Below, in pieces: positions 1-64,000 of a stretch of 64,000 nt of DNA (the first letter of the stretch is position 1; each line of letters opens with the position of its first letter). The notes under the pieces were generated by a model. The model was given only the letters and a program-made list of their open reading frames with translations, ran no database searches and was not told where the DNA came from. Origin of the DNA: Rhodopseudomonas rhenobacensis. GTDB lineage: Bacteria; Pseudomonadota; Alphaproteobacteria; Rhizobiales; Xanthobacteraceae. Location: NCBI RefSeq assembly GCF_014203125.1, contig NZ_JACHIH010000009.1, forward strand, positions 62,001-126,000, given 5' to 3'. Both the position numbers and the translations under genes were made by a program.

Positions 1-470
1 CCCATGAGCATCCGCCGCAGGAGCTGTTCCGCGACGACTGGCCCCATGGCGACCAGCTGCTGGTGGAGAAATACGTCGCCGGCAAGGAACTGACCTGCGC
101 GGTGGTCAAGGGCGAGGCGACCGGCGTGATCGAGATCGTTCCGACGGTCCGGTTCTACGATTACGAGGCAAAGTATTCTCCGGGCGCGTCAAAACACATC
201 CTGCCTGCATCTCTTTTACCCTTTGTTTACCAGGAGGTCCGAAGGTTAACGCTGGCGGCGCACGTGGCGCTCGGCTGCCGGGGCGTTAGCCGGGCGGATT
301 TCCGCTTCGACGACCGCATCGAGGGAACGGGTGGCCTCATCTGCCTCGAGGTCAACACCCAACCCGGCATGACCGAGACGTCACTTGTGCCAGAGCTCGC
401 GGCGGACGCGGGCATAACATTTGACGAGCTCGTGCAATGGATGGTGGAGGACGCCTCGCTCGGTCGGTAA
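1..470 (+). CDS. ddl: D-alanine--D-alanine ligase, C-terminal part (5' end outside window)
   Basis: The reading frame is open from base 3 and ends at TAA 468-470, giving about 155 C-terminal residues. The enzyme joins two D-alanines with ATP for peptidoglycan precursors in the cytoplasm. The fragment shows the ATP-grasp C-terminal features: ELTCAVV, a GVSRADFRFD strand, and the metal and substrate loop LEVNTQPGMTETSLVPE, whose Glu and Asn bind Mg2+. The start codon lies upstream of the window. ftsQ overlaps its 3' end, as in other alphaproteobacterial dcw clusters, which fits translational coupling. The ddlA/ddlB distinction rests on position only. Confidence 0.93.
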   Translation, partial: HEHPPQELFRDDWPHGDQLLVEKYVAGKELTCAVVKGEATGVIEIVPTVRFYDYEAKYSPGASKHILPASLLPFVYQEVRRLTLAAHVALGCRGVSRADFRFDDRIEGTGGLICLEVNTQPGMTETSLVPELAADAGITFDELVQWMVEDASLGR

Positions 471-1429
471 GACGGCAGAGGCTTCGGTCTGACCTGAGAG
501 CGGCAGCCATTGGGGTTGTCGTGCTGTTGCGTGAGCGGCTGCAGCGCGGCCGCCGCGCCAGGCTGGCGCGCCGTCAGGAGCGGACCAAGAGCCCGCATCG
601 CTTCATCGCCTTTCTGGAAACCTACGCGCCGCCGCGGATCGGCGTGCTGTTCACCGCGCTGGTGCTGCTCGGCAGCGTCGCGCTCGGCATCGTCAAGGGC
701 GGCCACCTCGAAGAGGTGACCACGGCGTTCAGCGACGCCCGCAACGCGGTCGCCAACGTCGCCGGGTTCCGCATCACCAATGTGGCGGTTTCCGGCCGCA
801 AGCAGCTCACCCACGACGAGGTGCTGGCGATCGGCGGCGTCACCGGCCGCTCCTCCTTGTTGTTTCTCGATGCGGCGACCGTCCGCGACAAATTGAAGGC
901 CAATCCGTGGATCGCCGACGCTACCGTGCTGAAACTCTATCCGGGCCAGCTCACCATCGACATCACCGAGCGCTCGGCCTTCGCGCGCTGGCAGTTGCAG
1001 GGGCGGCTCGCGGTGATCGCCGATGACGGCGCCGTGCTGGAGCCCTATGTGGCGCGCCGCTTCGCCTCATTGCCGCTCGTGGTCGGCAAGGGCGCCGAGA
1101 GCCACGCCAAGGATTTCATCGCGCTGCTGCAGCGCTACCCGCAGGTCAATTCCGTGGTGATGGCCGCGGTGTTTGTCGGCGAGCGGCGCTGGAACCTGCG
1201 GCTCACCAACGGCCTCGACATCCGGCTGCCGGAAAACGAGGTCGGCAATGCGCTGGCGACGCTGAGCAAGCTCGACGTCGAGGGCCGGCTGTTGTCGCGC
1301 GACATCGTCGCCGTCGACATGCGGCTGCCGGACCGGCTGACGGTGCGGCTGTCCGAGGACGCCGCCAAGGCGCGCGAAGAGCTCTTCAATAAAGACAAGA
1401 AGACCAAAAAGAAGGCCGGCGACGCATGA
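437..1429 (+). CDS. ftsQ: Cell division protein FtsQ
   Basis: 330 residues; a bitopic inner-membrane protein of the divisome linking the cytosolic ring to periplasmic wall synthesis. A basic cytoplasmic tail (about residues 1-67) precedes one membrane segment near 68-87. The POTRA domain spans about 111-180 (FRITNVAVSG, then NPWIADATVLKLYPGQL), followed by the FtsQ beta domain. The C-terminus is Lys-rich. The start ATG at 437 lies 34 bases inside ddl; no closer start fits the frame before the membrane segment. The stop overlaps the ftsA start (ATGA at 1426-1429). Cluster position and topology make the call firm. Confidence 0.93.
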   Translation: MDGGGRLARSVRRQRLRSDLRAAAIGVVVLLRERLQRGRRARLARRQERTKSPHRFIAFLETYAPPRIGVLFTALVLLGSVALGIVKGGHLEEVTTAFSDARNAVANVAGFRITNVAVSGRKQLTHDEVLAIGGVTGRSSLLFLDAATVRDKLKANPWIADATVLKLYPGQLTIDITERSAFARWQLQGRLAVIADDGAVLEPYVARRFASLPLVVGKGAESHAKDFIALLQRYPQVNSVVMAAVFVGERRWNLRLTNGLDIRLPENEVGNALATLSKLDVEGRLLSRDIVAVDMRLPDRLTVRLSEDAAKAREELFNKDKKTKKKAGDA

Positions 1430-2748
1430 GCGGCCTTGATCACAACCAGGCGCCGAAGACCCGGCCGATGTCGCACAAGCGCTCGGCGCTGGTGGCGTCG
1501 CTCGATATCGGCACCAGCAAGATCGCTTGCCTGATCGCCCGGCTGACGCCGTGCCCGCCCAACGAGGCGCTGCGCGGCCGCAGCCACGCCATCGAGCTCG
1601 TCGGTTACAGCCAGATCCAGTCGCGCGGCGTCAAGGCCGGCGCGGTGATCGATCTCGCCGAATGCGAACGCGCGGTGCGCCAGGCGGTGGCGCTGGCCGA
1701 AGGCATGGCCAAGGTGCGCGTCGAATCCGTGCTGCTGTCGGTGTCGGCCGGCCGGCTGCAGGGCCAATTGGTCGAAGCCTCGGCGGAAATTCGCGGCGGC
1801 GCGGTGACCTCGGACGACGTCACCCGGGTGACCAGCGCCGGCATGCATCACGCCACGCCGCAAGGCCGCACCGTGCTGCACACGCTGCCGGTCAGCTACA
1901 CGCTCGACGGAGTCAAAGGCATTCGCGATCCGCGCGGCATGGTGGCGCGCGCGTTCGGCGTCGACATGAACGTCGTCACCGTCGATGCCACCGTCGCCAA
2001 GAACCTGATGCTGGTGGTGGAACGCTGCCACCTCAACGTCGAAGCCATGGCGGCGAGTCCTTATGTCGCAGGGCTGTCGGTTTTGACCGACGACGAAGCC
2101 GATATCGGCGCCGCGGTGGTCGAAATGGGGGCGGGAACTACCACGATCGCCACCTATACGGCCGGACGCTTCGTCCACGCCTCCGGATTTGCGCTCGGCG
2201 GGCAACACATCACGATGGATCTGGCCCGCGGACTGGGTACTTGCATTGCAGATGCCGAGCGAATCAAGACGTTATATGGCACCGTGCTGACTGGCGGTTC
2301 CGATGCTCGCGAGTTGATGTCGGTGCCTAGCGCCGGGGACAACGAGCGGGACGCCCCGCAGATTATCTCCCGCGCTCAGATCGCGAACATCGTGCGGCAT
2401 CGGGCCGAGGAGATTTTTGAAATGGTGAGGGACCGGCTCGCAGATTCCCCGTTTGCGGCAGAGCCGCGGGCGCGGGTGGTGCTGAGCGGCGGCGCCTCGC
2501 AACTCACCGGCCTGCCAGAACTCGCCACCCGGATCCTCGGCCGTCCGGTGCGGATCGGCCGTCCGCTCGGTTTCGGCAAGCTGCCCACGGAGGCCAAGAG
2601 CGCGTCCTTCGCGGTGCCGACCGGGCTTCTGGTTTATCCGCAATATGCGCATCTCGAACACGTCGAGCCGCGCAACATGCGCCATCATAAGACCGGCACC
2701 CACGGCTACTTCGGGAAGGTCGGTCGATGGCTGCGCGAGGGCTTCTGA
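1426..2748 (+). CDS. ftsA: Cell division protein FtsA
   Basis: 440 residues; an actin-like ATPase that tethers FtsZ to the membrane and recruits later division proteins. The phosphate-1 motif DIGTSKIACLIA lies near residues 27-38. The second phosphate loop is seen in AAVVEMGAGTTTIATY, and the adenosine motif in VVLSGGASQLTGLPELA. The C-terminal end (FGKVGRWLREGF) is an amphipathic helix of the kind that binds membrane. The start overlaps the ftsQ stop. A gap of 96 bases separates it from ftsZ. Confidence 0.95.
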   Translation: MSGLDHNQAPKTRPMSHKRSALVASLDIGTSKIACLIARLTPCPPNEALRGRSHAIELVGYSQIQSRGVKAGAVIDLAECERAVRQAVALAEGMAKVRVESVLLSVSAGRLQGQLVEASAEIRGGAVTSDDVTRVTSAGMHHATPQGRTVLHTLPVSYTLDGVKGIRDPRGMVARAFGVDMNVVTVDATVAKNLMLVVERCHLNVEAMAASPYVAGLSVLTDDEADIGAAVVEMGAGTTTIATYTAGRFVHASGFALGGQHITMDLARGLGTCIADAERIKTLYGTVLTGGSDARELMSVPSAGDNERDAPQIISRAQIANIVRHRAEEIFEMVRDRLADSPFAAEPRARVVLSGGASQLTGLPELATRILGRPVRIGRPLGFGKLPTEAKSASFAVPTGLLVYPQYAHLEHVEPRNMRHHKTGTHGYFGKVGRWLREGF

Positions 2749-2844
2749 TGACTGTCGTTTCTTCACCCCTTCAATTCCCATCCACTCTCCCGGTTGTCGG
2801 CCGGGGACATCGCGATTCAACGCGCGCGTAATCGAGAGGCACCC

Positions 2845-4626
2845 ATGACCATCAATCTCAACGTCCCTGATATTCGCGAGCTGAGGCCCCGGATCACCGT
2901 GTTCGGTGTCGGCGGCGCCGGCGGCAACGCCGTCAACAACATGATCACCGCCGGCTTGCAGGGCGTCGATTTCGTGGTCGCCAACACCGACGCGCAGGCG
3001 CTGACGATGTCGAAGGCCGAGCGCCTGGTGCAGATGGGCACCCAGGTGACGCAGGGCCTCGGCGCCGGTTCGCAGCCCGACGTCGGCGCTGCCGCAGCCC
3101 AAGAGGTGATCGACGAGATCCGCGATCATCTGTCCGGCGCCAACATGGTGTTCGTCACCGCCGGCATGGGCGGCGGCACCGGCACCGGCGCCGCTCCGGT
3201 GATCGCCAAGGCCGCGCGGGAGATGGGTATCCTGACGGTCGGCGTGGTCACCAAGCCGTTCCACTTCGAGGGCCAGCGCCGGATGCGCACCGCGGAGTCC
3301 GGCATCACCGAATTGCACAAGGTGGTCGACACGCTGTTGATCATCCCGAACCAGAACCTGTTCCGGGTCGCCAACGAGAAGACCACCTTCGCCGACGCCT
3401 TCGCGATGGCCGACCAGGTGCTGTATTCCGGCGTCGCCTGCATCACCGACCTGATGGTCAAGGAAGGCCTGATCAACCTCGACTTCGCCGACGTCCGCGC
3501 GGTGATGCGCGAGATGGGCAAGGCGATGATGGGCACCGGCGAAGCCTCCGGCGAGAAGCGGGCACTGACCGCCGCCGAAGCCGCGATCGCCAACCCGCTG
3601 ATCGACGATTCCTCGATGAAGGGCGCCCGCGGCCTGTTGATCTCGATCACCGGCGGCAAGGACCTGACGCTGTTCGAAGTCGACGAAGCCGCCACCCGCA
3701 TCCGCGAGGAAGTCGACCAGGACGCCAACATCATCGTCGGCGCGACCTTCGACGAAAGCCTCGACGGCATCATCCGCGTGTCGGTGGTGGCGACCGGCAT
3801 CGAGCAGGCCCAGTTGGCCCGCAATCTCGCCGCTCCGGCCGGCGCTGCGCCGTCCGCTCCCGCCAATGGCAGCACTCCCGACAGCCGGCTTGCCGATCTG
3901 ACCGCGCGGCTGCGCGCCGACCAGCAGCGCTCGGCGCCGGAAGCCGCTCCGGCGGCTCCGCGCCCGACCAATGCCGCGGCGCCGCGCGCGCCCTCGAACA
4001 ATGTCGAGCGCGCCGCATTGGCGGCGATCGCCGCCGCGGTCGGCACCGAGCAGATGCCGCAGGGCGTGGCGCCGCAGCCGACGTCCTATGGCGACGTCAC
4101 CGTCCGCGCCATCGCGCAGAAGCCGTCGCTGTTCCCGGATCCGGAACCGGCGCGTCCGGTGGTCGACGACGAGCCGCCGACCCCCGAATCGTTCATCCCG
4201 CAGCAGCCGGACCGCGCCGCGATCCGTTCGCCGCGGATGCCGAAGTTCGAAGAATTGCCGATGCCGGCGCAGAACGAAATCCGCCACGCCCAGGGCGAGG
4301 CCGAGGACGAGCATCCGCACAAGACCCGGATGTCGCTGTTGCAGCGCCTCGCCAATGTCGGCCTCGGCCGCCGCGAAGACGACAGCGAGCCGCCGGTCTC
4401 GGCGCGTCCCGCAGGTCCCGCGATGGCGCCGATGCCGCCCTTGCCGGAGCGCAAGCCGCAGCGCAGCGTCGCCGAGCAGATGGCGTCCGAGCCGGTTTCC
4501 GAATACGCCCGGCGGCCCGCGCCGCAGGGTCTCGACCTCCATGGCCGCCCGGCACCTGTGGCCCATCCGCCACAGGGCGACGACCATCTCGATATCCCGG
4601 CCTTCCTGCGGCGGCAGTCGAAGTGA
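2845..4626 (+). CDS. ftsZ: Cell division GTPase FtsZ
   Basis: 593 residues; the tubulin-like GTPase that forms the Z ring. The nucleotide-binding segment [12 protein letters not shown] lies near residues 22-33, and the tubulin signature GGGTGTG follows about 85 residues later. After the GTPase core (to about residue 320) comes a Pro/Ala-rich linker of more than 200 residues, making the protein much longer than the roughly 380-residue E. coli FtsZ. Long linkers are known in alphaproteobacteria. The extreme C-terminus [10 protein letters not shown] is the conserved tail that binds FtsA and other partners. I chose ATG 2845 because GAGAGG lies just upstream and homology begins there. An upstream in-frame start at 2794 would add 17 unlikely residues. 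Confidence 0.96.
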
Positions 4627-4655
4627 CCGGACTGTAACAATCTGGGCAACCGGAT

Positions 4656-4690
4656 GGCCTCGGCGGAACCTGCCGAGGCCATTATTCCTT
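4656..4690 (+). terminator. Hairpin terminator after ftsZ
   Basis: A perfect 9-bp stem, GGCCTCGGC 4656-4664 and GCCGAGGCC 4672-4680, with a 7-base loop lies 30 bases after the ftsZ stop. It is followed by ATTATTCCTT, a weak T tract. It probably ends the ddl-ftsQAZ transcript, at least in part. Confidence 0.6.
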
Positions 4691-4971
4691 CGTAGGGCAA
4701 CGTCGCAAGTTCAACATAAGATATTGAGAAGACTTAAGAAAATAGGACCGTGGCGAGATTTGCAAAAGCGCCCGCTGCCACGATCGGTAAGGAATTCGGT
4801 TAACGGGCGGCGCTAATGCGGCGGAGTTAGGGTAACAATTCGTAAAAAAGCGTGAGTTGGTGCGGTTTGTGACAGTGGGTATGGTTTTCTGACATTGGGG
4901 ACATTGAAGTCGAGTCGCGGATCTTCGCTGAGCTTCGATCTTCAACTGGGTCATTGGTGGGCAGACTTGCT
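4691..4971 (+). promoter_or_regulatory. ftsZ-lpxC intergenic region, probable lpxC promoter region
   Basis: No gene is seen in this stretch, which is more AT-rich than its surroundings. The best sigma70-like match is TTGGTG 4857-4862, a 17-base spacer and TATGGT 4880-4885, which is weak. One GANTC site (GAGTC, 4912-4916), the CcrM methylation target in alphaproteobacteria, is present. Several TTAA and TTAG words occur, but none has the spacing of a CtrA box. The region probably drives lpxC separately from ftsZ. Confidence 0.35.
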
Positions 4972-5931
4972 ATGAAATTCAGTCGTCAGACCACGCTTCG
5001 TTCGCAGGCCACGGTGACGGGCGTCGGTGTCCATTCCGGCCTTCCAGTGAATCTGACCATCGGGCCCGCAGACGTAAATGCGGGTTTTATTTTTGTCCGC
5101 ACCGGCCTCGATGGCTCCGACCGTGAAGTCCGCGCCTCGGCGAAATCGGTGATCGCCACTGAGCTTGCCACCGTGCTGGGCGACAGCAGCGGTCCCTTGG
5201 TCTCCACCGCCGAACACGTCCTCGCTGCATTGCGCGGCATGGGCATCGACAACGCCGTGATCGAAGTCGACGGCCCGGAAGTGCCGATCATGGACGGCAG
5301 CGCCGCCGCCTTCGTCGCCGCGATCGATCAGGCCGGGATCCGCGAACAATCCGCGCCGCGCCGTTTCATCCAGGTGTTGAAGCCGATCCAGGTCGCGATC
5401 GGCGACTCCTTCGGCGAGTTGCGGCCCAACGCCAACGGCTTCCGCGCCGAAGTCGAAATCGACTTCGCCCATCCGCTGATCGGCCGCCAGAGCTACATTC
5501 TCAATCTCAGCCCGGAAAACTTCCGCCGCGAAGTCGCGCGCGCCCGCACCTTCGGCAGCATGACCGACGTGGCGCGGCTGTGGAGCCTGGGCTACGCGCT
5601 CGGCGCCTCGTTCGACAATTCCATCGTGTTCGACGACACAAGGATGCTCAACACCGAAGGGCTGCGCTACGCCGACGAATGCGCGCGCCACAAGGTGCTC
5701 GACGCGGTCGGCGATCTGGCGCTGGCCGGCCTGCCGCTGCTCGGCGCCTATCGCTCGGTGCGCGGCGGCCACAAGCTCAACCATGCCGTGCTGACCGCGC
5801 TGCTGGCCGATCACAGCGCCTGGCGGGTGATCGAGGCCGAGCCGGCGCGGCGTCCGCGCGGCCACGCCGAGGTGGTCACCGGCATGCTCGGCGGCATGGT
5901 GGCTCCGGCCTACGGCCCCGACGTTTCCTGA
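4972..5931 (+). CDS. lpxC: UDP-3-O-acyl-N-acetylglucosamine deacetylase
   Basis: 319 residues. This zinc enzyme carries out the committed step of lipid A synthesis in the cytoplasm. Zinc ligands are visible in STAEHVLAAL (His) and in RHKVLDAVGDLAL (His and Asp). The general base region is seen in VEVDGPEVPIMDGSAA-type sequence, and the C-terminal catalytic His region in GHKLNHAVLTALL. Length fits the family (about 305-320). I chose ATG 4972 (protein MKFSRQTTLRSQ) over the in-frame GTG 4954, because family homology starts there. It stands alone between ftsZ and bamD. Confidence 0.95.
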   Translation: MKFSRQTTLRSQATVTGVGVHSGLPVNLTIGPADVNAGFIFVRTGLDGSDREVRASAKSVIATELATVLGDSSGPLVSTAEHVLAALRGMGIDNAVIEVDGPEVPIMDGSAAAFVAAIDQAGIREQSAPRRFIQVLKPIQVAIGDSFGELRPNANGFRAEVEIDFAHPLIGRQSYILNLSPENFRREVARARTFGSMTDVARLWSLGYALGASFDNSIVFDDTRMLNTEGLRYADECARHKVLDAVGDLALAGLPLLGAYRSVRGGHKLNHAVLTALLADHSAWRVIEAEPARRPRGHAEVVTGMLGGMVAPAYGPDVS

Positions 5932-6196
5932 AGTCTCCGTCTCCCGAACGACGTCTGGCCGTCGGTGTTGCGGCCGGATATGGTTGCGCGCGGCTGGCGC
6001 CTGGCAGTTAACCACAACCCTCCGCAGGTGCCACGCGGTCGCCTTATTCCGGGCGAAATGCCTGCGTACTCGGTTGGTTAATCGACCCTTTTGGGCTAAA
6101 CCGCCTGCGGTCGCGCGTCCACGGCCGAGCATGGCTTGTCCATGACGGGGTCACGGATTGCGCAGCGGGCAGGGCATCACAGGCATCAGGTAACAT

Positions 6197-7105
6197 ATGT
6201 CGGCACAACGCATGACGCCCGGTTTGCGGGAACTGGTTGTCCATCTCGGCGGCGCGCGCTCCATGCGCGGTCTGCGGTTCGCCGCCGGGCTGATCGTGCT
6301 GACGCTGCCGCTCAGCGGCTGCGGCACCGGCGCGTTGTGGGACAAATTCGCCGCCAAGGACGAGACCTACACCGACGAGCCGGCCGACAAGCTCTATAAC
6401 GAGGGCTTGTACCTGATGAACAAGGGCAAGGATCCCAAGGCAGCTTCGAAGAAGTTCGAGGAGGTCGACCGCCAGCATCCGTATTCCGACTGGGCGCGCA
6501 AATCGCTGCTGATGTCGGCCTACGCGTTTTATGAGGCCGGCGACTACGACAGCTGCATCGGCTCGGCGACGCGCTACGTGACGATGCATCCCGGCAGCCC
6601 GGACGCCGCCTACGCGCAGTACCTGATCGCCGCCTCGCATTACGACCAGATCCCGGACATCTCGCGCGACCAGGGCCGCACCGAAAAGGCGATCGCCGCG
6701 CTCGAAGAGGTGATCCGCAAATATCCGACCTCGGAATACGCCACCAGCGCCAAGAAGAAGCTGGAAGGCGCCCGCGACCAGCTCGCCGGCAAGGAAATGA
6801 ACGTCGGCCGCTATTACATGGAAAAGCGCGACTACACCGCCGCGATCAACCGCTTCAAGACCGTGGTGACGCGCTATCAGACCACCCGCCACGTCGAAGA
6901 GGCGCTGGCGCGATTGACCGAGGCCTATATGGCGATCGGCATCGTCGGCGAGGCGCAGACCGCCGCCGCGGTCCTTGGCCACAACTTTCCTGACAGCAAG
7001 TGGTACCAAGACGCATACAATCTCGTAAAGTCCGGCGGCGTTGAGCCGAGCGAGAATCGCGGCTCTTACATCAGCAAGGCCTTCAAGAAGCTCGGCCTCG
7101 GTTAG
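6197..7105 (+). CDS. bamD: Outer membrane assembly lipoprotein BamD
   Basis: 302 residues. BamD is the essential lipoprotein of the BAM complex that inserts beta-barrel proteins into the outer membrane. The signal segment (GLRFAAGLIVLTLPLSGC) ends in the lipobox LSGC, so the mature protein starts at a lipid-modified Cys. TPR-like helices follow: LYNEGLYLMNKG, DPKAASKKFEEV, and NVGRYYMEKRDYTAAINRF, where RYY and YTAA are typical of the family. The start at 6197 gives a longer cytoplasmic lead. ATG 6263 (MRGLRF) is a shorter alternative giving a more usual signal peptide. Only 12 bases separate it from recN. Confidence 0.92.
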   Translation: MSAQRMTPGLRELVVHLGGARSMRGLRFAAGLIVLTLPLSGCGTGALWDKFAAKDETYTDEPADKLYNEGLYLMNKGKDPKAASKKFEEVDRQHPYSDWARKSLLMSAYAFYEAGDYDSCIGSATRYVTMHPGSPDAAYAQYLIAASHYDQIPDISRDQGRTEKAIAALEEVIRKYPTSEYATSAKKKLEGARDQLAGKEMNVGRYYMEKRDYTAAINRFKTVVTRYQTTRHVEEALARLTEAYMAIGIVGEAQTAAAVLGHNFPDSKWYQDAYNLVKSGGVEPSENRGSYISKAFKKLGLG

Positions 7106-7117
7106 GAACATCTTTGC

Positions 7118-8803
7118 ATGCTGGCCCGCCTGTCGATCCGTGACATCGTCCTGATCGAACGGTTGGATATTGAATTCGCCCGCGGCCTCGCGGTGTTGAC
7201 CGGCGAGACCGGCGCCGGCAAATCGATCCTGCTCGATGCCTTCGCGCTGGCGCTCGGCGGCCGCGGTGACGCCGGCCTGGTGCGCCACGGCGCCGAGCAC
7301 GGCCAGGTCACCGCGGCGTTCGACGTCGCCCGCGGCCATCCGGCGTTCGCGATTCTCGCCGCCAACGGCCTCGACGACGCCAGCCCCGACGATTCTTCCG
7401 AAATGATCCTGCGCCGGGTGCAACTCGCCGACGGCCGCACCCGGGCTTTCATCAACGACCAGACCGTCAGCGTGCAGACCCTGAAGGCGGTCGGCGCCTC
7501 GCTGGTCGAGATCCACGGCCAGCACGACGAGCGCGCGCTGGTCGACGCCGCCACGCACCGCCGGCTGCTCGACGCCTTTGCCGGGCTGGAGAAGGACGTC
7601 GCGGCCCTCGAGACGCTGTGGGACGCGCGGCGCACCGCGCGCTCAGCACTCGACGAGCACCGCGCCGGCATGGAGCGCGCCGCGCGCGAGGCGGATTTTC
7701 TGCGTCACGCCGCCGACGAATTGAAGAAGCTGCACCCCAAGGACGGCGAGGAGACCTCGCTGGCCGAGCGCCGCACCACGATGATGCAGGGCGAGAAGAT
7801 CGCCGGCGATCTGCGCGAGGCGCAGGACGCGGTCAGCGGCCATCATTCGCCGGTGGCGGCGCTTGCCGCCGCGGTGCGCCGGCTGGAACGCCGCGCCGGC
7901 AACGCGCCGGCCCTGATCGATCCTGCCGTGAAGGCGATCGATGCGGCGATCAACGCGCTGGAGGAGGCCGACCAGCACCTCACCGCGGCCCTGATCGCGG
8001 CGGATTTCGATCCGCTGGAACTGGAGCGCATCGAGGAACGCTTGTTCGCGTTGCGCGCCGCCTCGCGAAAATATTCGACGCCGGTCGATGGCCTTGCGGC
8101 GCTCGCCGCAAAATACGCCGCCGACGTCGCGCTGATCGATGCCGGCGCCGGGCAGTTGAAGGCGCTGGAGCAGAAGGCCGGCGAGGCTGACACGCGTTAT
8201 GCCGCCGCCGCCGCCAAACTCTCGGCGGCGCGGGCGAAGTTCGCGGAAAAACTCAACAAGGCGGTGAACGGCGAGTTGGCGCCGCTGAAGCTCGAGCGCG
8301 CCAAATTCATGACCCAGGTCGAGACCGATCCGGCGTCGCCCGGCCCGCAGGGCTGCGACCGCGTCGAGTTCTGGGTGCAGACCAACCCCGGCACCAAGCC
8401 CGGGCCTTTGATGAAGGTCGCCTCCGGCGGCGAGCTGTCGCGCTTCCTGCTGGCGCTGAAAGTGGTGCTGTCGGACAAGGGTTCGGCGCCCACCTTGGTG
8501 TTCGACGAAATCGACACCGGCGTCGGCGGCGCGGTGGCGGACGCGATCGGCGCCCGGCTGGCGCGGCTCGCCTCCAAGGTCCAGGTGATGGCGGTGACCC
8601 ATGCGCCGCAGGTCGCCGCACGCGCCGACCAGCATCTGCTGATCTCCAAGGACGCGCTCGACCGCGGCAAGCGCGTCGCCACCCGCGTCGACACGTTGCA
8701 GACCGACCGCCGCCGCGAGGAGATCGCCCGCATGCTGGCCGGCGCCGAAATCACCGCCGAGGCGCGGGCGGCGGCGGACCAGCTGATCAAGGCGGCGGGG
8801 TAG
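7118..8803 (+). CDS. recN: DNA repair ATPase RecN
   Basis: 561 residues; an SMC-like ATPase acting early in double-strand break repair. Walker A GETGAGKS lies at residues 29-36 near the N-terminus. A long Ala/Glu-rich coiled-coil region occupies the middle. Near the C-terminus are the ABC signature region SGGELSRFLLALK and Walker B TLVFDEIDTGVGG, with MAVTHAPQVAA after it. Length fits RecN (about 550-560). It is likely co-transcribed with bamD. A palindromic repeat separates it from ligA. Confidence 0.95.
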   Translation: MLARLSIRDIVLIERLDIEFARGLAVLTGETGAGKSILLDAFALALGGRGDAGLVRHGAEHGQVTAAFDVARGHPAFAILAANGLDDASPDDSSEMILRRVQLADGRTRAFINDQTVSVQTLKAVGASLVEIHGQHDERALVDAATHRRLLDAFAGLEKDVAALETLWDARRTARSALDEHRAGMERAAREADFLRHAADELKKLHPKDGEETSLAERRTTMMQGEKIAGDLREAQDAVSGHHSPVAALAAAVRRLERRAGNAPALIDPAVKAIDAAINALEEADQHLTAALIAADFDPLELERIEERLFALRAASRKYSTPVDGLAALAAKYAADVALIDAGAGQLKALEQKAGEADTRYAAAAAKLSAARAKFAEKLNKAVNGELAPLKLERAKFMTQVETDPASPGPQGCDRVEFWVQTNPGTKPGPLMKVASGGELSRFLLALKVVLSDKGSAPTLVFDEIDTGVGGAVADAIGARLARLASKVQVMAVTHAPQVAARADQHLLISKDALDRGKRVATRVDTLQTDRRREEIARMLAGAEITAEARAAADQLIKAAG

Positions 8804-8810
8804 GGCTCTT

Positions 8811-11136
<2,326 letters not shown>

Positions 11137-11139
11137 GCT

Positions 11140-11263
11140 GCGTGTCCCGGACGCCGTGCAGCGTGCTTGACGCTGCATGGCGAACCGGGACCGTTACGGA
11201 TGTTGAGCTTGGGACGGCCCCGGCTCCCGTCGCATCGCTTCGCGCTGCGTCGCGTCCGGGGAA
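11140..11263. repeat. Interspersed repeat, family B (after ligA)
   Basis: About 120 bases bounded by GTGTCCCGGACGC and its inverse GCGTCCGGGGA. The middle holds GGGACCGTTACGGATG. A second copy with the same ends and the same GGGGCCGTTACGGATG core lies at 60549-60686. No coding potential. Confidence 0.75.
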
Positions 11264-11280
11264 CAGTTAGTTCTCTGCCT

Positions 11281-12567
11281 CTACAACAACCCGGTCTCTT
11301 CTTCCTCGGCCTTCTCGATCAGATCTTCGGTCGCCACCGCGCCGTCGCGCGGCACCAGGAAGAACATCGCTGCCGCGCAGGCCAAGGACAGCACCACCAG
11401 CGCGATGTTGAGCGGCACCGGGGTTGCGAAATGGCCGCCGAGCCAGGCGCCGAATTGCGAGCACAGCGCGCCGAATCCCATCTGCAGGAAGCCCATCAGT
11501 CCCGACGCGGTGCCGGCGGCCTCCGGCTTGACGCTGATGGCGCCGGCCGCGGAATTCGACAGCACGAAGGCGGTGGCGAAGGTGATCAGCATGTGGGTGC
11601 CGAACAGCCAGCTCGGCTGCTGATTGTAGCCGAGCAGGCCCCAGACCAGATTGAGCGTGGCGCCGAGCAATTGCAGCGCGAGGCCGAACCAGATCAAGCG
11701 TTCCAGCGAGTGCCGCGGCGAAAACCGCACGCAGCCGAGATTGCCGATCAGATAGGCGAGGCCGGAGGTCGCGAACCAGGCGCCGTATTCGGCGGACGAG
11801 CGGTGCATCTGCATCACCACCACATAGGGCCCGCCGCCGGCGAAGGTGAAGATGATCGAGGACGCCAGCACCTGGCACAGCACATAGCCGACGAAGGCGC
11901 GGCTGCTGGTCAGGCTGCGGGCGTCCGACAAAAAGCTCGCGCCGGGCAGCCGATCGGCGGCGCGCCGCGTTTCCGGCAGCGCCACCGCGACCAGAATGGT
12001 GACCAGCACCGAGACCAGCGCGAGGACGTAGAAGATCGCGCGCCAGCCGAGGCTGATCTCCAGCACGCCGCCGAGCAGCGGGCTCAGCATCTGCGCGATC
12101 ATCATCACCGCGACCACCAGGCTGATCATGCTGCCGACGCGCTCGCGCGGGTAGAGGTCGCGGATGATGGCGCGGCCGATCACCATGCCGCAGGCGCCGC
12201 CCAGCGCCTGCAGGAAACGCGCGGCGATCAGTTGCGGCAGGGTCTCGGCGAAGATGCAGCCGACGCTCGCTACCATCATCAGCGCCAGCCCGCCGAGCAT
12301 CACCGGCCGGCGGCCGAGCTTGTCCGACAACGGGCCGAGTACGACCTGCGAAAACGCGATCCCGACCATGAACAGCGACACCGTCATCTGCGCGATCGAG
12401 ATGTCGCGGCCGAAGTCGCGCGCCAGCATCGGCAGCGCCGGCACCAGAATATACATCGCGACCGGCGCGGCGCCGGTCATCGCGACCAGCACCAGCAGCA
12501 TCGAGCGGGAGATCAGTTTGTCGGCGTGAGTTGCGGTCGGCGGCGTCTTGCCGGTCTGTCCGTGCAT
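11281..12567 (-). CDS. MFS drug-resistance transporter, Bcr/CflA type
   Basis: 428 residues with twelve predicted membrane segments, the pattern of the drug:proton antiporter-1 (DHA12) family. The loop 2-3 motif GPLSDKLGRRPVMLGG is a clear MFS motif A. The first segment reads VAMTGAAPVAMYILVPALPMLA, typical of Bcr/CflA proteins that export bicyclomycin, chloramphenicol and related compounds. The C-terminal tail is Glu-rich. The substrate cannot be told from sequence. It is 89 bases downstream of the aminopeptidase gene on the same strand and could share its transcript. Confidence 0.85.
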   Translation of the reverse strand: MHGQTGKTPPTATHADKLISRSMLLVLVAMTGAAPVAMYILVPALPMLARDFGRDISIAQMTVSLFMVGIAFSQVVLGPLSDKLGRRPVMLGGLALMMVASVGCIFAETLPQLIAARFLQALGGACGMVIGRAIIRDLYPRERVGSMISLVVAVMMIAQMLSPLLGGVLEISLGWRAIFYVLALVSVLVTILVAVALPETRRAADRLPGASFLSDARSLTSSRAFVGYVLCQVLASSIIFTFAGGGPYVVVMQMHRSSAEYGAWFATSGLAYLIGNLGCVRFSPRHSLERLIWFGLALQLLGATLNLVWGLLGYNQQPSWLFGTHMLITFATAFVLSNSAAGAISVKPEAAGTASGLMGFLQMGFGALCSQFGAWLGGHFATPVPLNIALVVLSLACAAAMFFLVPRDGAVATEDLIEKAEEEETGLL

Positions 12568-12656
12568 GAGGTGGCGTGCCAGTCCTAACCGAAATCTGCA
12601 ATGGTTGGACTGTACCGACGCCGCAGCCGTGCGAGCAGCGGCTTTTCGGAATACGG

Positions 12657-14510
12657 CTAGGCGATTTTCGGGACCGTGGGGCCGTGCGCCAGCGGCTCGG
12701 TGGCCTCATCGAGCCAGAGCTTGGTCGCTTCGTCGAGCAGCGGGCGCACCTCGCTGCGCACCCTTGCGTGATAGTCGTCGAGCCAGCCGATCTCGGCGTC
12801 GCTCAGCGAACCAAGATCGATCAGCCGGCGATCGATCGGCGCCAGCGTCAGCGTCTCGAAGCCGTTCATCGGCTTTTCGGCGCCGGCGATTGTTGTCTCC
12901 ACCACCAGTTCGAGATTCTCGATGCGGATGCCGAACGCGCCGGCCTTGTAGTAGCCGGGCTCGTTGGACAGGATCATGCCGCGCTTCAAGGGCGTGGTGC
13001 CGAGCTTGGAGATCCGCGCCGGGCCTTCATGCACCGACAGATAGCTGCCGACGCCGTGGCCGGTGCCGTGCTCGAAATCGATCCCGGCCTGCCAGAGAAA
13101 CTGCCGCGCCAGGGTGTCGAGCTGCGCGCCGGTGCTGCCGTCCGGGAAGACCGCGCGCGCGATCGCGATATGGCCGCGCAGCACCCGGGTGAAGCGGTCG
13201 CGCATTTCGGCGGTCGGCTCTCCAATGGCAATGGTGCGGGTGACGTCGGTGGTGCCGTCCTGATACTGCGCGCCGGAATCGATCAGCAACAGGTCGCCCG
13301 GCGCGATCCGGCGGTTCGACTTGCGGGTGACGCGATAATGCACGATGGCGCCGTTCGGCCCGGTGCCGGAAATGGTGGGGAAGGAGACGTCCTTCAGCGC
13401 GCCGGTGTCGCGGCGGAAGCTTTCCAGCGCTTCCACGGCGTCGATCTCGGTGAGCTTGCCGCTTGCCGCCTCGCGATCGATGAAGGCGAGAAATTTTGCC
13501 AGCGCCACCGCGTCGCGGCGATGCGCGGTCTTGCTGCCGGCGATCTCGGTTGGGTTCTTCACCGCCTTCAACAGCGTCACCGGATCGGCGCCGCGCAGCG
13601 GCTTGCCGCCGGCGGCGGTGATCAGCCGGGTCAGTGCATCGGCGGCGGTGGCAGTGTCGAGCGCGATCGCAGCCCCGGTCATCGCCAGCGCCTGCAGCGC
13701 CGGCGTCAGCGCTTCTGGCTCCTTCACATCGGCGCTGTGTTCGAGATGATCGCGCGCGCTGTTCGACAGCTTGCGATGATCGATGAACACGGTCGGCCGG
13801 CCGTCCTTCGGGACGAGCGCGTAGGACAGCGGCAGCGGCGTATGCGAGACGTCGGCGCCGCGGATGTTGAAGGTCCAGGCCACCGCGTGGGAATCCGACA
13901 GCACCAGCGCGTCGGCGCCGAGCGGGGTGAGTTCGGCGCGGATGCGCGCCAGCTTGTCGGCCTCGCTCTCGCCGGCAAATTGCAGTCCGTGCACCGCCAC
14001 GGCTCCCAGCGGCGGCGCCGGGCGCTCGGACCACACCGTATCGAGCGGATTGCTGTCGACCGCCACCAGCTCGGCGCCGGCCTTGGCGCAGGCCTGGGCA
14101 AGCCGCTCGGCTGCCGCGGAAGTGTGCAGCCACGGATCAAAACCGAGGCGGTCGCCGGGTTTCAGTTGCACGCCAAGCCAGTGTTTCGGCGGCGGCTCAA
14201 CCAAAGGCTGCACGCTCCAGGCCCGGCCATCGACCTGTTGGGCGGCTTGCAGCGTATAGCGGCCGTCGACAAATACCGCGGCTTGGTCGACCAGCACGAT
14301 CGCCAAACCCGCCGACCCGGTGAAGCCCGTCAGCCAGGCCAGCCGCTCCTCGGAGGGCGCGACATATTCGTTTTGTTGCTGATCGGCGCGGGGAATCACG
14401 AATCCGCTGAGCTTGCGCCGCAGCAATTCCTCGCGAAACGCCGCGAGCCGCGCGGAGAGCGCGACGCCGCTGTCAGGCTCTTCGAAGGTTTGAAACAGGG
14501 CTTCGAACAT
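12657..14510 (-). CDS. Xaa-Pro aminopeptidase (M24B, long form)
   Basis: 617 residues; a dinuclear metal peptidase that removes an N-terminal residue before proline. The length and three-domain layout match the long eukaryote-like aminopeptidase P rather than the 440-residue E. coli PepP. Two creatinase-like N-terminal domains precede the pita-bread domain. The latter carries all five metal ligands: LLLIDSGAQY (Asp), GTTDVTRT (Asp), GTGHGVGS (His), LSNEPGYY (Glu) and RIENLELV (Glu). No signal peptide is seen, so it is probably cytoplasmic. The substrate in vivo is unknown. Confidence 0.92.
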   Translation of the reverse strand: MFEALFQTFEEPDSGVALSARLAAFREELLRRKLSGFVIPRADQQQNEYVAPSEERLAWLTGFTGSAGLAIVLVDQAAVFVDGRYTLQAAQQVDGRAWSVQPLVEPPPKHWLGVQLKPGDRLGFDPWLHTSAAAERLAQACAKAGAELVAVDSNPLDTVWSERPAPPLGAVAVHGLQFAGESEADKLARIRAELTPLGADALVLSDSHAVAWTFNIRGADVSHTPLPLSYALVPKDGRPTVFIDHRKLSNSARDHLEHSADVKEPEALTPALQALAMTGAAIALDTATAADALTRLITAAGGKPLRGADPVTLLKAVKNPTEIAGSKTAHRRDAVALAKFLAFIDREAASGKLTEIDAVEALESFRRDTGALKDVSFPTISGTGPNGAIVHYRVTRKSNRRIAPGDLLLIDSGAQYQDGTTDVTRTIAIGEPTAEMRDRFTRVLRGHIAIARAVFPDGSTGAQLDTLARQFLWQAGIDFEHGTGHGVGSYLSVHEGPARISKLGTTPLKRGMILSNEPGYYKAGAFGIRIENLELVVETTIAGAEKPMNGFETLTLAPIDRRLIDLGSLSDAEIGWLDDYHARVRSEVRPLLDEATKLWLDEATEPLAHGPTVPKIA

Positions 14511-14700
14511 CGCTCACCATCCTCGCTCGACCGCCGTCACCGCAATCGTGATGCAAATTACCCTCGTAGTGGCACGAGTTGTGCATGAAATATAGTGCTT
14601 AAGACGCAAAAGCGAAATCGATTTGCCGTCAAGGCGCGGTCTCGCCGAGCAACTGGGGGAAATCCCAGGAGTGTTTCAACTCAACGATGAGGGGATACAC

Positions 14701-14874
14701 ATGCCTGCATTCACGTTTGAGAAAATATCGCCACCGGCGCGGGGCGGCGCCAGTCCCAAACCGGAAAAGAAAAAACACGGCATCATCATCCAGCTTCTGG
14801 ATCGTTTCGTCGACCGCCGGCGCTCCCATTCCGAGGACGACGAGGCGACGGGCGAGCAATCCCCGCCCAAGTAA
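14701..14874 (+). CDS. Small hypothetical protein, 57 residues
   Basis: I do not recognise a characterised family. The predicted product starts MPAFTFEKISPPARGG, has a KPEKKKHG patch, a short hydrophobic helix (IIIQLLDRFVDRR) and an acidic tail. I chose ATG 14701 because GAGGGG lies about 7 bases upstream; an in-frame start at 14623 lacks such a site. It has its own strand between two minus-strand genes, and its stop lies in a 12-bp tandem repeat. The helix and charges suggest a soluble peripheral protein; that is a guess. Confidence 0.55.
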   Translation: MPAFTFEKISPPARGGASPKPEKKKHGIIIQLLDRFVDRRRSHSEDDEATGEQSPPK

Positions 14875-14898
14875 AAGTCCAAGTAACAGCCCAAGTAA
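14867..14898 (+). repeat. 12-bp tandem repeat with three in-frame stops
   Basis: CCAAGTAA occurs at 14867, 14879 and 14891, exactly 12 bases apart. Each copy reads Lys-stop in the frame of the small gene ending at 14874. The pattern looks like a recent microduplication at the gene's 3' end. Confidence 0.8.
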
Positions 14899-14928
14899 CC
14901 ACGCCTGCCATCGCTATTTGCCGACTGC

Positions 14929-15819
14929 TCAAGCGCCGCGACGGAGCAGCACGCTGCTCCAGCCTTCGACGATGATCGGCTTGACCAGCACCAGGCCGCG
15001 GGCGCGGTACGCCGCGATCACGCCGCGAGTCTGATGCGGCAATAGGCCGGACAGGATAACGTCGGCGGAGCGCGCCAGATGCGCCGCCATCGGCGTCGCC
15101 AATTGCCGCAGCGGGTTGGCCAGGATGTTGGCCAGCACCAGATCGAACGGCGCGGCGGCGCCAAACTGCGCATCGGCAAAGCCCGCGGCGCAGATCCCGT
15201 CGAACAGATTGCCGACGCCGTTCAGCCGCGCATTGTCGCGCGCCACCCGCACCGAGACCGGATCGATGTCGCTGGCGGTGACGCGCTGCTGCAATGCCTT
15301 GGCGGCGGCGATCGCCAGCACGCCGGTGCCGGTGCCGAGGTCGAGCACGTTGCGCGGGGTGCGCCGCTTCAACACCTCGTCGAGCAGCAACAGGCAGCCC
15401 CGGGTGGTGCCGTGGTGGCCGGTGCCGAACGCCAGCGCCGCCTCGATCTCGATGCCGAGCTTGTTCGGAGCGATGTTGTCGCGGTCGTGCGCACCATGCA
15501 CCACGAAGCGGCCGGCCGGCACCGGATCGAGCCCCTCCAGGCTGGCGCGGACCCAATCCTTGGCCTCCACGGTGTCGAAGCTAAGCGCCGCGGCGACGTC
15601 ATCGCCGGCGGCCAGCGCCACCAGGCTGCGCACGGAGGCCTGCTCGGGCGGCTCGGCGAAGTTCAGCGCGAGCTCCCAGGCTCCGTCGCTGCGCTCGAAC
15701 GCGGTGACGGCGGCGGCGCCGTCGTCGAAGCATTCGGTCAACAGATCGACGACGCGGCGGGCAGTCGGTTCATCGCCGATCGCGGCGCTGGCGCGAAAGG
15801 TGGTCGGGGTCAGGGGCAT
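14929..15819 (-). CDS. prmA: Ribosomal protein L11 methyltransferase
   Basis: 296 residues; trimethylates ribosomal protein L11 with S-adenosylmethionine. An N-terminal L11-recognition domain (about 1-100) leads into a Rossmann-fold methyltransferase domain. Motif I is LDLGTGTGVLAIAA, motif II is ASDIDPVSV, and the PrmA motif is VLANILANPL. FGTGHHGTTRGCL matches the family segment GTGxHxTTxxCL. Length matches PrmA (about 290). The start ATG at 15819 leaves a 200-base upstream region that holds a DnaA-box-like array. Confidence 0.94.
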   Translation of the reverse strand: MPLTPTTFRASAAIGDEPTARRVVDLLTECFDDGAAAVTAFERSDGAWELALNFAEPPEQASVRSLVALAAGDDVAAALSFDTVEAKDWVRASLEGLDPVPAGRFVVHGAHDRDNIAPNKLGIEIEAALAFGTGHHGTTRGCLLLLDEVLKRRTPRNVLDLGTGTGVLAIAAAKALQQRVTASDIDPVSVRVARDNARLNGVGNLFDGICAAGFADAQFGAAAPFDLVLANILANPLRQLATPMAAHLARSADVILSGLLPHQTRGVIAAYRARGLVLVKPIIVEGWSSVLLRRGA

Positions 15820-15872
15820 GGCATCTCAACTCGGTCGGGGGCGGGGCTGCTTTGTCACAGTCTATCAGCAGC

Positions 15873-15937
15873 TTATCCAGAGGTTTTCATCACGTTACGC
15901 ACCGGCTTATACAGGACTTATGCACAGCTTATGCAGC
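15873..15937 (+). promoter_or_regulatory. DnaA-box-like array upstream of prmA
   Basis: Four TTATNCA words occur on the plus strand: TTATCCAGA 15873, TTATACAGG 15907, TTATGCACA 15918 and TTATGCAGC 15929. The third matches the DnaA consensus TTATNCACA exactly; the others miss one or two of the last bases. Spacings are 34, 11 and 11 bases, so all sites lie nearly on one face of the helix. No replication genes are near. Function is inferred only. Confidence 0.4.
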
Positions 15938-16019
15938 GGTTTTGCAGGGCTTTTCCAACATTCGCCCGAAGCTTCTGAGTTCCTTTTATTGCTGCCTTAC
16001 CAGTTGCTTGCCGCGGGCA

Positions 16020-17633
16020 TCAAAACCGATTTGTCATGAACAGCGCGCGATGGTCGCTCAAGATCGCCTTTGCCGCGTTGTGGCCCGGTGCGCCGGTGAC
16101 GCCGCCGCCGGGATGGGCGCCGGAGCCGCAGTGGTAGAGCCCCTTCACCGCGCCGCGGTAATTGGCGTAGCCGAGCATCGGCCGCGCCGAGAACAATTGA
16201 TTCAGCGACAGCGCGCCGTGGAAGATGTCGCCGCCGAGCAGGCCGAAGTCGCGCTCGAGGTCGAGCGGCGACAGCGCCTTTCGGCCGATCACGCTTTTGG
16301 CGAAGCCCGGGGCGTGGCGGTCGACGGTGGCGATCATCAGGTCGGCGACGGCGTCGCGGTGCTGGTCCCACGACGAGCCGTCGGGCAGGGACGGTGCGAC
16401 GTGCTGGCAGAACAGGCTGGCGACGTGCTGGCCGGCCGGCGCCAATGAGTCGTCGAGCGTTGAGGGGATCAGCATCTCCACCACCGGCTCGCGGCTCCAG
16501 CCGTGTTCGCGGGCGTCGTGCCAGGCGCGGTCCATATAGCCGAGGCTGGGCGCGATGATGATGCCGGCGCTGAGGTGGTCGCCTTCGCCCGGCAGCACGC
16601 TGAAGGAGGGCAGTTCGCTCAGCGCGACGTTGATCCGGAAGGTGCCGGAGCCGTTGCGCCAATGCGTCATGCGCTCGCGAAATCCGTCGGGCTGCGCGTT
16701 GGCAGGCAGCAGCTTGGTGTAGAGCAGCTTCGGGTTGACGTTGCTGGCGACATATTTCGCCCGCACGGCGCGGCCGTCGTCGAGCGTGACGCCGACCACG
16801 CGGTCGCGCTCGACCAGAATCTCGCGGACGCCCGCGGAGGTTTCGATCTCGGAGCCGGCGCCGCGCGCCGCCGCCGCCATCGCCTCGGAGATCGCGCCCA
16901 TGCCGCCCAGCGCGTGGCCCCAGATTCCCTTCTTGCCGTTCACCTCGCCGAAGGCGTGGTGCAGCATCACGTAAGCGGAGCCGGCGGCGTAGGGGCTGGC
17001 GTAATTGCCGACGATGGCGTCGAAGCCGAACAGCGCCTTGACCAGATCGCTCTCGAACCAGTCGTCCAGCATGTCGCCGGCGGAGCCGGTGAACAGGTCG
17101 AGCAGGGTGCGCTGCTGCGCAAGCGAAAGCCCGCGCAGAATATTGGCGGTGCCGAGCGCGTTGACCGCCTCGCGGATCGCGCCGAGGCCGAAGCCTTCGA
17201 CCAGATTCGGCGGCGCGCGCAGCACGAATTGCCGCAGCACGTCGGCGATCGCTTCGAGCTCGGCCATGAAGCGGTCGATCTTGCCGGCGTCGCTCTTGCT
17301 GAGCTTCTTCACCGAGCGTTGGGTGCGGCCCTCGCCGGTGAGCAGGTAGCGGCCGTGCGGCCCGGGCAAGAAGTTCTGCGCCCGGCGCTCGACGATGCGC
17401 AATCCATGATCGTGCAGCTTGAGGTCGGCGATGATCTTCGGATTGAGCAGGCTCACCGTGTAGGCGGCGACCGAATTGCGGAAGCCGGGGTGAAACTCCT
17501 GCGTGACCGCGGCGCCGCCGACCACGTTGCGGCGCTCGACCACCTTCACCCGCAACCCGCTCATCGCCAGGTAAGCCGCGCAGGTCAGGCCGTTGTGGCC
17601 GGCCCCGATGATCAATACGTCACAATCCGACAT
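16020..17633 (-). CDS. FAD-dependent oxidoreductase, phytoene desaturase/PYROXD2-like
   Basis: 537 residues. The N-terminus DVLIIGAGHNGLTCAAYLAMSG is a complete FAD-binding dinucleotide fold, followed by the VERRNVVGGAAVT segment typical of carotenoid-desaturase-like enzymes. Near the C-terminus, GLYHCGSGAHPGGGVTGAPGHNAA is the second flavin-contact motif of this family. No carotenoid genes are nearby, so a role in carotenoid synthesis is not supported by context. It is closer in style to the widespread PYROXD2-like proteins of unknown substrate. I chose ATG 17633 (MSDCDVLIIG); a start at 17678 would add 15 residues. Confidence 0.8.
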   Translation of the reverse strand: MSDCDVLIIGAGHNGLTCAAYLAMSGLRVKVVERRNVVGGAAVTQEFHPGFRNSVAAYTVSLLNPKIIADLKLHDHGLRIVERRAQNFLPGPHGRYLLTGEGRTQRSVKKLSKSDAGKIDRFMAELEAIADVLRQFVLRAPPNLVEGFGLGAIREAVNALGTANILRGLSLAQQRTLLDLFTGSAGDMLDDWFESDLVKALFGFDAIVGNYASPYAAGSAYVMLHHAFGEVNGKKGIWGHALGGMGAISEAMAAAARGAGSEIETSAGVREILVERDRVVGVTLDDGRAVRAKYVASNVNPKLLYTKLLPANAQPDGFRERMTHWRNGSGTFRINVALSELPSFSVLPGEGDHLSAGIIIAPSLGYMDRAWHDAREHGWSREPVVEMLIPSTLDDSLAPAGQHVASLFCQHVAPSLPDGSSWDQHRDAVADLMIATVDRHAPGFAKSVIGRKALSPLDLERDFGLLGGDIFHGALSLNQLFSARPMLGYANYRGAVKGLYHCGSGAHPGGGVTGAPGHNAAKAILSDHRALFMTNRF

Positions 17634-17829
17634 CTGGTTCACGACGGTTCGGTGAAATTCGGCGGCCTCGGCGGCCACGCCACGCGTGGGCCTTTATCGA
17701 AGAGTTGGGTGACGGGCACAAGCGCGCCGTGGTAGATCACCTGATCTCCGCTTGCTTCGCCTGCCTCGCTCGTCGCTGACGCGAGCCCGCCGTCCGCCCG
17801 GCGCCCAGCCGGATCACGTTGGAGTCCCC

Positions 17830-20109
17830 ATGACGTCGTCGACGCCCGCCGCCGCCTCGGAACCGATCCCCCGGTCCCGCAACGGTCTGATCCTGATTGT
17901 CTATACCGCGGCGATCTTCACCAGCGCGCTGCTGCTGTTTTCGGTGCAGCCGTTGTTCACCAAGATGGTGCTGCCGCGGCTCGGCGGTTCGCCGGCGGTG
18001 TGGTCGGTGGCGATGGTGTTCTTCCAGTCGCTGCTGCTCGGCGGCTACGCCTATGCGCACTACCTGATGCGGCTGCAGAGCCGGACCATCCCGGTGGTGG
18101 TGCATCTGTTGCTGCTGGTGGTGGCGTTTTACGGCCTGCCGCTGTCGATCGCGGGCGGCTGGGGCACGCCGCCGTCGAGTGGCTACCCGTTCTGGCTGCT
18201 CGGGCTGTTCGCGGTGTCGATCGGCCTGCCGTTCTTCGCGCTCGCCGCCAACAATCCGCTGCTGCAGGCCTGGTTCGTCCGCACCGGCCATCCCGACGGC
18301 CACGATCCGTATTTCCTCTACGCCTCGTCGAACATCGGCAGCTTCCTGGCGCTGTTGTGCTATCCGCTGCTGCTGGAGCCGATGCTGTCGCTGCGCACGC
18401 AGAACCTGGTGTGGACCGCCGGCTACGCGCTGTTGATCCTGCTGATCCTCGGCTGCGGCTGGCTGCTGCTGCAGTCGCCGGGCGTCACGCTGCGCGACGA
18501 GGCCGACGCCACCCCGGCGCCGCCGCCGACCTGGGCGGTGCGGGCGCGCTGGATCTTTCTCGCCGCGGTGCCGTCGGGGCTGTTGATCGCGGTCACCGCG
18601 CATATTTCCACTGACGTCGCCGCGGCGCCGTTGCTGTGGGTGCTGCCGTTGTCGCTGTATCTGTTGACCTGGGTGCTGGTGTTCCAGTCGCGGCCGCTGC
18701 TGCCGCACAAATGGATGCTGGCGCTGCAGCCGCTCGCCATCGCCGGGGTGCTGATCCTGTTGGCCTATGGCGGCGAGCAGAACCTGTTGCTGACGCTCGG
18801 CGGGCACCAGCTGTGCTTCTTCATCATCGCGATGGCCTGCCACGGCGAACTGGCGCGCACCCGCCCGGCCGCCAGCCATCTCACCGGGTTCTACGTCGCG
18901 CTGTCGTTCGGCGGCATGGTCGGCGGGCTGTTCGCCGGGCTGGTCGCGCCCTACACGTTTTCCTGGATCGCCGAATATCCGATCCTGCTGGCGCTGGCGG
19001 CGCTGTGCCGGCCGCCCGCGGCCGAGCCGTTGCCGCGCTGGACGCGCTGGTACTGGCCGGTCTTGGCGGTGGTCGCGGTGGCGCTGCTGGCGCCAAGCCT
19101 CAACGGCGGCACGCTGTTCGACTGGCTCGAGACCCACCGGGTGGTGGTGATCGGCGATGTGGCGTTGCTGGCCACTTTTGCCGCGCTGGTGCTGCGCGCC
19201 AATCGCTGGAAGGTGTTCGCCACCGTGGCGTTGGGGCTGGTGCTGCTGCGCGTCTACCCTTACGAGGACGGCCGGGTCGACACGGTGCGTAGCTTTTTCG
19301 GCGTGCACAAGATCGTGGTGACGCCGAACGGCCAGTACCACGTGCTGATGCACGGCACCACGATTCACGGCGCGCAGAAAGTGCTGAACGACGACGGCTC
19401 GCCGGTCACCGGGCGGCCGGAGCCGATTTCCTACTATCACCAGGACGGCGGCATCGGGCAGGGCATCAGCGCGATCCGCGCCCGCAAGGGTGCGCCGCTG
19501 CGGGTCGCGGTGATTGGGCTGGGCTCAGGTACCTTGACCTGTGCGGCTGCGCCCGGCGAAAGCTGGCGCTTCTTCGAGATCGACCAGTCGATGGTGGATA
19601 CCGCGCGCGACCCGAAATACTTCACGTTCGTCAAGACCTGCGCGCCGGATCTTGCGCCGGTGATGGGCGACGCCAGGCTGACCTTCGCGCAGGAGCCGGA
19701 CGGGCTCTACGACCTGATCATCGTCGACGCCTATTCGTCGGACGCGATCCCGATCCATCTCGCCACCCAGGAGGCGATGGCGATCTACAAGGCCAAGCTT
19801 TCGCCGCAGGGCGCGGTGCTGATGCACGTCTCCAACCGGCATCTCGAACTCGCCAGCGTGGTGGTCGGCATCGCCGACGCCAACGCGCTGAAGAGCTGGG
19901 TGTATTCGGAGGACTCCGGCCGCGACGCCGAATACATCTTCTCCACCTCGGTGGTGGTGTCGGCGCGGCAGGATGCCGACGTGGGCTCCATCGCGTCGTC
20001 GGACAAATGGGCGCTCACCGCGCCCGACAAGACCCAGCGGGTGTGGACCGACGACTATTCCAACGTTTTGGGCGCGGTGTGGCGACGTTTACGCGACGGC
20101 GAGCAGTGA
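17830..20109 (+). CDS. Fused MFS-type membrane domain and spermidine-synthase-like protein
   Basis: 759 residues. The first 470 or so form about ten hydrophobic membrane segments (for example LIVYTAAIFTSALLLFSVQPLF). The C-terminal part is a cytosolic Rossmann domain like spermidine synthase: VAVIGLGSGTLTCAA, FFEIDQSMVDTAR and LIIVDAYSSDAIPIHLAT. In this family the catalytic Asp lies in the last segment, here DAYSSD rather than the DxxDPxGP of true SpeE. Aminopropyl transfer is therefore uncertain. ATG 17830 has GGAG 9 bases upstream; the upstream in-frame start at 17752 has no such site. The product is unknown. Confidence 0.8.
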   Translation: MTSSTPAAASEPIPRSRNGLILIVYTAAIFTSALLLFSVQPLFTKMVLPRLGGSPAVWSVAMVFFQSLLLGGYAYAHYLMRLQSRTIPVVVHLLLLVVAFYGLPLSIAGGWGTPPSSGYPFWLLGLFAVSIGLPFFALAANNPLLQAWFVRTGHPDGHDPYFLYASSNIGSFLALLCYPLLLEPMLSLRTQNLVWTAGYALLILLILGCGWLLLQSPGVTLRDEADATPAPPPTWAVRARWIFLAAVPSGLLIAVTAHISTDVAAAPLLWVLPLSLYLLTWVLVFQSRPLLPHKWMLALQPLAIAGVLILLAYGGEQNLLLTLGGHQLCFFIIAMACHGELARTRPAASHLTGFYVALSFGGMVGGLFAGLVAPYTFSWIAEYPILLALAALCRPPAAEPLPRWTRWYWPVLAVVAVALLAPSLNGGTLFDWLETHRVVVIGDVALLATFAALVLRANRWKVFATVALGLVLLRVYPYEDGRVDTVRSFFGVHKIVVTPNGQYHVLMHGTTIHGAQKVLNDDGSPVTGRPEPISYYHQDGGIGQGISAIRARKGAPLRVAVIGLGSGTLTCAAAPGESWRFFEIDQSMVDTARDPKYFTFVKTCAPDLAPVMGDARLTFAQEPDGLYDLIIVDAYSSDAIPIHLATQEAMAIYKAKLSPQGAVLMHVSNRHLELASVVVGIADANALKSWVYSEDSGRDAEYIFSTSVVVSARQDADVGSIASSDKWALTAPDKTQRVWTDDYSNVLGAVWRRLRDGEQ

Positions 20110-20149
20110 CGGCGGCGGCGCCGCTGCTTGTTGGCGCGGTGTTGCCGGC

Positions 20150-20932
20150 TTAGTCGTCGTAGCCGTAATAGCTGCGCGGGGCGTAATACGGCCGCGGCGC
20201 GTAGGCTTGCGGCGCATAGGTCCGGGCGCTGCCATAATACTGCACCTGCGGCTGCGGCGCGGCCTGGGCGTCCTCGTAGCGGCGATAGCCGCGCGGCGCC
20301 GGATAGCGCGCCTGGTCCGAACTGCCGTCGGCCGGGTAGATGTAGCCGTCATCGGTGACCTGCGGGGCGATCCGCCGCGGCGCCGGCTGCGCCGCAAGAT
20401 CGACCGGCGCGCCGGCGGCGGCGTCGTAATCCGCCGCAGCGGGCGCGCGCCGCGCCACCGCGGTGTTGGATTTCGGCTTCGGATTGCGCGCCAGCGCCAC
20501 CTGCGCCGAGCCGCTCAGGCTGACGGTGGTGTTGAGCACGCCTTCGCTCTGCACCAGCGCGTAGAGCGTCGAGGCATTGGCGCGCGACAGCCGGACGCAG
20601 CCGTGCGACGCCGGGCTGCCGAGCCGGCTGACCGAATCGGTGCCGTGAATGGCGTGGCCGACCTTGGTGAAGAAGATCGAGTGCGGCATCGGCGCGTCGT
20701 CGAATTCCTTGGAGTAGTGATCCTCCTCCATGCGGAAGGCGCGGAAGCTGCCGTTCGGGGTTTCGTGCGACGGATTGCCGGTCGACACCGGCCAGCGATA
20801 ACGCTCGACGCCGTCCACCGCGACGGTCATCTGCTGCGCATCCTTGTCGACGGTGATCGCGACTTTGGCCTGCGCGAGGTCGCCGCCGACCAGAAACATC
20901 AGGGCGGATAACGCAACGAGATACAAACGCAT
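20150..20932 (-). CDS. L,D-transpeptidase (YkuD domain), exported
   Basis: 260 residues. A signal peptide (LYLVALSALMFLVGGDLAQA) precedes a YkuD domain with the catalytic block GSPASHGCVRLS: His and Cys of the SHGCVR motif are both present. Such enzymes make 3-3 peptidoglycan crosslinks or attach proteins to the wall in the periplasm. The last 90 or so residues are disordered and rich in Tyr, Pro and Ala (YYAPRSYYGYDD at the end), which is not part of the catalytic domain. The start ATG 20932 is the only one that yields a signal peptide. It converges with the preceding gene, 40 bases apart. Confidence 0.88.
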   Translation of the reverse strand: MRLYLVALSALMFLVGGDLAQAKVAITVDKDAQQMTVAVDGVERYRWPVSTGNPSHETPNGSFRAFRMEEDHYSKEFDDAPMPHSIFFTKVGHAIHGTDSVSRLGSPASHGCVRLSRANASTLYALVQSEGVLNTTVSLSGSAQVALARNPKPKSNTAVARRAPAAADYDAAAGAPVDLAAQPAPRRIAPQVTDDGYIYPADGSSDQARYPAPRGYRRYEDAQAAPQPQVQYYGSARTYAPQAYAPRPYYAPRSYYGYDD

Positions 20933-21110
20933 GTGAAGTGAGGCCTCCTGGCCTTGATCCGACGTGCACCCTCCGTCCCCGTGTCTATATGCGCATCGGT
21001 CGCAAAAGTTTCCAGGGGCCGCTCGGCGCAGCGTTAATGCGCCGTGATGGCGACAGCGTGACCGCGACGCCCACCGCCGCAACGCTGACCGACGAAAGCC
21101 GCAGGGCTGT

Positions 21111-21135
21111 GGAACTTTCGTTCCGGAGCGCCGTT
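21111..21135 (+). promoter_or_regulatory. EcfG-type general stress promoter
   Basis: GGAAC 21111-21115, 16 bases, CGTT 21132-21135: an exact match to the alphaproteobacterial sigma-EcfG consensus GGAAC-N16/17-CGTT. It lies 57 bases upstream of the glycine-zipper protein start, on the same strand. Confidence 0.6.
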
Positions 21136-21191
21136 ACCATCGGCGCGTTCCGAACGCTGGGACAGGGACGGCAGCCAGAGGGATTCCAATC

Positions 21192-21533
21192 ATGAACAAA
21201 AAGATTTCAACGCTCGCGCTTCGCGCCGAACGGTCACCTGCGAAGCTGTTGTTGGCGACTGCGGCGCTCGCGCTGGCGCTGCTGGCCATTCCGCACACCA
21301 GTAACGCCCAGGGCATCATCGGCGGCGCCGAGCGCGGCTCCCGCGAGGGCAATCGCGCGGCCGGTCCGGTCGGCGGCGTGGTCGGCGGCGCGATCGGCGC
21401 CGGTGTCGGCGGCGTGGTCGGTGGCGTCAACGGCGTGCTCGGCGTGCCGGATCGCGGCTATCGTCGCGGCCATCGCGGGCCGCGCTGCCGCGGTTACTAT
21501 ACGCGGAGCGGCAACTATCGCTGCTACCGCTAA
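21192..21533 (+). CDS. Secreted glycine-zipper protein, 113 residues
   Basis: A Sec signal peptide (LLLATAALALALLAIPHTSNAQ) precedes a Gly-rich region with GxxxG repeats (GPVGGVVGGAIGAGVGGVVGG), which often inserts in or packs against membranes. The tail RGPRCRGYYTRSGNYRCYR is basic and aromatic with two cysteines. No enzymatic motif is seen. An EcfG-type promoter lies upstream and a strong terminator downstream, so it is a one-gene unit likely induced in the general stress response. The precise function is unknown. Confidence 0.8.
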   Translation: MNKKISTLALRAERSPAKLLLATAALALALLAIPHTSNAQGIIGGAERGSREGNRAAGPVGGVVGGAIGAGVGGVVGGVNGVLGVPDRGYRRGHRGPRCRGYYTRSGNYRCYR

Positions 21534-21552
21534 AATTCAGCTTTGAAAAAAG

Positions 21553-21582
21553 AAAAGCGCGGCCGATCGGGCCGCGCTTTTT
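21553..21582. terminator. Bidirectional intrinsic terminator
   Basis: GCGCGGCC 21557-21564, loop GATCG, GGCCGCGC 21570-21577, then TTTTT; AAAA lies on the left side. The T tract on both strands suits ending both the plus-strand glycine-zipper gene and the minus-strand ABC exporter. Confidence 0.88.
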
Positions 21583-21613
21583 CGTGTCCGCGGTTTGCCG
21601 GGCCGCCGCCCGG

Positions 21614-22375
21614 TTAGTTCTTCAGCCGATAGCCGGTCTTGAAGATCCACCACACCGTCGCCATGCAGATCGCGAGAAAGCCCAGCGTGATGCCGAGGCT
21701 GGCGCCCAGGCTGACGTCGGAGATCTCATAGAAGCTCCAGCGGAAGCCGCTGATCAGATACACCACCGGATTGAACAGCGCGACGGTCTGCCAGGCTTCC
21801 GGCAGCATGTTGATCGAGTAGAAGCTGCCGCCGAGGAAGGTCAAAGGCGCGATCACCAACAGCGGGATCACCTGCAGCTGCTCGAAATTGCCGGCCCACA
21901 CCCCGATGATGAAGCCGAACAGGCTGAAGGTCACCGCGGTCAGCACCAGGAAGGTGAGCATCCAGAACGGATGCATGACGTGCAGCGGCACGAACAGCCA
22001 GGCGGTGGCCAGGATGATCAGCCCGAGGATGATCGATTTGCTGGCGGCAGCGCCGACGTAACCCAGCACGGCCTCGAAGAACGACACCGGCGCCGACAAC
22101 AGTTCGTAGATGGTGCCGGAGAATTTCGGAAAGTAGATGCCGAACGAGGCGTTGGACACGCTCTGGGTCAGGATCGACAGCATGATCAGCCCCGGCACGA
22201 TGAACGTGCCGTAGCTGACGCCCTCGATTTGGGTGATGCGCGAGCCGATCGCGGCGCCGAACACCACGAAATACAGCGAGGTCGACAGCACCGGCGACAC
22301 CACGCTTTGCAATAGCGTGCGCCAGGTCCGCGCCATTTCGAACAGATAGATCGCACGTACTGCCCGGTGGTTCAT
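21614..22375 (-). CDS. ABC-2 type exporter permease, YadH-like
   Basis: 253 residues with six hydrophobic segments, e.g. [19 protein letters not shown] and [14 protein letters not shown]. These features and the later [17 protein letters not shown] segment are typical of the ABC-2/YadH/NodJ permease family. It pairs with the ATPase encoded just upstream on the same strand: only two bases lie between the ATPase stop and this ATG. The length and partner match E. coli YadGH. The substrate (lipid, polysaccharide or drug) cannot be told. Confidence 0.86.
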
Positions 22376-22377
22376 GA

Positions 22378-23298
<921 letters not shown>

Positions 23299-23492
23299 CA
23301 AGCTCTTCGGGTCTGACAGGGCGAGGATCGGCGCAAGCAATAGGCCGAGGCGGCGCGGCGCGGGAGGGCGCGGGGGACGGCTCAAATAGGAACTGCGCCA
23401 GCGGTTTGCAATCCGCTGCCGATGATCATAGCCGAGCGGTGCATTTTCAATGACTTAGCGATGGCCGCGCGCTGCGTTTCGGCGTTTTCCGT

Positions 23493-23517
23493 GGAACCAG
23501 TGCGCTGCAACGACGTT
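23493..23517 (+). promoter_or_regulatory. EcfG-type promoter abutting start codon
   Basis: GGAAC 23493-23497, 16 bases, CGTT 23514-23517, again an exact consensus match. The ATG at 23525 is only 8 bases after the -10 element, so the transcript would start at or beside the ATG, giving a leaderless message. Confidence 0.5.
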
Positions 23518-23524
23518 GCCACGC

Positions 23525-24019
23525 ATGGTTGAATCACTGCCGTCCGAGCCCGCCGAGAGCACCCGCCGCGGCGCCGCCGACCCGACCAAACGCCTGCTCG
23601 TGGTGGCGCTGGCCGCGCTGTTGATCGTCGGCGGCGCGGTGGCGTGGCGGGTCACCGGCAATCCGGCGGCATCGCCGACCGTCGCCAAGCTGGCGCCGCC
23701 GCCGAAGAACCCCCAGCTCGACGCGCTGATCGAGACCACCAGGGCGCTGCAGGATTCGCAACAGCAGGCGATCGATCAGTTGCAGGAGGTGCAAGATCTG
23801 CTGCGCGCGCAACAGGCCGAGACGAAGAAGGCCTCCGATCGTGTTGCGGGGTTGAGCGCCAGACTCGATACGCTGCAGCAATCATTCGCCAGCATCGCCC
23901 CGCCGGTGACCGAGGAGGCCGTGCCGGACAAGGCGGAGCCGGCGCCCCGCGCGCAAACCAGCAAGGCGAAGAGCGGCCGCTCGGCGCGCACCAAGCGGCA
24001 GCGTAACGCCCGCCGCTAG
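23525..24019 (+). CDS. Single-pass membrane protein with coiled coil
   Basis: 164 residues, not recognised as a named family. A short cytoplasmic head is followed by one membrane segment (LLVVALAALLIVGGAVAW, about residues 24-41). A Gln-rich amphipathic region (LQDSQQQAIDQLQEVQDLLRA) follows and probably forms a coiled coil. The tail is very basic (SGRSARTKRQRNARR). The start ATG 23525 follows an EcfG-type promoter at once, and no further Met occurs downstream. This suggests a stress-induced envelope or DNA-binding protein; function unknown. Confidence 0.6.
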   Translation: MVESLPSEPAESTRRGAADPTKRLLVVALAALLIVGGAVAWRVTGNPAASPTVAKLAPPPKNPQLDALIETTRALQDSQQQAIDQLQEVQDLLRAQQAETKKASDRVAGLSARLDTLQQSFASIAPPVTEEAVPDKAEPAPRAQTSKAKSGRSARTKRQRNARR

Positions 24020-24021
24020 CG

Positions 24022-24195
24022 CTGTTCGAGTTGGAATGAGGCGCATCAAGATTCCCAGGCTGTCATTCCGGGGCGCGAGCAGCTTTAGCTGCCAGTGAGC
24101 CCGGGATCCATAATCACCGCAGGGAGTATGGATTCCGGACTTGCTCGTTCTTGCGAACTCGCAATCCGGAATGACGGCTGTATTTGGGTTGGACG
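24022..24195. repeat. Interspersed repeat, family C (copy 1)
   Basis: About 170 bases with inner ends GTCATTCCGGGGCGCGAGC and CTCGCAATCCGGAATGACGG and a core GGATTCCGGACTTGCTCGTTC. Copies lie at 30195-30373 and 60719-60934. This copy abuts the stop of the hicB-like gene at 24197. Confidence 0.8.
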
Positions 24196-24196
24196 A

Positions 24197-24475
24197 TCAG
24201 TCCGCGACCGGCCACTCGATCTCGACCAGGGTGGCGCCTTCGGCCAGTGCGAGGAAAGCCGGATCGTCCTGCAGCTCGTCGAAGCTGCGCGGCGGCTTCA
24301 GCCCGGTCGAGCCGTCCGGATTGGTCCACTCCTCGCCGGCCTCTTCCAGCGCTGCGACGGCTTCCTCGACGGCCTCGTCATAATCGTCGCCGGCGGTGAC
24401 CAGCCCCGGCACGTCGGGAAACGACACGGTGAAATGCCCCGCGTGGTCGCGGATCACGGCGATGTAGAGCGGCAT
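24197..24475 (-). CDS. Second HicB-like antitoxin
   Basis: 92 residues. The N-terminal fold reads like HicB: LYIAVIRDHAGHFTVSFPDVPGLVTAGDDYDEAVEEAVAALE, with the family segment FPDVPG. The C-terminal part (LKPPRSFDELQDDPAFLALAEG) has no clear ribbon-helix-helix motif. It follows hicB by 32 bases with no hicA of its own. The two HicB proteins share a general pattern but are clearly different in sequence, so this is an old duplication or an independent capture. It may regulate the same operon or control a distant toxin. Confidence 0.72.
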   Translation of the reverse strand: MPLYIAVIRDHAGHFTVSFPDVPGLVTAGDDYDEAVEEAVAALEEAGEEWTNPDGSTGLKPPRSFDELQDDPAFLALAEGATLVEIEWPVAD

Positions 24476-24507
24476 GGGAGATTTCCTGTTACGCGGGAAG
24501 CGCCCGC

Positions 24508-24798
24508 TTACTCCGCCGCATCGGCGCGATCACGCAACTGAATGACGGCGAACATGTAGTTGGCGAGATCGGGGGCGACCTCCGGATCGGCCTTCAATTC
24601 CCTCAGCGAGCGCGCCTTGGGCAGCGGCTTACCGTCTTGTTCAAAGTCCTCAAGGTAGAGCTCCATCGCCTCCGGCGCATTGCGCAGCGCGTCGTCGAGG
24701 TCGTCGCCGGCGGAGAAACAGCCCGGCAGATCCGGAAACCAGACGCCGACGGCAAAGTCCGGCCCGGCGTCCTCGATGATGGCGATGTAATGGGTCAT
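24508..24798 (-). CDS. hicB: HicB-type antitoxin
   Basis: 96 residues; neutralises HicA and usually represses its own operon. The partly degraded RNase H-like fold is visible in HYIAIIEDAGPDFAVGVWFPDLPGCFSAGDDLDDALRNA, with the family hallmark FPDLPGC. I chose ATG 24798 (MTHYIAII); an in-frame start at 24810 would overlap the hicA stop. It lies 8 bases after hicA on the same strand, the usual toxin-first order for this family. Confidence 0.85.
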   Translation of the reverse strand: MTHYIAIIEDAGPDFAVGVWFPDLPGCFSAGDDLDDALRNAPEAMELYLEDFEQDGKPLPKARSLRELKADPEVAPDLANYMFAVIQLRDRADAAE

Positions 24799-24806
24799 GG
24801 CGAACC

Positions 24807-25001
24807 TCAATCGGGCTTCCAGCCTGCGCCCTTATAAATGGCACGAACCAGGCCTTTTCCCAAGTCCTTCTTGGGATGCGGGACGGTAACGATGTCTTTG
24901 CTCTTCGGATGCTTGAAGACGTGATGCGAGCCGGTCACACGGACCAGCATCCAACCTTCCTGTCCAAGACGGCGAATAATTTCGCGGCTGTTCGTTAGCA
25001 T
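24807..25001 (-). CDS. hicA: HicA-type mRNA interferase toxin
   Basis: 64 residues, typical for HicA, a double-stranded-RNA-binding-domain-like toxin that cleaves mRNA. The conserved catalytic His lies in VTGSHHVFKHP, preceded by EIIRRLGQEGWMLVR and followed by VTVPHPKKDLGKGLVRAIYKGAG. These match the family layout throughout. It begins an operon hicA-hicB-hicB'. The toxin is intact, so the pair is probably active. Confidence 0.88.
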   Translation of the reverse strand: MLTNSREIIRRLGQEGWMLVRVTGSHHVFKHPKSKDIVTVPHPKKDLGKGLVRAIYKGAGWKPD

Positions 25002-25069
25002 TCGGCTGGCCCCCGTCGAACCATATGACGGAAGATTGCCAGGGGCCAGCGGCGTTAAGTGAGCGAGGA

Positions 25070-27697
25070 CTACACCCGCTCCACGAAACTATCGACCACC
25101 TTCTTTTCGCCGGCCTTGTCGAAGGCGATGGTGAGTTTGTTACCGTCGACGCGGACCACGTCGCCATAGCCGAATTTCTGGTGAAACACCCGGTCCTGCA
25201 GCGCGAAGTCCGAATTGGCGCCGGTGGATTTCGCTACCAGTTCGCCCTCGATGGTCAGCGGCGCGCGCTTCTTGGCGAAACTGTCGGACTCGTTCCGCGA
25301 TGACGAGAACGGCGATTGCTCTTCGCTGAAGCCGCCATTGTTGCCGCCGCCGCCGCGATTGTTGCGCGCGCGCTCCGCCTGGGCGCGCTGCCAGCCCGGC
25401 GTGGTGTAGCTGGAGCCGAACGATTCCATATTGTCGAAGCGCGACGAGCCGTAGCCGCCGGCGCCGCCCCAGCCGGAGCCGCCCTTGGATTCGGTGATCT
25501 CGACATGGTCGGCCGGCAGTTCATCGAGAAAGCGCGACGGCAGCGTCGTATTCCAGGTGCCGTGAATCCGCCGGTTGGAGGCGAAGTACAACTTTGCGCG
25601 CTTGCGGGCGCGGGTGATGCCGACATGGGCGAGGCGGCGCTCTTCCTCGAGCCCGGCGCGGCCCTGTTCGTCGAGCGCGCGCTGATGCGGAAACAGCCCT
25701 TCCTCCCAGCCCGGCAGGAACACGTTGTCGAATTCCAGGCCCTTGGCGGAATGCAGCGTCATCACGCTCACCGCGTCCTCGTCGGCGCCGCCCTCGCGGT
25801 CCATCACCAGCGAGATGTGTTCGAGAAAGCCCTGCAGGTTCTCGAACTCTTCCATCGAGCGGACTAATTCCTTCAAGTTCTCGAGCCGGCCGGCGGCGTC
25901 GGCGGAGCGGTCCTTCTGCCACATCTCGGTGTAGCCGCTCTCGTCGAGCACGATCTCGGCCAACTCGGTATGCGTCTTCACGTCGCGCTGCATCCGCCAG
26001 CGGTCGAACGAGGTCATCAGGTCGCGCAGGCTGCCGCGCGCTTTCGGCTTCAACTCGTCGCTGTCGACGATAGCGCGCGCCGCCTCGGTCAGCGGGATCT
26101 TTCGCTTGCGGGCGTGGTCGTGCAAGAGCTGCACGGTGGCGTCGCCGAGGCCGCGTTTCGGCACGTTGACGATGCGCTCGAAGGCGAGGTCATCGGCCGG
26201 CGAATTGATCACCCGCAAGTAAGCGAGCGCGTCGCGGATTTCGGCGCGCTCGTAGAACCGCGGGCCGCCGATCACCCGGTAGGGCAGGCCGAGCGTAACG
26301 AAACGGTCTTCGAATTCGCGCATCTGAAACGAGGCGCGCACCAGGATCGCGATGTCGTTGAGCTTGTGGCCGTCGCGCTGCAGCTGCTCGATCTCTTCGC
26401 CGATCGCGCGGGCTTCCTCTTCGGAATCCCACGAGCCGGTGACGGTGACTTTCTCGCCGTCGACGTCCTCGGTGCGCAGCGTCTTGCCGAGCCGGCCTTC
26501 ATTGTGCGCGATCAGATGCGAGGCGGCGGCGAGGATGTGGCCGGTGGAGCGATAATTGCGCTCCAGCCGGATGATTTTCGCGCCGGGGAAGTCGTGGTCG
26601 AAGCGCAAAATGTTGTCGACCTCGGCGCCGCGCCAGCCATAGATCGACTGATCGTCGTCGCCGACGCAGCAGATGTTTTTCGGCGGCGGAGAGGTGGGCA
26701 CGGCCTGCTCCCTCTCCCCGCTTGCGGGGAGAGGGGTGGGGTGAGGGGGCGTCTCCGGCTCCTGAGAGTCCGCGATCTGCTGGGGCGCCCCCTCACCCGG
26801 ATTACTGCGCAATCCGACCCCCGGGTCGTAGCCCGGGGGCAGGCTCTCTCCCCGCAAGCGGGGAGAGGTGGAAGACGGCGCCTGCGCCAGCAGCCGCAGC
26901 CAGAGATATTGCGCGACGTTGGTGTCTTGGTATTCGTCGACCAGAATGTACTTGAAGCGCTGCTGATACTGCCGCAGCACGTCGGGATGCTCGCGGAACA
27001 GCCGGATGTCCTCCAGCAACAGATCGCCGAAATCCGCGGCGTTCAGAACCTTCAGCCGCTCCTGATAGGCGGCGTAGAGCTTGCCGCCGCGGCCGTTTCC
27101 GAACATCGCGGCTTCGCCCGCCGGCACCTGCGACGGCGTCAGCCCGCGATTCTTCCAGCCGTCGATCAAGCCGGCCAGCATCCGCGCCGGCCAGCGCTTG
27201 TCGTCGATATTGTCGGCCGCCAGCAGCTGCTTCAACAGCCGGATCTGATCGTCGGTGTCGAGCACGGTGAAGTTCGATGTCAGCTGCACCAATTCGGCGT
27301 GATAGCGCAGGATGCGGCCGCCGATCGAATGGAAGGTGCCGAGCCACGGCATGCCTTCGACCGCCTGGCCGAGCATCTGGCCGAGCCGCAGCTTCATCTC
27401 GCGCGCGGCCTTGTTGGTGAAGGTCACCGACAGGATTTCGGCGGGGCGGGCGCGGCCGGTGGAGAGGATATGCGCGATCCGCGAGGTCAGCACGCGGGTC
27501 TTGCCGGTGCCGGCGCCGGCCAGCACCAGCACCGGGCCGTCCAGCGTCTGCACCGCGTCGCTCTGCTCGGGATTGAGGCCGGAGAGATACGCCGGCATCG
27601 CCTGGGCGCGGGCGCGCGCGGCAATGCCGCCCGCGGCGGGCTGATAGCCGGGCAGGTCGTTGGGCAGCTTGGTCGGGTCGGTCATGCGAATCGTCAT
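25070..27697 (-). CDS. uvrD: ATP-dependent DNA helicase UvrD/PcrA
   Basis: 875 residues; superfamily 1A helicase for mismatch and nucleotide-excision repair. Q motif GLNPEQSDAV; Walker A GAGTGKTRVL; Walker B VDEYQDT; motif III GDDDQSIYGWRG; motif IV RLERNYRST; motif V VMTLHSAKGLEFDNVFLPG; motif VI HVGITRARKR. The end FGYGDVVRVDGNKLTIAFDKAGEKKV is the Tudor-like domain that contacts RNA polymerase. Residues about 273-339, between motifs II and III, are encoded by a palindromic repeat and are absent from normal UvrD. The start is ATG 27697; ATG 27685 (MTDPTKLP) is equally plausible. Confidence 0.95.
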   Translation of the reverse strand: MTIRMTDPTKLPNDLPGYQPAAGGIAARARAQAMPAYLSGLNPEQSDAVQTLDGPVLVLAGAGTGKTRVLTSRIAHILSTGRARPAEILSVTFTNKAAREMKLRLGQMLGQAVEGMPWLGTFHSIGGRILRYHAELVQLTSNFTVLDTDDQIRLLKQLLAADNIDDKRWPARMLAGLIDGWKNRGLTPSQVPAGEAAMFGNGRGGKLYAAYQERLKVLNAADFGDLLLEDIRLFREHPDVLRQYQQRFKYILVDEYQDTNVAQYLWLRLLAQAPSSTSPRLRGESLPPGYDPGVGLRSNPGEGAPQQIADSQEPETPPHPTPLPASGEREQAVPTSPPPKNICCVGDDDQSIYGWRGAEVDNILRFDHDFPGAKIIRLERNYRSTGHILAAASHLIAHNEGRLGKTLRTEDVDGEKVTVTGSWDSEEEARAIGEEIEQLQRDGHKLNDIAILVRASFQMREFEDRFVTLGLPYRVIGGPRFYERAEIRDALAYLRVINSPADDLAFERIVNVPKRGLGDATVQLLHDHARKRKIPLTEAARAIVDSDELKPKARGSLRDLMTSFDRWRMQRDVKTHTELAEIVLDESGYTEMWQKDRSADAAGRLENLKELVRSMEEFENLQGFLEHISLVMDREGGADEDAVSVMTLHSAKGLEFDNVFLPGWEEGLFPHQRALDEQGRAGLEEERRLAHVGITRARKRAKLYFASNRRIHGTWNTTLPSRFLDELPADHVEITESKGGSGWGGAGGYGSSRFDNMESFGSSYTTPGWQRAQAERARNNRGGGGNNGGFSEEQSPFSSSRNESDSFAKKRAPLTIEGELVAKSTGANSDFALQDRVFHQKFGYGDVVRVDGNKLTIAFDKAGEKKVVDSFVERV
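26707..26868. repeat. Family A palindromic repeat inside uvrD coding sequence
   Basis: CCCTCTCCCCGCTTGCGGGG (about 26710-26729) and CTCTCCCCGCAAGCGGGGAG (26846-26865) flank inner arms GGTGAGGGGGCG and GCGCCCCCTCACC. Layout and sequence match the intergenic copies at 8811 and 52893. In the uvrD frame it is open throughout and encodes a Pro/Gly/Ser-rich loop between helicase motifs II and III. Confidence 0.9.
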
Positions 27698-27867
27698 CCC
27701 ACCCACGATGGCACCATGGGCCAGCAAAGAGGAGCCTCCAAAGCAGGATTATCCGCCATATAAGCCCTGTGCGCGCAGGTTGACAGAGTTGTCTTGCGAC
27801 CCCTGCTGCGCGCCCGCCCGCAACGCCCGGAAACCCTCGCTTTTCCGTGATTTTGGCGGCTCCGCGG

Positions 27868-27889
27868 CGCCGGAACTTTTGTTCCGGCG
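27868..27889. promoter_or_regulatory. Perfect inverted repeat between uvrD and DUF1328 gene
   Basis: CGCCGGAAC, TTTT, GTTCCGGCG: 9-bp arms without mismatch, in the 269-base divergent region. It could be an operator. It includes GGAACTTTTGTTCCGG, close to GGAACTTTCGTTCCGG of the EcfG promoter at 21111, but at 16 bases the -10 position reads GATT not CGTT. The role is undecided. Confidence 0.4.
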
Positions 27890-27966
27890 ACGGATTGTTT
27901 CGCCAGAACGCGCGACGGCAAGGCTGACGCGCTCAGTCGAAACGGACAGTGAAAACGGAGAGTGTC

Positions 27967-28140
27967 ATGCTGGGTTGGGTCGTTACGTTCCTCATCGTTG
28001 CGTTGGTGACCGGCGTTCTCGGCTTCGGCGGCATCGCCGGCGCCTCGATCGAAATCGCCAAAATCATCTTCTTCATCGCCGTGGTGCTGTTCCTGGTGTC
28101 GGCCGTGGTCGGCCTGGCGCGCGGCCGCACGAGGGTCTAG
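27967..28140 (+). CDS. DUF1328 small membrane protein
   Basis: 57 residues with two membrane segments: LGWVVTFLIVALVTGVLGFGGIAG and IAKIIFFIAVVLFLVSAVVGL. This is the layout of the DUF1328/YtjA family, common in Proteobacteria and often stress-induced; its function is unknown. I chose ATG 27967 with GGAG 7 bases upstream; an in-frame GTG at 27949 is possible. Its stop (28138-28140) abuts the stop of the convergent thioesterase gene with no base between. Confidence 0.85.
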   Translation: MLGWVVTFLIVALVTGVLGFGGIAGASIEIAKIIFFIAVVLFLVSAVVGLARGRTRV

Positions 28141-28659
28141 CTAACCGCGCTTCGAAGGCATCGCCACGCTGCGGCCGATGCCTTCGGGGCGCGTGACGCC
28201 GCGATGCGCGTCCGCCACCGCCGCAATGCGGGCGCGAATATCAGGCGGAAACGGCGCGGTCTTCCGCGTGCTCATGTCGACATGCAGCGTCATGTTTTCC
28301 GAGGTGGCGGAGAGCCAGCCGTCGGTCGCGTGGCGCAGTTCCTCGAAGGTGTGCAAACGTTTGTCGTCGGCTTCCACCAGCAGGATCGTCACCTGCGCGG
28401 GGTCGCCGAGGTGCAACTCGCGCAGATAGCGCACATGGCATTCCGCCGTGAAGGTGGAGCCGCCGCGCCGCTTCACGTAGTCCGCGCCGATGCCGAGATG
28501 CAGCCACAGCTCGTCGATCGCGCGGTCGAACAGCACGTTGTAATAGGCCATGTTGAGATGGCCGTTGTAGTCGATCCAGTCCGGTTCGATCGGCATCACC
28601 TGTGAGACGAACGGAACCGGCAGCAGATTGAGATCGTCGGCGGCTTGCAGCGTCGGCAT
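28141..28659 (-). CDS. Thioesterase family protein (hotdog fold)
   Basis: 172 residues. The segment PIEPDWIDYNGHLNMAYYNVLFDRAIDELW is characteristic of 4-hydroxybenzoyl-CoA-type hotdog thioesterases: the DYNGHLN loop carries the catalytic Asp, with the Asn and His beside it. A second conserved block is VRYLRELHLGDPAQVTI. It resembles the thioesterases found with carnitine or betaine catabolism genes, but none is adjacent here. The acyl-CoA substrate is unknown. ATG 28659 is preceded by AAGGAGA. It is divergent from the FAD oxidase with a 94-base gap. Confidence 0.8.
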   Translation of the reverse strand: MPTLQAADDLNLLPVPFVSQVMPIEPDWIDYNGHLNMAYYNVLFDRAIDELWLHLGIGADYVKRRGGSTFTAECHVRYLRELHLGDPAQVTILLVEADDKRLHTFEELRHATDGWLSATSENMTLHVDMSTRKTAPFPPDIRARIAAVADAHRGVTRPEGIGRSVAMPSKRG

Positions 28660-28753
28660 TGGCTCTCCTTGTGCGGCGCATTCGCCGATTCTTCCCATTG
28701 ACCCCTTCGGCGGCTTTTGACACTTTCGCGGCCCTGCCTTGAGGAGTCGTGAC

Positions 28754-30172
28754 GTGGGCCTGACCATCACCAATCAACCGCAACGCGCGGAGCCTAAGGC
28801 GGTCGCCGCCGCCATTGAAGCGCTCGCCGCACGGTTCGGCAACCGTCTGGTCACCTCCATGGCGGTGCGCGAGCAGCACGGCCACACCACCACCTGGCTG
28901 CCGACCCAGCCGCCGGACGCCGTGGTGATGGCGCAGGAGACCGCCGACATCCAGGACGTGGTGCGGATCTGCGCCAAGCACAGCGTGCCGGTGATCGCGT
29001 TCGGCACCGGCACCTCGCTGGAGGGCCAGATCAACGCCCCGGCGGGCGGCGTCTGCATCGACCTGCGCGACATGAACAAGATTCTGGCCGTGCATCCGGA
29101 AGATCTCGACTGCGTGATCCAGCCCGGCGTCACCCGCAAGGCGTTGAACGAGCATCTGCGCGACCAGGGCGTGTTCTTCCCGATCGATCCCGGCGCCGAC
29201 GCCTCGATCGGCGGCATGGCCTCGACGCGGGCGTCGGGCACCAATGCGGTGCGCTACGGCACCATGCGGGACAACGTTCTCGCGTTGAAGGTGGTGCGCG
29301 GCGACGGCGAGATCATCAAGACCGGGACGCGGGCGAAGAAATCCGCCGCCGGCTACGATCTCACGCATCTGTTCATCGGCGCCGAAGGCACGCTCGGCAT
29401 CATCTCCGAACTCACCATCAAGCTGCGCGGCATTCCGGACACCATTGCTGCGGCAGCGTGTTCGTTCGAGACCGTGGAGGGCGCCTGCCAGGCCACCATC
29501 CTGGCGATCCAGACCGCGATCCCGGTGGCGCGGATCGAACTGCTCAACGCCGCCCAAGTGCGCTGCTGCAACGCCTATTCGAAACTGACGCTGCCGGAGA
29601 CCCCGTTGCTGCTGCTGGAATTCCACGGCAGCGAGGCCGAAGTCGCCGAGCAGTCGAAGAATTTTCGCGAGATCGCCGCCGAGTGCGGCGGCGGCGATTT
29701 CACCTGGACGACGCGGCCGGAGGATCGCAGCAAGCTGTGGCAGGCCCGGCACGACGCCTATTGGTCGGTGCGGGCGCTGCGCCCCGGCGCCGGCGTGGTC
29801 GCCACCGACGTCTGCGTGCCGATCTCGCGGCTGGCGGATTGCGTGGTGGAGACCGAGCAAGACTTGAAGCGGCTCGGCCTGGTGGCGCCGATCGTCGGCC
29901 ATGTCGGCGACGGCAATTTCCACTGCTCGCTGTTGTGCGACACCGGCGACGCCGACGAGATGGCGCGCGGCGATGAATTCATGCACCGGCTGGTGGAGCG
30001 CGCGCAGGCGATGGACGGCACCTGCACCGGCGAACACGGCATCGGGCAGGGGAAGCAGAAGTATTTGAAAGCCGAACTCGGCGGCGAGGCGCTGGATGCG
30101 ATGCGCGCGGTGAAGCGCGCGCTCGATCCGCAGAACATCTTCAATCCGGGGAAGATTTTGCCGCAGCCGTAG
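28754..30172 (+). CDS. FAD-linked oxidase (D-lactate/glycolate dehydrogenase type)
   Basis: 472 residues; oxidises a 2-hydroxy acid such as D-lactate and passes electrons to the respiratory chain. The FAD-binding (PCMH) domain shows VIAFGTGTSLEG, VIQPGVTRKALNEHL and DPGADASIGGMASTRASGTNAVRYGT. The C-terminal FAD-oxidase domain shows PIVGHVGDGNFHCSL with the catalytic His, GTCTGEHGIGQGKQKYL and LDPQNIFNPGKI. I chose GTG 28754 because GAGGAG lies 9 bases upstream; TTG 28739 is weaker. Substrate is not decided by sequence. Confidence 0.87.
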   Translation: MGLTITNQPQRAEPKAVAAAIEALAARFGNRLVTSMAVREQHGHTTTWLPTQPPDAVVMAQETADIQDVVRICAKHSVPVIAFGTGTSLEGQINAPAGGVCIDLRDMNKILAVHPEDLDCVIQPGVTRKALNEHLRDQGVFFPIDPGADASIGGMASTRASGTNAVRYGTMRDNVLALKVVRGDGEIIKTGTRAKKSAAGYDLTHLFIGAEGTLGIISELTIKLRGIPDTIAAAACSFETVEGACQATILAIQTAIPVARIELLNAAQVRCCNAYSKLTLPETPLLLLEFHGSEAEVAEQSKNFREIAAECGGGDFTWTTRPEDRSKLWQARHDAYWSVRALRPGAGVVATDVCVPISRLADCVVETEQDLKRLGLVAPIVGHVGDGNFHCSLLCDTGDADEMARGDEFMHRLVERAQAMDGTCTGEHGIGQGKQKYLKAELGGEALDAMRAVKRALDPQNIFNPGKILPQP

Positions 30173-30194
30173 CGGCTGAAATAGCAACTCCTGG

Positions 30195-30373
30195 CGAGAG
30201 TTGGATCGATGCGCTTCAAAATTCCCAGGCCGTCATTCCGGGGCGCGAGCAGCGCAAGCTGCAAGCGAGCCCGGAATCCATAACCCCCGCAGGGAGTATG
30301 GATTCCGGACTTGCTCGTTCTTCGAACTCGCAATCCGGAATGACGGCTGCCTTTGGATCGGATGCTTCAACCA
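30195..30373. repeat. Interspersed repeat, family C (copy 2)
   Basis: The same layout as copy 1 (24022): GTCATTCCGGGGCGCGAGC, GGATTCCGGACTTGCTCGTTC, CTCGCAATCCGGAATGACGG. It lies in the 364-base gap (30173-30536) before the AsmA gene. The rest of that gap shows nothing else I can name. Confidence 0.85.
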
Positions 30374-30536
30374 CATCCGAAAATGCTCCAGCGCCGATCA
30401 AACGGTTTGCTGATCCATCTCTGGCTTAAGGCTGTGAACTTGCCATAGTCTTCTGCCAAGGTGCTGCACCGGCGTTTTGAGTCCCGCGCGGGCTCCGCTT
30501 GCGCAAGTAGCCGGTCGACCCACAGAAGGAGACCGC

Positions 30537-33500
30537 GTGCAGACGACGCTGCTCGGCTTGGCGATGGCACTGATCATTGCGCTGATCGCCGCATTGGTCG
30601 GGCCGTTGTTCATCGACTGGAACCAGTTCCGCCCCCGCTTCGAGGCCGAGGCGGCGCGCGTCGTCGGCGCGCCGGTGCGGGTCGCGGGCGCGCTCGACGC
30701 CCGGCTGCTGCCGACGCCGACGCTGCGGCTGCGCTCGGTGGAGGTCGGCAAGGCCGGCGATCCTGGCGAAGTGCGGGCGGACAAGCTCGACGTCGAGTTC
30801 AGCCTCGGCGATCTGATGCGCGGCGAGGTCCGCGCCACCGAACTCAGCATCGGCGGCCTGGCGCTCGATGTCAGTCTCGATCCGCAGGGCCGGCTGGACT
30901 GGCCGGCGGGCTCGGCCTTCGGCAGTCTCGGCGCGCTGTCGATCGACCGGCTCAATTTGACCGGCCGGATCGCGCTGCATGACGCCGCGAGCCGCAGCAG
31001 GCTGGAGTTGAGCGACATCGCCTTCAGCGGCGAGGTGCGCGGACCCGCCGGATCGCTGCGCGGCGACGGCAATGTCATGGTCGCCGGCGAGCGGCTGCCG
31101 TTCCGGTTGTCCGCCGGCCGCGCCGCGCAGGGCCCCGGCGCGCGGCTGCATCTGAATGTGGACTCGCCCGCGCGCGCGGCGTCGTTCGATCTCGATGGGC
31201 TGCTGAATTTCGAGGATCGTGCGCCGAGCTTCGACGGCGTGGTGACGCTGGCGTCGGCTGCCGCCGTGCCGGCCGCGAATGCCGATGCGGCGGCGCGGAC
31301 GCCGTGGCGGCTCGCCGCCAAGCTGAAGGCCGATTCCGCCGCCGCGCGGTTCGAGCAGCTGGAGGCGAGCTACGGCGCCGAGGCGGTGGCACTGCGGCTC
31401 GCCGGCGCCGCCGAGTTGCGGCTTGGCGCGGCGCCGCAGCTTTCGGCGAAATTGTCGGCGCGGCAGCTCGATGCCGACCGCATGCTCGGCCATGCCAAGG
31501 ACGCCGCGACGCCGATGCAACGTCTGCAGCGCCTGCCGCAGCTGATCGCGGCGCTGCCGGAGGCGCGGGTTGCTACGCGCATCGAGATGGCCGCCGAGCA
31601 GATCATGCTCGGCGGCCGCGCGGTGCAAAATCTCGCCGCCGAACTGCATAGCGAAGCGCAGGGCTGGGCGATCGATCGGCTTTCGCTGCGGGCGCCTGGC
31701 GGCACCCAGACCACGCTTAGCAAGACGCTGATCCATCCGTCGGCGGCCGAGGGCCTGCAGGCCATCGTCGCGCTCGACTCCGCCGATCCGGATCTCTTGG
31801 CGGCGTGGCTGACCGGCCGCGCCGAGCCCTCCGCGCGGGCGGCGCAGAAGCCGCTGCGCGCCACCGGCGAGCTCAGCGTCGCCGATGGCGGCTTTGCGAT
31901 CGAGCGGCTGAAAGCCGAGCTTGACGGCGGCGCCGTCGCCGGGCGGCTGGCGCTGTCGCGTGACGCCGCGGGCTCGCGCGTCGACGCGACGCTCACGGCC
32001 GACCGGCTCGATCTCGACGCCGCGACGGGCTTCTTCCGCGCGCTCGCCGGGCCGCAGGGCGAATGGCCGGATGCGGCGCGGCTGACGCTCGAGGTCGGCG
32101 AGGCGATCTCCGCCGGGCAATCCTTGAAGCCGTTGTCGGCTGAACTCGGCTACGGGCCGGGCGGGGTGAGCGTCGATCGGTTGCGGATCGGCGACGCCAA
32201 GACCGTGCTGATCGAGGGGTCAGGCGCGCTCGACCGCACCGCCGCCACCGGCAAGCTCCATCTCAACGCCACCGCGGCGTCGCTCGGTCGGCTGGCCGAG
32301 CTGATCGCCCCCGTGGCGCCGGCGGCAGCCGAGCGGCTCGCCGCGGTCGGCGCCGAGCCCGGGCCTGCGCGGCTGACATTCGCCATGGCGCTCGCGCCGC
32401 GCGGTGCCGCCACGGATCGTGGCGCCGCAACCGCCACGCTCGATCTCGACGCGCCGCAGCTGAAAGGCCACGCCAGCCTCGCCGCCGGCCCGGCGCTGGC
32501 GGCGATTCGCAGCGGCGATCTGCAAGCCTTGCAGACCAGCGAGCTGAAGCTTGATACCAGGCTCTCCTCGGATCGCGCCGCGCCGCTGTTGGTTGCGCTC
32601 GGTCTCGACCGGCTGATCGCCGCCGGCAACGGCGCTGCGAAATTCGAAGCCTCGGCAGCGGGGAGTTGGCGCGCGCCGTTGCGCCTCGAGGCGAAGCTGC
32701 AGGGCGGCGAACTCGACGCCGAGCTGAAGGGCACCGCCGATCCCTGGGCCTCGGCGGCGACGCTGAGCCTCGGCATCCGCCGCGCCGATGTCGCCCCGTT
32801 GCTGGCGCGCAACGGCGCCGAGGTGGCGGCGGCCCCGGTCAGCTGGTCGTCGCGGCTCGGCATCGCCGGGCCGAAAGTCAGCTTCGACGACATCGACGGC
32901 ACGATCGCCGGATCGCGGCTGCGCGGCCGCGTCGCGCTGACATGGAGCGACAAGATTTGGAGCGACAAGATTTGGAGCGACAAGATTTGGAGCGACGACG
33001 TGACCGTCGACGGCGCGCTCGGGCTGGATTCGCTGGAGCTGGCGCCGCTGCTGAAGCTGGCGCTCGGCGCCGCCGGCAAGGATGAAAGCGCGCCGCTCAG
33101 CCCCGGACTGTTGCAAGGCTGGCGCGGACAGCTCGCCTTCGAGGCGCTGCGCGGCGTCGCGCCGGGCGGGCTCGAACTGCGGCCGCTGAGCGGCCTGCTA
33201 CGCAGCGACGGCACCGCGCTGGTCATCGACAAGCTTGTCGCCAAGATCGGCGGCGGCACCGCGACCGGCGATATCGCCGCCCGCCGCTCCGCGGACGGCG
33301 TGGCGCTGGACGGCCGGCTGCAATGGTCCGGCGTCGACGGCGCGGCGCTGCGTTATCGGGCGCTGGCGATGCCGGCCGGCAAGACCGCGCTGCAGATGAC
33401 GCTGTCGAGCCAGGGCCGCAGCGCGGCGGCGCTGGCCTCGGCGCTGACCGGCGGCGGAATGCTGACGATCGACGCCGCCAAGATCGCCGGCCTCGACGCC

Positions 33501-34322
33501 AAGGTGTTCGCCCGCGCCATCGCCGCCAGCGACGCCGGCGCGCCGATCGATGACGACAAACTGCTGCAGCTGGTCGATCCGATGCTGGCGCGCGGGACGC
33601 TCGCGGTGGCGCGGGCGCAAATTCCATTCAGCATCGAGCAGGGCCGCTTTCGGGTCAGCCCGACGCCGCTCGACGGCGACGGCGGGCGGGTGCTGCTGTC
33701 GGGCGGCTACGACGCGGTGGCCGATCAGGCCGACCTGCGCGCCAGCCTGACCTCGACGGCGACGCCGGCCGACCCGCGGCCGCCGGACATCGCGATTCTC
33801 GCCGCCGGATCGCCCGACGGACTGATCCGAATCGTCGACGTCGGCGGGCTGTCGGCGTGGCTGGCCGGGCGGCGGATCGATGCCGAGACCCGGCGGCTGC
33901 AGGCGATGGAGCGGGACGAGGTGCCGGCGTCTCCGACCCCGGTGGCGATTCCGCCGGCCGCGCCCGTCACCCGGCCGGCGCAGCCGGCGCCGCCCGCCGA
34001 TCCGCCCTTCGCGGCCTCCGAGAGTCCGGTGTCCAACGTGCCGATGCCCGAGCGCGACCCGCGCGAGCCCGCCCCGAAATCGGCAAAACCAAAGGCAAAT
34101 GAGGTGCGTGCGCCGGAACGTCCGGCCGAGCGTCCGCCGGCGCGGGCGTCGACGCCGAGCGCGCAGCTGAGCGGAGAGCGCGTCGCGCCGCTGCCGCCGC
34201 CGATCAATATCAGGCCGGCGCCCGGTGATAACCGGCCGGCCGCCGGCGATACCCGGCAAAGGCCGCGGCCGCCATTGCAGCTGACGCCGCCGGTCGCGCT
34301 GCAAGGGCGACCGGCGTATTGA
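30537..34322 (+). CDS. AsmA-family protein, 1261 residues
   Basis: A large membrane-anchored periplasmic protein of the AsmA family, thought to bridge the envelope and carry lipids toward the outer membrane. The N-terminal membrane segment is LLGLAMALIIALIAALVGPLFIDWNQF, whose end is the family mark. Repeated blocks with GxxLR-type beta segments and an AsmA C-terminal domain ([23 protein letters not shown]) follow. The last 150 residues are Pro-rich and disordered. GTG 30537 has AAGGAG 7 bases upstream. A 15-bp repeat encodes WSDKI three times near residues 803-817. Confidence 0.85.
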   Translation: MQTTLLGLAMALIIALIAALVGPLFIDWNQFRPRFEAEAARVVGAPVRVAGALDARLLPTPTLRLRSVEVGKAGDPGEVRADKLDVEFSLGDLMRGEVRATELSIGGLALDVSLDPQGRLDWPAGSAFGSLGALSIDRLNLTGRIALHDAASRSRLELSDIAFSGEVRGPAGSLRGDGNVMVAGERLPFRLSAGRAAQGPGARLHLNVDSPARAASFDLDGLLNFEDRAPSFDGVVTLASAAAVPAANADAAARTPWRLAAKLKADSAAARFEQLEASYGAEAVALRLAGAAELRLGAAPQLSAKLSARQLDADRMLGHAKDAATPMQRLQRLPQLIAALPEARVATRIEMAAEQIMLGGRAVQNLAAELHSEAQGWAIDRLSLRAPGGTQTTLSKTLIHPSAAEGLQAIVALDSADPDLLAAWLTGRAEPSARAAQKPLRATGELSVADGGFAIERLKAELDGGAVAGRLALSRDAAGSRVDATLTADRLDLDAATGFFRALAGPQGEWPDAARLTLEVGEAISAGQSLKPLSAELGYGPGGVSVDRLRIGDAKTVLIEGSGALDRTAATGKLHLNATAASLGRLAELIAPVAPAAAERLAAVGAEPGPARLTFAMALAPRGAATDRGAATATLDLDAPQLKGHASLAAGPALAAIRSGDLQALQTSELKLDTRLSSDRAAPLLVALGLDRLIAAGNGAAKFEASAAGSWRAPLRLEAKLQGGELDAELKGTADPWASAATLSLGIRRADVAPLLARNGAEVAAAPVSWSSRLGIAGPKVSFDDIDGTIAGSRLRGRVALTWSDKIWSDKIWSDKIWSDDVTVDGALGLDSLELAPLLKLALGAAGKDESAPLSPGLLQGWRGQLAFEALRGVAPGGLELRPLSGLLRSDGTALVIDKLVAKIGGGTATGDIAARRSADGVALDGRLQWSGVDGAALRYRALAMPAGKTALQMTLSSQGRSAAALASALTGGGMLTIDAAKIAGLDAKVFARAIAASDAGAPIDDDKLLQLVDPMLARGTLAVARAQIPFSIEQGRFRVSPTPLDGDGGRVLLSGGYDAVADQADLRASLTSTATPADPRPPDIAILAAGSPDGLIRIVDVGGLSAWLAGRRIDAETRRLQAMERDEVPASPTPVAIPPAAPVTRPAQPAPPADPPFAASESPVSNVPMPERDPREPAPKSAKPKANEVRAPERPAERPPARASTPSAQLSGERVAPLPPPINIRPAPGDNRPAAGDTRQRPRPPLQLTPPVALQGRPAY
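32943..33000 (+). repeat. 15-bp tandem repeat within AsmA gene
   Basis: TGGAGCGACAAGATT occurs three times without change at 32943, 32958 and 32973, with a partial fourth copy ending GACGAC. In frame it reads WSDKI three times, then WSDD. Because the unit is a multiple of 3, changes in copy number keep the frame. Confidence 0.95.
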
Positions 34323-34396
34323 GCTGAGCCTCGGAACGCGGCGCGGCCCTGCGACCGAACCTCCGGCCGACGGCCGTGGGGAGAACGGCCGCGCGA

Positions 34397-34660
34397 TCAG
34401 TGCGCGGCCAGGCTTTCGGTTTTCACTTCCGGGATCGGCTGGACCGCGCGGGTGCGGAAATAATCCAGTACGAACAGGCGGATGGCGGAGGACAGGTTGC
34501 CCTGCTGGCGGTTGCTGTCGATTTCGCCGACCAATTCCGACAGCGTCATGTCGCGCAGGCCGGAGATTTCCTTCATGCCGTTCCAGAACGCCTCTTCGAG
34601 GCTGACACTGGTTTTGTGGCCCGCGACCACGATCGACCGTTTCACGACCGGCGATTTCAT
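34397..34660 (-). CDS. Ribbon-helix-helix domain protein
   Basis: 87 residues. VVKRSIVVAGHKTSVSLEEAFWNGMKEIS matches the RHH_4 family common in Rhizobiales, with a short beta strand and helices suited to DNA binding as a dimer. LSELVGEIDSNRQQGNLSSAIRLFVLDYFR is the second conserved part. It overlaps the end of the DUF4169 gene by ATGA, so the two are translated together. A regulatory role is inferred from the fold; no target is known. Confidence 0.8.
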   Translation of the reverse strand: MKSPVVKRSIVVAGHKTSVSLEEAFWNGMKEISGLRDMTLSELVGEIDSNRQQGNLSSAIRLFVLDYFRTRAVQPIPEVKTESLAAH

Positions 34661-34842
34661 GTCAGGTCCCCGGTGATTTGATGTTGATCCAAAAGTTGGT
34701 CCGCACGGCTGGTGCGCCGTTCGTCCAAAGCGCGTTCGGCCTTCGTGCGGCCGAACTTGGCGCGGTTGGCATCCGCTTGGACCGCGGACTGCGCGCGCGC
34801 CGTGCGCTTCTTGAAACGTTTCAGGTTGATCACATCCGCCAA
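34657..34842 (-). CDS. DUF4169 small protein
   Basis: 61 residues; MADVINLKRFKKRTARAQ and GRTKAERALDE match the DUF4169 family, small basic proteins often found upstream of a ribbon-helix-helix gene in alphaproteobacteria. The start codon is TTG at 34842; the strong Shine-Dalgarno GGGAGGG lies 5 bases before it, which decides the start. No membrane segment. The function of the pair is unknown. Confidence 0.82.
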   Translation of the reverse strand: MADVINLKRFKKRTARAQSAVQADANRAKFGRTKAERALDERRTSRADQLLDQHQITGDLT

Positions 34843-35051
34843 GACCGCCCTCCCTCAGAGTGGCGACGGGCGACGCGTTCGGTCCGGCGTGTAGGACTTA
34901 GCGGGGCCTTGGTCGGCTCGATCACCATCACGACAACTTCCTCATCGCTGCTGATGCATGGGAACCGCCTGGTCCGCTACCCGCGGTTGTTCAGTGGCCA
35001 CCATGCAGCAACGCTGCAGCATCAGTTGATCGATCCAAGAGGTCTGGGGAT

Positions 35052-35065
35052 ATGATTTACATCAA
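35052..35065. promoter_or_regulatory. FNR/FixK-type box, one mismatch
   Basis: ATGATTTACATCAA matches the FNR/FixK consensus TTGATNNNNATCAA except at the first base. It lies 210 bases upstream of the DUF4169-RHH operon and 45 bases past the fumC stop, in the 267-base gap 34843-35109. No other gene is seen in that gap. Chance is a real possibility. Confidence 0.3.
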
Positions 35066-35109
35066 TTCTTCGTGGGAGTTTTGGTCTAGCTACCTCTGGA
35101 CACCGGAAA

Positions 35110-36528
35110 TCAGCCGGGGTGCGTCATTATGTCAGGTCGGACCAGCCGGTCGAACACCGCTTCGGTGACCAAACCCAGCCGAATCGCCTCTTCTTTCAGC
35201 GTGGTGCCGTTGGCATGCGCGGTCTTGGCGATCTTGGCGGCGTTGTCGTAGCCGATTTCCGGCGCCAGCGCCGTCACCAGCATCAGCGACTGCTCCATCA
35301 GTTCGCGAATGTGTTTTTCATTCGCTCGGATCCCGACGACGCAATGTTCGGTGAAGGAGCGGGTGACGTCGGCGAGAAGTTCGATCGAGCCGATCATGCA
35401 GTGCGCCATCACCGGCTTGTAGACGTTGAGCTCGAAATGGCCCTGGCTGCCGGCCATGGTGATCGCGGTCTGGTTACCAAACACCTGGCAGCACACCATG
35501 GTCATCGCCTCGCACTGCGTCGGGTTGACCTTGCCGGGCATGATCGAGGAGCCGGGCTCGTTCTCCGGCAGGATCAGCTCGCCGAGCCCGGAGCGCGGCC
35601 CGGAGCCGAGCAGCCTGATGTCGTTGGCGATCTTGAACAGCGCGGTGGCGATGGCGTTGATCGCGCCATGCACGAACACATAGGCGTCGTTGCCGGCCAG
35701 CGCCTCGAACTTGTTGTTAGCACTGGTGAACGGCAGCTTGGTGATTGAGGCCGCGTGCTTGGCAAAGGCCTTGGCGAATTTCGGCGGCGAGTTCAGCCCG
35801 GTGCCGACCGCGGTGCCGCCCTGCGCCAAGGGATACAGTTCTCGCGCGGCGTGCTTCAGCCGGGCGATGCCGTTTTCGACCTGCGCGGCGTAGCCGGAAA
35901 ACTCCTGGCCGAGCGTCAGCGGGGTGGCGTCCTGGGTATGGGTGCGCCCAATTTTCACGATGCCGGCGAAGGCCTGCTGCTTGGCGCGTAGCGCCGCGTG
36001 CAGCTCGGTGAGGGCAGGGATGAGATCGGCGGCGATCAGCTGGCTGGCCGCGATATGCATCGCGGTCGGAAAGCTGTCGTTCGACGACTGGCTCATATTG
36101 ACGTGGTCGTTGGGATGCACCGGGCTCTTGGCGCCGAGCTTGCCGCCCAATAGCTCGTTGGCGCGGTTGGCGATCACCTCGTTGAGGTTCATGTTGCTCT
36201 GGGTGCCGGAGCCGGTCTGCCACACCACCAGCGGGAAATGCTCGTCGAGCTCTCCGTCGATCACTTCGCGCGCCGCCCGCACGATGGCGCGGGCGCGCCG
36301 CTGATCCAACAGGCCGAGTTCGCGGTTGGTTTCGGCGGCGGCGAGCTTGACGATGCCGAGCGCGCGGACGATCGGCAGCGGCATCCGGTCATGGCCGATC
36401 CGGAAGTTCTGCCGCGAGCGTTCGGTCTGGGCGCCCCAATAGCGATCGGCGGGAACGTCGATCGGGCCAAAGCTGTCGGTTTCGCTGCGCGTCTTGATCG
36501 GACGCGGCGGTTTAATGGCTTTAGCCAT
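35110..36528 (-). CDS. fumC: Fumarate hydratase, class II
   Basis: 472 residues; the iron-free, oxygen-stable fumarase that interconverts fumarate and malate in the citric acid cycle. The family signature [11 protein letters not shown] carries the catalytic Ser loop. Other active-site parts are [29 protein letters not shown] and [17 protein letters not shown], which carries the catalytic His. The length is close to other FumC proteins (460-470). It lies downstream of sspB on the same strand, with a gap of 67 bases. Confidence 0.96.
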
Positions 36529-36595
36529 GGTGCCTCATTGGAATGCGATGTGATCGGTGTCGCCGCGCTCCTGGACCGCCAGAGCCGCCACGCGG

Positions 36596-37099
36596 CTATT
36601 TCTTGCGGAAGCGATCCAGCCGCACCACTTCGGCGCCTTCGCTGGGCTTCGGCGGTTCGTCGGCGTCGGTCTCCGCCGCGGCGTCGTCCACCGCCACCGG
36701 CGCGGGGCTGGCCGGCGCATTGGCGGCGGCCGGCTCCGCGGTCAGGTTCGGCTCGAACTGCAGGCCGAATTCCACCGACGGATCGAAGAAGCTCTTGATC
36801 GAGTGGAACGGCACCACCAGCCGCTCCGGGATGCCGCCGAACGACAGTCCGACCTCGAAGCGATCCTCGGTCACCACCAGGTCCCAGAACTGGTGCTGCA
36901 GGATGACGGTCATCTCCTGCGGATACTGCGCCAGCAGCCGCGGCGACAGTTTGACGCCCTCGGCGTTGGACAGAAAGGTGATGAAGAAGTGGTGCTCGCC
37001 CGGCAGGCCATGTTCCGCAGCGTCGGTCAGAACCCGCCGCAGCACGCCGCGCAGCGCGTCACTGGTCAAGACATCGTATCGGATAAGGTCGGTCGCCAT
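36596..37099 (-). CDS. sspB: ClpXP adaptor protein SspB
   Basis: 167 residues; alphaproteobacterial SspB, which binds the ssrA tag and brings tagged proteins to ClpXP for degradation. The folded domain includes HHFFITFLSNAEGVKLSPRL and VILQHQFWDLVV. A flexible Ala/Pro linker (about 115-150) follows. The C-terminal motif EVVRLDRFRKK matches the ClpX-binding tail of the family. The gene lies directly downstream of ssrA on the same strand, which joins the tag source and the tag reader. Confidence 0.92.
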   Translation of the reverse strand: MATDLIRYDVLTSDALRGVLRRVLTDAAEHGLPGEHHFFITFLSNAEGVKLSPRLLAQYPQEMTVILQHQFWDLVVTEDRFEVGLSFGGIPERLVVPFHSIKSFFDPSVEFGLQFEPNLTAEPAAANAPASPAPVAVDDAAAETDADEPPKPSEGAEVVRLDRFRKK

Positions 37100-37141
37100 G
37101 GTCGGTCCCGTCGTGCTTTCGCCTGCGCGCCGATCGGCGCC

Positions 37142-37167
37142 AAAAATTTGATCGCCCGAGTCGGGCG
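37142..37167 (-). terminator. Terminator of ssrA
   Basis: On the minus strand CGCCC-GACTC-GGGCG (37153-37167) is followed by ATCAAATTTTT. It ends the tmRNA transcript, 43 bases before the sspB start. Confidence 0.65.
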
Positions 37168-37169
37168 TT

Positions 37170-37556
37170 GCCTTACCGTACCCCGCCCGTGGCCGCAGGT
37201 CAGCAGGGCTGAGTCTGCAAAAGGCCGATTCGCGCCGGCCGCGGCAAAAAGGCAGTGGAGGCTTCTGTTGCCAGGCGCCTCCGAACCCCGCCCGACGGAG
37301 CTTAACCCGCCAGGGCTTCAGCGTGGTCTTTCAAACGGCGTTACGCCGCCTGAGCAACCGGAGCATAGTTGTCGTTGGCAACTATTGCATGGCCCGATCA
37401 CGGCGGAACCATACCGGACAAAAGCTCGCCCTTTACGCCCTCGTCGATCCTGGATCGCCCCCGCCGAAGCCCGCCGGACTTGCGGGCTTGGGTGGAGGCG
37501 CCGGGTACTGCCCCCGGGTCCGAATGGTTTATTGCGACGGCACTTTATTGTCATAG
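37170..37556 (-). ncRNA. ssrA: tmRNA, circularly permuted (two-piece type)
   Basis: The tag frame at 37379-37341 encodes ANDNYAPVAQAA and a TAA stop, the alphaproteobacterial tag type. The tRNA-like part is permuted: the 3' acceptor arm CGCCTCC (complement of 37494-37500) comes first, with GGACCCGGGGGCAGTACCC forming the T arm. A 33-base loop region follows, and then the 5' arm GGGGGCG (complement of 37456-37462). Pairing the arms gives a G-U at the third pair, the alanine identity mark of tmRNA. The encoded end reads ACCC rather than ACCA, so the CCA needs processing. Outer bounds are estimates. Confidence 0.88.
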
Positions 37557-37741
37557 CCGGCGAACCGGCCTGCGAAATATAGGCGCGAATTGGCGCAACG
37601 GAAGGCCGCGGGCAGGGCGGCGGCGAGCGCGCCGGCGCGGTTTCACTGGCATCATGGGGGGAATTTCGTTAGGCAGAATGCCGGGTGGGACGAAAGATCC
37701 AGTCAGAACAGATGGGCCGCCAAGGCCGCGGGGAAAAAGCC

Positions 37742-38518
37742 ATGGCTGACACGGTCGGTCGGTTGCCCGAGCAGACGCGACGGGCCGCGCGCAATGGCTC
37801 CGGCGCGCTGGCGGTGCTGCTGTTGGCGCTGGCACCGCAGTTGGTGCACGTGCTGTGGGCGGCGGTCAGCCCGCTGTATCGCGTTCCGATCGGCAACCCG
37901 GCGCAGATCGCCGTCGACTACGCCACGGCGCTCGGCACCGCGCTGCCGGCCTGGCTGGGCGCGACGTTCGGAACCGTGCCAAGCCCGCCGCTACCCTCAG
38001 CCGTGCTGCTGGCGCTGATCTACTGCTATCCGCTGATCGCGCTGGCGCTGCTGACGCTGATGGTGCGGCCGCGCGGGCCGCAGGATTACTACGGCGGCAT
38101 CGTGCTGATCGCGATCGCCGGCCTGGCGCTGTGGGCGTCCAGCGATCTCGAGGGCATGCAGGGATTTTCCGTCGGCGCCGGCACGGTGCCGCGGCTGTGC
38201 GGCGTGCTGCTGATGGGGCTCGGCGCGGGGATCGTCGCGGTCGGACTGTTCAGCGAAGGCCCGGCGCTGGCGCGCTATGCCTGGCGCGGGCCGCTGTTCG
38301 TGTCGCTCGCCATCCTCGGCTTCGCTTTGGCGATCCGGCCGCTCGGCCTGGTGATCTCGGCCTTCGCCAGTTTCATGGTGGCGGCGCTCGGCACGCCCGA
38401 GACGCGCTGGCGCGAAACCACCGTGGTGGGGATCGCCCTCACGGCAGGCTGCAGCCTGTTGTTTCCCTATGCGCTGGGCTTGCCGCTGCCGCTGCTGCCG
38501 CGTTTCCTGCTGCCGTGA
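37742..38518 (+). CDS. tctB: Tripartite tricarboxylate transporter small subunit, TctB-like
   Basis: 258 residues. The second half is the TctB domain: GGIVLIAIAGLALWASSDL, VGAGTVPRLCGVLLMGLGAGIVAVGLF, then two more membrane segments. The first 110 residues add a membrane segment (LAVLLLALAPQLVHVLW), a periplasmic loop and another segment, so the protein is longer than usual TctB (about 150). It is the first gene of tctB-tctA-tctC. Together these import a carboxylate using the ion gradient, with TctC as the binding protein. The substrate is unknown. Confidence 0.85.
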   Translation: MADTVGRLPEQTRRAARNGSGALAVLLLALAPQLVHVLWAAVSPLYRVPIGNPAQIAVDYATALGTALPAWLGATFGTVPSPPLPSAVLLALIYCYPLIALALLTLMVRPRGPQDYYGGIVLIAIAGLALWASSDLEGMQGFSVGAGTVPRLCGVLLMGLGAGIVAVGLFSEGPALARYAWRGPLFVSLAILGFALAIRPLGLVISAFASFMVAALGTPETRWRETTVVGIALTAGCSLLFPYALGLPLPLLPRFLLP

Positions 38519-38525
38519 GGGCCGG

Positions 38526-40043
38526 ATGGTCGAGCTGTTTTCCAATCTCGCGCTGGGCTTCCAGGTCGCTCTGTCGCCGATCAATCTGCTGCTGTGCCTG
38601 ATCGGCGCGCTGGTCGGCACGCTGGTCGGCGTGCTGCCGGGGGTCGGCACCGTGGCGACCGTGGCGATGCTGCTGCCGATCACCTTCGGGCTGCCGCCGG
38701 TCGGCGCACTGATCATGCTCGCCGGCATCTATTACGGCGCACAGTATGGCGGCTCCACCACCTCGATCCTGATCAACATTCCGGGCGAAGCGACCTCGGT
38801 AGTGACCACGCTGGATGGCTTCCAGATGGCCAAACAGGGCCGCGCCGGTCCGGCACTGGCGATCGCGGCGATTGGTTCGTTCTTCGCCGGCTGCGTCGCC
38901 ACGGTGCTGATCGCAATGCTGGGCGCGCCGCTGACCCAGCTGGCGCAAAAATTCGGTCCGGCAGAATATTTCTCGCTGATGGTGCTGGGACTGATCTTCG
39001 CGGTGGTGCTCGCCAAGGGCTCGCTGTTGAAGGCGATCGCGATGATCGTGATGGGCTTGCTGTTGTCGATGGTCGGCTCCGACGTCATCACCGGCGCCTC
39101 GCGGATGGCGTTCGACATTCCGGAACTCGCCGACGGGCTCGGCTTCGCGACGGTGGCGATGGGGGTGTTCGGCTTTGCCGAGATCATTCGCAACCTCGAC
39201 GCCGGCGCCGACATCGACCGCGAACTGGTGCAGCAGAAGATCACCGGACTAATGCCGACCAAACAGGATCTGATCGAGTCCGCGCCGGCGATTTTGCGCG
39301 GCACGATGCTGGGCTCGATCCTCGGCATTCTGCCGGGCGGCGGCGCGGTGATCGCCTCGTTCGCGGCGTATACCTTTGAAAAGAAGATCGCGCGGGATCC
39401 GTCGCGGTTCGGCCGCGGCGCCATCGAAGGCGTTGCCGCGCCGGAAAGCGCCAACAATGCCGCCGCGCAGACCTCGTTCATCCCGCTGTTGACGCTGGGC
39501 ATTCCGCCCAACGCCGTGATGGCGCTGATGGTCGGCGCGATGACGCTGCACGGCATCGTGCCGGGGCCGCAGGTGATGCAGAAGCAGCCGGAATTAGTCT
39601 GGGGCATGATCGCCTCGATGTGGATCGGCAATCTGATGTTGCTGGTAATCAACCTGCCGCTGGTCGGCATCTGGGTGCGGCTGTTGCGGGTGCCGTATCG
39701 GCTGATGTTCCCGGCGATCGTGATCTTCTGCGCGATCGGGATCTATTCGATCAACAACTCGCCGCTCGACGTGGTCCTGGCCGGCGCGTTCGGTCTGCTC
39801 GGCTACTGGCTGATCAAGCATGATTTCGAGCCGGCGCCGCTGTTGCTCGGCATGGTGCTGGGGCCGCTGATGGAGGAGAATCTGCGCCGCGCGCTGCTGA
39901 TCTCCCGCGGCGATGCCTCGGTGTTCTTCACCCGTCCATTGTCGGCGGGCTTGATGGCCGCAGCCGCTCTGCTGCTGGTGCTGGCGGTATTGCCCTCGCT
40001 GCGGAAAAAGCGCCGCGAAGTCTTCGGGGAATCCGAGAATTGA
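38526..40043 (+). CDS. tctA: Tripartite tricarboxylate transporter large subunit TctA
   Basis: 505 residues and about twelve membrane segments. Family motifs include GTLVGVLPGVGTVATVAMLLP, YYGAQYGGSTTSILINIPGE and GILPGGGAVIASF, matching TctA in order. It starts 8 bases after tctB (GTGAGGGCCGGATG), so the two are probably translated together. The protein forms the channel for a carboxylate and sodium or proton. It is followed by tctC after 100 bases. Confidence 0.92.
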   Translation: MVELFSNLALGFQVALSPINLLLCLIGALVGTLVGVLPGVGTVATVAMLLPITFGLPPVGALIMLAGIYYGAQYGGSTTSILINIPGEATSVVTTLDGFQMAKQGRAGPALAIAAIGSFFAGCVATVLIAMLGAPLTQLAQKFGPAEYFSLMVLGLIFAVVLAKGSLLKAIAMIVMGLLLSMVGSDVITGASRMAFDIPELADGLGFATVAMGVFGFAEIIRNLDAGADIDRELVQQKITGLMPTKQDLIESAPAILRGTMLGSILGILPGGGAVIASFAAYTFEKKIARDPSRFGRGAIEGVAAPESANNAAAQTSFIPLLTLGIPPNAVMALMVGAMTLHGIVPGPQVMQKQPELVWGMIASMWIGNLMLLVINLPLVGIWVRLLRVPYRLMFPAIVIFCAIGIYSINNSPLDVVLAGAFGLLGYWLIKHDFEPAPLLLGMVLGPLMEENLRRALLISRGDASVFFTRPLSAGLMAAAALLLVLAVLPSLRKKRREVFGESEN

Positions 40044-40143
40044 GCGGGACCTGGCTGCGACCTCGACGTACTTGACGCGGCAAGATGATGCTGAGCAAGT
40101 AGTCGCTTTCCTGATTTGGTGCCGGTCTCCCGGGGAGACGCAA

Positions 40144-41127
40144 ATGAATTTCCTGCATCGCTTGCTGGCGGTCACCCACCTGGCGTTTATTGGTATTTTG
40201 GTACTTCTTGCTTATCCCGCTGCAGCCGACGAGTATCCGTCGCGCCCGATCACCGTGATTGTTCCGTTCGCCGCAGGCGGCCCGACCGACGTGGTCGCCC
40301 GTATCGTCACCGCCTCGATGGCGCAGACGCTCGGCCAGAAGATGCTGATCGAAAACATCGTCGGCGCCGGCGGCACCACCGCCGCGACGCGTGCGGCGCG
40401 CGCCGCCAATGACGGCTACACGCTGATCGTCGGCCATATGGGAACCCACGCCGCAGCGGTGCCGCTGTATTCGCGACTGCCCTATGATCCGCAGACCGAC
40501 TTCGCGCCGATCAGTCCGCTCGCCGGCACCCCGATCATGATTCTGGCGCGCAAGGACTTCCCCGCCAAGGACCTGCAGGAATTCATCGCCTACGTGAAGG
40601 CCAACACCGAGAAGCTGAACGCCGCGCATGCCGGGGTCGGCTCGGTGTCGCATGCCTCGGGCGAGTTGCTGAACTCGGTGCTGGGGATCCGGCCGACCGG
40701 CGTTCCGTTCAACGGCACCGGCCCGGCAATGGACGCGCTGGTCAGCGGCCAGGTCGATTACATGTGCGACCAGATCGTCAACGCGGTGCCGCCGGTCAGG
40801 AGCGGCACCATCAAGGCCTATGCGGTCGCCACGCCGGCGCGCAACGCCGCGCTGCCGCAGGTTCCGACCACCACCGAGGCCGGGCTGCCGTCATTCCAGG
40901 TTCAGGCCTGGAACGGCATCTTCGCGCCGAAGGGAACCCCGCCCGCGGTGATCGCCACCCTCAATGCGGCGGCGGCGAAGGCGTTGGGTGACGAGGCGGT
41001 GCGCAACCGGCTGCTCGACCTCGGCAGCGTGATCCCGCCGCCCGCCGAGCGCACGCCGGAGGCGCTGGCCACCCTGGTCAAGAGCGAGATCGCACGATGG
41101 ACCCCGGTGCTGACGCAGCTGCATTGA
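40144..41127 (+). CDS. tctC: Tripartite tricarboxylate transporter binding protein (Bug family)
   Basis: 327 residues. A signal peptide (LAFIGILVLLAYPAAADE) precedes a Bug-type binding fold: YPSRPITVIVPFAAGGPTDVVARI is the family's opening segment. The Asp in the segment NGYTLIVGHMGTHA-type sequence (here NDGYTLIVG) and GVGSVSHASGELL line the ligand site. The protein binds its carboxylate in the periplasm and hands it to TctAB. ATG 40144 has GGGGAG 8 bases upstream. The order B-A-C differs from the usual C-B-A. Confidence 0.9.
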   Translation: MNFLHRLLAVTHLAFIGILVLLAYPAAADEYPSRPITVIVPFAAGGPTDVVARIVTASMAQTLGQKMLIENIVGAGGTTAATRAARAANDGYTLIVGHMGTHAAAVPLYSRLPYDPQTDFAPISPLAGTPIMILARKDFPAKDLQEFIAYVKANTEKLNAAHAGVGSVSHASGELLNSVLGIRPTGVPFNGTGPAMDALVSGQVDYMCDQIVNAVPPVRSGTIKAYAVATPARNAALPQVPTTTEAGLPSFQVQAWNGIFAPKGTPPAVIATLNAAAAKALGDEAVRNRLLDLGSVIPPPAERTPEALATLVKSEIARWTPVLTQLH

Positions 41128-41312
41128 CCGGGCCGCAAGGTCAGCGGGGGACGACGCCGATTCCCGGCTTGTTTCGGACGCCGCGATAGGCATCTTGGGG
41201 GGAGGCGTCCGCCCCGACTCGCCGCAGCCGTCGCTGCGTGAGAGCAGGGCGGCGCCCTGAGCGTCCGGAACCCGTTTTCCGGGCACGGTCCGCAGCACCA
41301 GCCAAGCCTGAC

Positions 41313-42107
41313 ATGAACCAGTATCACCAACTGCTCCAACGGATTCTCGACGACGGCGCCGAGAAACACGACCGCACCGGAACCGGCACGCGGTCGGTGT
41401 TCGGCCATCAGATGCGGTTTGCGCTCGACGCCGGGTTTCCGATGCTGACCACCAAGCGGCTGCCGCTAAAGGCGATCGTGCATGAGTTGCTGTGGTTCCT
41501 CAAAGGCGACACCAACATCAAATATCTCAAGGACCACGGCGTCTCGATCTGGGACGAATGGGCCGACGAGAACGGCGACCTCGGGCCGGTGTACGGCTCG
41601 CAGTGGCGCTCCTGGCCGACCGCCGATGGCGGATCGATCGACCAGATCGCCAATGTCGTCGAGATGATCAAGCGCAATCCGGATTCCCGGCGGCTGATCG
41701 TCACCGCGTGGAATCCGGCCGAGATCGACCGCATGGCGCTGCCGCCGTGCCACTGCCTGTTCCAGTTCTACGTCGCGAACGGCCGGCTGTCGTGCCAGCT
41801 CTATCAGCGCTCGGCCGACGTGTTTCTCGGCGTGCCGTTCAACATCGCCTCCTACGCGCTGCTGACCATGATGGTGGCGCAGGTCACCGGGCTGAAATCC
41901 GGCGAGTTCATCCACACGCTCGGCGACGCGCATCTGTATTCCAACCATCTCGACCAGGCCCGGCTGCAACTCACCCGCGCGCCGCGCGATCTGCCGGTGA
42001 TGACGATCAACCCGGACGTGCAGGACATCTTCGGCTTCCGTTTCGAGGATTTCTCGCTGCACAACTACGACCCGCATCCGCATATCAAGGCAGCGGTGGC
42101 GGTTTAG
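41313..42107 (+). CDS. thyA: Thymidylate synthase
   Basis: 264 residues, the same as E. coli ThyA. It methylates dUMP to dTMP with methylene-tetrahydrofolate. The catalytic Cys lies in [14 protein letters not shown], with an Arg pair (DSRRLIV) for phosphate binding and the nucleotide segment [32 protein letters not shown] and the C-terminal IKAAVAV are typical. ATG 41313 opens homology. It makes dihydrofolate, which folA reduces. folA lies 790 bases downstream, separated only by the HEPN pair. Confidence 0.96.
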
Positions 42108-42109
42108 CC

Positions 42110-42529
42110 ATGACGTTTCTGTCCCGGGGCTCTCTGCAAAAAGCCGCGAAAGCAAAGATTGACGATGCCCGGTTGCTGTTTGAGAACGGGCGTTTCTCAA
42201 ACGCCTACTATCTATATGGTTACGGAGTAGAATTGGGTTTGAAGGCTTGCATCGCGCGCCAGATCATCGCCGAAACGGTGCCGGATCCGAGCGTGCTCAA
42301 GGGCTTTCTCGACCACAATTTTACAAGGCTGGTGGGACTGTCAGGTCTGGCCGAGCCTTTGAGACTGAGACGGCAAGACCCAGAATTCGACAGCCGGTGG
42401 TCGATCGTAACCGAGTGGTCAGTCGAATCGAGATACGATATGATTGATGCAATAACTGCCACCGCCATGCAGGATGCGATCGAGAGTCCAGACCACGGAG
42501 TATTTCTATGGCTGCATCAGTATTGGTAG
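42110..42529 (+). CDS. HEPN-domain-like protein
   Basis: 139 residues. The region KAAKAKIDDARLLFENGRFSNAYYLYGYGVELGLKACIARQI has the helix pattern of HEPN domains (small all-alpha RNA-related domains found in toxins and defence proteins). The RNase motif R-x4-6-H is not present, so a catalytic role is doubtful. It starts 2 bases after the thyA stop and overlaps the next gene by 22 bases. Its GC is about 55% on a counted line, against 67% in folA. Not identified further; transfer into the site is likely. Confidence 0.55.
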   Translation: MTFLSRGSLQKAAKAKIDDARLLFENGRFSNAYYLYGYGVELGLKACIARQIIAETVPDPSVLKGFLDHNFTRLVGLSGLAEPLRLRRQDPEFDSRWSIVTEWSVESRYDMIDAITATAMQDAIESPDHGVFLWLHQYW

Positions 42530-42894
42530 AAGCAGACGTCGAAATGGGGCGTGAACTCCTCAAGATTCTGGATGCGGCCAATTTTCCGGTCACCGGAGCG
42601 GCATGGGTCTATTATGCCGATGCTGGTGAATGGCGGTTGCTCATTCGAACTCCGAAAGCTGAAAGGGATCTTCTTGGCGCATTGCGCGAAGTCGCGGGCG
42701 CTATGGATGCCGTCGGGGATCTGAGAGGTCGCATCGACTTGACGCGTATCAAGTTGGTTCCGCCGAAGGATAGAACGCTTGCAGCAATGAGCAGTGTCGT
42801 GAGGGTGGAAGGTATCTCGAGCGTTCGTTTCAGTCGCAACATGATAAACGGCATACTTATCGACGACGCGTTGATTTATCGTTTGGCAGCCTGA
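42508..42894 (+). CDS. Unknown partner of the HEPN protein
   Basis: 128 residues; I recognise no family. It reads as a small alpha/beta protein: SVLVEADVEMGRELLKILD, AAWVYYADAGEWRLLIRTPKAERD, IDLTRIKLVPPKD, and a conserved-looking end SSVRFSRNMINGILIDDALIYRL. No membrane segment, signal or nucleotide motif is seen. It is not an MNT nucleotidyltransferase. It overlaps the HEPN gene by 22 bases and ends 2 bases before folA. Tight overlap suggests the two products act together, as in toxin-antitoxin pairs; this is inference. Confidence 0.5.
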   Translation: MAASVLVEADVEMGRELLKILDAANFPVTGAAWVYYADAGEWRLLIRTPKAERDLLGALREVAGAMDAVGDLRGRIDLTRIKLVPPKDRTLAAMSSVVRVEGISSVRFSRNMINGILIDDALIYRLAA

Positions 42895-42896
42895 CG

Positions 42897-43427
42897 TTGC
42901 AGGAACGTTCGCAGATCCAAATCGTCCTGATCGTCGCGGTGGCCGACAACGGCGTGATCGGCGCCGGCGGCGGCTTGCCGTGGCGGCTGAAATCCGACCT
43001 GCGCCGCTTCAAGCAATTGACGCTCGGCAAGCCGATCGTGATGGGCCGCAAGACGTTTGCCTCGATCGGCAAGCCGCTGCCCGGCCGCACCAACATCGTG
43101 GTGACGCGGGACGCCGGACTGACCTTACCCGGCGCGGTCGTGACAACGTCGATTGACACCGCGGAAGCGATCGCGCGCGGCGATGCGCTGCGGCGTTTTG
43201 CCACCGAGATCGCGGTGATCGGCGGCGCCGAAATCTACGCGCAATGGCTGCCGCTCGCCGACCGTATCGAATTGACCGCGGTTCACGCATCCCCTCAGGG
43301 CGACGCGCATTTTCCGCCGCTCGACGCTGCAACCTGGGAAGAAGTCGCTCGGACCCGCAACGCCGCGGCGGCCGACGACAGCGCGGAGTTTTCCTATGTG
43401 ACGTATCGCCGCCGAACGTTGCGTTAA
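42897..43427 (+). CDS. folA: Dihydrofolate reductase
   Basis: 176 residues; reduces dihydrofolate to tetrahydrofolate with NADPH. Family marks: IVAVADNGVIGAGGGLPWRLKSDLRRFK (with the LPW loop), PIVMGRKTFASIGKPLPGRTNIVVTR, and IGGAEIYAQWLPLADRIELT. The start is TTG 42897, two bases after the previous stop; no better start fits the N-terminal homology. It completes the thymidylate cycle begun by thyA. Confidence 0.94.
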   Translation: MQERSQIQIVLIVAVADNGVIGAGGGLPWRLKSDLRRFKQLTLGKPIVMGRKTFASIGKPLPGRTNIVVTRDAGLTLPGAVVTTSIDTAEAIARGDALRRFATEIAVIGGAEIYAQWLPLADRIELTAVHASPQGDAHFPPLDAATWEEVARTRNAAAADDSAEFSYVTYRRRTLR

Positions 43428-43495
43428 CCGCGCGAAATGGCGATTACATTGACAATTACGGGTTCGAGCTTAGCTGCTGACGGCGAGAACCTGCG

Positions 43496-43524
43496 TTGTA
43501 AGGGCGGTGGCCGTCCCCTATAAG
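43496..43524 (+). promoter_or_regulatory. Promoter of hflKC
   Basis: TTGTAA 43496-43501, 17-base spacer, TATAAG 43519-43524, ending 61 bases before the hflK start. The -10 element sits in CCCCTATAAG, which also resembles heat-shock (sigma32) -10 elements. A heat-shock role would fit the quality-control function of HflKC. Confidence 0.45.
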
Positions 43525-43585
43525 GCCGAGCAGATGTTGCAAGCCGGGTCCTCGCGACGCTGGACCCGTGCGGAGGAGACTGTTG

Positions 43586-44737
43586 ATGCCATGGAAGAAT
43601 CAAGGCGGCGGCCCCTGGGGTTCGGGGCCGAAGGGACCGTGGGGCAATGGCCCGCAATCGGCGGGACCGCGGCCGCCGGATCTTGAAGATCTGCTGCGGC
43701 GCGGTCAGGACCGGCTGCAGCAAATGCTTCCCGGCGGGCATCTCAGCAGCATGGGCATCGCGCTGGTTCTGGTCGCCGCCTTGGCGATCTGGGGGCTGTC
43801 GGGTTTCTTCCGCGTGCAGTCCGAAGAGCTCGGCGTGGTGCTGCGGTTCGGCAAGCACGTCCGCACCGTGCAGCCCGGCCTGAACTATCACCTGCCGTAT
43901 CCGATCGAGACCGTGTTGCTGCCGAAAGCGCTGCGCGTCTCCACCATCAGCATCGGCATGACGGTGGTCAACGATACGACACGGCGCGGCGCAACCATGC
44001 GCGACGTTCCGGAAGAGAGCCTGATGCTGACCGGCGACGAAAACATCGTCGACGTCGACTTCACCGTGTTGTGGCGGATCAAGCCCGACGGTGTCGGCAA
44101 CTACCTGTTCAACATCCAGAACCCGGAGGGCACCGTGAAGGCGGTGGCCGAAAGCGCGATGCGTGAAGTGGTCGGCCGCGCCAGCATTCAGCCGATCCTG
44201 ACCGGCGCGCGCACCACCACCGAAGCCAGCGTGCAGGAGCTCATGCAGAAGACGCTGGACGGCTACGGCGCCGGCGTTCTGGTGCAGCAGGTGCAGATGC
44301 AGAAGGTCGATCCGCCGTCGCAGGTGATCGACGCGTTCCGCGACGTGCAGGCGGCCCGCGCCGACCTCGAGCGGTTGCAGAACGAAGCCCAGACCTACGC
44401 CAACCGCGTGCTGCCGGATGCGCGCGGTCGCGCCTCGCAGATCCTGCAGGTCGCCGAGGGTTACAAGGAGCAGGCGGTCGCCGAGGCCAAGGGCCAGAGC
44501 GCGCGCTTTCTCAAGGTCTATGACGAGTACAGGAAGGCGCCCGACGTGACCCGGCAACGCATCTATCTGGAAACCATGGAGCGCGTGCTCGGCGGCGCCG
44601 ACAAGCTGGTCTATGACGGCGGCGGCGCGGGATCGCAGGGGATCGTGCCGTATCTGCCGCTGAGCGAGCTGTCGTCGCGGCGTCCGCCCGCCGCTACGCC
44701 CGGCCAGCCGCAACAGCAGAGCGGGAGCACCCGATGA
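43586..44737 (+). CDS. hflK: FtsH protease regulator HflK
   Basis: 383 residues; a membrane SPFH/prohibitin-domain protein that with HflC surrounds FtsH and limits its access to membrane substrates. A Gly/Pro-rich cytoplasmic lead is followed by a membrane segment (IALVLVAALAIWGLSGFF) and the periplasmic SPFH domain (LGVVLRFGKHVRTVQPGLNYHLP). A long helical region (AARADLERLQNEAQTYANRVLP) follows. The start ATG 43586 has GGAGGAG 9 bases upstream. It overlaps hflC by ATGA. Confidence 0.93.
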   Translation: MPWKNQGGGPWGSGPKGPWGNGPQSAGPRPPDLEDLLRRGQDRLQQMLPGGHLSSMGIALVLVAALAIWGLSGFFRVQSEELGVVLRFGKHVRTVQPGLNYHLPYPIETVLLPKALRVSTISIGMTVVNDTTRRGATMRDVPEESLMLTGDENIVDVDFTVLWRIKPDGVGNYLFNIQNPEGTVKAVAESAMREVVGRASIQPILTGARTTTEASVQELMQKTLDGYGAGVLVQQVQMQKVDPPSQVIDAFRDVQAARADLERLQNEAQTYANRVLPDARGRASQILQVAEGYKEQAVAEAKGQSARFLKVYDEYRKAPDVTRQRIYLETMERVLGGADKLVYDGGGAGSQGIVPYLPLSELSSRRPPAATPGQPQQQSGSTR

Positions 44738-45633
44738 AGACCGGAATTGCAGGAATCGTAGCGCTGGTGGTGCTGGTTGCCGCCATCGTCGTCGGCTACA
44801 GTTCGATCTTCACCGTGAGCCAGACCGAGCAGGTGCTGTTGGTACGCTTGGGCGAGCCGGTGCGGGTCGTCACCGAACCGGGGCTGAACTTCAAGGCGCC
44901 GTTCGTCGATACCGTGATCAGCATCGACAAGCGGATCCTCGATCTGGAAAATCCGTCGCAGGAAGTCATCGCCTCCGATCAGAAGCGGTTAGTGGTCGAT
45001 GCCTTCGCCCGCTATCGCATCAAGAACGCGCTGCGGTTCTATCAGAGCATCGGGTCGGTGCCGGCGGCCAACATCCAGCTGACGACGCTTTTGAACGCGG
45101 CGTTGCGCCGGGTGCTGGGCGAGGTCACCTTCATCGAGGTGGTGCGCGACCAGCGCGAAGCCCTGATGACCAAGATCCGCGATCAGCTCGACAGGGAAGC
45201 CGGCGGCTACGGCATTTCGGTGGTCGACGTCCGGATCCGCCGCGCCGACCTGCCGGAGCAGAACAGCCAGGCGGTGTATCAGCGGATGCAGACCGAGCGG
45301 CAGCGCGAAGCCGCCGAGTTCCGCGCCCAGGGCGGCCAGAAGGCGCAGGAGATCCGCTCCAAGGCCGACCGCGAAGCGACCGTGATCATCGCCGAAGCCA
45401 ACTCCACCGCCGAACAGGTGCGCGGCGAAGGCGACGGCGAGCGCAACCGGCTGTTCGCCGAGGCCTATGGCAAGGACGCCGACTTCTTCGCGTTCTATCG
45501 CTCGATGACCGCCTACGAGAACGGCTTGAAGAGCTCAGACACCCGATTCCTGCTGCGGCCGGATTCGGACTTCTTCAAGTTCTTCGGCAATTCCAGCGGC
45601 AAGCCGCCGGAAACCGCCGCGGCGAAGCCGTAG
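44734..45633 (+). CDS. hflC: FtsH protease regulator HflC
   Basis: 299 residues; partner of HflK. An N-terminal membrane segment (IAGIVALVVLVAAIVVGYSSIF) is followed by the SPFH domain (TEQVLLVRLGEPVRVVTEPGLNFKAPF). The conserved end SDFFKFF occurs near the C-terminus, as in HflC. The ATG overlaps the hflK stop, so the two are made in equal amounts. Its length matches the family (about 300-330). Confidence 0.94.
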   Translation: MKTGIAGIVALVVLVAAIVVGYSSIFTVSQTEQVLLVRLGEPVRVVTEPGLNFKAPFVDTVISIDKRILDLENPSQEVIASDQKRLVVDAFARYRIKNALRFYQSIGSVPAANIQLTTLLNAALRRVLGEVTFIEVVRDQREALMTKIRDQLDREAGGYGISVVDVRIRRADLPEQNSQAVYQRMQTERQREAAEFRAQGGQKAQEIRSKADREATVIIAEANSTAEQVRGEGDGERNRLFAEAYGKDADFFAFYRSMTAYENGLKSSDTRFLLRPDSDFFKFFGNSSGKPPETAAAKP

Positions 45634-45788
45634 CAGGCTGCTTGGAAGGGGAGGCAGGCCGGCGCCCGCCGGCTTTGCCTTCCCGTCCGCGCTCCTTTAC
45701 AGAAAGCGCGACGAGGGCGGCCTAGCACCGCCGGCTCGCCGGACGAGGCCGTCGGCAGCAGCGCCGACCGCGTGGAGGATTGAGCTCG

Positions 45789-45989
45789 ATGAGGTCTATT
45801 GCGTTCGGCGACTTCCTCATCGGCCTTGGGATTCTGTTCGTGCTGGAAGGCGTGCTGTTCGCAGCCAGCCCGTCCTGGATGCGCCGCGCCATGAAGAGCG
45901 CGATGGCGTCGTCGGATCAGCTGCTGCGCATCGCCGGCATCGGCTCGGCGATCGCCGGGTTGATCCTGATCTGGCTGGTGCGTCGCTAG
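45789..45989 (+). CDS. DUF2065 small membrane protein (YjeT-like)
   Basis: 66 residues with two membrane segments: DFLIGLGILFVLEGVLFAASP and LLRIAGIGSAIAGLILIWLVRR. The family is found next to hflKC in many proteobacteria (yjeT in E. coli), as here 155 bases after hflC. ATG 45789 is preceded by GGAGG. Function unknown; context suggests a minor part in the FtsH/HflKC system. Confidence 0.88.
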   Translation: MRSIAFGDFLIGLGILFVLEGVLFAASPSWMRRAMKSAMASSDQLLRIAGIGSAIAGLILIWLVRR

Positions 45990-46178
45990 AGAGAGTATAA
46001 AAATACCTGCTAGGCGCGACCCGATCCACGGCAACGTGAGCGCGAACCAGCGTTTTAGGCCGCAACCCGGCGGATCGATGGGGTATCCTGCGGCCTCTGC
46101 TTGCGCCGATCCAAGGATCCGGCACAGTGTTGCGGACATCCAATCACCTCCGCTCCCGATTCAGGAGACATCTCGACC

Positions 46179-47675
46179 ATGCCCGCTGCGATTTCAGCCC
46201 TTAGCCTCCGCCTGCGCCCGATCGTCGTGGCCGTCGGCCTTGCCTGTGCCGCCGCGTTGAGCGTCGCCCCGGCACAGGCCCGCGGTCCGGACGGCATCGC
46301 CGACGTCGCCGAAAAGGTGATCGACGCGGTGGTCAACATCTCCACCACCCAGACCATCGAGGCCAAGGCCGGCCCCGGCGACGGCAACAAGGGCGCTTCG
46401 CCGCAGCTGCCGCCGGGATCGCCGTTCGAGGAGTTCTTCGACGACTTCTTCAAGAACCGCCGCGGCGGCGACAAGGGCGGCGGCCCGCGCAAGACCAATT
46501 CGCTGGGCTCCGGCTTCATCGTCGACACCGCCGGCATCGCCGTGACCAACAATCACGTCATTGCGGACGCCGACGAGATCAACATCATCATGAACGACGG
46601 CACCAAGATCAAAGCCGAGCTTGTCGGCGTCGACAAGAAGACCGATCTGGCGGTGCTGAAGTTCAAGCCGCCGGCGAAACCCTTGGTCGCGGTGAAGTTC
46701 GGCGATTCCGACAAGCTGCGGCTCGGCGAATGGGTGATCGCGATCGGCAACCCGTTCTCGCTCGGCGGCACGGTCACCGCCGGCATCGTCTCGGCGCGCA
46801 ACCGCGACATCAATTCCGGACCCTATGACAGCTACATCCAGACCGACGCCGCGATCAATCGCGGCAATTCCGGCGGCCCGTTGTTCAACCTCGACGGCGA
46901 AGTGATCGGCGTCAACACGCTGATCATCTCGCCGTCCGGCGGCTCGATCGGCATCGGCTTTGCGGTGCCGTCGAAGACCGTGATCGGCGTAGTGGATTCG
47001 CTGCGGCAGTTCGGCGAATTGCGCCGCGGCTGGCTCGGCGTGCGGATCCAGCAGGTCACCGACGAGATCGCCGAGAGCCTCAACATCAAGCCCGCGCGGG
47101 GAGCGTTGATTGCCGGCGTGGAAGAAAAAGGCCCGGCGAAGCCCGCCGGCATCGAGCCCGGCGACGTCGTCGTCAAGTTCGACGGCAAGGACATCAAGGA
47201 GCCGAAGGACCTGTCGCGCGTGGTGGCCGACACCGCGGTCGGCAAGTCGGTCGACGTGGTGATCATCCGCAAGGGCAAGGAAGAGACCAAGCAGGTCACG
47301 CTCGGCCGGCTCGACGACGGCGACAAGCCGGTGCCGGCCTCGGTGAAGAGTCAGCCGGAAGCCGAAAAGCCGGTGACGCAGAAGGCGCTCGGCCTCGATC
47401 TGGCGGGGCTCAGCAAGGAGCTGCGCGCCAAGTACAAGATCAAGGACAGCGTCAAAGGCGTGCTGATCACCAGCGTCGATATCGGCTCGGATGCGGCAGA
47501 GAAGCGGCTGGCTGCCGGCGACGTCATCGTCGAGGTGGCGCAGGAAGCCGTCGGCAATGCCGGCGACGTCAAGAAGCGGATCGAGGCGATCAAGAAGGAC
47601 GGCAAGAAATCCGTGCTGCTCCTGGTCTCCAACGGCGACGGCGAACTGCGCTTCGTCGCGCTCGGCGTGCAGTAG
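46179..47675 (+). CDS. degP: Periplasmic serine protease, DegP/Do family
   Basis: 498 residues; a periplasmic protease and chaperone for misfolded proteins. A signal peptide (LACAAALSVAPAQA) is followed by the protease domain with His (VTNNHVIADAD), Asp (DKKTDLAVLKF) and Ser (RGNSGGPLF), then two PDZ domains. AGGAGA lies before ATG 46179. It follows the hflKC cluster, which together covers quality control at the inner membrane and in the periplasm. A DegQ-type function cannot be excluded. Confidence 0.93.
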   Translation: MPAAISALSLRLRPIVVAVGLACAAALSVAPAQARGPDGIADVAEKVIDAVVNISTTQTIEAKAGPGDGNKGASPQLPPGSPFEEFFDDFFKNRRGGDKGGGPRKTNSLGSGFIVDTAGIAVTNNHVIADADEINIIMNDGTKIKAELVGVDKKTDLAVLKFKPPAKPLVAVKFGDSDKLRLGEWVIAIGNPFSLGGTVTAGIVSARNRDINSGPYDSYIQTDAAINRGNSGGPLFNLDGEVIGVNTLIISPSGGSIGIGFAVPSKTVIGVVDSLRQFGELRRGWLGVRIQQVTDEIAESLNIKPARGALIAGVEEKGPAKPAGIEPGDVVVKFDGKDIKEPKDLSRVVADTAVGKSVDVVIIRKGKEETKQVTLGRLDDGDKPVPASVKSQPEAEKPVTQKALGLDLAGLSKELRAKYKIKDSVKGVLITSVDIGSDAAEKRLAAGDVIVEVAQEAVGNAGDVKKRIEAIKKDGKKSVLLLVSNGDGELRFVALGVQ

Positions 47676-47697
47676 TCTCTGCAAAGTGCTTTGACGC

Positions 47698-47910
47698 GAA
47701 CCCCACCCCAACCCTTCCCCGCAAGGGGGAGGGGAGTTCGCTGCGTTGCGCGGGACGTCCCGCCTTCAAATCCAGGCTCGGTCCCAGATAAATTGAGCGT
47801 CGAGAGTTGCATTGCGAATGAGCAATGAGCCGCCGATCGTTGCTTTTGAAGGCGCCGCCGAGTGCTGCCCGCTTCGCTCTCCCTCGCGGGGAGGGGGCGG
47901 GGTGGGGGTA
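47698..47910. repeat. Palindromic repeat, divergent family A
   Basis: The outer inverted parts are CCCCACCCCAACCCTTCCCC (47701-47720), CGCAAGGGGGAGGGG and CTCCCTCGCGGGGAGGGGG (about 47879-47897), then GGGGTGGGGG. The middle holds about 120 bases unlike the other copies. It fills most of the 274-base gap after degP; nothing else is seen there. Confidence 0.6.
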
Positions 47911-47949
47911 ACTGTACCGGGTCGCGGTGTTGGATTGGTGGGCAGGTAG

Positions 47950-48498
47950 ATGTCGATGGCCAGCGTCAGCGCGTTTCAACAATTCCTGCAGGATCACGAC
48001 ACCGCGACCGCGGCGATCGTGGCGTGGTGCCGACGTCATCAGCCGGGTAGCGGCGATGACCTGGCGGCGCGGGTGCTGCTCGATCGCGAGGCCGATCCCG
48101 GCGACTATGACGGCCTGCTGCAGCTCGACGCCGGCGAGCCGATCCGCTGCCGGCGCGTGTTGCTGACCTGGGGCAATCAGGTCGTTTCCGAAGCGGAGAA
48201 CTGGTATTTTCCGCGGCGGCTTCCGCGCGAGATGCAAACCGCGCTGACTGGCAGTGAGCCGTTCGGCGCCGTGGTGGCCGGTCTGGCGCCGCGGCGTACC
48301 ACCATCGCCGTTCATACCAGCGACGACATTCTGAAGGGCGGCAAAGCTGTCGAAAGCTGCCTTGCGGAACTTGAGCGGGCGGCGGTGTTCTCGCCGGTCG
48401 AGGCCTTCGTGCTTCACGTCACCGCGGTGATGGAAGCCTCAGGCGTGGTGCTGGCGGAATTGCGCGAACATTATCGCAGGGAGTTGCTGGCGTTCTGA
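47950..48498 (+). CDS. Chorismate-lyase-like (UbiC-like) protein
   Basis: 182 residues. RRVLLTWGNQVVSEAENWYFPRRLPREM resembles the core of chorismate pyruvate-lyase-like proteins, where the Arg/Leu strand and the SxAxNWYxPxRL segment are shared. FGAVVAGLAPRRTTI fits the following strand. Whether it acts in ubiquinone synthesis is not shown: key catalytic residues cannot be checked by eye. The end is helical (EASGVVLAELREHYRRELL). It could also be a ligand-binding protein of that fold. Confidence 0.55.
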   Translation: MSMASVSAFQQFLQDHDTATAAIVAWCRRHQPGSGDDLAARVLLDREADPGDYDGLLQLDAGEPIRCRRVLLTWGNQVVSEAENWYFPRRLPREMQTALTGSEPFGAVVAGLAPRRTTIAVHTSDDILKGGKAVESCLAELERAAVFSPVEAFVLHVTAVMEASGVVLAELREHYRRELLAF

Positions 48499-48568
48499 TT
48501 CGAAGCCTGGCCGATGACGCAGGCGGCAGCGATCCCGCCAGGTTCCACCGTGCGAGCGGGCGAGCGCC

Positions 48569-48778
48569 TCACACGCCGGGAACAGTTAATTCCTGATCCT
48601 GAGAGGACTCGGAAGCGCGGTGCTCCTCCGAGATCACGTTATCGCAGGAGAAGCAGCGAAACACGTGCACCGACGGACGCAGCAGGATTCGCGGAAGCCG
48701 GCCAATCAACGTCATGGCGGCGTTGCAGGATTCACAACTTGGCGGGGCCAAGCTGCCCCCGCCGTCGATCGATGCCAT
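48569..48778 (-). CDS. Small zinc-ribbon-like protein
   Basis: 69 residues. Two CxxC pairs (PSCESCNAAM and FRCFSCDNV) flank a basic stretch (IGRLPRILLRPSVHVF), a layout for one zinc ion. Similar small proteins are common in Bradyrhizobium-type genomes, without a known role. ATG 48778 opens it. No membrane segment. It may bind nucleic acid or protein. Confidence 0.65.
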   Translation of the reverse strand: MASIDGGGSLAPPSCESCNAAMTLIGRLPRILLRPSVHVFRCFSCDNVISEEHRASESSQDQELTVPGV

Positions 48779-48936
48779 GGCAAGCGCCTTTTATAAACTT
48801 CAACCGACGATATGTCCGCAAACGAACATACGCAGCTAGAGTTTCATCTGGCTGCTCAATTTCGCTCATTTCGTGGATTTTGGATGGCTTCGGCGGGACA
48901 TTCTGCGGCCCGTGAAGACGGGCCGCGTCCCAAACC

Positions 48937-49830
48937 TCAGCCGGTGACGAATTCGCTGCGTTTGAAGCCCTGGGCGTAGAGCAGCGCGGTGAGGTCGCCG
49001 AAATCGATCCGTGCATGCGCGGCGGCGGCGACCGCCGGCTTGGCGTGATAGGCGACGCCGAGGCCTGCGGCCTGGATCATGCCGAGGTCGTTGGCGCCGT
49101 CGCCGACCGCCAAGGTGTCGACTTCGTCGAGATCGAGCTGTTCGCGCAGGTCGAGCAGCGCGGCGAGCTTGGCGGCGCGGCCGAGGATCGGCTCGGCCAC
49201 CATGCCGGTCAGCACGCCGCCGTCGACCAAGAGCTCGTTGGCGCGGTTCTCCTGAAAGCCGAGTTTGGCGGCGACCGCGCCGGTGAACTGGGTGAAGCCG
49301 CCCGACACCAGGCAGGCATAGGCGCCGTGGGCGCGCATCGTCGCCACCAGCTCGCGGCCGCCCGGGGTCAGCGTGATCCGCTCCCGCAGCACCTGGGCGA
49401 TGACGTCGAGCGACAGGCCCTTGAGCAGCGCCACGCGCTCGCGCAGCGCCGGTTCGAACTCGATCTCGCCATGCATGGCGCGTTCGGTGATCGCCGCGAC
49501 ATGGGCCTTCAGCCCGACGAAATCCGCCAGCTCGTCGATGCATTCCTGGCCGATCATGGTGGAATCCATGTCGGCGAGAAAAAGCTTCTTGCGCCTGGTG
49601 GCGACAGGCTGCACCACGACGTCGACCGGAAAGTCGCCGCGCGCTTGGCGCAGTCGCTCGGCGATCGTGGCCGGCGCTTCGTCGGAGGCGAAGGCGATGT
49701 CGGCGGCGACGCCCTCGCTGAGCCAGACCGCGGTGTTCGGCGTCGGCAGCACGGTGCGGGCGGCCTCGAGCGCGGTGGCATCAAGCGCAGGATTGCTGGG
49801 ATTGCAGATGAGCGTGGCGACGAGCGACAT
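48937..49830 (-). CDS. serB: Phosphoserine phosphatase
   Basis: 297 residues; the last step of serine synthesis. The HAD motif [19 protein letters not shown], has the catalytic Asp pair (DxDST). Motif II is in [11 protein letters not shown] and motif III in [16 protein letters not shown]. The first 80 residues form an N-terminal ACT-like domain. The start ATG 49830 uses the complement of CAT in the sequence CATG that also holds the miaA start at 49829. Confidence 0.93.
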
Positions 49831-50779
49831 GGCCGAGGCTATTCCGGAACGGGGCAGGGCCGTGCTTATCGCAGGGCCGACCGCCAGCGGCAAGTCGGCG
49901 CTGGCGCTGCGGATCGCCGAATCGCACCGCGGCGTGGTGATCAACACCGATTCCATGCAGGTCTACCGCGACCTGCGGGTACTGACGGCGCGGCCGACGC
50001 CCTCCGACGAGGCGCGGGCGCCGCATCGGCTGTACGGCACGGTGGACGCCGCGCAAAATTTCTCCGCCGGGGCCTGGGTGGAGGCCGCGGCGGCCGCGCT
50101 GGCCGAGGCGCGCGCGGGGGGGCTTCTGCCGATCTTCGTCGGCGGCTCCGGGCTGTATTTCAAGGCGCTGACTCGGGGACTGTCGGCGGTGCCGGCAATT
50201 GCGCCGCAGGTCCGTGACGACGTCCGCGCCCGGCTGGAGCAGGGCGGCGTCACAGCGCTACACGCCGAATTGGCCGCGCGCGATCCCGTTACGGCGGCGC
50301 GGCTCAATCCGAACGACCGCAGCCGCATCGCCCGCGCGCTGGAAGTGGTCGAGGCCACCGGGCGATCGCTCTCCGACTGGCACCGCGACGCGCTGCCGCC
50401 GCTGCTGCCGCCGGATCAAGTCACAGCGCTGTTTCTGGCGCCGGAGCGCGACGAGCTTTACGCGCGGATCGACGCCCGCTTCGAGGTGATGCTGGCGGCC
50501 GGCGCGCTCGACGAGGTCGCCGCGTTGGCCGCGCGACAACTCGACCCGCTGCTGCCGGCGATGAAGGCGCATGGCGTGCCGGCGCTGATCCGGCATCTTG
50601 CCGGCGAACTCTCGCGCGACGAGGCGGCGGCGATCGGCTGCGCCGATACGCGGCATTACGCCAAGCGGCAGTTCACCTGGTTCCGCCACCAATTGCCGGA
50701 GTTTGAATGGGTGAGGCCGGAGGCAGCGGCGGCGTTGCTGATCGACCAGCTCGCCGCCGCTTCGCGCTTGCATGGCTGA
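49829..50779 (+). CDS. miaA: tRNA dimethylallyltransferase
   Basis: 316 residues; adds the isopentenyl group to A37 of tRNAs reading U-starting codons. Walker A GPTASGKS and [12 protein letters not shown] are the family marks, and the ending RRQ-type tract appears as [13 protein letters not shown]. Start ATG 49829 shares two bases with the serB start on the other strand. ATG 49808 ([11 protein letters not shown]) is an alternative that would overlap serB by 23 bases. Length fits the family (about 300-320). Confidence 0.92.
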
Positions 50780-50849
50780 ACGCCGCTTTCCGGCTCGCGG
50801 AACGGCCGAAACACGGCTATAGTTTAACAACGCCTCATGCGAACTGACC

Positions 50850-50877
50850 TTGACATTAGAGGTTCGCTCGTTATGTT
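50850..50877 (+). promoter_or_regulatory. Promoter of the ilvIH operon
   Basis: TTGACA 50850-50855, a 16-base spacer and TATGTT 50872-50877. A start near 50884 would place the leader peptide start at 50909 in the transcript, with a proper ribosome site. Confidence 0.55.
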
Positions 50878-50908
50878 TCGCGCAACCTTCGAGAAGCCGG
50901 AGCCACTC

Positions 50909-50971
50909 GTGCGACATTTAATTACCCTCTCGCTTATCGTAGTACCTAGGCGCACCGTCTTGGGTGGCTGA
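50909..50971 (+). CDS. ilv leader peptide
   Basis: 20 residues, starting at GTG 50909 with GGAG 6 bases upstream and ending at TGA 50969. The run LITLSLIVV places Leu, Ile, Val and Thr codons close together, as in leader peptides of branched-chain amino acid operons. The stop lies inside a hairpin region and the intrinsic terminator begins about 28 bases later. In such attenuators, ribosome stalling at these codons when charged tRNA is scarce prevents the terminator. An in-frame ATG at 50873 lies inside the promoter and is not favoured. Confidence 0.75.
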   Translation: MRHLITLSLIVVPRRTVLGG

Positions 50972-50998
50972 AGCCATTCGTGAATAGACGGTGTGCGG

Positions 50999-51029
50999 AA
51001 GGGCCTCTTTTAGGGCCCTTTTTTATTTT
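50999..51029 (+). terminator. ilvIH attenuator terminator
   Basis: AAGGGCC 50999-51005, loop TCTTTTAG, GGCCCTT 51014-51020, then T tracts to 51029. It lies 52 bases before the ilvI start, so it ends transcription unless the leader is stalled. An upstream hairpin pairs CACCGTCT 50953-50960 with AGACGGTG 50986-50993. Confidence 0.85.
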
Positions 51030-51080
51030 CCGAGCGTCCTAGACCAAGCCAGCGCGCCAAGCGCATCCCGGAGCCAGCCA

Positions 51081-52874
51081 ATGACCACCGCAGCCAGCGA
51101 CAGCAAGAGCCACGATGCCAACCAGATGACCGGCGCGGCGATGATCGTCCGCGCGATGATCGATCATGGCGTCGAGCACATTTTCGGCTATCCCGGCGGC
51201 TCGGTGCTTCCGATCTACGATGAGCTGTTCCAGAATTCCGAGAAGCTGCAGCACATCCTGGTGCGCCACGAGCAGGGCGCCGGCCACGCCGCCGAAGGCT
51301 ATGCCCGCTCCACCGGCAAGCCCGGCGTGGTGCTGGTGACGTCGGGCCCCGGCGCCACCAACATGGTGACGCCGCTCGCCGACGCCTTGATGGATTCGAT
51401 CCCGATCGTCTGCATCACCGGCCAGGTGCCGACCCATCTGATCGGCAACGATGCGTTCCAGGAATGCGACACCGTCGGCATCACAAGGCCGTGCACCAAG
51501 CACAACTGGCTGGTCCGCGACATCAAGGATCTGGCGCGCGTGCTGCACGAAGCGTTCTACGTCGCCACCTCCGGCCGGCCCGGCCCGGTCGTGGTCGACG
51601 TGCCGAAGGACGTGCAGTTCGCCACCGGCACTTATCATCCGCCGCGCAAGTCGGATGTGCATGTCTCCTACACGCCGCGGCTGAAGGGCGACGCCGGACA
51701 GATCCGCAAGGCGGTGGCGCTGATGGCCAACGCCAAGAAGCCGGTGATCTATTCCGGCGGCGGCGTGGTCAATTCCGGCCCCGAGGCCTGCAAGCTGTTG
51801 CGCGAATTGGTCGAGGTCACCGGCTTTCCGATCACCTCGACGCTGATGGGGCTCGGTGCTTACCCTGCGTCCGGCACCAATTGGCTCGGCATGCTGGGCA
51901 TGCACGGCACCTACGAAGCCAACATGACGATGCATGATTGCGACGTCATGCTGTGCATCGGCGCGCGGTTCGACGACCGCATCACCGGGCGCACCGACGC
52001 GTTCTCGCCGAACTCCAAGAAGATCCACATCGACATCGATCCGTCGTCGATCAACAAGAACATCCGCGTCGACGTGCCGATCATCGGCGACGTCGGCAAT
52101 GTGCTCGGCGATATGCTGGCGGCGTTCAAGGCCGAGGCCAAGAAGCCCGACATCAAGGCGTGGTGGCAGCAGGTGGCGACCTGGCGCGGCCGCAATTCGC
52201 TGGCCTACAAGAAGAACAACGACGTCATCCTGCCGCAATACGCCATCGAGCGGCTGTACGCGGCGACGCGGGGCCGCGACACCTACATCACCACCGAAGT
52301 CGGCCAGCATCAGATGTGGGCGGCGCAGTTCTACGGCTTCGAGGAGCCGAACCGCTGGATGACCTCCGGCGGGCTCGGCACCATGGGCTACGGCCTGCCG
52401 GCGGCGCTCGGCGTCCAGGTGGCGCATCCCGACAGCCTGGTGGTCGACATCGCCGGCGATGCCTCGGTGCAGATGACCATGCAGGAGATGGCGACCGCGG
52501 TGCAGTACGAGCTGCCGATCAAGATCTTCATCTTGAACAATCAGTACATGGGCATGGTGCGGCAATGGCAGCAGCTGTTGCACGGCAACCGGCTGTCGCA
52601 TTCCTACACCGAGGCGATGCCGGACTTCGTCAAGCTCGCCGAGGCCTATGGCGGCGCCGGCTTCCGCGTCACCAAGCCGTCGGATCTCGACGGCGCGATC
52701 CAGGACATGATCAAGGTGAAGAAGCCGGTGCTGTTCGATTGCCGGGTGGCGTCGATGGAGAACTGCTTCCCGATGATCCCGTCCGGCAAGGCGCACAACG
52801 AAATGCTGCTGCCGTCGGAAGCCAACGACGAAGCCACCGCGGCCGCCTTCGCCGGCGGCAAGGCGCTGGTGTGA
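51081..52874 (+). CDS. ilvI: Acetolactate synthase, large subunit
   Basis: 597 residues; joins two pyruvates, or pyruvate and 2-oxobutyrate, in valine, leucine and isoleucine synthesis. The N-terminal Glu that activates thiamine diphosphate lies in VRHEQGAGHAAEGYAR. The ThDP and Mg2+ binding region is VVDIAGDASVQMTMQEM followed by LNNQYMGMVRQWQ. Three domains are in the usual order. ATG 51081 is preceded by GGAG. Its transcription is probably controlled by the leader and terminator just upstream. ilvH follows after a repeat. Confidence 0.95.
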   Translation: MTTAASDSKSHDANQMTGAAMIVRAMIDHGVEHIFGYPGGSVLPIYDELFQNSEKLQHILVRHEQGAGHAAEGYARSTGKPGVVLVTSGPGATNMVTPLADALMDSIPIVCITGQVPTHLIGNDAFQECDTVGITRPCTKHNWLVRDIKDLARVLHEAFYVATSGRPGPVVVDVPKDVQFATGTYHPPRKSDVHVSYTPRLKGDAGQIRKAVALMANAKKPVIYSGGGVVNSGPEACKLLRELVEVTGFPITSTLMGLGAYPASGTNWLGMLGMHGTYEANMTMHDCDVMLCIGARFDDRITGRTDAFSPNSKKIHIDIDPSSINKNIRVDVPIIGDVGNVLGDMLAAFKAEAKKPDIKAWWQQVATWRGRNSLAYKKNNDVILPQYAIERLYAATRGRDTYITTEVGQHQMWAAQFYGFEEPNRWMTSGGLGTMGYGLPAALGVQVAHPDSLVVDIAGDASVQMTMQEMATAVQYELPIKIFILNNQYMGMVRQWQQLLHGNRLSHSYTEAMPDFVKLAEAYGGAGFRVTKPSDLDGAIQDMIKVKKPVLFDCRVASMENCFPMIPSGKAHNEMLLPSEANDEATAAAFAGGKALV

Positions 52875-52892
52875 TGAGATAGCGCCGCGCGT

Positions 52893-53025
52893 CACCTCTC
52901 CCCGCGCGCGGGGAGAGGTCGGCTTGCGAGCGCAGCGAGTAAGCCGGGTGAGGGGGCGTTGCGATCGCACTAGACGCATCAACCCCCTCACCCCAACCCT
53001 CTCCCCGCAAGCGGGGAGAGGGAGC
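52893..53025. repeat. Family A palindromic repeat between ilvI and ilvH
   Basis: CACCTCTCCCCGCGCGCGGG (52893-52912) and CCCTCTCCCCGCAAGCGGGG (52997-53016) flank GGGTGAGGGGGCG and CCCCCTCACCCC-type arms. It lies in the 228-base gap inside the operon and may form a strong hairpin in the message, which could alter the ilvI/ilvH ratio. Confidence 0.9.
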
Positions 53026-53102
53026 GCGCCGCGCCCGGTTCGGCCGCTGTGCGTAGTCTCTGGCTCCGACGAACAACGACTCTGGAATGTGAGAACAACA
53101 CA

Positions 53103-53645
53103 ATGAACCAGCCCGCATCCGCTTACTTCATGGACGAGCGCAAGGACCCGATCGAAACCCACACGCTGTCGGTGCTGGTGCAGAACGAGCCCGGCGTGCT
53201 GGCGCGCGTCATCGGTCTGTTCTCCGGCCGCGGCTACAACATCGAAAGCCTCACGGTGTCGGAGACCGAGGCGCAGAAGCACGTCTCGCGCATCACCATC
53301 GTCACCACCGGCACGCTGGCGGTGATCCAGCAGATCAAGAATCAGCTCGATCGCATGGTGCCGGTGTATCGCGTGGTCGACATGACGCTGTCGGGCCGTT
53401 CGATCGAGCGCGAACTGGCGATGGTCAAGCTGCGCGGCGTCGGCGAACACCGCGTCGAGGCGCTGCGGCTCGCCGAAGCGTTCCGCGCCCGCGTCATCGA
53501 CGCCACCATCGAGAGCTTCGTGTTCGAGATCACCGGCAACTCCGCCAAGATCAACCAGTTCATCGACCTGATGCGGCCGCTCGGGCTGGTCGAAGTCTCC
53601 CGCACCGGCGTCGCCGCGATCGGCCGCGGCCCGGAAGGCATGTGA
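53103..53645 (+). CDS. ilvH: Acetolactate synthase, small (regulatory) subunit
   Basis: 180 residues; binds valine and gives feedback control and full activity to IlvI. An N-terminal ACT domain is seen in HTLSVLVQNEPGVLARVIGLFSGRGYNIESLTV. The second half, AEAFRARVIDATIESFVFEITGN and GLVEVSRTGVAAIGRG, is typical of IlvH. ATG 53103 gives the family start. It completes the enzyme with the gene upstream. Confidence 0.96.
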   Translation: MNQPASAYFMDERKDPIETHTLSVLVQNEPGVLARVIGLFSGRGYNIESLTVSETEAQKHVSRITIVTTGTLAVIQQIKNQLDRMVPVYRVVDMTLSGRSIERELAMVKLRGVGEHRVEALRLAEAFRARVIDATIESFVFEITGNSAKINQFIDLMRPLGLVEVSRTGVAAIGRGPEGM

Positions 53646-53700
53646 ACTGGACTTCTCCCGGGCCGGATATACATTGTGTATCCGATCAGGGAGCGCCGCG

Positions 53701-54060
53701 ATGAAGGTCAAAGTCGCCAAATGGGGCAACAGCCTCGGCATCCGGTTGCCGAGCGCCGCCGCTGACAGCGTCGGCGCCACGGCCGGCAGCGAGCTCGATC
53801 TCACCATCGAGAACGGCGAGCTGCGCCTCAGGTCGATCCGCAAGACATCGGCGCAGCTGCTCGAGGAGATGCTCGACGAGATGGAGCGGCTTGGACCCGA
53901 GCAGCAGTCCGAAACCGTCGATTGGGGGCCCGATCGCGGGTCCGAGATCATCGACGATGACTACTCGCGCGGGATCTTGGTGGAAGGGCCGGACGGCGCG
54001 CCGGTTCGCGCCGATTCCCTGCCAACGAGACATCCGAAGAAGCGCGATGAAACTTCCTGA
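53701..54060 (+). CDS. MazE-type antitoxin
   Basis: 119 residues. The N-terminal swapped-hairpin AbrB/MazE fold reads MKVKVAKWGNSLGIRLPSAAADSVGATAGSELDLTI, with WGNSLGIRLP as the DNA-binding mark. The rest is acidic and flexible (LLEEMLDEMERLGPEQ) and would wrap the toxin. It is longer than E. coli MazE (82). The stop overlaps the toxin start by 14 bases. The pair lies between ilvH and ilvC, so it is an accessory insertion within an amino acid gene cluster. Confidence 0.85.
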   Translation: MKVKVAKWGNSLGIRLPSAAADSVGATAGSELDLTIENGELRLRSIRKTSAQLLEEMLDEMERLGPEQQSETVDWGPDRGSEIIDDDYSRGILVEGPDGAPVRADSLPTRHPKKRDETS

Positions 54061-54421
54061 CGCCGGTGACATTGCGTGGGTCGATTTGGACGACACGCGC
54101 GGAAGCGAGCAGTCGGGGCGTCGGCCGGCGCTTGTTCTGACGTCGCAAGCCTTTCACGAAGTCTCCCGGCGCGCGGTGGTGTGCCCTATCACTTCGAAAA
54201 TTCGCCACTGGCCGACCAACATCACTCTGCCGCAGGGCATGAAGACGAAGGGCATGATCATGGTCGACCAGGTGCGCTCGATCGATCGGGCCGAACGGTT
54301 GTTCGATATCATTGAGCAGGCCCCGGCGCAGATTGTGGACGATGTGCGGGGCAAGCTCGCGGTGCTGCTTGGAATCGACGTTGCGACCCTGGGCGGCGCC
54401 GGCACTGGCGAGACGGTCTGA
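54047..54421 (+). CDS. MazF/PemK-type mRNA interferase toxin
   Basis: 124 residues. The fold opens DAGDIAWVDLDDTRGSEQSGRRPALVLTSQAFH, with the RRPALVLT strand typical of PemK/MazF. VVCPITSKIRHWPTNITLP and KGMIMVDQVRSIDRAERL carry the conserved Thr/Ser and the QVRSID strand. The toxin is an endoribonuclease that cuts free mRNA; the cut sequence is not known. It begins inside the antitoxin gene. The operon appears intact. Confidence 0.88.
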   Translation: MKLPDAGDIAWVDLDDTRGSEQSGRRPALVLTSQAFHEVSRRAVVCPITSKIRHWPTNITLPQGMKTKGMIMVDQVRSIDRAERLFDIIEQAPAQIVDDVRGKLAVLLGIDVATLGGAGTGETV

Positions 54422-54430
54422 TCGCCCCGC

Positions 54431-55303
54431 ATGAAGCTCACCGACATCGCCCTGGCGCTCGTCGTCGCGCTGATCTGGGGACTGGGCTTCGTGTTCACCC
54501 GGCGTGCCGTGGCGGAGCTGTCGCCGGCGGTGCTGACGCTGGTGCGCTTCGCGGTGGCGGCGCTGCCCTGCATCCTGTTGCCGCGGCCGAAGCTGGCCTG
54601 GCCGATCTGGATCGGCATCAGCCTGTTGCTGGTCTGGCAATATCTCACCCAGACCTACGGCATGGCGCAGGGCGTGCCGGCCGGGCTCACCGCGGTGATC
54701 GTGCAGAGCCAGGCGCTGTTCACCATCGGCTTTGCGGCGCTGCTGCTGCGCGAATTTCCGACCCGCGGCCAGCTCGCCGGCATCGTGGTGGCGAGCTGCG
54801 GCCTGCTCTTGATTTGCTTCACCGTCGGCTACGATTTCAGCGTGCTCGCCTTCGTGGTGACGATGACCGCGCCGCTGTCGTTCGCGCTGTCCAACCTGCT
54901 GCTGCGGCAGGCCAGGGAGGTGCCGATGCTCGACCTGTTCGCCTGGGTCAGCCTGGCCTCGCTGCCGCCGCTCGGCGCCGCGGCGCTGGTCGCCGACGGC
55001 CCCGCCGCGATCTGGCAGCAGGTCGGCCATCTGTCGCCGGGCGGCATCGGCTGCGTGCTGGCGCTATCGCTGGGCTCGACCACGCTCGGCTACTGGATCT
55101 GGGGCCGGCTGCTGCACGCCTATAGCGCAGCGCAGGTGGTGCCGTTCGCGCTGCTGGTGCCGTTCATCGGCGCCGGCGCCTCGGCGATCGTGTTCGGCGA
55201 GCAGTTCGGCACGCAGCGGCTGGCCGGCATGGTCATCGTGGTCGGCGGCATCGCCATCATGCTGCTGGCGGGTCGGTCCAAGGCGCTGCCGGAGGTGGCG
55301 TGA
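54431..55303 (+). CDS. EamA/DMT-family transporter
   Basis: 290 residues with ten membrane segments arranged as two EamA repeats. The first repeat starts DIALALVVALIWGLGFVFTRRAV; the second starts VVTMTAPLSFALSNLLLRQA. These proteins usually export amino acids or other metabolites. It starts 9 bases after the MazF stop, so it may be co-transcribed with the toxin pair. The location beside the ilv genes hints at amino acid export, but that is inference. Confidence 0.83.
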   Translation: MKLTDIALALVVALIWGLGFVFTRRAVAELSPAVLTLVRFAVAALPCILLPRPKLAWPIWIGISLLLVWQYLTQTYGMAQGVPAGLTAVIVQSQALFTIGFAALLLREFPTRGQLAGIVVASCGLLLICFTVGYDFSVLAFVVTMTAPLSFALSNLLLRQAREVPMLDLFAWVSLASLPPLGAAALVADGPAAIWQQVGHLSPGGIGCVLALSLGSTTLGYWIWGRLLHAYSAAQVVPFALLVPFIGAGASAIVFGEQFGTQRLAGMVIVVGGIAIMLLAGRSKALPEVA

Positions 55304-55374
55304 GGCGGCCAACCGCAGCGCAACATGCCAGAAATCACCGCCGCGGGCTTGTCTCGCGGCATTCGCCGCCCTAA

Positions 55375-56490
<1,116 letters not shown>

Positions 56491-56555
56491 TTGGCGCACA
56501 GCCGGGCCTGACGGCGTCATCCTGCAGGGTGACGTCGACCACGGAATTCTAAGCA

Positions 56556-56590
56556 AACGGGATCGCAGCGATGCGGTCCCGTTGTGTTGT
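56556..56590 (+). terminator. Hairpin terminator after ilvC
   Basis: AACGGGATCGC 56556-56566 pairs with GCGGTCCCGTT 56573-56583 (11 pairs, one T-G), followed by TGTGTTGTG. It is 65 bases after the ilvC stop and 40 bases before the SDR gene. Confidence 0.6.
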
Positions 56591-56622
56591 GCTAGCATCC
56601 GCGCAACCAAGCGGAGGGCCCC

Positions 56623-57474
56623 ATGCGATCCATCGTCATCACCGGCGTATCCACCGGCATCGGCCACGCCGCGGCGAAGCTCTTGCTCGCGCGCGGCTTT
56701 GCGGTGTTCGGCAGCGTGCGCAAAGAGGCCGATGCGGATCGGCTCAAGGCCGAGTTCGGCGAGCACTTCACGCCGCTGATCTTCGACGTCACCGACGAGG
56801 ACGCGGTGAAGGCCGCGGCGCGCGAGGTGCGCAGCGCGCTGCGCGGCGAGACGCTGGCCGGGCTCGTCAACAATGCCGGCATCGCGGTGGCGGGGCCGGT
56901 GCTGGAATTGCCGCTCGCCGACTTCCGCCATCAGTTCGAGGTCAACGTGATCGGGCCGATCCTGGCGACGCAAGCGTTCGGCCCGCTGCTCGGCGCCGAT
57001 CCGGATCTCGAGGGCCCGAAGGGCCGCATCGTGATGATCAGCTCGCTGGCCGGCAAGTTCGGCAATCCGTTGATGTCGGCCTATTCGGCGTCGAAGCACG
57101 CGCTGGAGGGGCTGTCCGACGCGCTGCGCCGCGAATTGATGCTGTTCGGCATCGACGTCCTCGTGGTTGCGCCGGGCGCGGTGAAGACCCCGATCTGGGC
57201 CAAGGCCGACGAGGTGGATGTGTCCGGCTTCGAAGCCTCGCCGTTCTTCCCGGCGCTGCAGCGGGTGCGCAACTACCTGCCGCAGATGGCCGCCAAGGGC
57301 CTGCCGGCGGAGCGCATCGCCGAGGGCATCTTCACGGCGTTGACCGCGCCGCATCCGCGGGTGCGGGTCACGCTGACGCCGGATCCGCTGCGCAACTTCA
57401 TCACCAACATCCTGCCGAAGCGCACGGTCGACAGGATCATCGGCAAGAGTCTCGGGCTGCTCCCGCCGACATAG
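56623..57474 (+). CDS. Short-chain dehydrogenase/reductase
   Basis: 283 residues. The nucleotide-binding mark is TGVSTGIGHAAAKLL (TGxxxGIG); NNAGIAVAGPV is the structural motif; the catalytic Ser, Tyr and Lys lie in MISSLAGKFG and YSASKHALEGLSDALRREL. The C-terminal part (about 200-283) is longer than the simple SDR core and may bind a lipid-like substrate. The substrate is unknown. ATG 56623 is preceded by GGAGG. It sits between ilvC and the sulfatase with no shared pathway seen. Confidence 0.88.
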   Translation: MRSIVITGVSTGIGHAAAKLLLARGFAVFGSVRKEADADRLKAEFGEHFTPLIFDVTDEDAVKAAAREVRSALRGETLAGLVNNAGIAVAGPVLELPLADFRHQFEVNVIGPILATQAFGPLLGADPDLEGPKGRIVMISSLAGKFGNPLMSAYSASKHALEGLSDALRRELMLFGIDVLVVAPGAVKTPIWAKADEVDVSGFEASPFFPALQRVRNYLPQMAAKGLPAERIAEGIFTALTAPHPRVRVTLTPDPLRNFITNILPKRTVDRIIGKSLGLLPPT

Positions 57475-57673
57475 CGGCCGCTGCGCTGCAGCACGATCAC
57501 GCCGCTATCTGGCCCCGCAATGCGGCGAGGGTGCGGATTGTTGCAAACTGATTGCACCTACATGACGGTTCAATTACGGTTTGATGACATGATGCACTAG
57601 CCGGCTGCATCGTCCGCCTTCTGGTCACCGCCAGCCAAGGCAGTGGCCCCGCCGTGCGCAGGTGTGTCCCGCC

Positions 57674-59380
57674 ATGGGGCTGCCGCCCAATCCAGTGCCA
57701 TCGGTGGGCGCGGCCACTGCCGCCGCGCCGGTCAGCGTCTGGCGGATGCTGGCCGTGGTGCCGCCGCAGCTCGCGGCCTTGGCGCTGATGCTGCACACCG
57801 AAACCGATTTCAACGGCCGGCTCGGCTTCCTGTTGGCCTGGGGATTGCTGAACTGCGCCTGGATCGCGGCGCTGCGCCGCCCGGCCTTGTCGGGTGCGTT
57901 GTCGCTGACCATGGTGGTGATGCTGGTGCTGCTGTCGCGGCTGAAGCACGACATCGTGCAGATGACCGCGAACTTCGTCGACCTGATGGTGATCGACCGC
58001 GACACCATCGCCTTCCTGTTCACGATCTTTCCGGAGCTGCGCTGGTCGGTGATCGGCACCGTGCTGCTGATCATCCCCTTGATGTACGCGCTGTGGTGGC
58101 TCGACCCGATCCGGATCCGCCGGCAGCCGGCGCTGGCCGGCGCCATGCTGTGCCTCTCCGGCCTGATCGGCTACGCGACGGCGTGGCCGGACGAGGCCTG
58201 GCGCGGCTATTACGACGACGGCTACCTGTCGAAATTCGCCCGCTCCGGCGTCACCGCGGTGTCGGATTTTTTCAGCTACGGCTTCATGGAATCCGACGCG
58301 GTCGCCGCTGATCAGCTGAAATTGCCGCTGGAGCAAGCCTGCCATCCGGTGGGAAGGCGGCCGAACATCATCATGATCCACGACGAGTCGTCGTTCGACA
58401 TCCGCGCCGCCGCGCAGGTCAAGGTGCCGCCGGGCTATGGCGCGCATTTCAAATCCTTCGACGGCAAGGCGCGCAAGTTTCTCGCCGAGAGCAATGGCGG
58501 GCCGAGCTGGTTCACCGAATACAACGTGCTGGCCGGGCTGTCGTCGCGCTCGTTCGGCCGCTTCGCTTACTTCGTCACCCGGATCGCGTCGGGGCGGGTG
58601 GAGCGCGGCCTGCCGCTGGCGCTGCGCCGCTGCGGCTACTCGACGACCGCGCTGTATCCCGCCAACGGGGCCTTCATGAGCGCGCGCAACTTCCAGACCA
58701 CCACCGGGATGGAGCGGTTCTTCGACGCCCATGATCTCGGCTCCAGCCATGTCGAGCCGGACCGCTTCTTCTACGACAAGGCGCTCGGGCTGATGCCGCA
58801 GCAGGGTGCGCAGCAGCCTTTCTTCATGTTCGTCTATCTCGCCGCCAATCATTTCCCCTGGCAGACCAAATTTCGTCCGGAGTTGACGCCGGACTGGCGC
58901 GCGCTCGGCAATGCGCCGGTGGTCGAGGAATATCTGCGCCGCCAGGCTTTGAGCGTCACCGACTACGCGGCCTTCCTGGCGCGCTTGAAGAAGCTCTATC
59001 CGGCGCAGCCATTCCTGATCGTGCGGTTCGGTGATCACCAGCCGGAATTTTCGCCGCAACTGCTCGATCCGGACCTCGACGAGGCCGGCCTCGGCAACAA
59101 GCTGATGGCCTATGACCCGCGCTACTACGCGACCTATTACGCGATCGACGCGCTCAACTTCCAGCCGGTCGACAGCCCGGCGATCATGGATACGATCGAC
59201 GCCGCCTATCTGCCGCTGGTGATCCAGGAGGCGGCGGGGTTGCCGCTCGATCCGTCGTTCGCCGAGCAGAAGGCCATCATGCTCCGCTGCAACGGGCTGT
59301 TCTACGCCTGCCGCAACGGCGCCGAGGCGCGGCGCTTCAACCGGCTGCTGATCGACGCCGGCATGATCAAAAATCTGTAA
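57674..59380 (+). CDS. Membrane sulfatase-like phosphotransferase or hydrolase
   Basis: 568 residues. About five membrane segments (to residue 165) precede a periplasmic domain of the alkaline phosphatase/sulfatase fold, like LTA synthase and lipid A phosphoethanolamine transferases. NIIMIHDESSFD carries the first metal ligand; the nucleophile is likely a Thr/Ser near SWFTEYNVLAGLSS; FGDHQPE gives the Asp and His metal pair. The head group donor and target are unknown; transfer of phosphoglycerol or phosphoethanolamine to a glycan is possible. ATG 57674 or GTG 57662 are both possible starts. Confidence 0.75.
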   Translation: MGLPPNPVPSVGAATAAAPVSVWRMLAVVPPQLAALALMLHTETDFNGRLGFLLAWGLLNCAWIAALRRPALSGALSLTMVVMLVLLSRLKHDIVQMTANFVDLMVIDRDTIAFLFTIFPELRWSVIGTVLLIIPLMYALWWLDPIRIRRQPALAGAMLCLSGLIGYATAWPDEAWRGYYDDGYLSKFARSGVTAVSDFFSYGFMESDAVAADQLKLPLEQACHPVGRRPNIIMIHDESSFDIRAAAQVKVPPGYGAHFKSFDGKARKFLAESNGGPSWFTEYNVLAGLSSRSFGRFAYFVTRIASGRVERGLPLALRRCGYSTTALYPANGAFMSARNFQTTTGMERFFDAHDLGSSHVEPDRFFYDKALGLMPQQGAQQPFFMFVYLAANHFPWQTKFRPELTPDWRALGNAPVVEEYLRRQALSVTDYAAFLARLKKLYPAQPFLIVRFGDHQPEFSPQLLDPDLDEAGLGNKLMAYDPRYYATYYAIDALNFQPVDSPAIMDTIDAAYLPLVIQEAAGLPLDPSFAEQKAIMLRCNGLFYACRNGAEARRFNRLLIDAGMIKNL

Positions 59381-59401
59381 CGATCAAGAAGGAGCCCAAC
59401 G

Positions 59402-59514
59402 CCGTCATTGCGAGGAGCTCTTGCGACGAAGCAATCTAGGGCATCGCATGAGGCCCCTGGATTGCTTCGCTTCTCGCCGGCGCTGCGCGCCGGCCTCGGC
59501 TCGCAATGACGGAA
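59402..59514. repeat. Interspersed repeat, family D
   Basis: CCGTCATTGCGAGGAGC at the left end (59402) and GGCTCGCAATGACGG at the right end form an inverted repeat; CAATCTAGGGCATCGCATG and CCTGGATTGCTTCGC lie between. A single copy in this window, of a type common in Bradyrhizobium-like genomes. It lies in the 219-base gap before the TonB-like gene. Confidence 0.8.
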
Positions 59515-59599
59515 AATTCCCCGATTCTGCTCGCTGCTCTTTCGGACAGGCGCTAAGATTACGGCTGGGCCGGCCAGCGCTGGACGCGCATCGCGTTGG

Positions 59600-60439
59600 A
59601 TGATCGGGATCATGGACTCTCCGCTGCTCATGCGCCTTGGCGCCGCCGCCTCGGTGACCGGCCACGTCGCGGTGCTGGCGCTCTTGCTGCTGGCGGGCGT
59701 GTACCCGTACGAGTCGGTGAGTTCCAACGCCATCAATGTCGAGCTGGTGCCGGCCGAGGAGGTCAAGCCGCCCGAACTGACCCCGCCTGCGTCCACGCCG
59801 CCGCAGCCGCAACTGCCGTCGCTGGAGCCGTCGACGCCGGCGCAGCCCGAAGCCGCAGCATCACCGGAACCGCCGTCGCCGCAGGCCAAGCCGGCGGGGC
59901 AGCCGCAGCAGACCGCGGCGTTGGACAAGCCGGAGCAGCGACCCTCCGAGCAACCGGCGCAGCCGTCGGCTCAGCCGGAGCCGCCGCAACAGCCGGCCGC
60001 GCCGCAGCCCGCGTGGCCGCCGCCGATGGCGGCGCCGCAGCCGCCCGACGTCACCGAACGGTTTCACGTCATGCTGGGGCTGCCGGCGGAGAGCCTCGGC
60101 AAAGAGGTCGGCGGCGAAGCGGCCGAGGGCGCCAACATCGCGGCCTCCGACACCGAGAAATTGCGCGCGCATCTGCGCGGCTGCGCGGCGCTGCCCGGCG
60201 CGGTGGCGCCGACCGACAAGGTGCGGATCGTGATCCGCATCGCGCTCACGCCCGAGGGCCGGCTGGCGTCGCCGCCGGCGCTGATCGAGGCCAGCGCCTC
60301 GGCCAAGGGTCCGCTGCTGATGCAGGCGGCGATCAAGGCGCTGCAGGACTGCCAGCCCTACGCGATGCTGCCGGCCGACAAGTATCAGGAATGGCGGGTG
60401 CTCGACATCGGCTTCACGCCGCAGGATTTCAAAGGGTAG
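59600..60439 (+). CDS. TonB/TolA-like energy-transducer protein
   Basis: 279 residues. One N-terminal membrane segment (ASVTGHVAVLALLLLAGVY) is followed by a Pro/Gln/Ala-rich stretch of about 110 residues (59-150) able to span the periplasm. The C-terminal globular domain (VRIVIRIALTPEGRLASPPALIEA and GPLLMQAAIKALQDCQPYAML) resembles TonB/TolA C-terminal domains. No exbBD or tolQR lies nearby. Function is assigned by layout only. The start ATG 59600 or 59612. Confidence 0.7.
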   Translation: MIGIMDSPLLMRLGAAASVTGHVAVLALLLLAGVYPYESVSSNAINVELVPAEEVKPPELTPPASTPPQPQLPSLEPSTPAQPEAAASPEPPSPQAKPAGQPQQTAALDKPEQRPSEQPAQPSAQPEPPQQPAAPQPAWPPPMAAPQPPDVTERFHVMLGLPAESLGKEVGGEAAEGANIAASDTEKLRAHLRGCAALPGAVAPTDKVRIVIRIALTPEGRLASPPALIEASASAKGPLLMQAAIKALQDCQPYAMLPADKYQEWRVLDIGFTPQDFKG

Positions 60440-60548
60440 TTGCTTGTCCGGCCGATCGGATGCGTCCAATCGGCAACGAAGCTGTCATTCCGGATTGCGA
60501 GTTCGTCACCGGGCTGCCCGACCGCGTGGATGAATCTCGACAACAGGC

Positions 60549-60686
60549 GTGCCCCGGACGCAGTGCACCGCGCCGCCCTTGCGGCGTGGTGCGCTGCAGA
60601 GCCGGGGCCGTTACGGATGCTGCCTTTGGTATGATCCCGGCTCGCGTCGCAGCGCAAGCGCGCTGCTCGCGTCCGGGACACGATGC
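60549..60686. repeat. Interspersed repeat, family B (copy 2)
   Basis: GTGCCCCGGACGCAGTGCA and GCGTCCGGGACACGATGC bound this copy; the core GGGGCCGTTACGGATGCTGC matches the copy at 11140. It lies in the 551-base gap 60440-60990, with copy 3 of family C following. Confidence 0.8.
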
Positions 60687-60718
60687 TTACTTTGCGCAGC
60701 GACGACCCGCTAGAGACT

Positions 60719-60934
60719 TTTCGAGTTGGATTGATGCGCTTCAAGATTCCCCGGCTGTCATTCCGGGGCGCGAGCCAGAAGCGCGTTCACGCGCGTCTTC
60801 GACGCGCTATGGCTGCGAGCGAGCCCGGAATCCATAACCCCTGCAGGGGACACGGATTCCGGACTTGCTCGTTCTTCGAACTCGCAATCCGGAATGACGG
60901 CCGCGTTTGGGTTGGATGCTTCAATCTCAACCGA
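60719..60934. repeat. Interspersed repeat, family C (copy 3)
   Basis: GTCATTCCGGGGCGCGAGC, GGATTCCGGACTTGCTCGTTC and CTCGCAATCCGGAATGACGG are present as in copies 1 and 2. This copy has an extra 45 bases or so holding CGCGTTCACGCGCGTCTTCG between the left end and the core. The rest of the gap to 60990 holds nothing I can name. Confidence 0.85.
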
Positions 60935-60990
60935 AAATGCTCTGAAATGCAGTGGCCACCTCACCGTCGATGTGCGCTCTGCACGCTCCC

Positions 60991-62550
60991 TCAGCGCGGC
61001 GCAATCCGCTGCCACAGCCAGCGCGCCACCGCATCCGGCGTCGTCGCGCCGTCGCCGCCGGCGGCGCGCAGATTGGCTTCGCGCATCGCGGCGATGTCGA
61101 TTCTGCCGAGCAGCGGCGTGAGCGCCGCGCGCAATGCGGCGTCGTCGGCGCGCCGCGGCGCTATCAACACCACCGCGTCATACGGCGGGATCGCCTGTTT
61201 CGGATCGTCCAGCACCACCAGATCGTATTTCGCGATCAGCCCGTCGGAGGTGTAGCCGGCGATGACGTCGACTTCGCCCGAGGCGACCGCCGCATACATG
61301 AAATCCGGCTGCAGGGTGCGCTGGCTGCGAAACGCAAGCCCATAGGCCGCGCGAAGCCCGGCCCATTCCGGCCGCGAGAAGAACTCGTAATCGCCGGCGA
61401 TCGACAATGTCGAAGCATGTTGCGCCAGATCCGCAATCGAGTGAATGCCAAGTGCCTCGGCGCGAGCCCGCGGCATCACCAGCGCATAGGCATTGGCGAA
61501 GCCGAGTTCGCCGAGCAATGTCACGTTTGACCGCGCGAGCTCGGCCGTCAGCTCGGCGAGCAACTCCGCGCGCGGTTTGATCTCCTTGTGATGAAACTGA
61601 TTGGCCCACAGCGTGCCGGAGTAATCGACATAGACGTCGATGTCGCCCGCCGCGAGCGCGTCATAGATCACGCTGGAGCCGAGCCCTTCGCGGCTGGTCA
61701 CCGACAGCCCGGCGTCGCGCAGCCGCTGCGCGATCAACGCCGACAGCACGTATTGCTCGGTAAAGGTCTTGGCGCCGACCACGTAGCGCGTCCCGGGCTG
61801 CGCCAATGAGGGCGCCAGCGTCGCCGCCAGCAGTGCGACCAGGCCGAGGCTGCCCGCCGCGATCCGCAGCCGGCTGCGCTGGGTGAGCCCGCGCTCGATC
61901 AGCGCCAGCAACTGATCGACGGCAAGCGCCAGCACCGCGGCGGCGGCGCAGCCGAACAGCACCAGCACCCAATTTTGCGTCTGCAATCCCGCGAAGATGT
62001 AGTTGCCGAGGCTGGTCTGGCCGATCGGTGTCGACAGCGTCGCGGTGCCGATCACCCACACCGCGGCGGTGCGGATGCCGGCCATCATCACCGGCAGCGC
62101 CAGCGGCAGTTCGACCATCAGCAGCGATTGCCGCGGTGTCATGCCGACGCCTTGCGCGGCCTCGATCAGCACCGGGTCGATGCCGTCGAGCCCGGTGATG
62201 GTGTTGCGTAGCACCGGCAGCATCGAATACAGCGCCAGCGCCAGCACCGCCGGCAGAAATCCGAACGCCGAGAAGCCTGTGCCGAACCAGCTGAGCGACA
62301 ATGCCGCGAGCGCCAGCAGCAGCGGATAGAACAGAGCGAGCAGCGCCAGCCCGGGCACGGTTTGCACGACGCTGGCAAACCCCAGCAACGTGGTCCGCAG
62401 TAGCGGTCGGCGTCGCGAAACAATCGCCAGCGGCAGGCTGACCAAGAGTCCCAGCGCCAGCGCGGCGAGGCTGACGCGGACGTGGCTTCCGAGATAGTCC
62501 GGCAGATGCGCCAGCGCTTCGGCCCAGCGCGGATCCTGCAACACGCTCAT
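60991..62550 (-). CDS. ABC permease fused to substrate-binding domain (OpuC/EgtU-like)
   Basis: 519 residues. The first 240 form a permease with five or six segments; the EAA loop lies in LIEAAQGVGMTPRQSLLMVELPLALP. The rest (about 250-519) is a periplasmic choline/betaine-type binding domain: VGAKTFTEQYVLSALIAQRLRDAG and DIDVYVDYSGTLW, with the DYSGT segment typical of OpuC/ProX-like proteins. The fusion is known in Helicobacter EgtU (ergothioneine) and OpuF-type betaine importers. The ligand is not decided. ATG 62550 overlaps the ATPase stop. Confidence 0.88.
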   Translation of the reverse strand: MSVLQDPRWAEALAHLPDYLGSHVRVSLAALALGLLVSLPLAIVSRRRPLLRTTLLGFASVVQTVPGLALLALFYPLLLALAALSLSWFGTGFSAFGFLPAVLALALYSMLPVLRNTITGLDGIDPVLIEAAQGVGMTPRQSLLMVELPLALPVMMAGIRTAAVWVIGTATLSTPIGQTSLGNYIFAGLQTQNWVLVLFGCAAAAVLALAVDQLLALIERGLTQRSRLRIAAGSLGLVALLAATLAPSLAQPGTRYVVGAKTFTEQYVLSALIAQRLRDAGLSVTSREGLGSSVIYDALAAGDIDVYVDYSGTLWANQFHHKEIKPRAELLAELTAELARSNVTLLGELGFANAYALVMPRARAEALGIHSIADLAQHASTLSIAGDYEFFSRPEWAGLRAAYGLAFRSQRTLQPDFMYAAVASGEVDVIAGYTSDGLIAKYDLVVLDDPKQAIPPYDAVVLIAPRRADDAALRAALTPLLGRIDIAAMREANLRAAGGDGATTPDAVARWLWQRIAPR

Positions 62551-63347
62551 GCGGCGCCTCGCGGCAGCAGCGCCTGCAGCCGCGCGGCCTGGCGCCGCGG
62601 CGTCTGCAGCATGTCGTTGACGTAGCCGTCGTCGCTGCCCGCCAAGTCGGCCGGCGTGCCCTGCGCCAGGATGCGGCCTTCGCGCATCACCGCGATGCGG
62701 TCGGCGAGCAGCAGCGCCTCGGTGATGTCGTGGGTGATCATCATGGTGGTGAGGCCGAGCCGGTCGTGCAGCGCGCGAAACTGCGCGCCGAGCGCGTCGC
62801 GGGTCAACGGATCGAGCGCGCCGAACGGCTCGTCCATCAGCACGATGGCGGGTTTGGCGGCCAGCGCGCGGGCGACGCCGACGCGCTGGCGTTGGCCGCC
62901 GGACAGTTCGTGCGGAAAACGGTCGCGATATTGCGCGGCATCGAGCTGCACCAGCGCGAGCAATTCGTCGACCCGGGCGGCGACCGCGGCTTTCGACCAG
63001 CCCAACAGTTTGGGCGTGATGCCGATATTGCCGGCGACGCTGAGATGCGGAAACAGCGCACCGCTCTGGAACACGGTGCCGATGCGCCGGCGCAGCGCCA
63101 CCGGATCGGAGCCGCTGATATCCTCGCCCTCGATCCGGATTACGCCGCGATCGGCGGTGATCAGCCGGTTGGCGAGACGGAGCAGGGTGGTCTTGCCTGA
63201 TCCGGAGCCGCCGACGATCACCAGCAACTCGCCCTTGGCGACCGCGAATGAGACGTCGTTGACGGCGCGAACGCTGCGGCCATCGCCGCCGCCGTCGAAA
63301 CTTTTCTCGACGTGTTCGAACGCGATGAGGGGCATGTCGCCGGTCAT
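62547..63347 (-). CDS. ABC transporter ATPase, quaternary amine type
   Basis: 266 residues; the ATPase of the importer encoded with the next gene. Walker A GGSGSGKTT, signature LSGGQRQR, Walker B AIVLMDEPFGALD and switch His TMMITHDITEAL are all present. It lacks the C-terminal CBS domains of E. coli ProV. It overlaps the permease gene by ATGA. ATG 63347 or 63335 (MPLIAFEHV) may be the start. Confidence 0.92.
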   Translation of the reverse strand: MTGDMPLIAFEHVEKSFDGGGDGRSVRAVNDVSFAVAKGELLVIVGGSGSGKTTLLRLANRLITADRGVIRIEGEDISGSDPVALRRRIGTVFQSGALFPHLSVAGNIGITPKLLGWSKAAVAARVDELLALVQLDAAQYRDRFPHELSGGQRQRVGVARALAAKPAIVLMDEPFGALDPLTRDALGAQFRALHDRLGLTTMMITHDITEALLLADRIAVMREGRILAQGTPADLAGSDDGYVNDMLQTPRRQAARLQALLPRGAA

Positions 63348-63473
63348 GATCAGTGGCTAGCACAACCCTGGCGTTCGATAAAGCCGAGGAGGGCCCTTGA
63401 ATGTTGCCGCGCGGCGCTTCAAGACAGCGGGCATCATGATCGCGTTTCGACAAACATTTCGCGGCAGGCCGCG

Positions 63474-64000
63474 ATGACCGCGCCGCAGCTCTGCCGTGTC
63501 GCGCGCCTCGAGCTGATCCGCGACGGCTGGCGTTGGCCGTTCGCCGACCAACAGCGCGCCGAGATCGACGCGCATTTCGCGCAGCGCCGCGAGGAGAAGC
63601 CGGCGATGTTCAACGGCCGGGTGCTGCTCGGTCGCAACGCGACGTTCACGCAAGATTGCTTCAGCGCGGATATTTTCGAAACCGATTTTGCCAGCTTCCT
63701 GTCGTGGCGCGATTGGGGCTATCCCGATCCGAGCGTGTTCAACGGCTTCGGCATGGGCGCGCTGCGCACGAGCGACGGCGCCTTCGTGCTCGGGGAGATG
63801 GGCCAGCACACCGCCAATGCCGGCAAAGTGTATTTCCCGGGCGGCACGCCGGATCCCTCCGACTTGCGCGGCGACCGGCTCGACATCGCAAGCAGCATCA
63901 GCCGCGAGATCGCCGAAGAGACCGGCTTGAGTGAGGCCGACTATCGGCCGAGCGACGACTGGACCTGCGTGGTGTCGGGCGGCGCGATCGCGATGCTGCG
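63474..64000 (+). CDS. Nudix hydrolase, N-terminal part (3' end outside window)
   Basis: The open frame begins at ATG 63474 and runs off the window end, giving 175 residues. The Nudix box end REIAEETGL is clear, with GGTPDPSDLRGDRLD before it; the region between G and REIAEE is close to the standard spacing. Such enzymes hydrolyse nucleoside diphosphates linked to other groups. The long N-terminal part (to about residue 115) suggests a specific ligand-binding head. It is divergent from the ABC genes. Substrate unknown. Confidence 0.8.
   Translation, partial: MTAPQLCRVARLELIRDGWRWPFADQQRAEIDAHFAQRREEKPAMFNGRVLLGRNATFTQDCFSADIFETDFASFLSWRDWGYPDPSVFNGFGMGALRTSDGAFVLGEMGQHTANAGKVYFPGGTPDPSDLRGDRLDIASSISREIAEETGLSEADYRPSDDWTCVVSGGAIAML

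Follow-up and report, generated by a model that had tools for sequence, protein, structure and literature searches.

The question raised by this locus is which kind of element lies between miaA and ilvI, and what it would do there. In the window, i.e., the whole stretch of 64,000 nucleotides that was analyzed, ilvI (51081-52874, forward strand) starts with an ATG at 51081 and encodes the large subunit of acetolactate synthase, the first enzyme common to the synthesis of valine, leucine and isoleucine, in which Pfam recognizes three TPP-enzyme domains. It is followed on the same strand by ilvH, which encodes the small subunit (53103-53645, with an inferred start, the frame submitted to Pfam being that from 53085). 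Amino-acid-sensing leader-peptide switches are already known in bacteria, and an earlier note on this DNA had proposed one as the regulator of ilvI. Conserved leader codons, a covarying hairpin, a terminator and the position before ilvI support this proposal and, judging from sequence, the element is very probably a ribosome-mediated transcription attenuator of ilvIH. The genome would gain a 20-codon gene that is missing from the annotation, together with a regulatory RNA, both located before its one acetolactate synthase large subunit gene (the sole IlvI match in this genome at E ≤ 1e-150).

Relatives were collected by an IlvI protein search that matched at least 594 stretches, of which the best 80 were used as named loci. 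The 63 nearest of these loci (L002-L064) constitute the family considered below, which amounts to 64 sequences with the window. Their titles are mostly Bradyrhizobium and also include Afipia, Rhodopseudomonas, Tardiphaga, Nitrobacter and unclassified MAGs. All 63 contain a TTGAC-16/17-TAT promoter, a leader of 19-22 amino acids with a Leu-Ile-Val run, a hairpin at the stop codon and a terminator, which is the order of promoter, leader, hairpin and terminator before ilvI that had been described for the window.

The promoter of the earlier note, TTGACA-16-TATGTT, was retrieved by a promoter scan as a sigma-70-type site at 50850-50877 on the forward strand, and it is the one sigma-70-like site between 50400 and 51400, where shuffled sequences give 0.2. 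It is also conserved: all 64 sequences (63 relatives and the window) have TTGAC-N-TAT within the 90 nt 5' of the leader, with a spacer of 16 in 59 and of 17 in five, while this pattern occurs in only 6 of 5000 stretches of 90 nt drawn at random from the window. Just downstream, a conserved element, CGCGCAACCTTCGAGAAG (50879-50896, forward strand), stands at the probable 5' end of the RNA. CGCGCAACCTT is present in 59 of the 64 sequences, 5' of the leader start and at a distance from it which, counted from AACC, is always 25-26 nt. A search of the window's own genome allowing up to two mismatches retrieved no further copy of the 50879-50896 element, which is thus present as a single copy. Part of it would correspond to a GC-rich discriminator and the remainder to the first transcribed bases. 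Whether this element could pair with the terminator arm was weighed by eye only, and this pairing was set aside.

The leader peptide ORF, identified from the list of open reading frames and from its conservation, extends from 50909 to 50971 on the forward strand (GTG start, 20 codons, TGA stop) and reads VRHLITLSLIVVPRRTVLGG, residue 1 being Met if GTG is the start. A GGAG motif is located 5' of it at 50899-50902, so that the GTG-start frame of 20 residues and the GGAG that had been claimed are both present in the window. As family features, they did not hold: of the 64 sequences, two contain GGAG, GAGG or AGGA and six start with GTG. The peptide itself is conserved, the leaders of L002-L064 starting with M(R/S)(N/H), in which V sometimes replaces M, and running via Leu/Ile/Val to about VVPR.TAGGG. 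The core shared by the 64 leaders is Leu-Leu-Ile-(Ala/Val/Ile)-Val-Val. In the window, codons 4 to 12 are TTA-ATT-ACC-CTC-TCG-CTT-ATC-GTA-GTA, and the core Leu9-Ile10-Val11-Val12 is encoded at 50933-50944. Such a run of codons for the products of the pathway, within a short leader ORF, is what characterizes a branched-chain leader-peptide attenuator. Leu, Ile, Val and Thr had been put forward as the stalling residues; the first three form the conserved run, whereas Thr, which precedes the core in 49 of 64 leaders aligned by their C-termini (Ala in six), falls outside the contiguous run.

Codon usage in the leader is also unusual. GTA is the last Val codon in 63 of 64 leaders, but in a set of eight CDS from the window, some of which have approximate starts, it accounts for only three of the 214 codons for Val. 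In the same eight CDS, with the same approximation, TTA represents 0 and CTT 11 of 232 Leu codons, and the leader of the window uses both. Rare codons at the stalling site would sharpen the response; GTA may instead be kept for RNA pairing.

The 3' part of the leader ORF is embedded in a long hairpin (50950-50996, forward strand), whose arms span 50950-50968 and 50973-50996 and whose loop contains the stop codon (50969-50971). The fold of 50884-51031 has a z-score of -3.2, with none of 200 shuffles as good. In an alignment of 53 distinct sequences, standard pairs are found in 98.7% of the hairpin cells and two-sided compensatory changes at 8 of the 17 pairs; 40 two-sided cells were observed, compared to a mean of 8.4 after shuffling and to at most nine in slid versions. 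The strong hairpin noticed in the window is therefore conserved and covarying in the family, and the covariation around the stop codon delineates a conserved RNA structure which a ribosome translating the leader could open. This hairpin is the probable ribosome sensor, since a ribosome finishing the peptide must keep open a hairpin that holds the stop codon in its loop.

Directly adjacent to it, an intrinsic terminator is predicted at 50997-51029 on the forward strand (stem 50997-51006/51013-51022, loop 51007-51012, T-rich tail to 51029), in agreement with the terminator and T tract that had been claimed. At the sequence level, its location between the leader ORF and ilvI, 3' of the promoter, is that required in an attenuator. 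Taken by itself, a terminator-like site is not above chance (one found vs 0.9 expected), and the case thus rests on conservation, which includes the terminator.

Beyond the family, a pattern-free scan, run with no control, retrieved a Leu/Ile/Val-rich candidate before ilvI in 80 of the 80 named loci, the candidates of L065-L081 being mostly of the M...LILVV(G).R type. Order-wide, IlvI was matched at E ≤ 1e-150 in 192 of 199 genomes (seven had no match at that threshold), and 80 ilvI upstream regions were sampled from among the matches listed, mostly one per genus. These were searched for an ORF of 11-26 codons with at least four of six residues being Ile, Leu or Val and with a T-tract 15-110 nt past the stop. 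Such a leader followed by a T-tract was found in 57 of the 80 regions, compared to five of 80 reverse complements and a mean of 1.35 per 80 shuffles; the other 23 regions gave no leader and T-tract candidate. A stricter first scan, which also included the T-tract, retrieved 28 of 80 regions, one of 80 reverse complements and 15 of 1600 shuffles. In the 57 positive regions the T-tract is located 41-56 nt past the stop, and in all 57 the predicted fold encloses the stop codon with 10 pairs or more, followed by a terminator whose energy is -10 kcal/mol or lower. As stop-enclosing pairs were also found in 608 of 1140 shuffled pieces, this hairpin count is supportive, with moderate weight, and not decisive. 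The confidence placed in the attenuator comes from the covariation in the family and from the leader counts, not from the order-wide hairpin count. Collectively, the comparison with relatives, which the earlier note had named as the check on its reading, revealed a conserved peptide, a conserved hairpin, which covaries, and a conserved terminator.

Based on these features, a mechanism can be proposed. Transcription would start just 3' of 50877, and a ribosome would then begin the 20-codon leader. When charged Leu, Ile and Val tRNAs are ample, the ribosome would reach the stop codon and hold the 50950-50996 hairpin open; with the hairpin held open, the terminator at 50997-51029 would fold and RNA polymerase would halt before ilvI. 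When these tRNAs are scarce, the ribosome would stall on CTT-ATC-GTA-GTA, just 5' of the hairpin, which would then fold and be extended by pairing of a short linker with the 5' arm of the terminator, as a putative antiterminator. This extended hairpin would delay the terminator and let the polymerase read into ilvI. The direction of the switch is deduced from the stop codon located in the loop and from the codon run at the 5' foot of the hairpin, where the ribosome would be stalled.

The linker, CCTAG (50945-50949, forward strand), is located at the junction between the last Val codon and the hairpin, and its CCU can pair with AGG (51000-51002) in the terminator 5' arm, making it a candidate antiterminator extension. 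This site contains CCU in the window and CCCA or CCCU in most relatives. When the RNAs were folded in silico without the terminator 3' arm, the linker took at least two bases of the terminator arm in 63 of 64 sequences. Linker/arm pairing was counted by scripts; the MAFFT alignment lost register between the CCCA and CCCU types. Among the 46 CCCAG linkers, the base before GGG is T in 35, A in eight and C in three, while for the nine CCCTG linkers the partner base is A in seven and C in two; the remaining nine sequences have other linkers. In the ilvI tree, the U-A state is found in L061 and L064, both from the Bradyrhizobium group, which appear at separate positions, each surrounded by loci with the A-U state. 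A swap test on 30 distinct linker/arm pairs, in which relatedness was ignored, showed a modest difference, with a mean of -6.52 for cognate vs -6.10 for swapped pairs, 60 of 5000 permutations being as good. From these sequence comparisons, the linker pairing, which covaries partly with the arm, likely functions as an antiterminator in the window's family only.

Folding energies restrict what this pairing could achieve. When the whole RNA 3' of the Val codons is present, the terminator fold is more stable than the extended hairpin in every one of the 64 sequences (by a median of 5.2 kcal/mol, and by 12.3 kcal/mol in the window), so that linker pairing can only delay the terminator and antitermination needs a kinetic argument. 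In the window, the extension consists of three pairs only, behind an internal loop. In addition, stalling on the last Val codon would leave the linker hidden under the ribosome, which counts against the linker model. A classical three-way competition driven by energy alone was also considered and rejected: the window's minimum-energy fold accommodates both the hairpin and the terminator, and masking the leader codon by codon (in nine sequences, then in all 64) gave no clear switch, since 1352 of the 1407 masked states of the 64 sequences kept the terminator in their minimum-energy fold. With the leader unmasked, it is in this fold in 51 of 64 sequences.

In classical attenuators, antiterminator and terminator share an arm. 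A variant, which we consider possible albeit doubtful, is an attenuator in which the sensor hairpin shares no bases with the terminator and the linker pairing of the family is incidental. Termination would then be decided by the folding of a large hairpin that adjoins the terminator, or by where the ribosome stands with respect to the polymerase. Such an arrangement would account for the coexistence of both structures in the window and for the stop-enclosing hairpin in 57 of 57 order-wide regions (608 of 1140 shuffles), and it is consistent with linker-arm pairing being at chance outside the family (19 of 56 sequences vs a swapped mean of 19.25, sd 3.1, with L083, whose contig is as long as that of the named locus L007, left out of the 57; 21 of 57 with a looser definition of the linker). 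This out-of-family test covered linker-to-arm pairing only, and another overlapping antiterminator could be missed by it; the partial covariation between linker and arm in the window's family and the shared arm of classical attenuators also argue against this variant. A composite scenario, in which the stop-codon hairpin controls the adjacent terminator without a shared arm in most of the order, the window's family added the linker later and the terminated RNA may also act in trans, like the trp leader of Sinorhizobium, appears unlikely. These comparisons raise a mechanistic question, namely, how a stop-codon hairpin prevents termination where no competing antiterminator is visible.

Other explanations do without an attenuator, and they have to be weighed against the Rfam matches. 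A search of 50780-51100 up to an E-value of 1 retrieved only RF02502 (Atu_C8, 'Rhizobiales sRNA'), which matches 50917-51034 with 34.7 bits (E about 1e-5), a score below the curated cut-off of 50. This match and the sRNA label of Rfam would fit a separate small RNA gene chancing to sit before ilvI, with the terminator as its own 3' end. Such a gene is very improbable given the distribution of RF02502. Among 12 relatives, the cut-off was exceeded in four, all just before ilvI (none of seven in the window's family and four of five others). In 199 genomes of the order, 31 of which have a score over the cut-off, a threshold of E ≤ 0.001 gave 109 places in 106 genomes and, under stricter filters, missed 93 of 199; in the window's family, three of eight genomes were found and five missed, though 63 named relatives carry the element. 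Of the 91 places in genomes for which the IlvI place was listed, 88 precede the IlvI match by 110-251 nt in the same orientation; the other 18 places precede it likewise, by 125-305 nt, which gives 106 of 109 in total. The three exceptions are found before a second acetolactate synthase type gene (G021) and before MFS transporter genes (G169 and G115), so that one of them again precedes an acetolactate synthase type gene. RF02502 also shares with the ilvI element its place before ilvI and a similar hairpin-terminator layout, and the match spans the Leu/Ile/Val codons; it differs by the score of the window and by its description as an sRNA. The sRNA description of RF02502 notwithstanding, this Rfam family corresponds in practice to the predicted ilvI attenuator of the order, and the terminated leader could act in trans as well. 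Even less credible is a plain terminator that ends transcription from miaA, in which case ilvI would have some unrelated promoter and the reading frame would have arisen by chance. The end of miaA, at 50779 on the strand of ilvI, would fit this explanation, as would the chance expectation of a lone terminator-like site, but all 64 sequences have a promoter-like site just 5' of the leader, and the conserved peptide and covarying hairpin already contradict the explanation in its simple form. Least probable, to the point of being negligible, is a T-box or a metabolite riboswitch. An intrinsic terminator ahead of a biosynthetic gene would suit such an element, but what is conserved is a reading frame, and no T-box or riboswitch family was matched in the above Rfam search.

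The ribosome-mediated attenuator retained here has several counterparts. In 2004, Vitreschak et al. reportedly predicted attenuators for alphaproteobacterial ilvIH, made of a leader peptide with branched-chain codons and a terminator. In comparison with these alphaproteobacterial ilvIH/ilvB attenuators, the plan of leader and terminator is the same; the linker extension and the covariation were worked out here. In two further reports, an 'ilvIH cis regulatory' element is listed for Sinorhizobium meliloti (PMC2573895, citing Vitreschak et al., 2004) and a previously described 'ilvB leader peptide' is mentioned (PMC1273637, citing Vitreschak et al., 2004). For Caulobacter crescentus ilvBN/ilvIH, PMC4117421 (citing Tarleton et al., 1994) describes a terminator ahead of the operon that is under the control of a leader in which Ile and Val codons stand in tandem, and a figure legend in it names a leader CDS. 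The operon and the leader-codon plan are the same as here, a likeness drawn from this description and not from sequence. Another rhizobial leader-peptide attenuator, rnTrpL/peTrpL of the Sinorhizobium meliloti trp genes, releases a short RNA, as stated in PMC7298713 and PMC10117765; it differs from the ilvI element by its Trp codons and by the trans functions reported there for rnTrpL/peTrpL. The ilvI attenuator belongs to a known kind, to which the linker variant and the identification of RF02502 are added here. A literature search found no paper naming Atu_C8 as an ilvI attenuator, the original sRNA report being outside that search.

Extra copies of the attenuator were also observed. Three genomes (G169, G115 and G312) have RF02502-type copies ahead of genes for MFS transporters, the copies being located at 1003-1122 (+) of L163, at 742-862 (+) of L164 and, in L172, on the reverse strand before an ORF at 983-2251. 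This placement suggests that these transporters are connected with branched-chain amino acids. Second copies are found before a second acetolactate synthase type gene in G021, G256 and G330 (L165, L167 and L169, reverse strand); in the second gene of G256, the central TPP-enzyme domain is unmatched. Among 151 genomes of the family to which the second-copy carriers belong, two copies are present in five, three being of the acetolactate synthase type and two of the MFS type.

In the window, the attenuator is adjoined on its upstream side by miaA (49877-50779, same strand), which encodes a tRNA isopentenyl transferase. Attenuation elsewhere is affected by MiaA-modified tRNAs, and a UUA codon is present in the leader of the window. 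Between ilvH and ilvC, the 53698-54418 interval contains genes for a MazE-like antitoxin and a PemK/MazF-like toxin, followed by an EamA transporter gene. Further away, an alphaproteobacterial tmRNA gene is located at 37254-37607 on the reverse strand (RF01849, 281 bits), where the permuted tmRNA family matches too.
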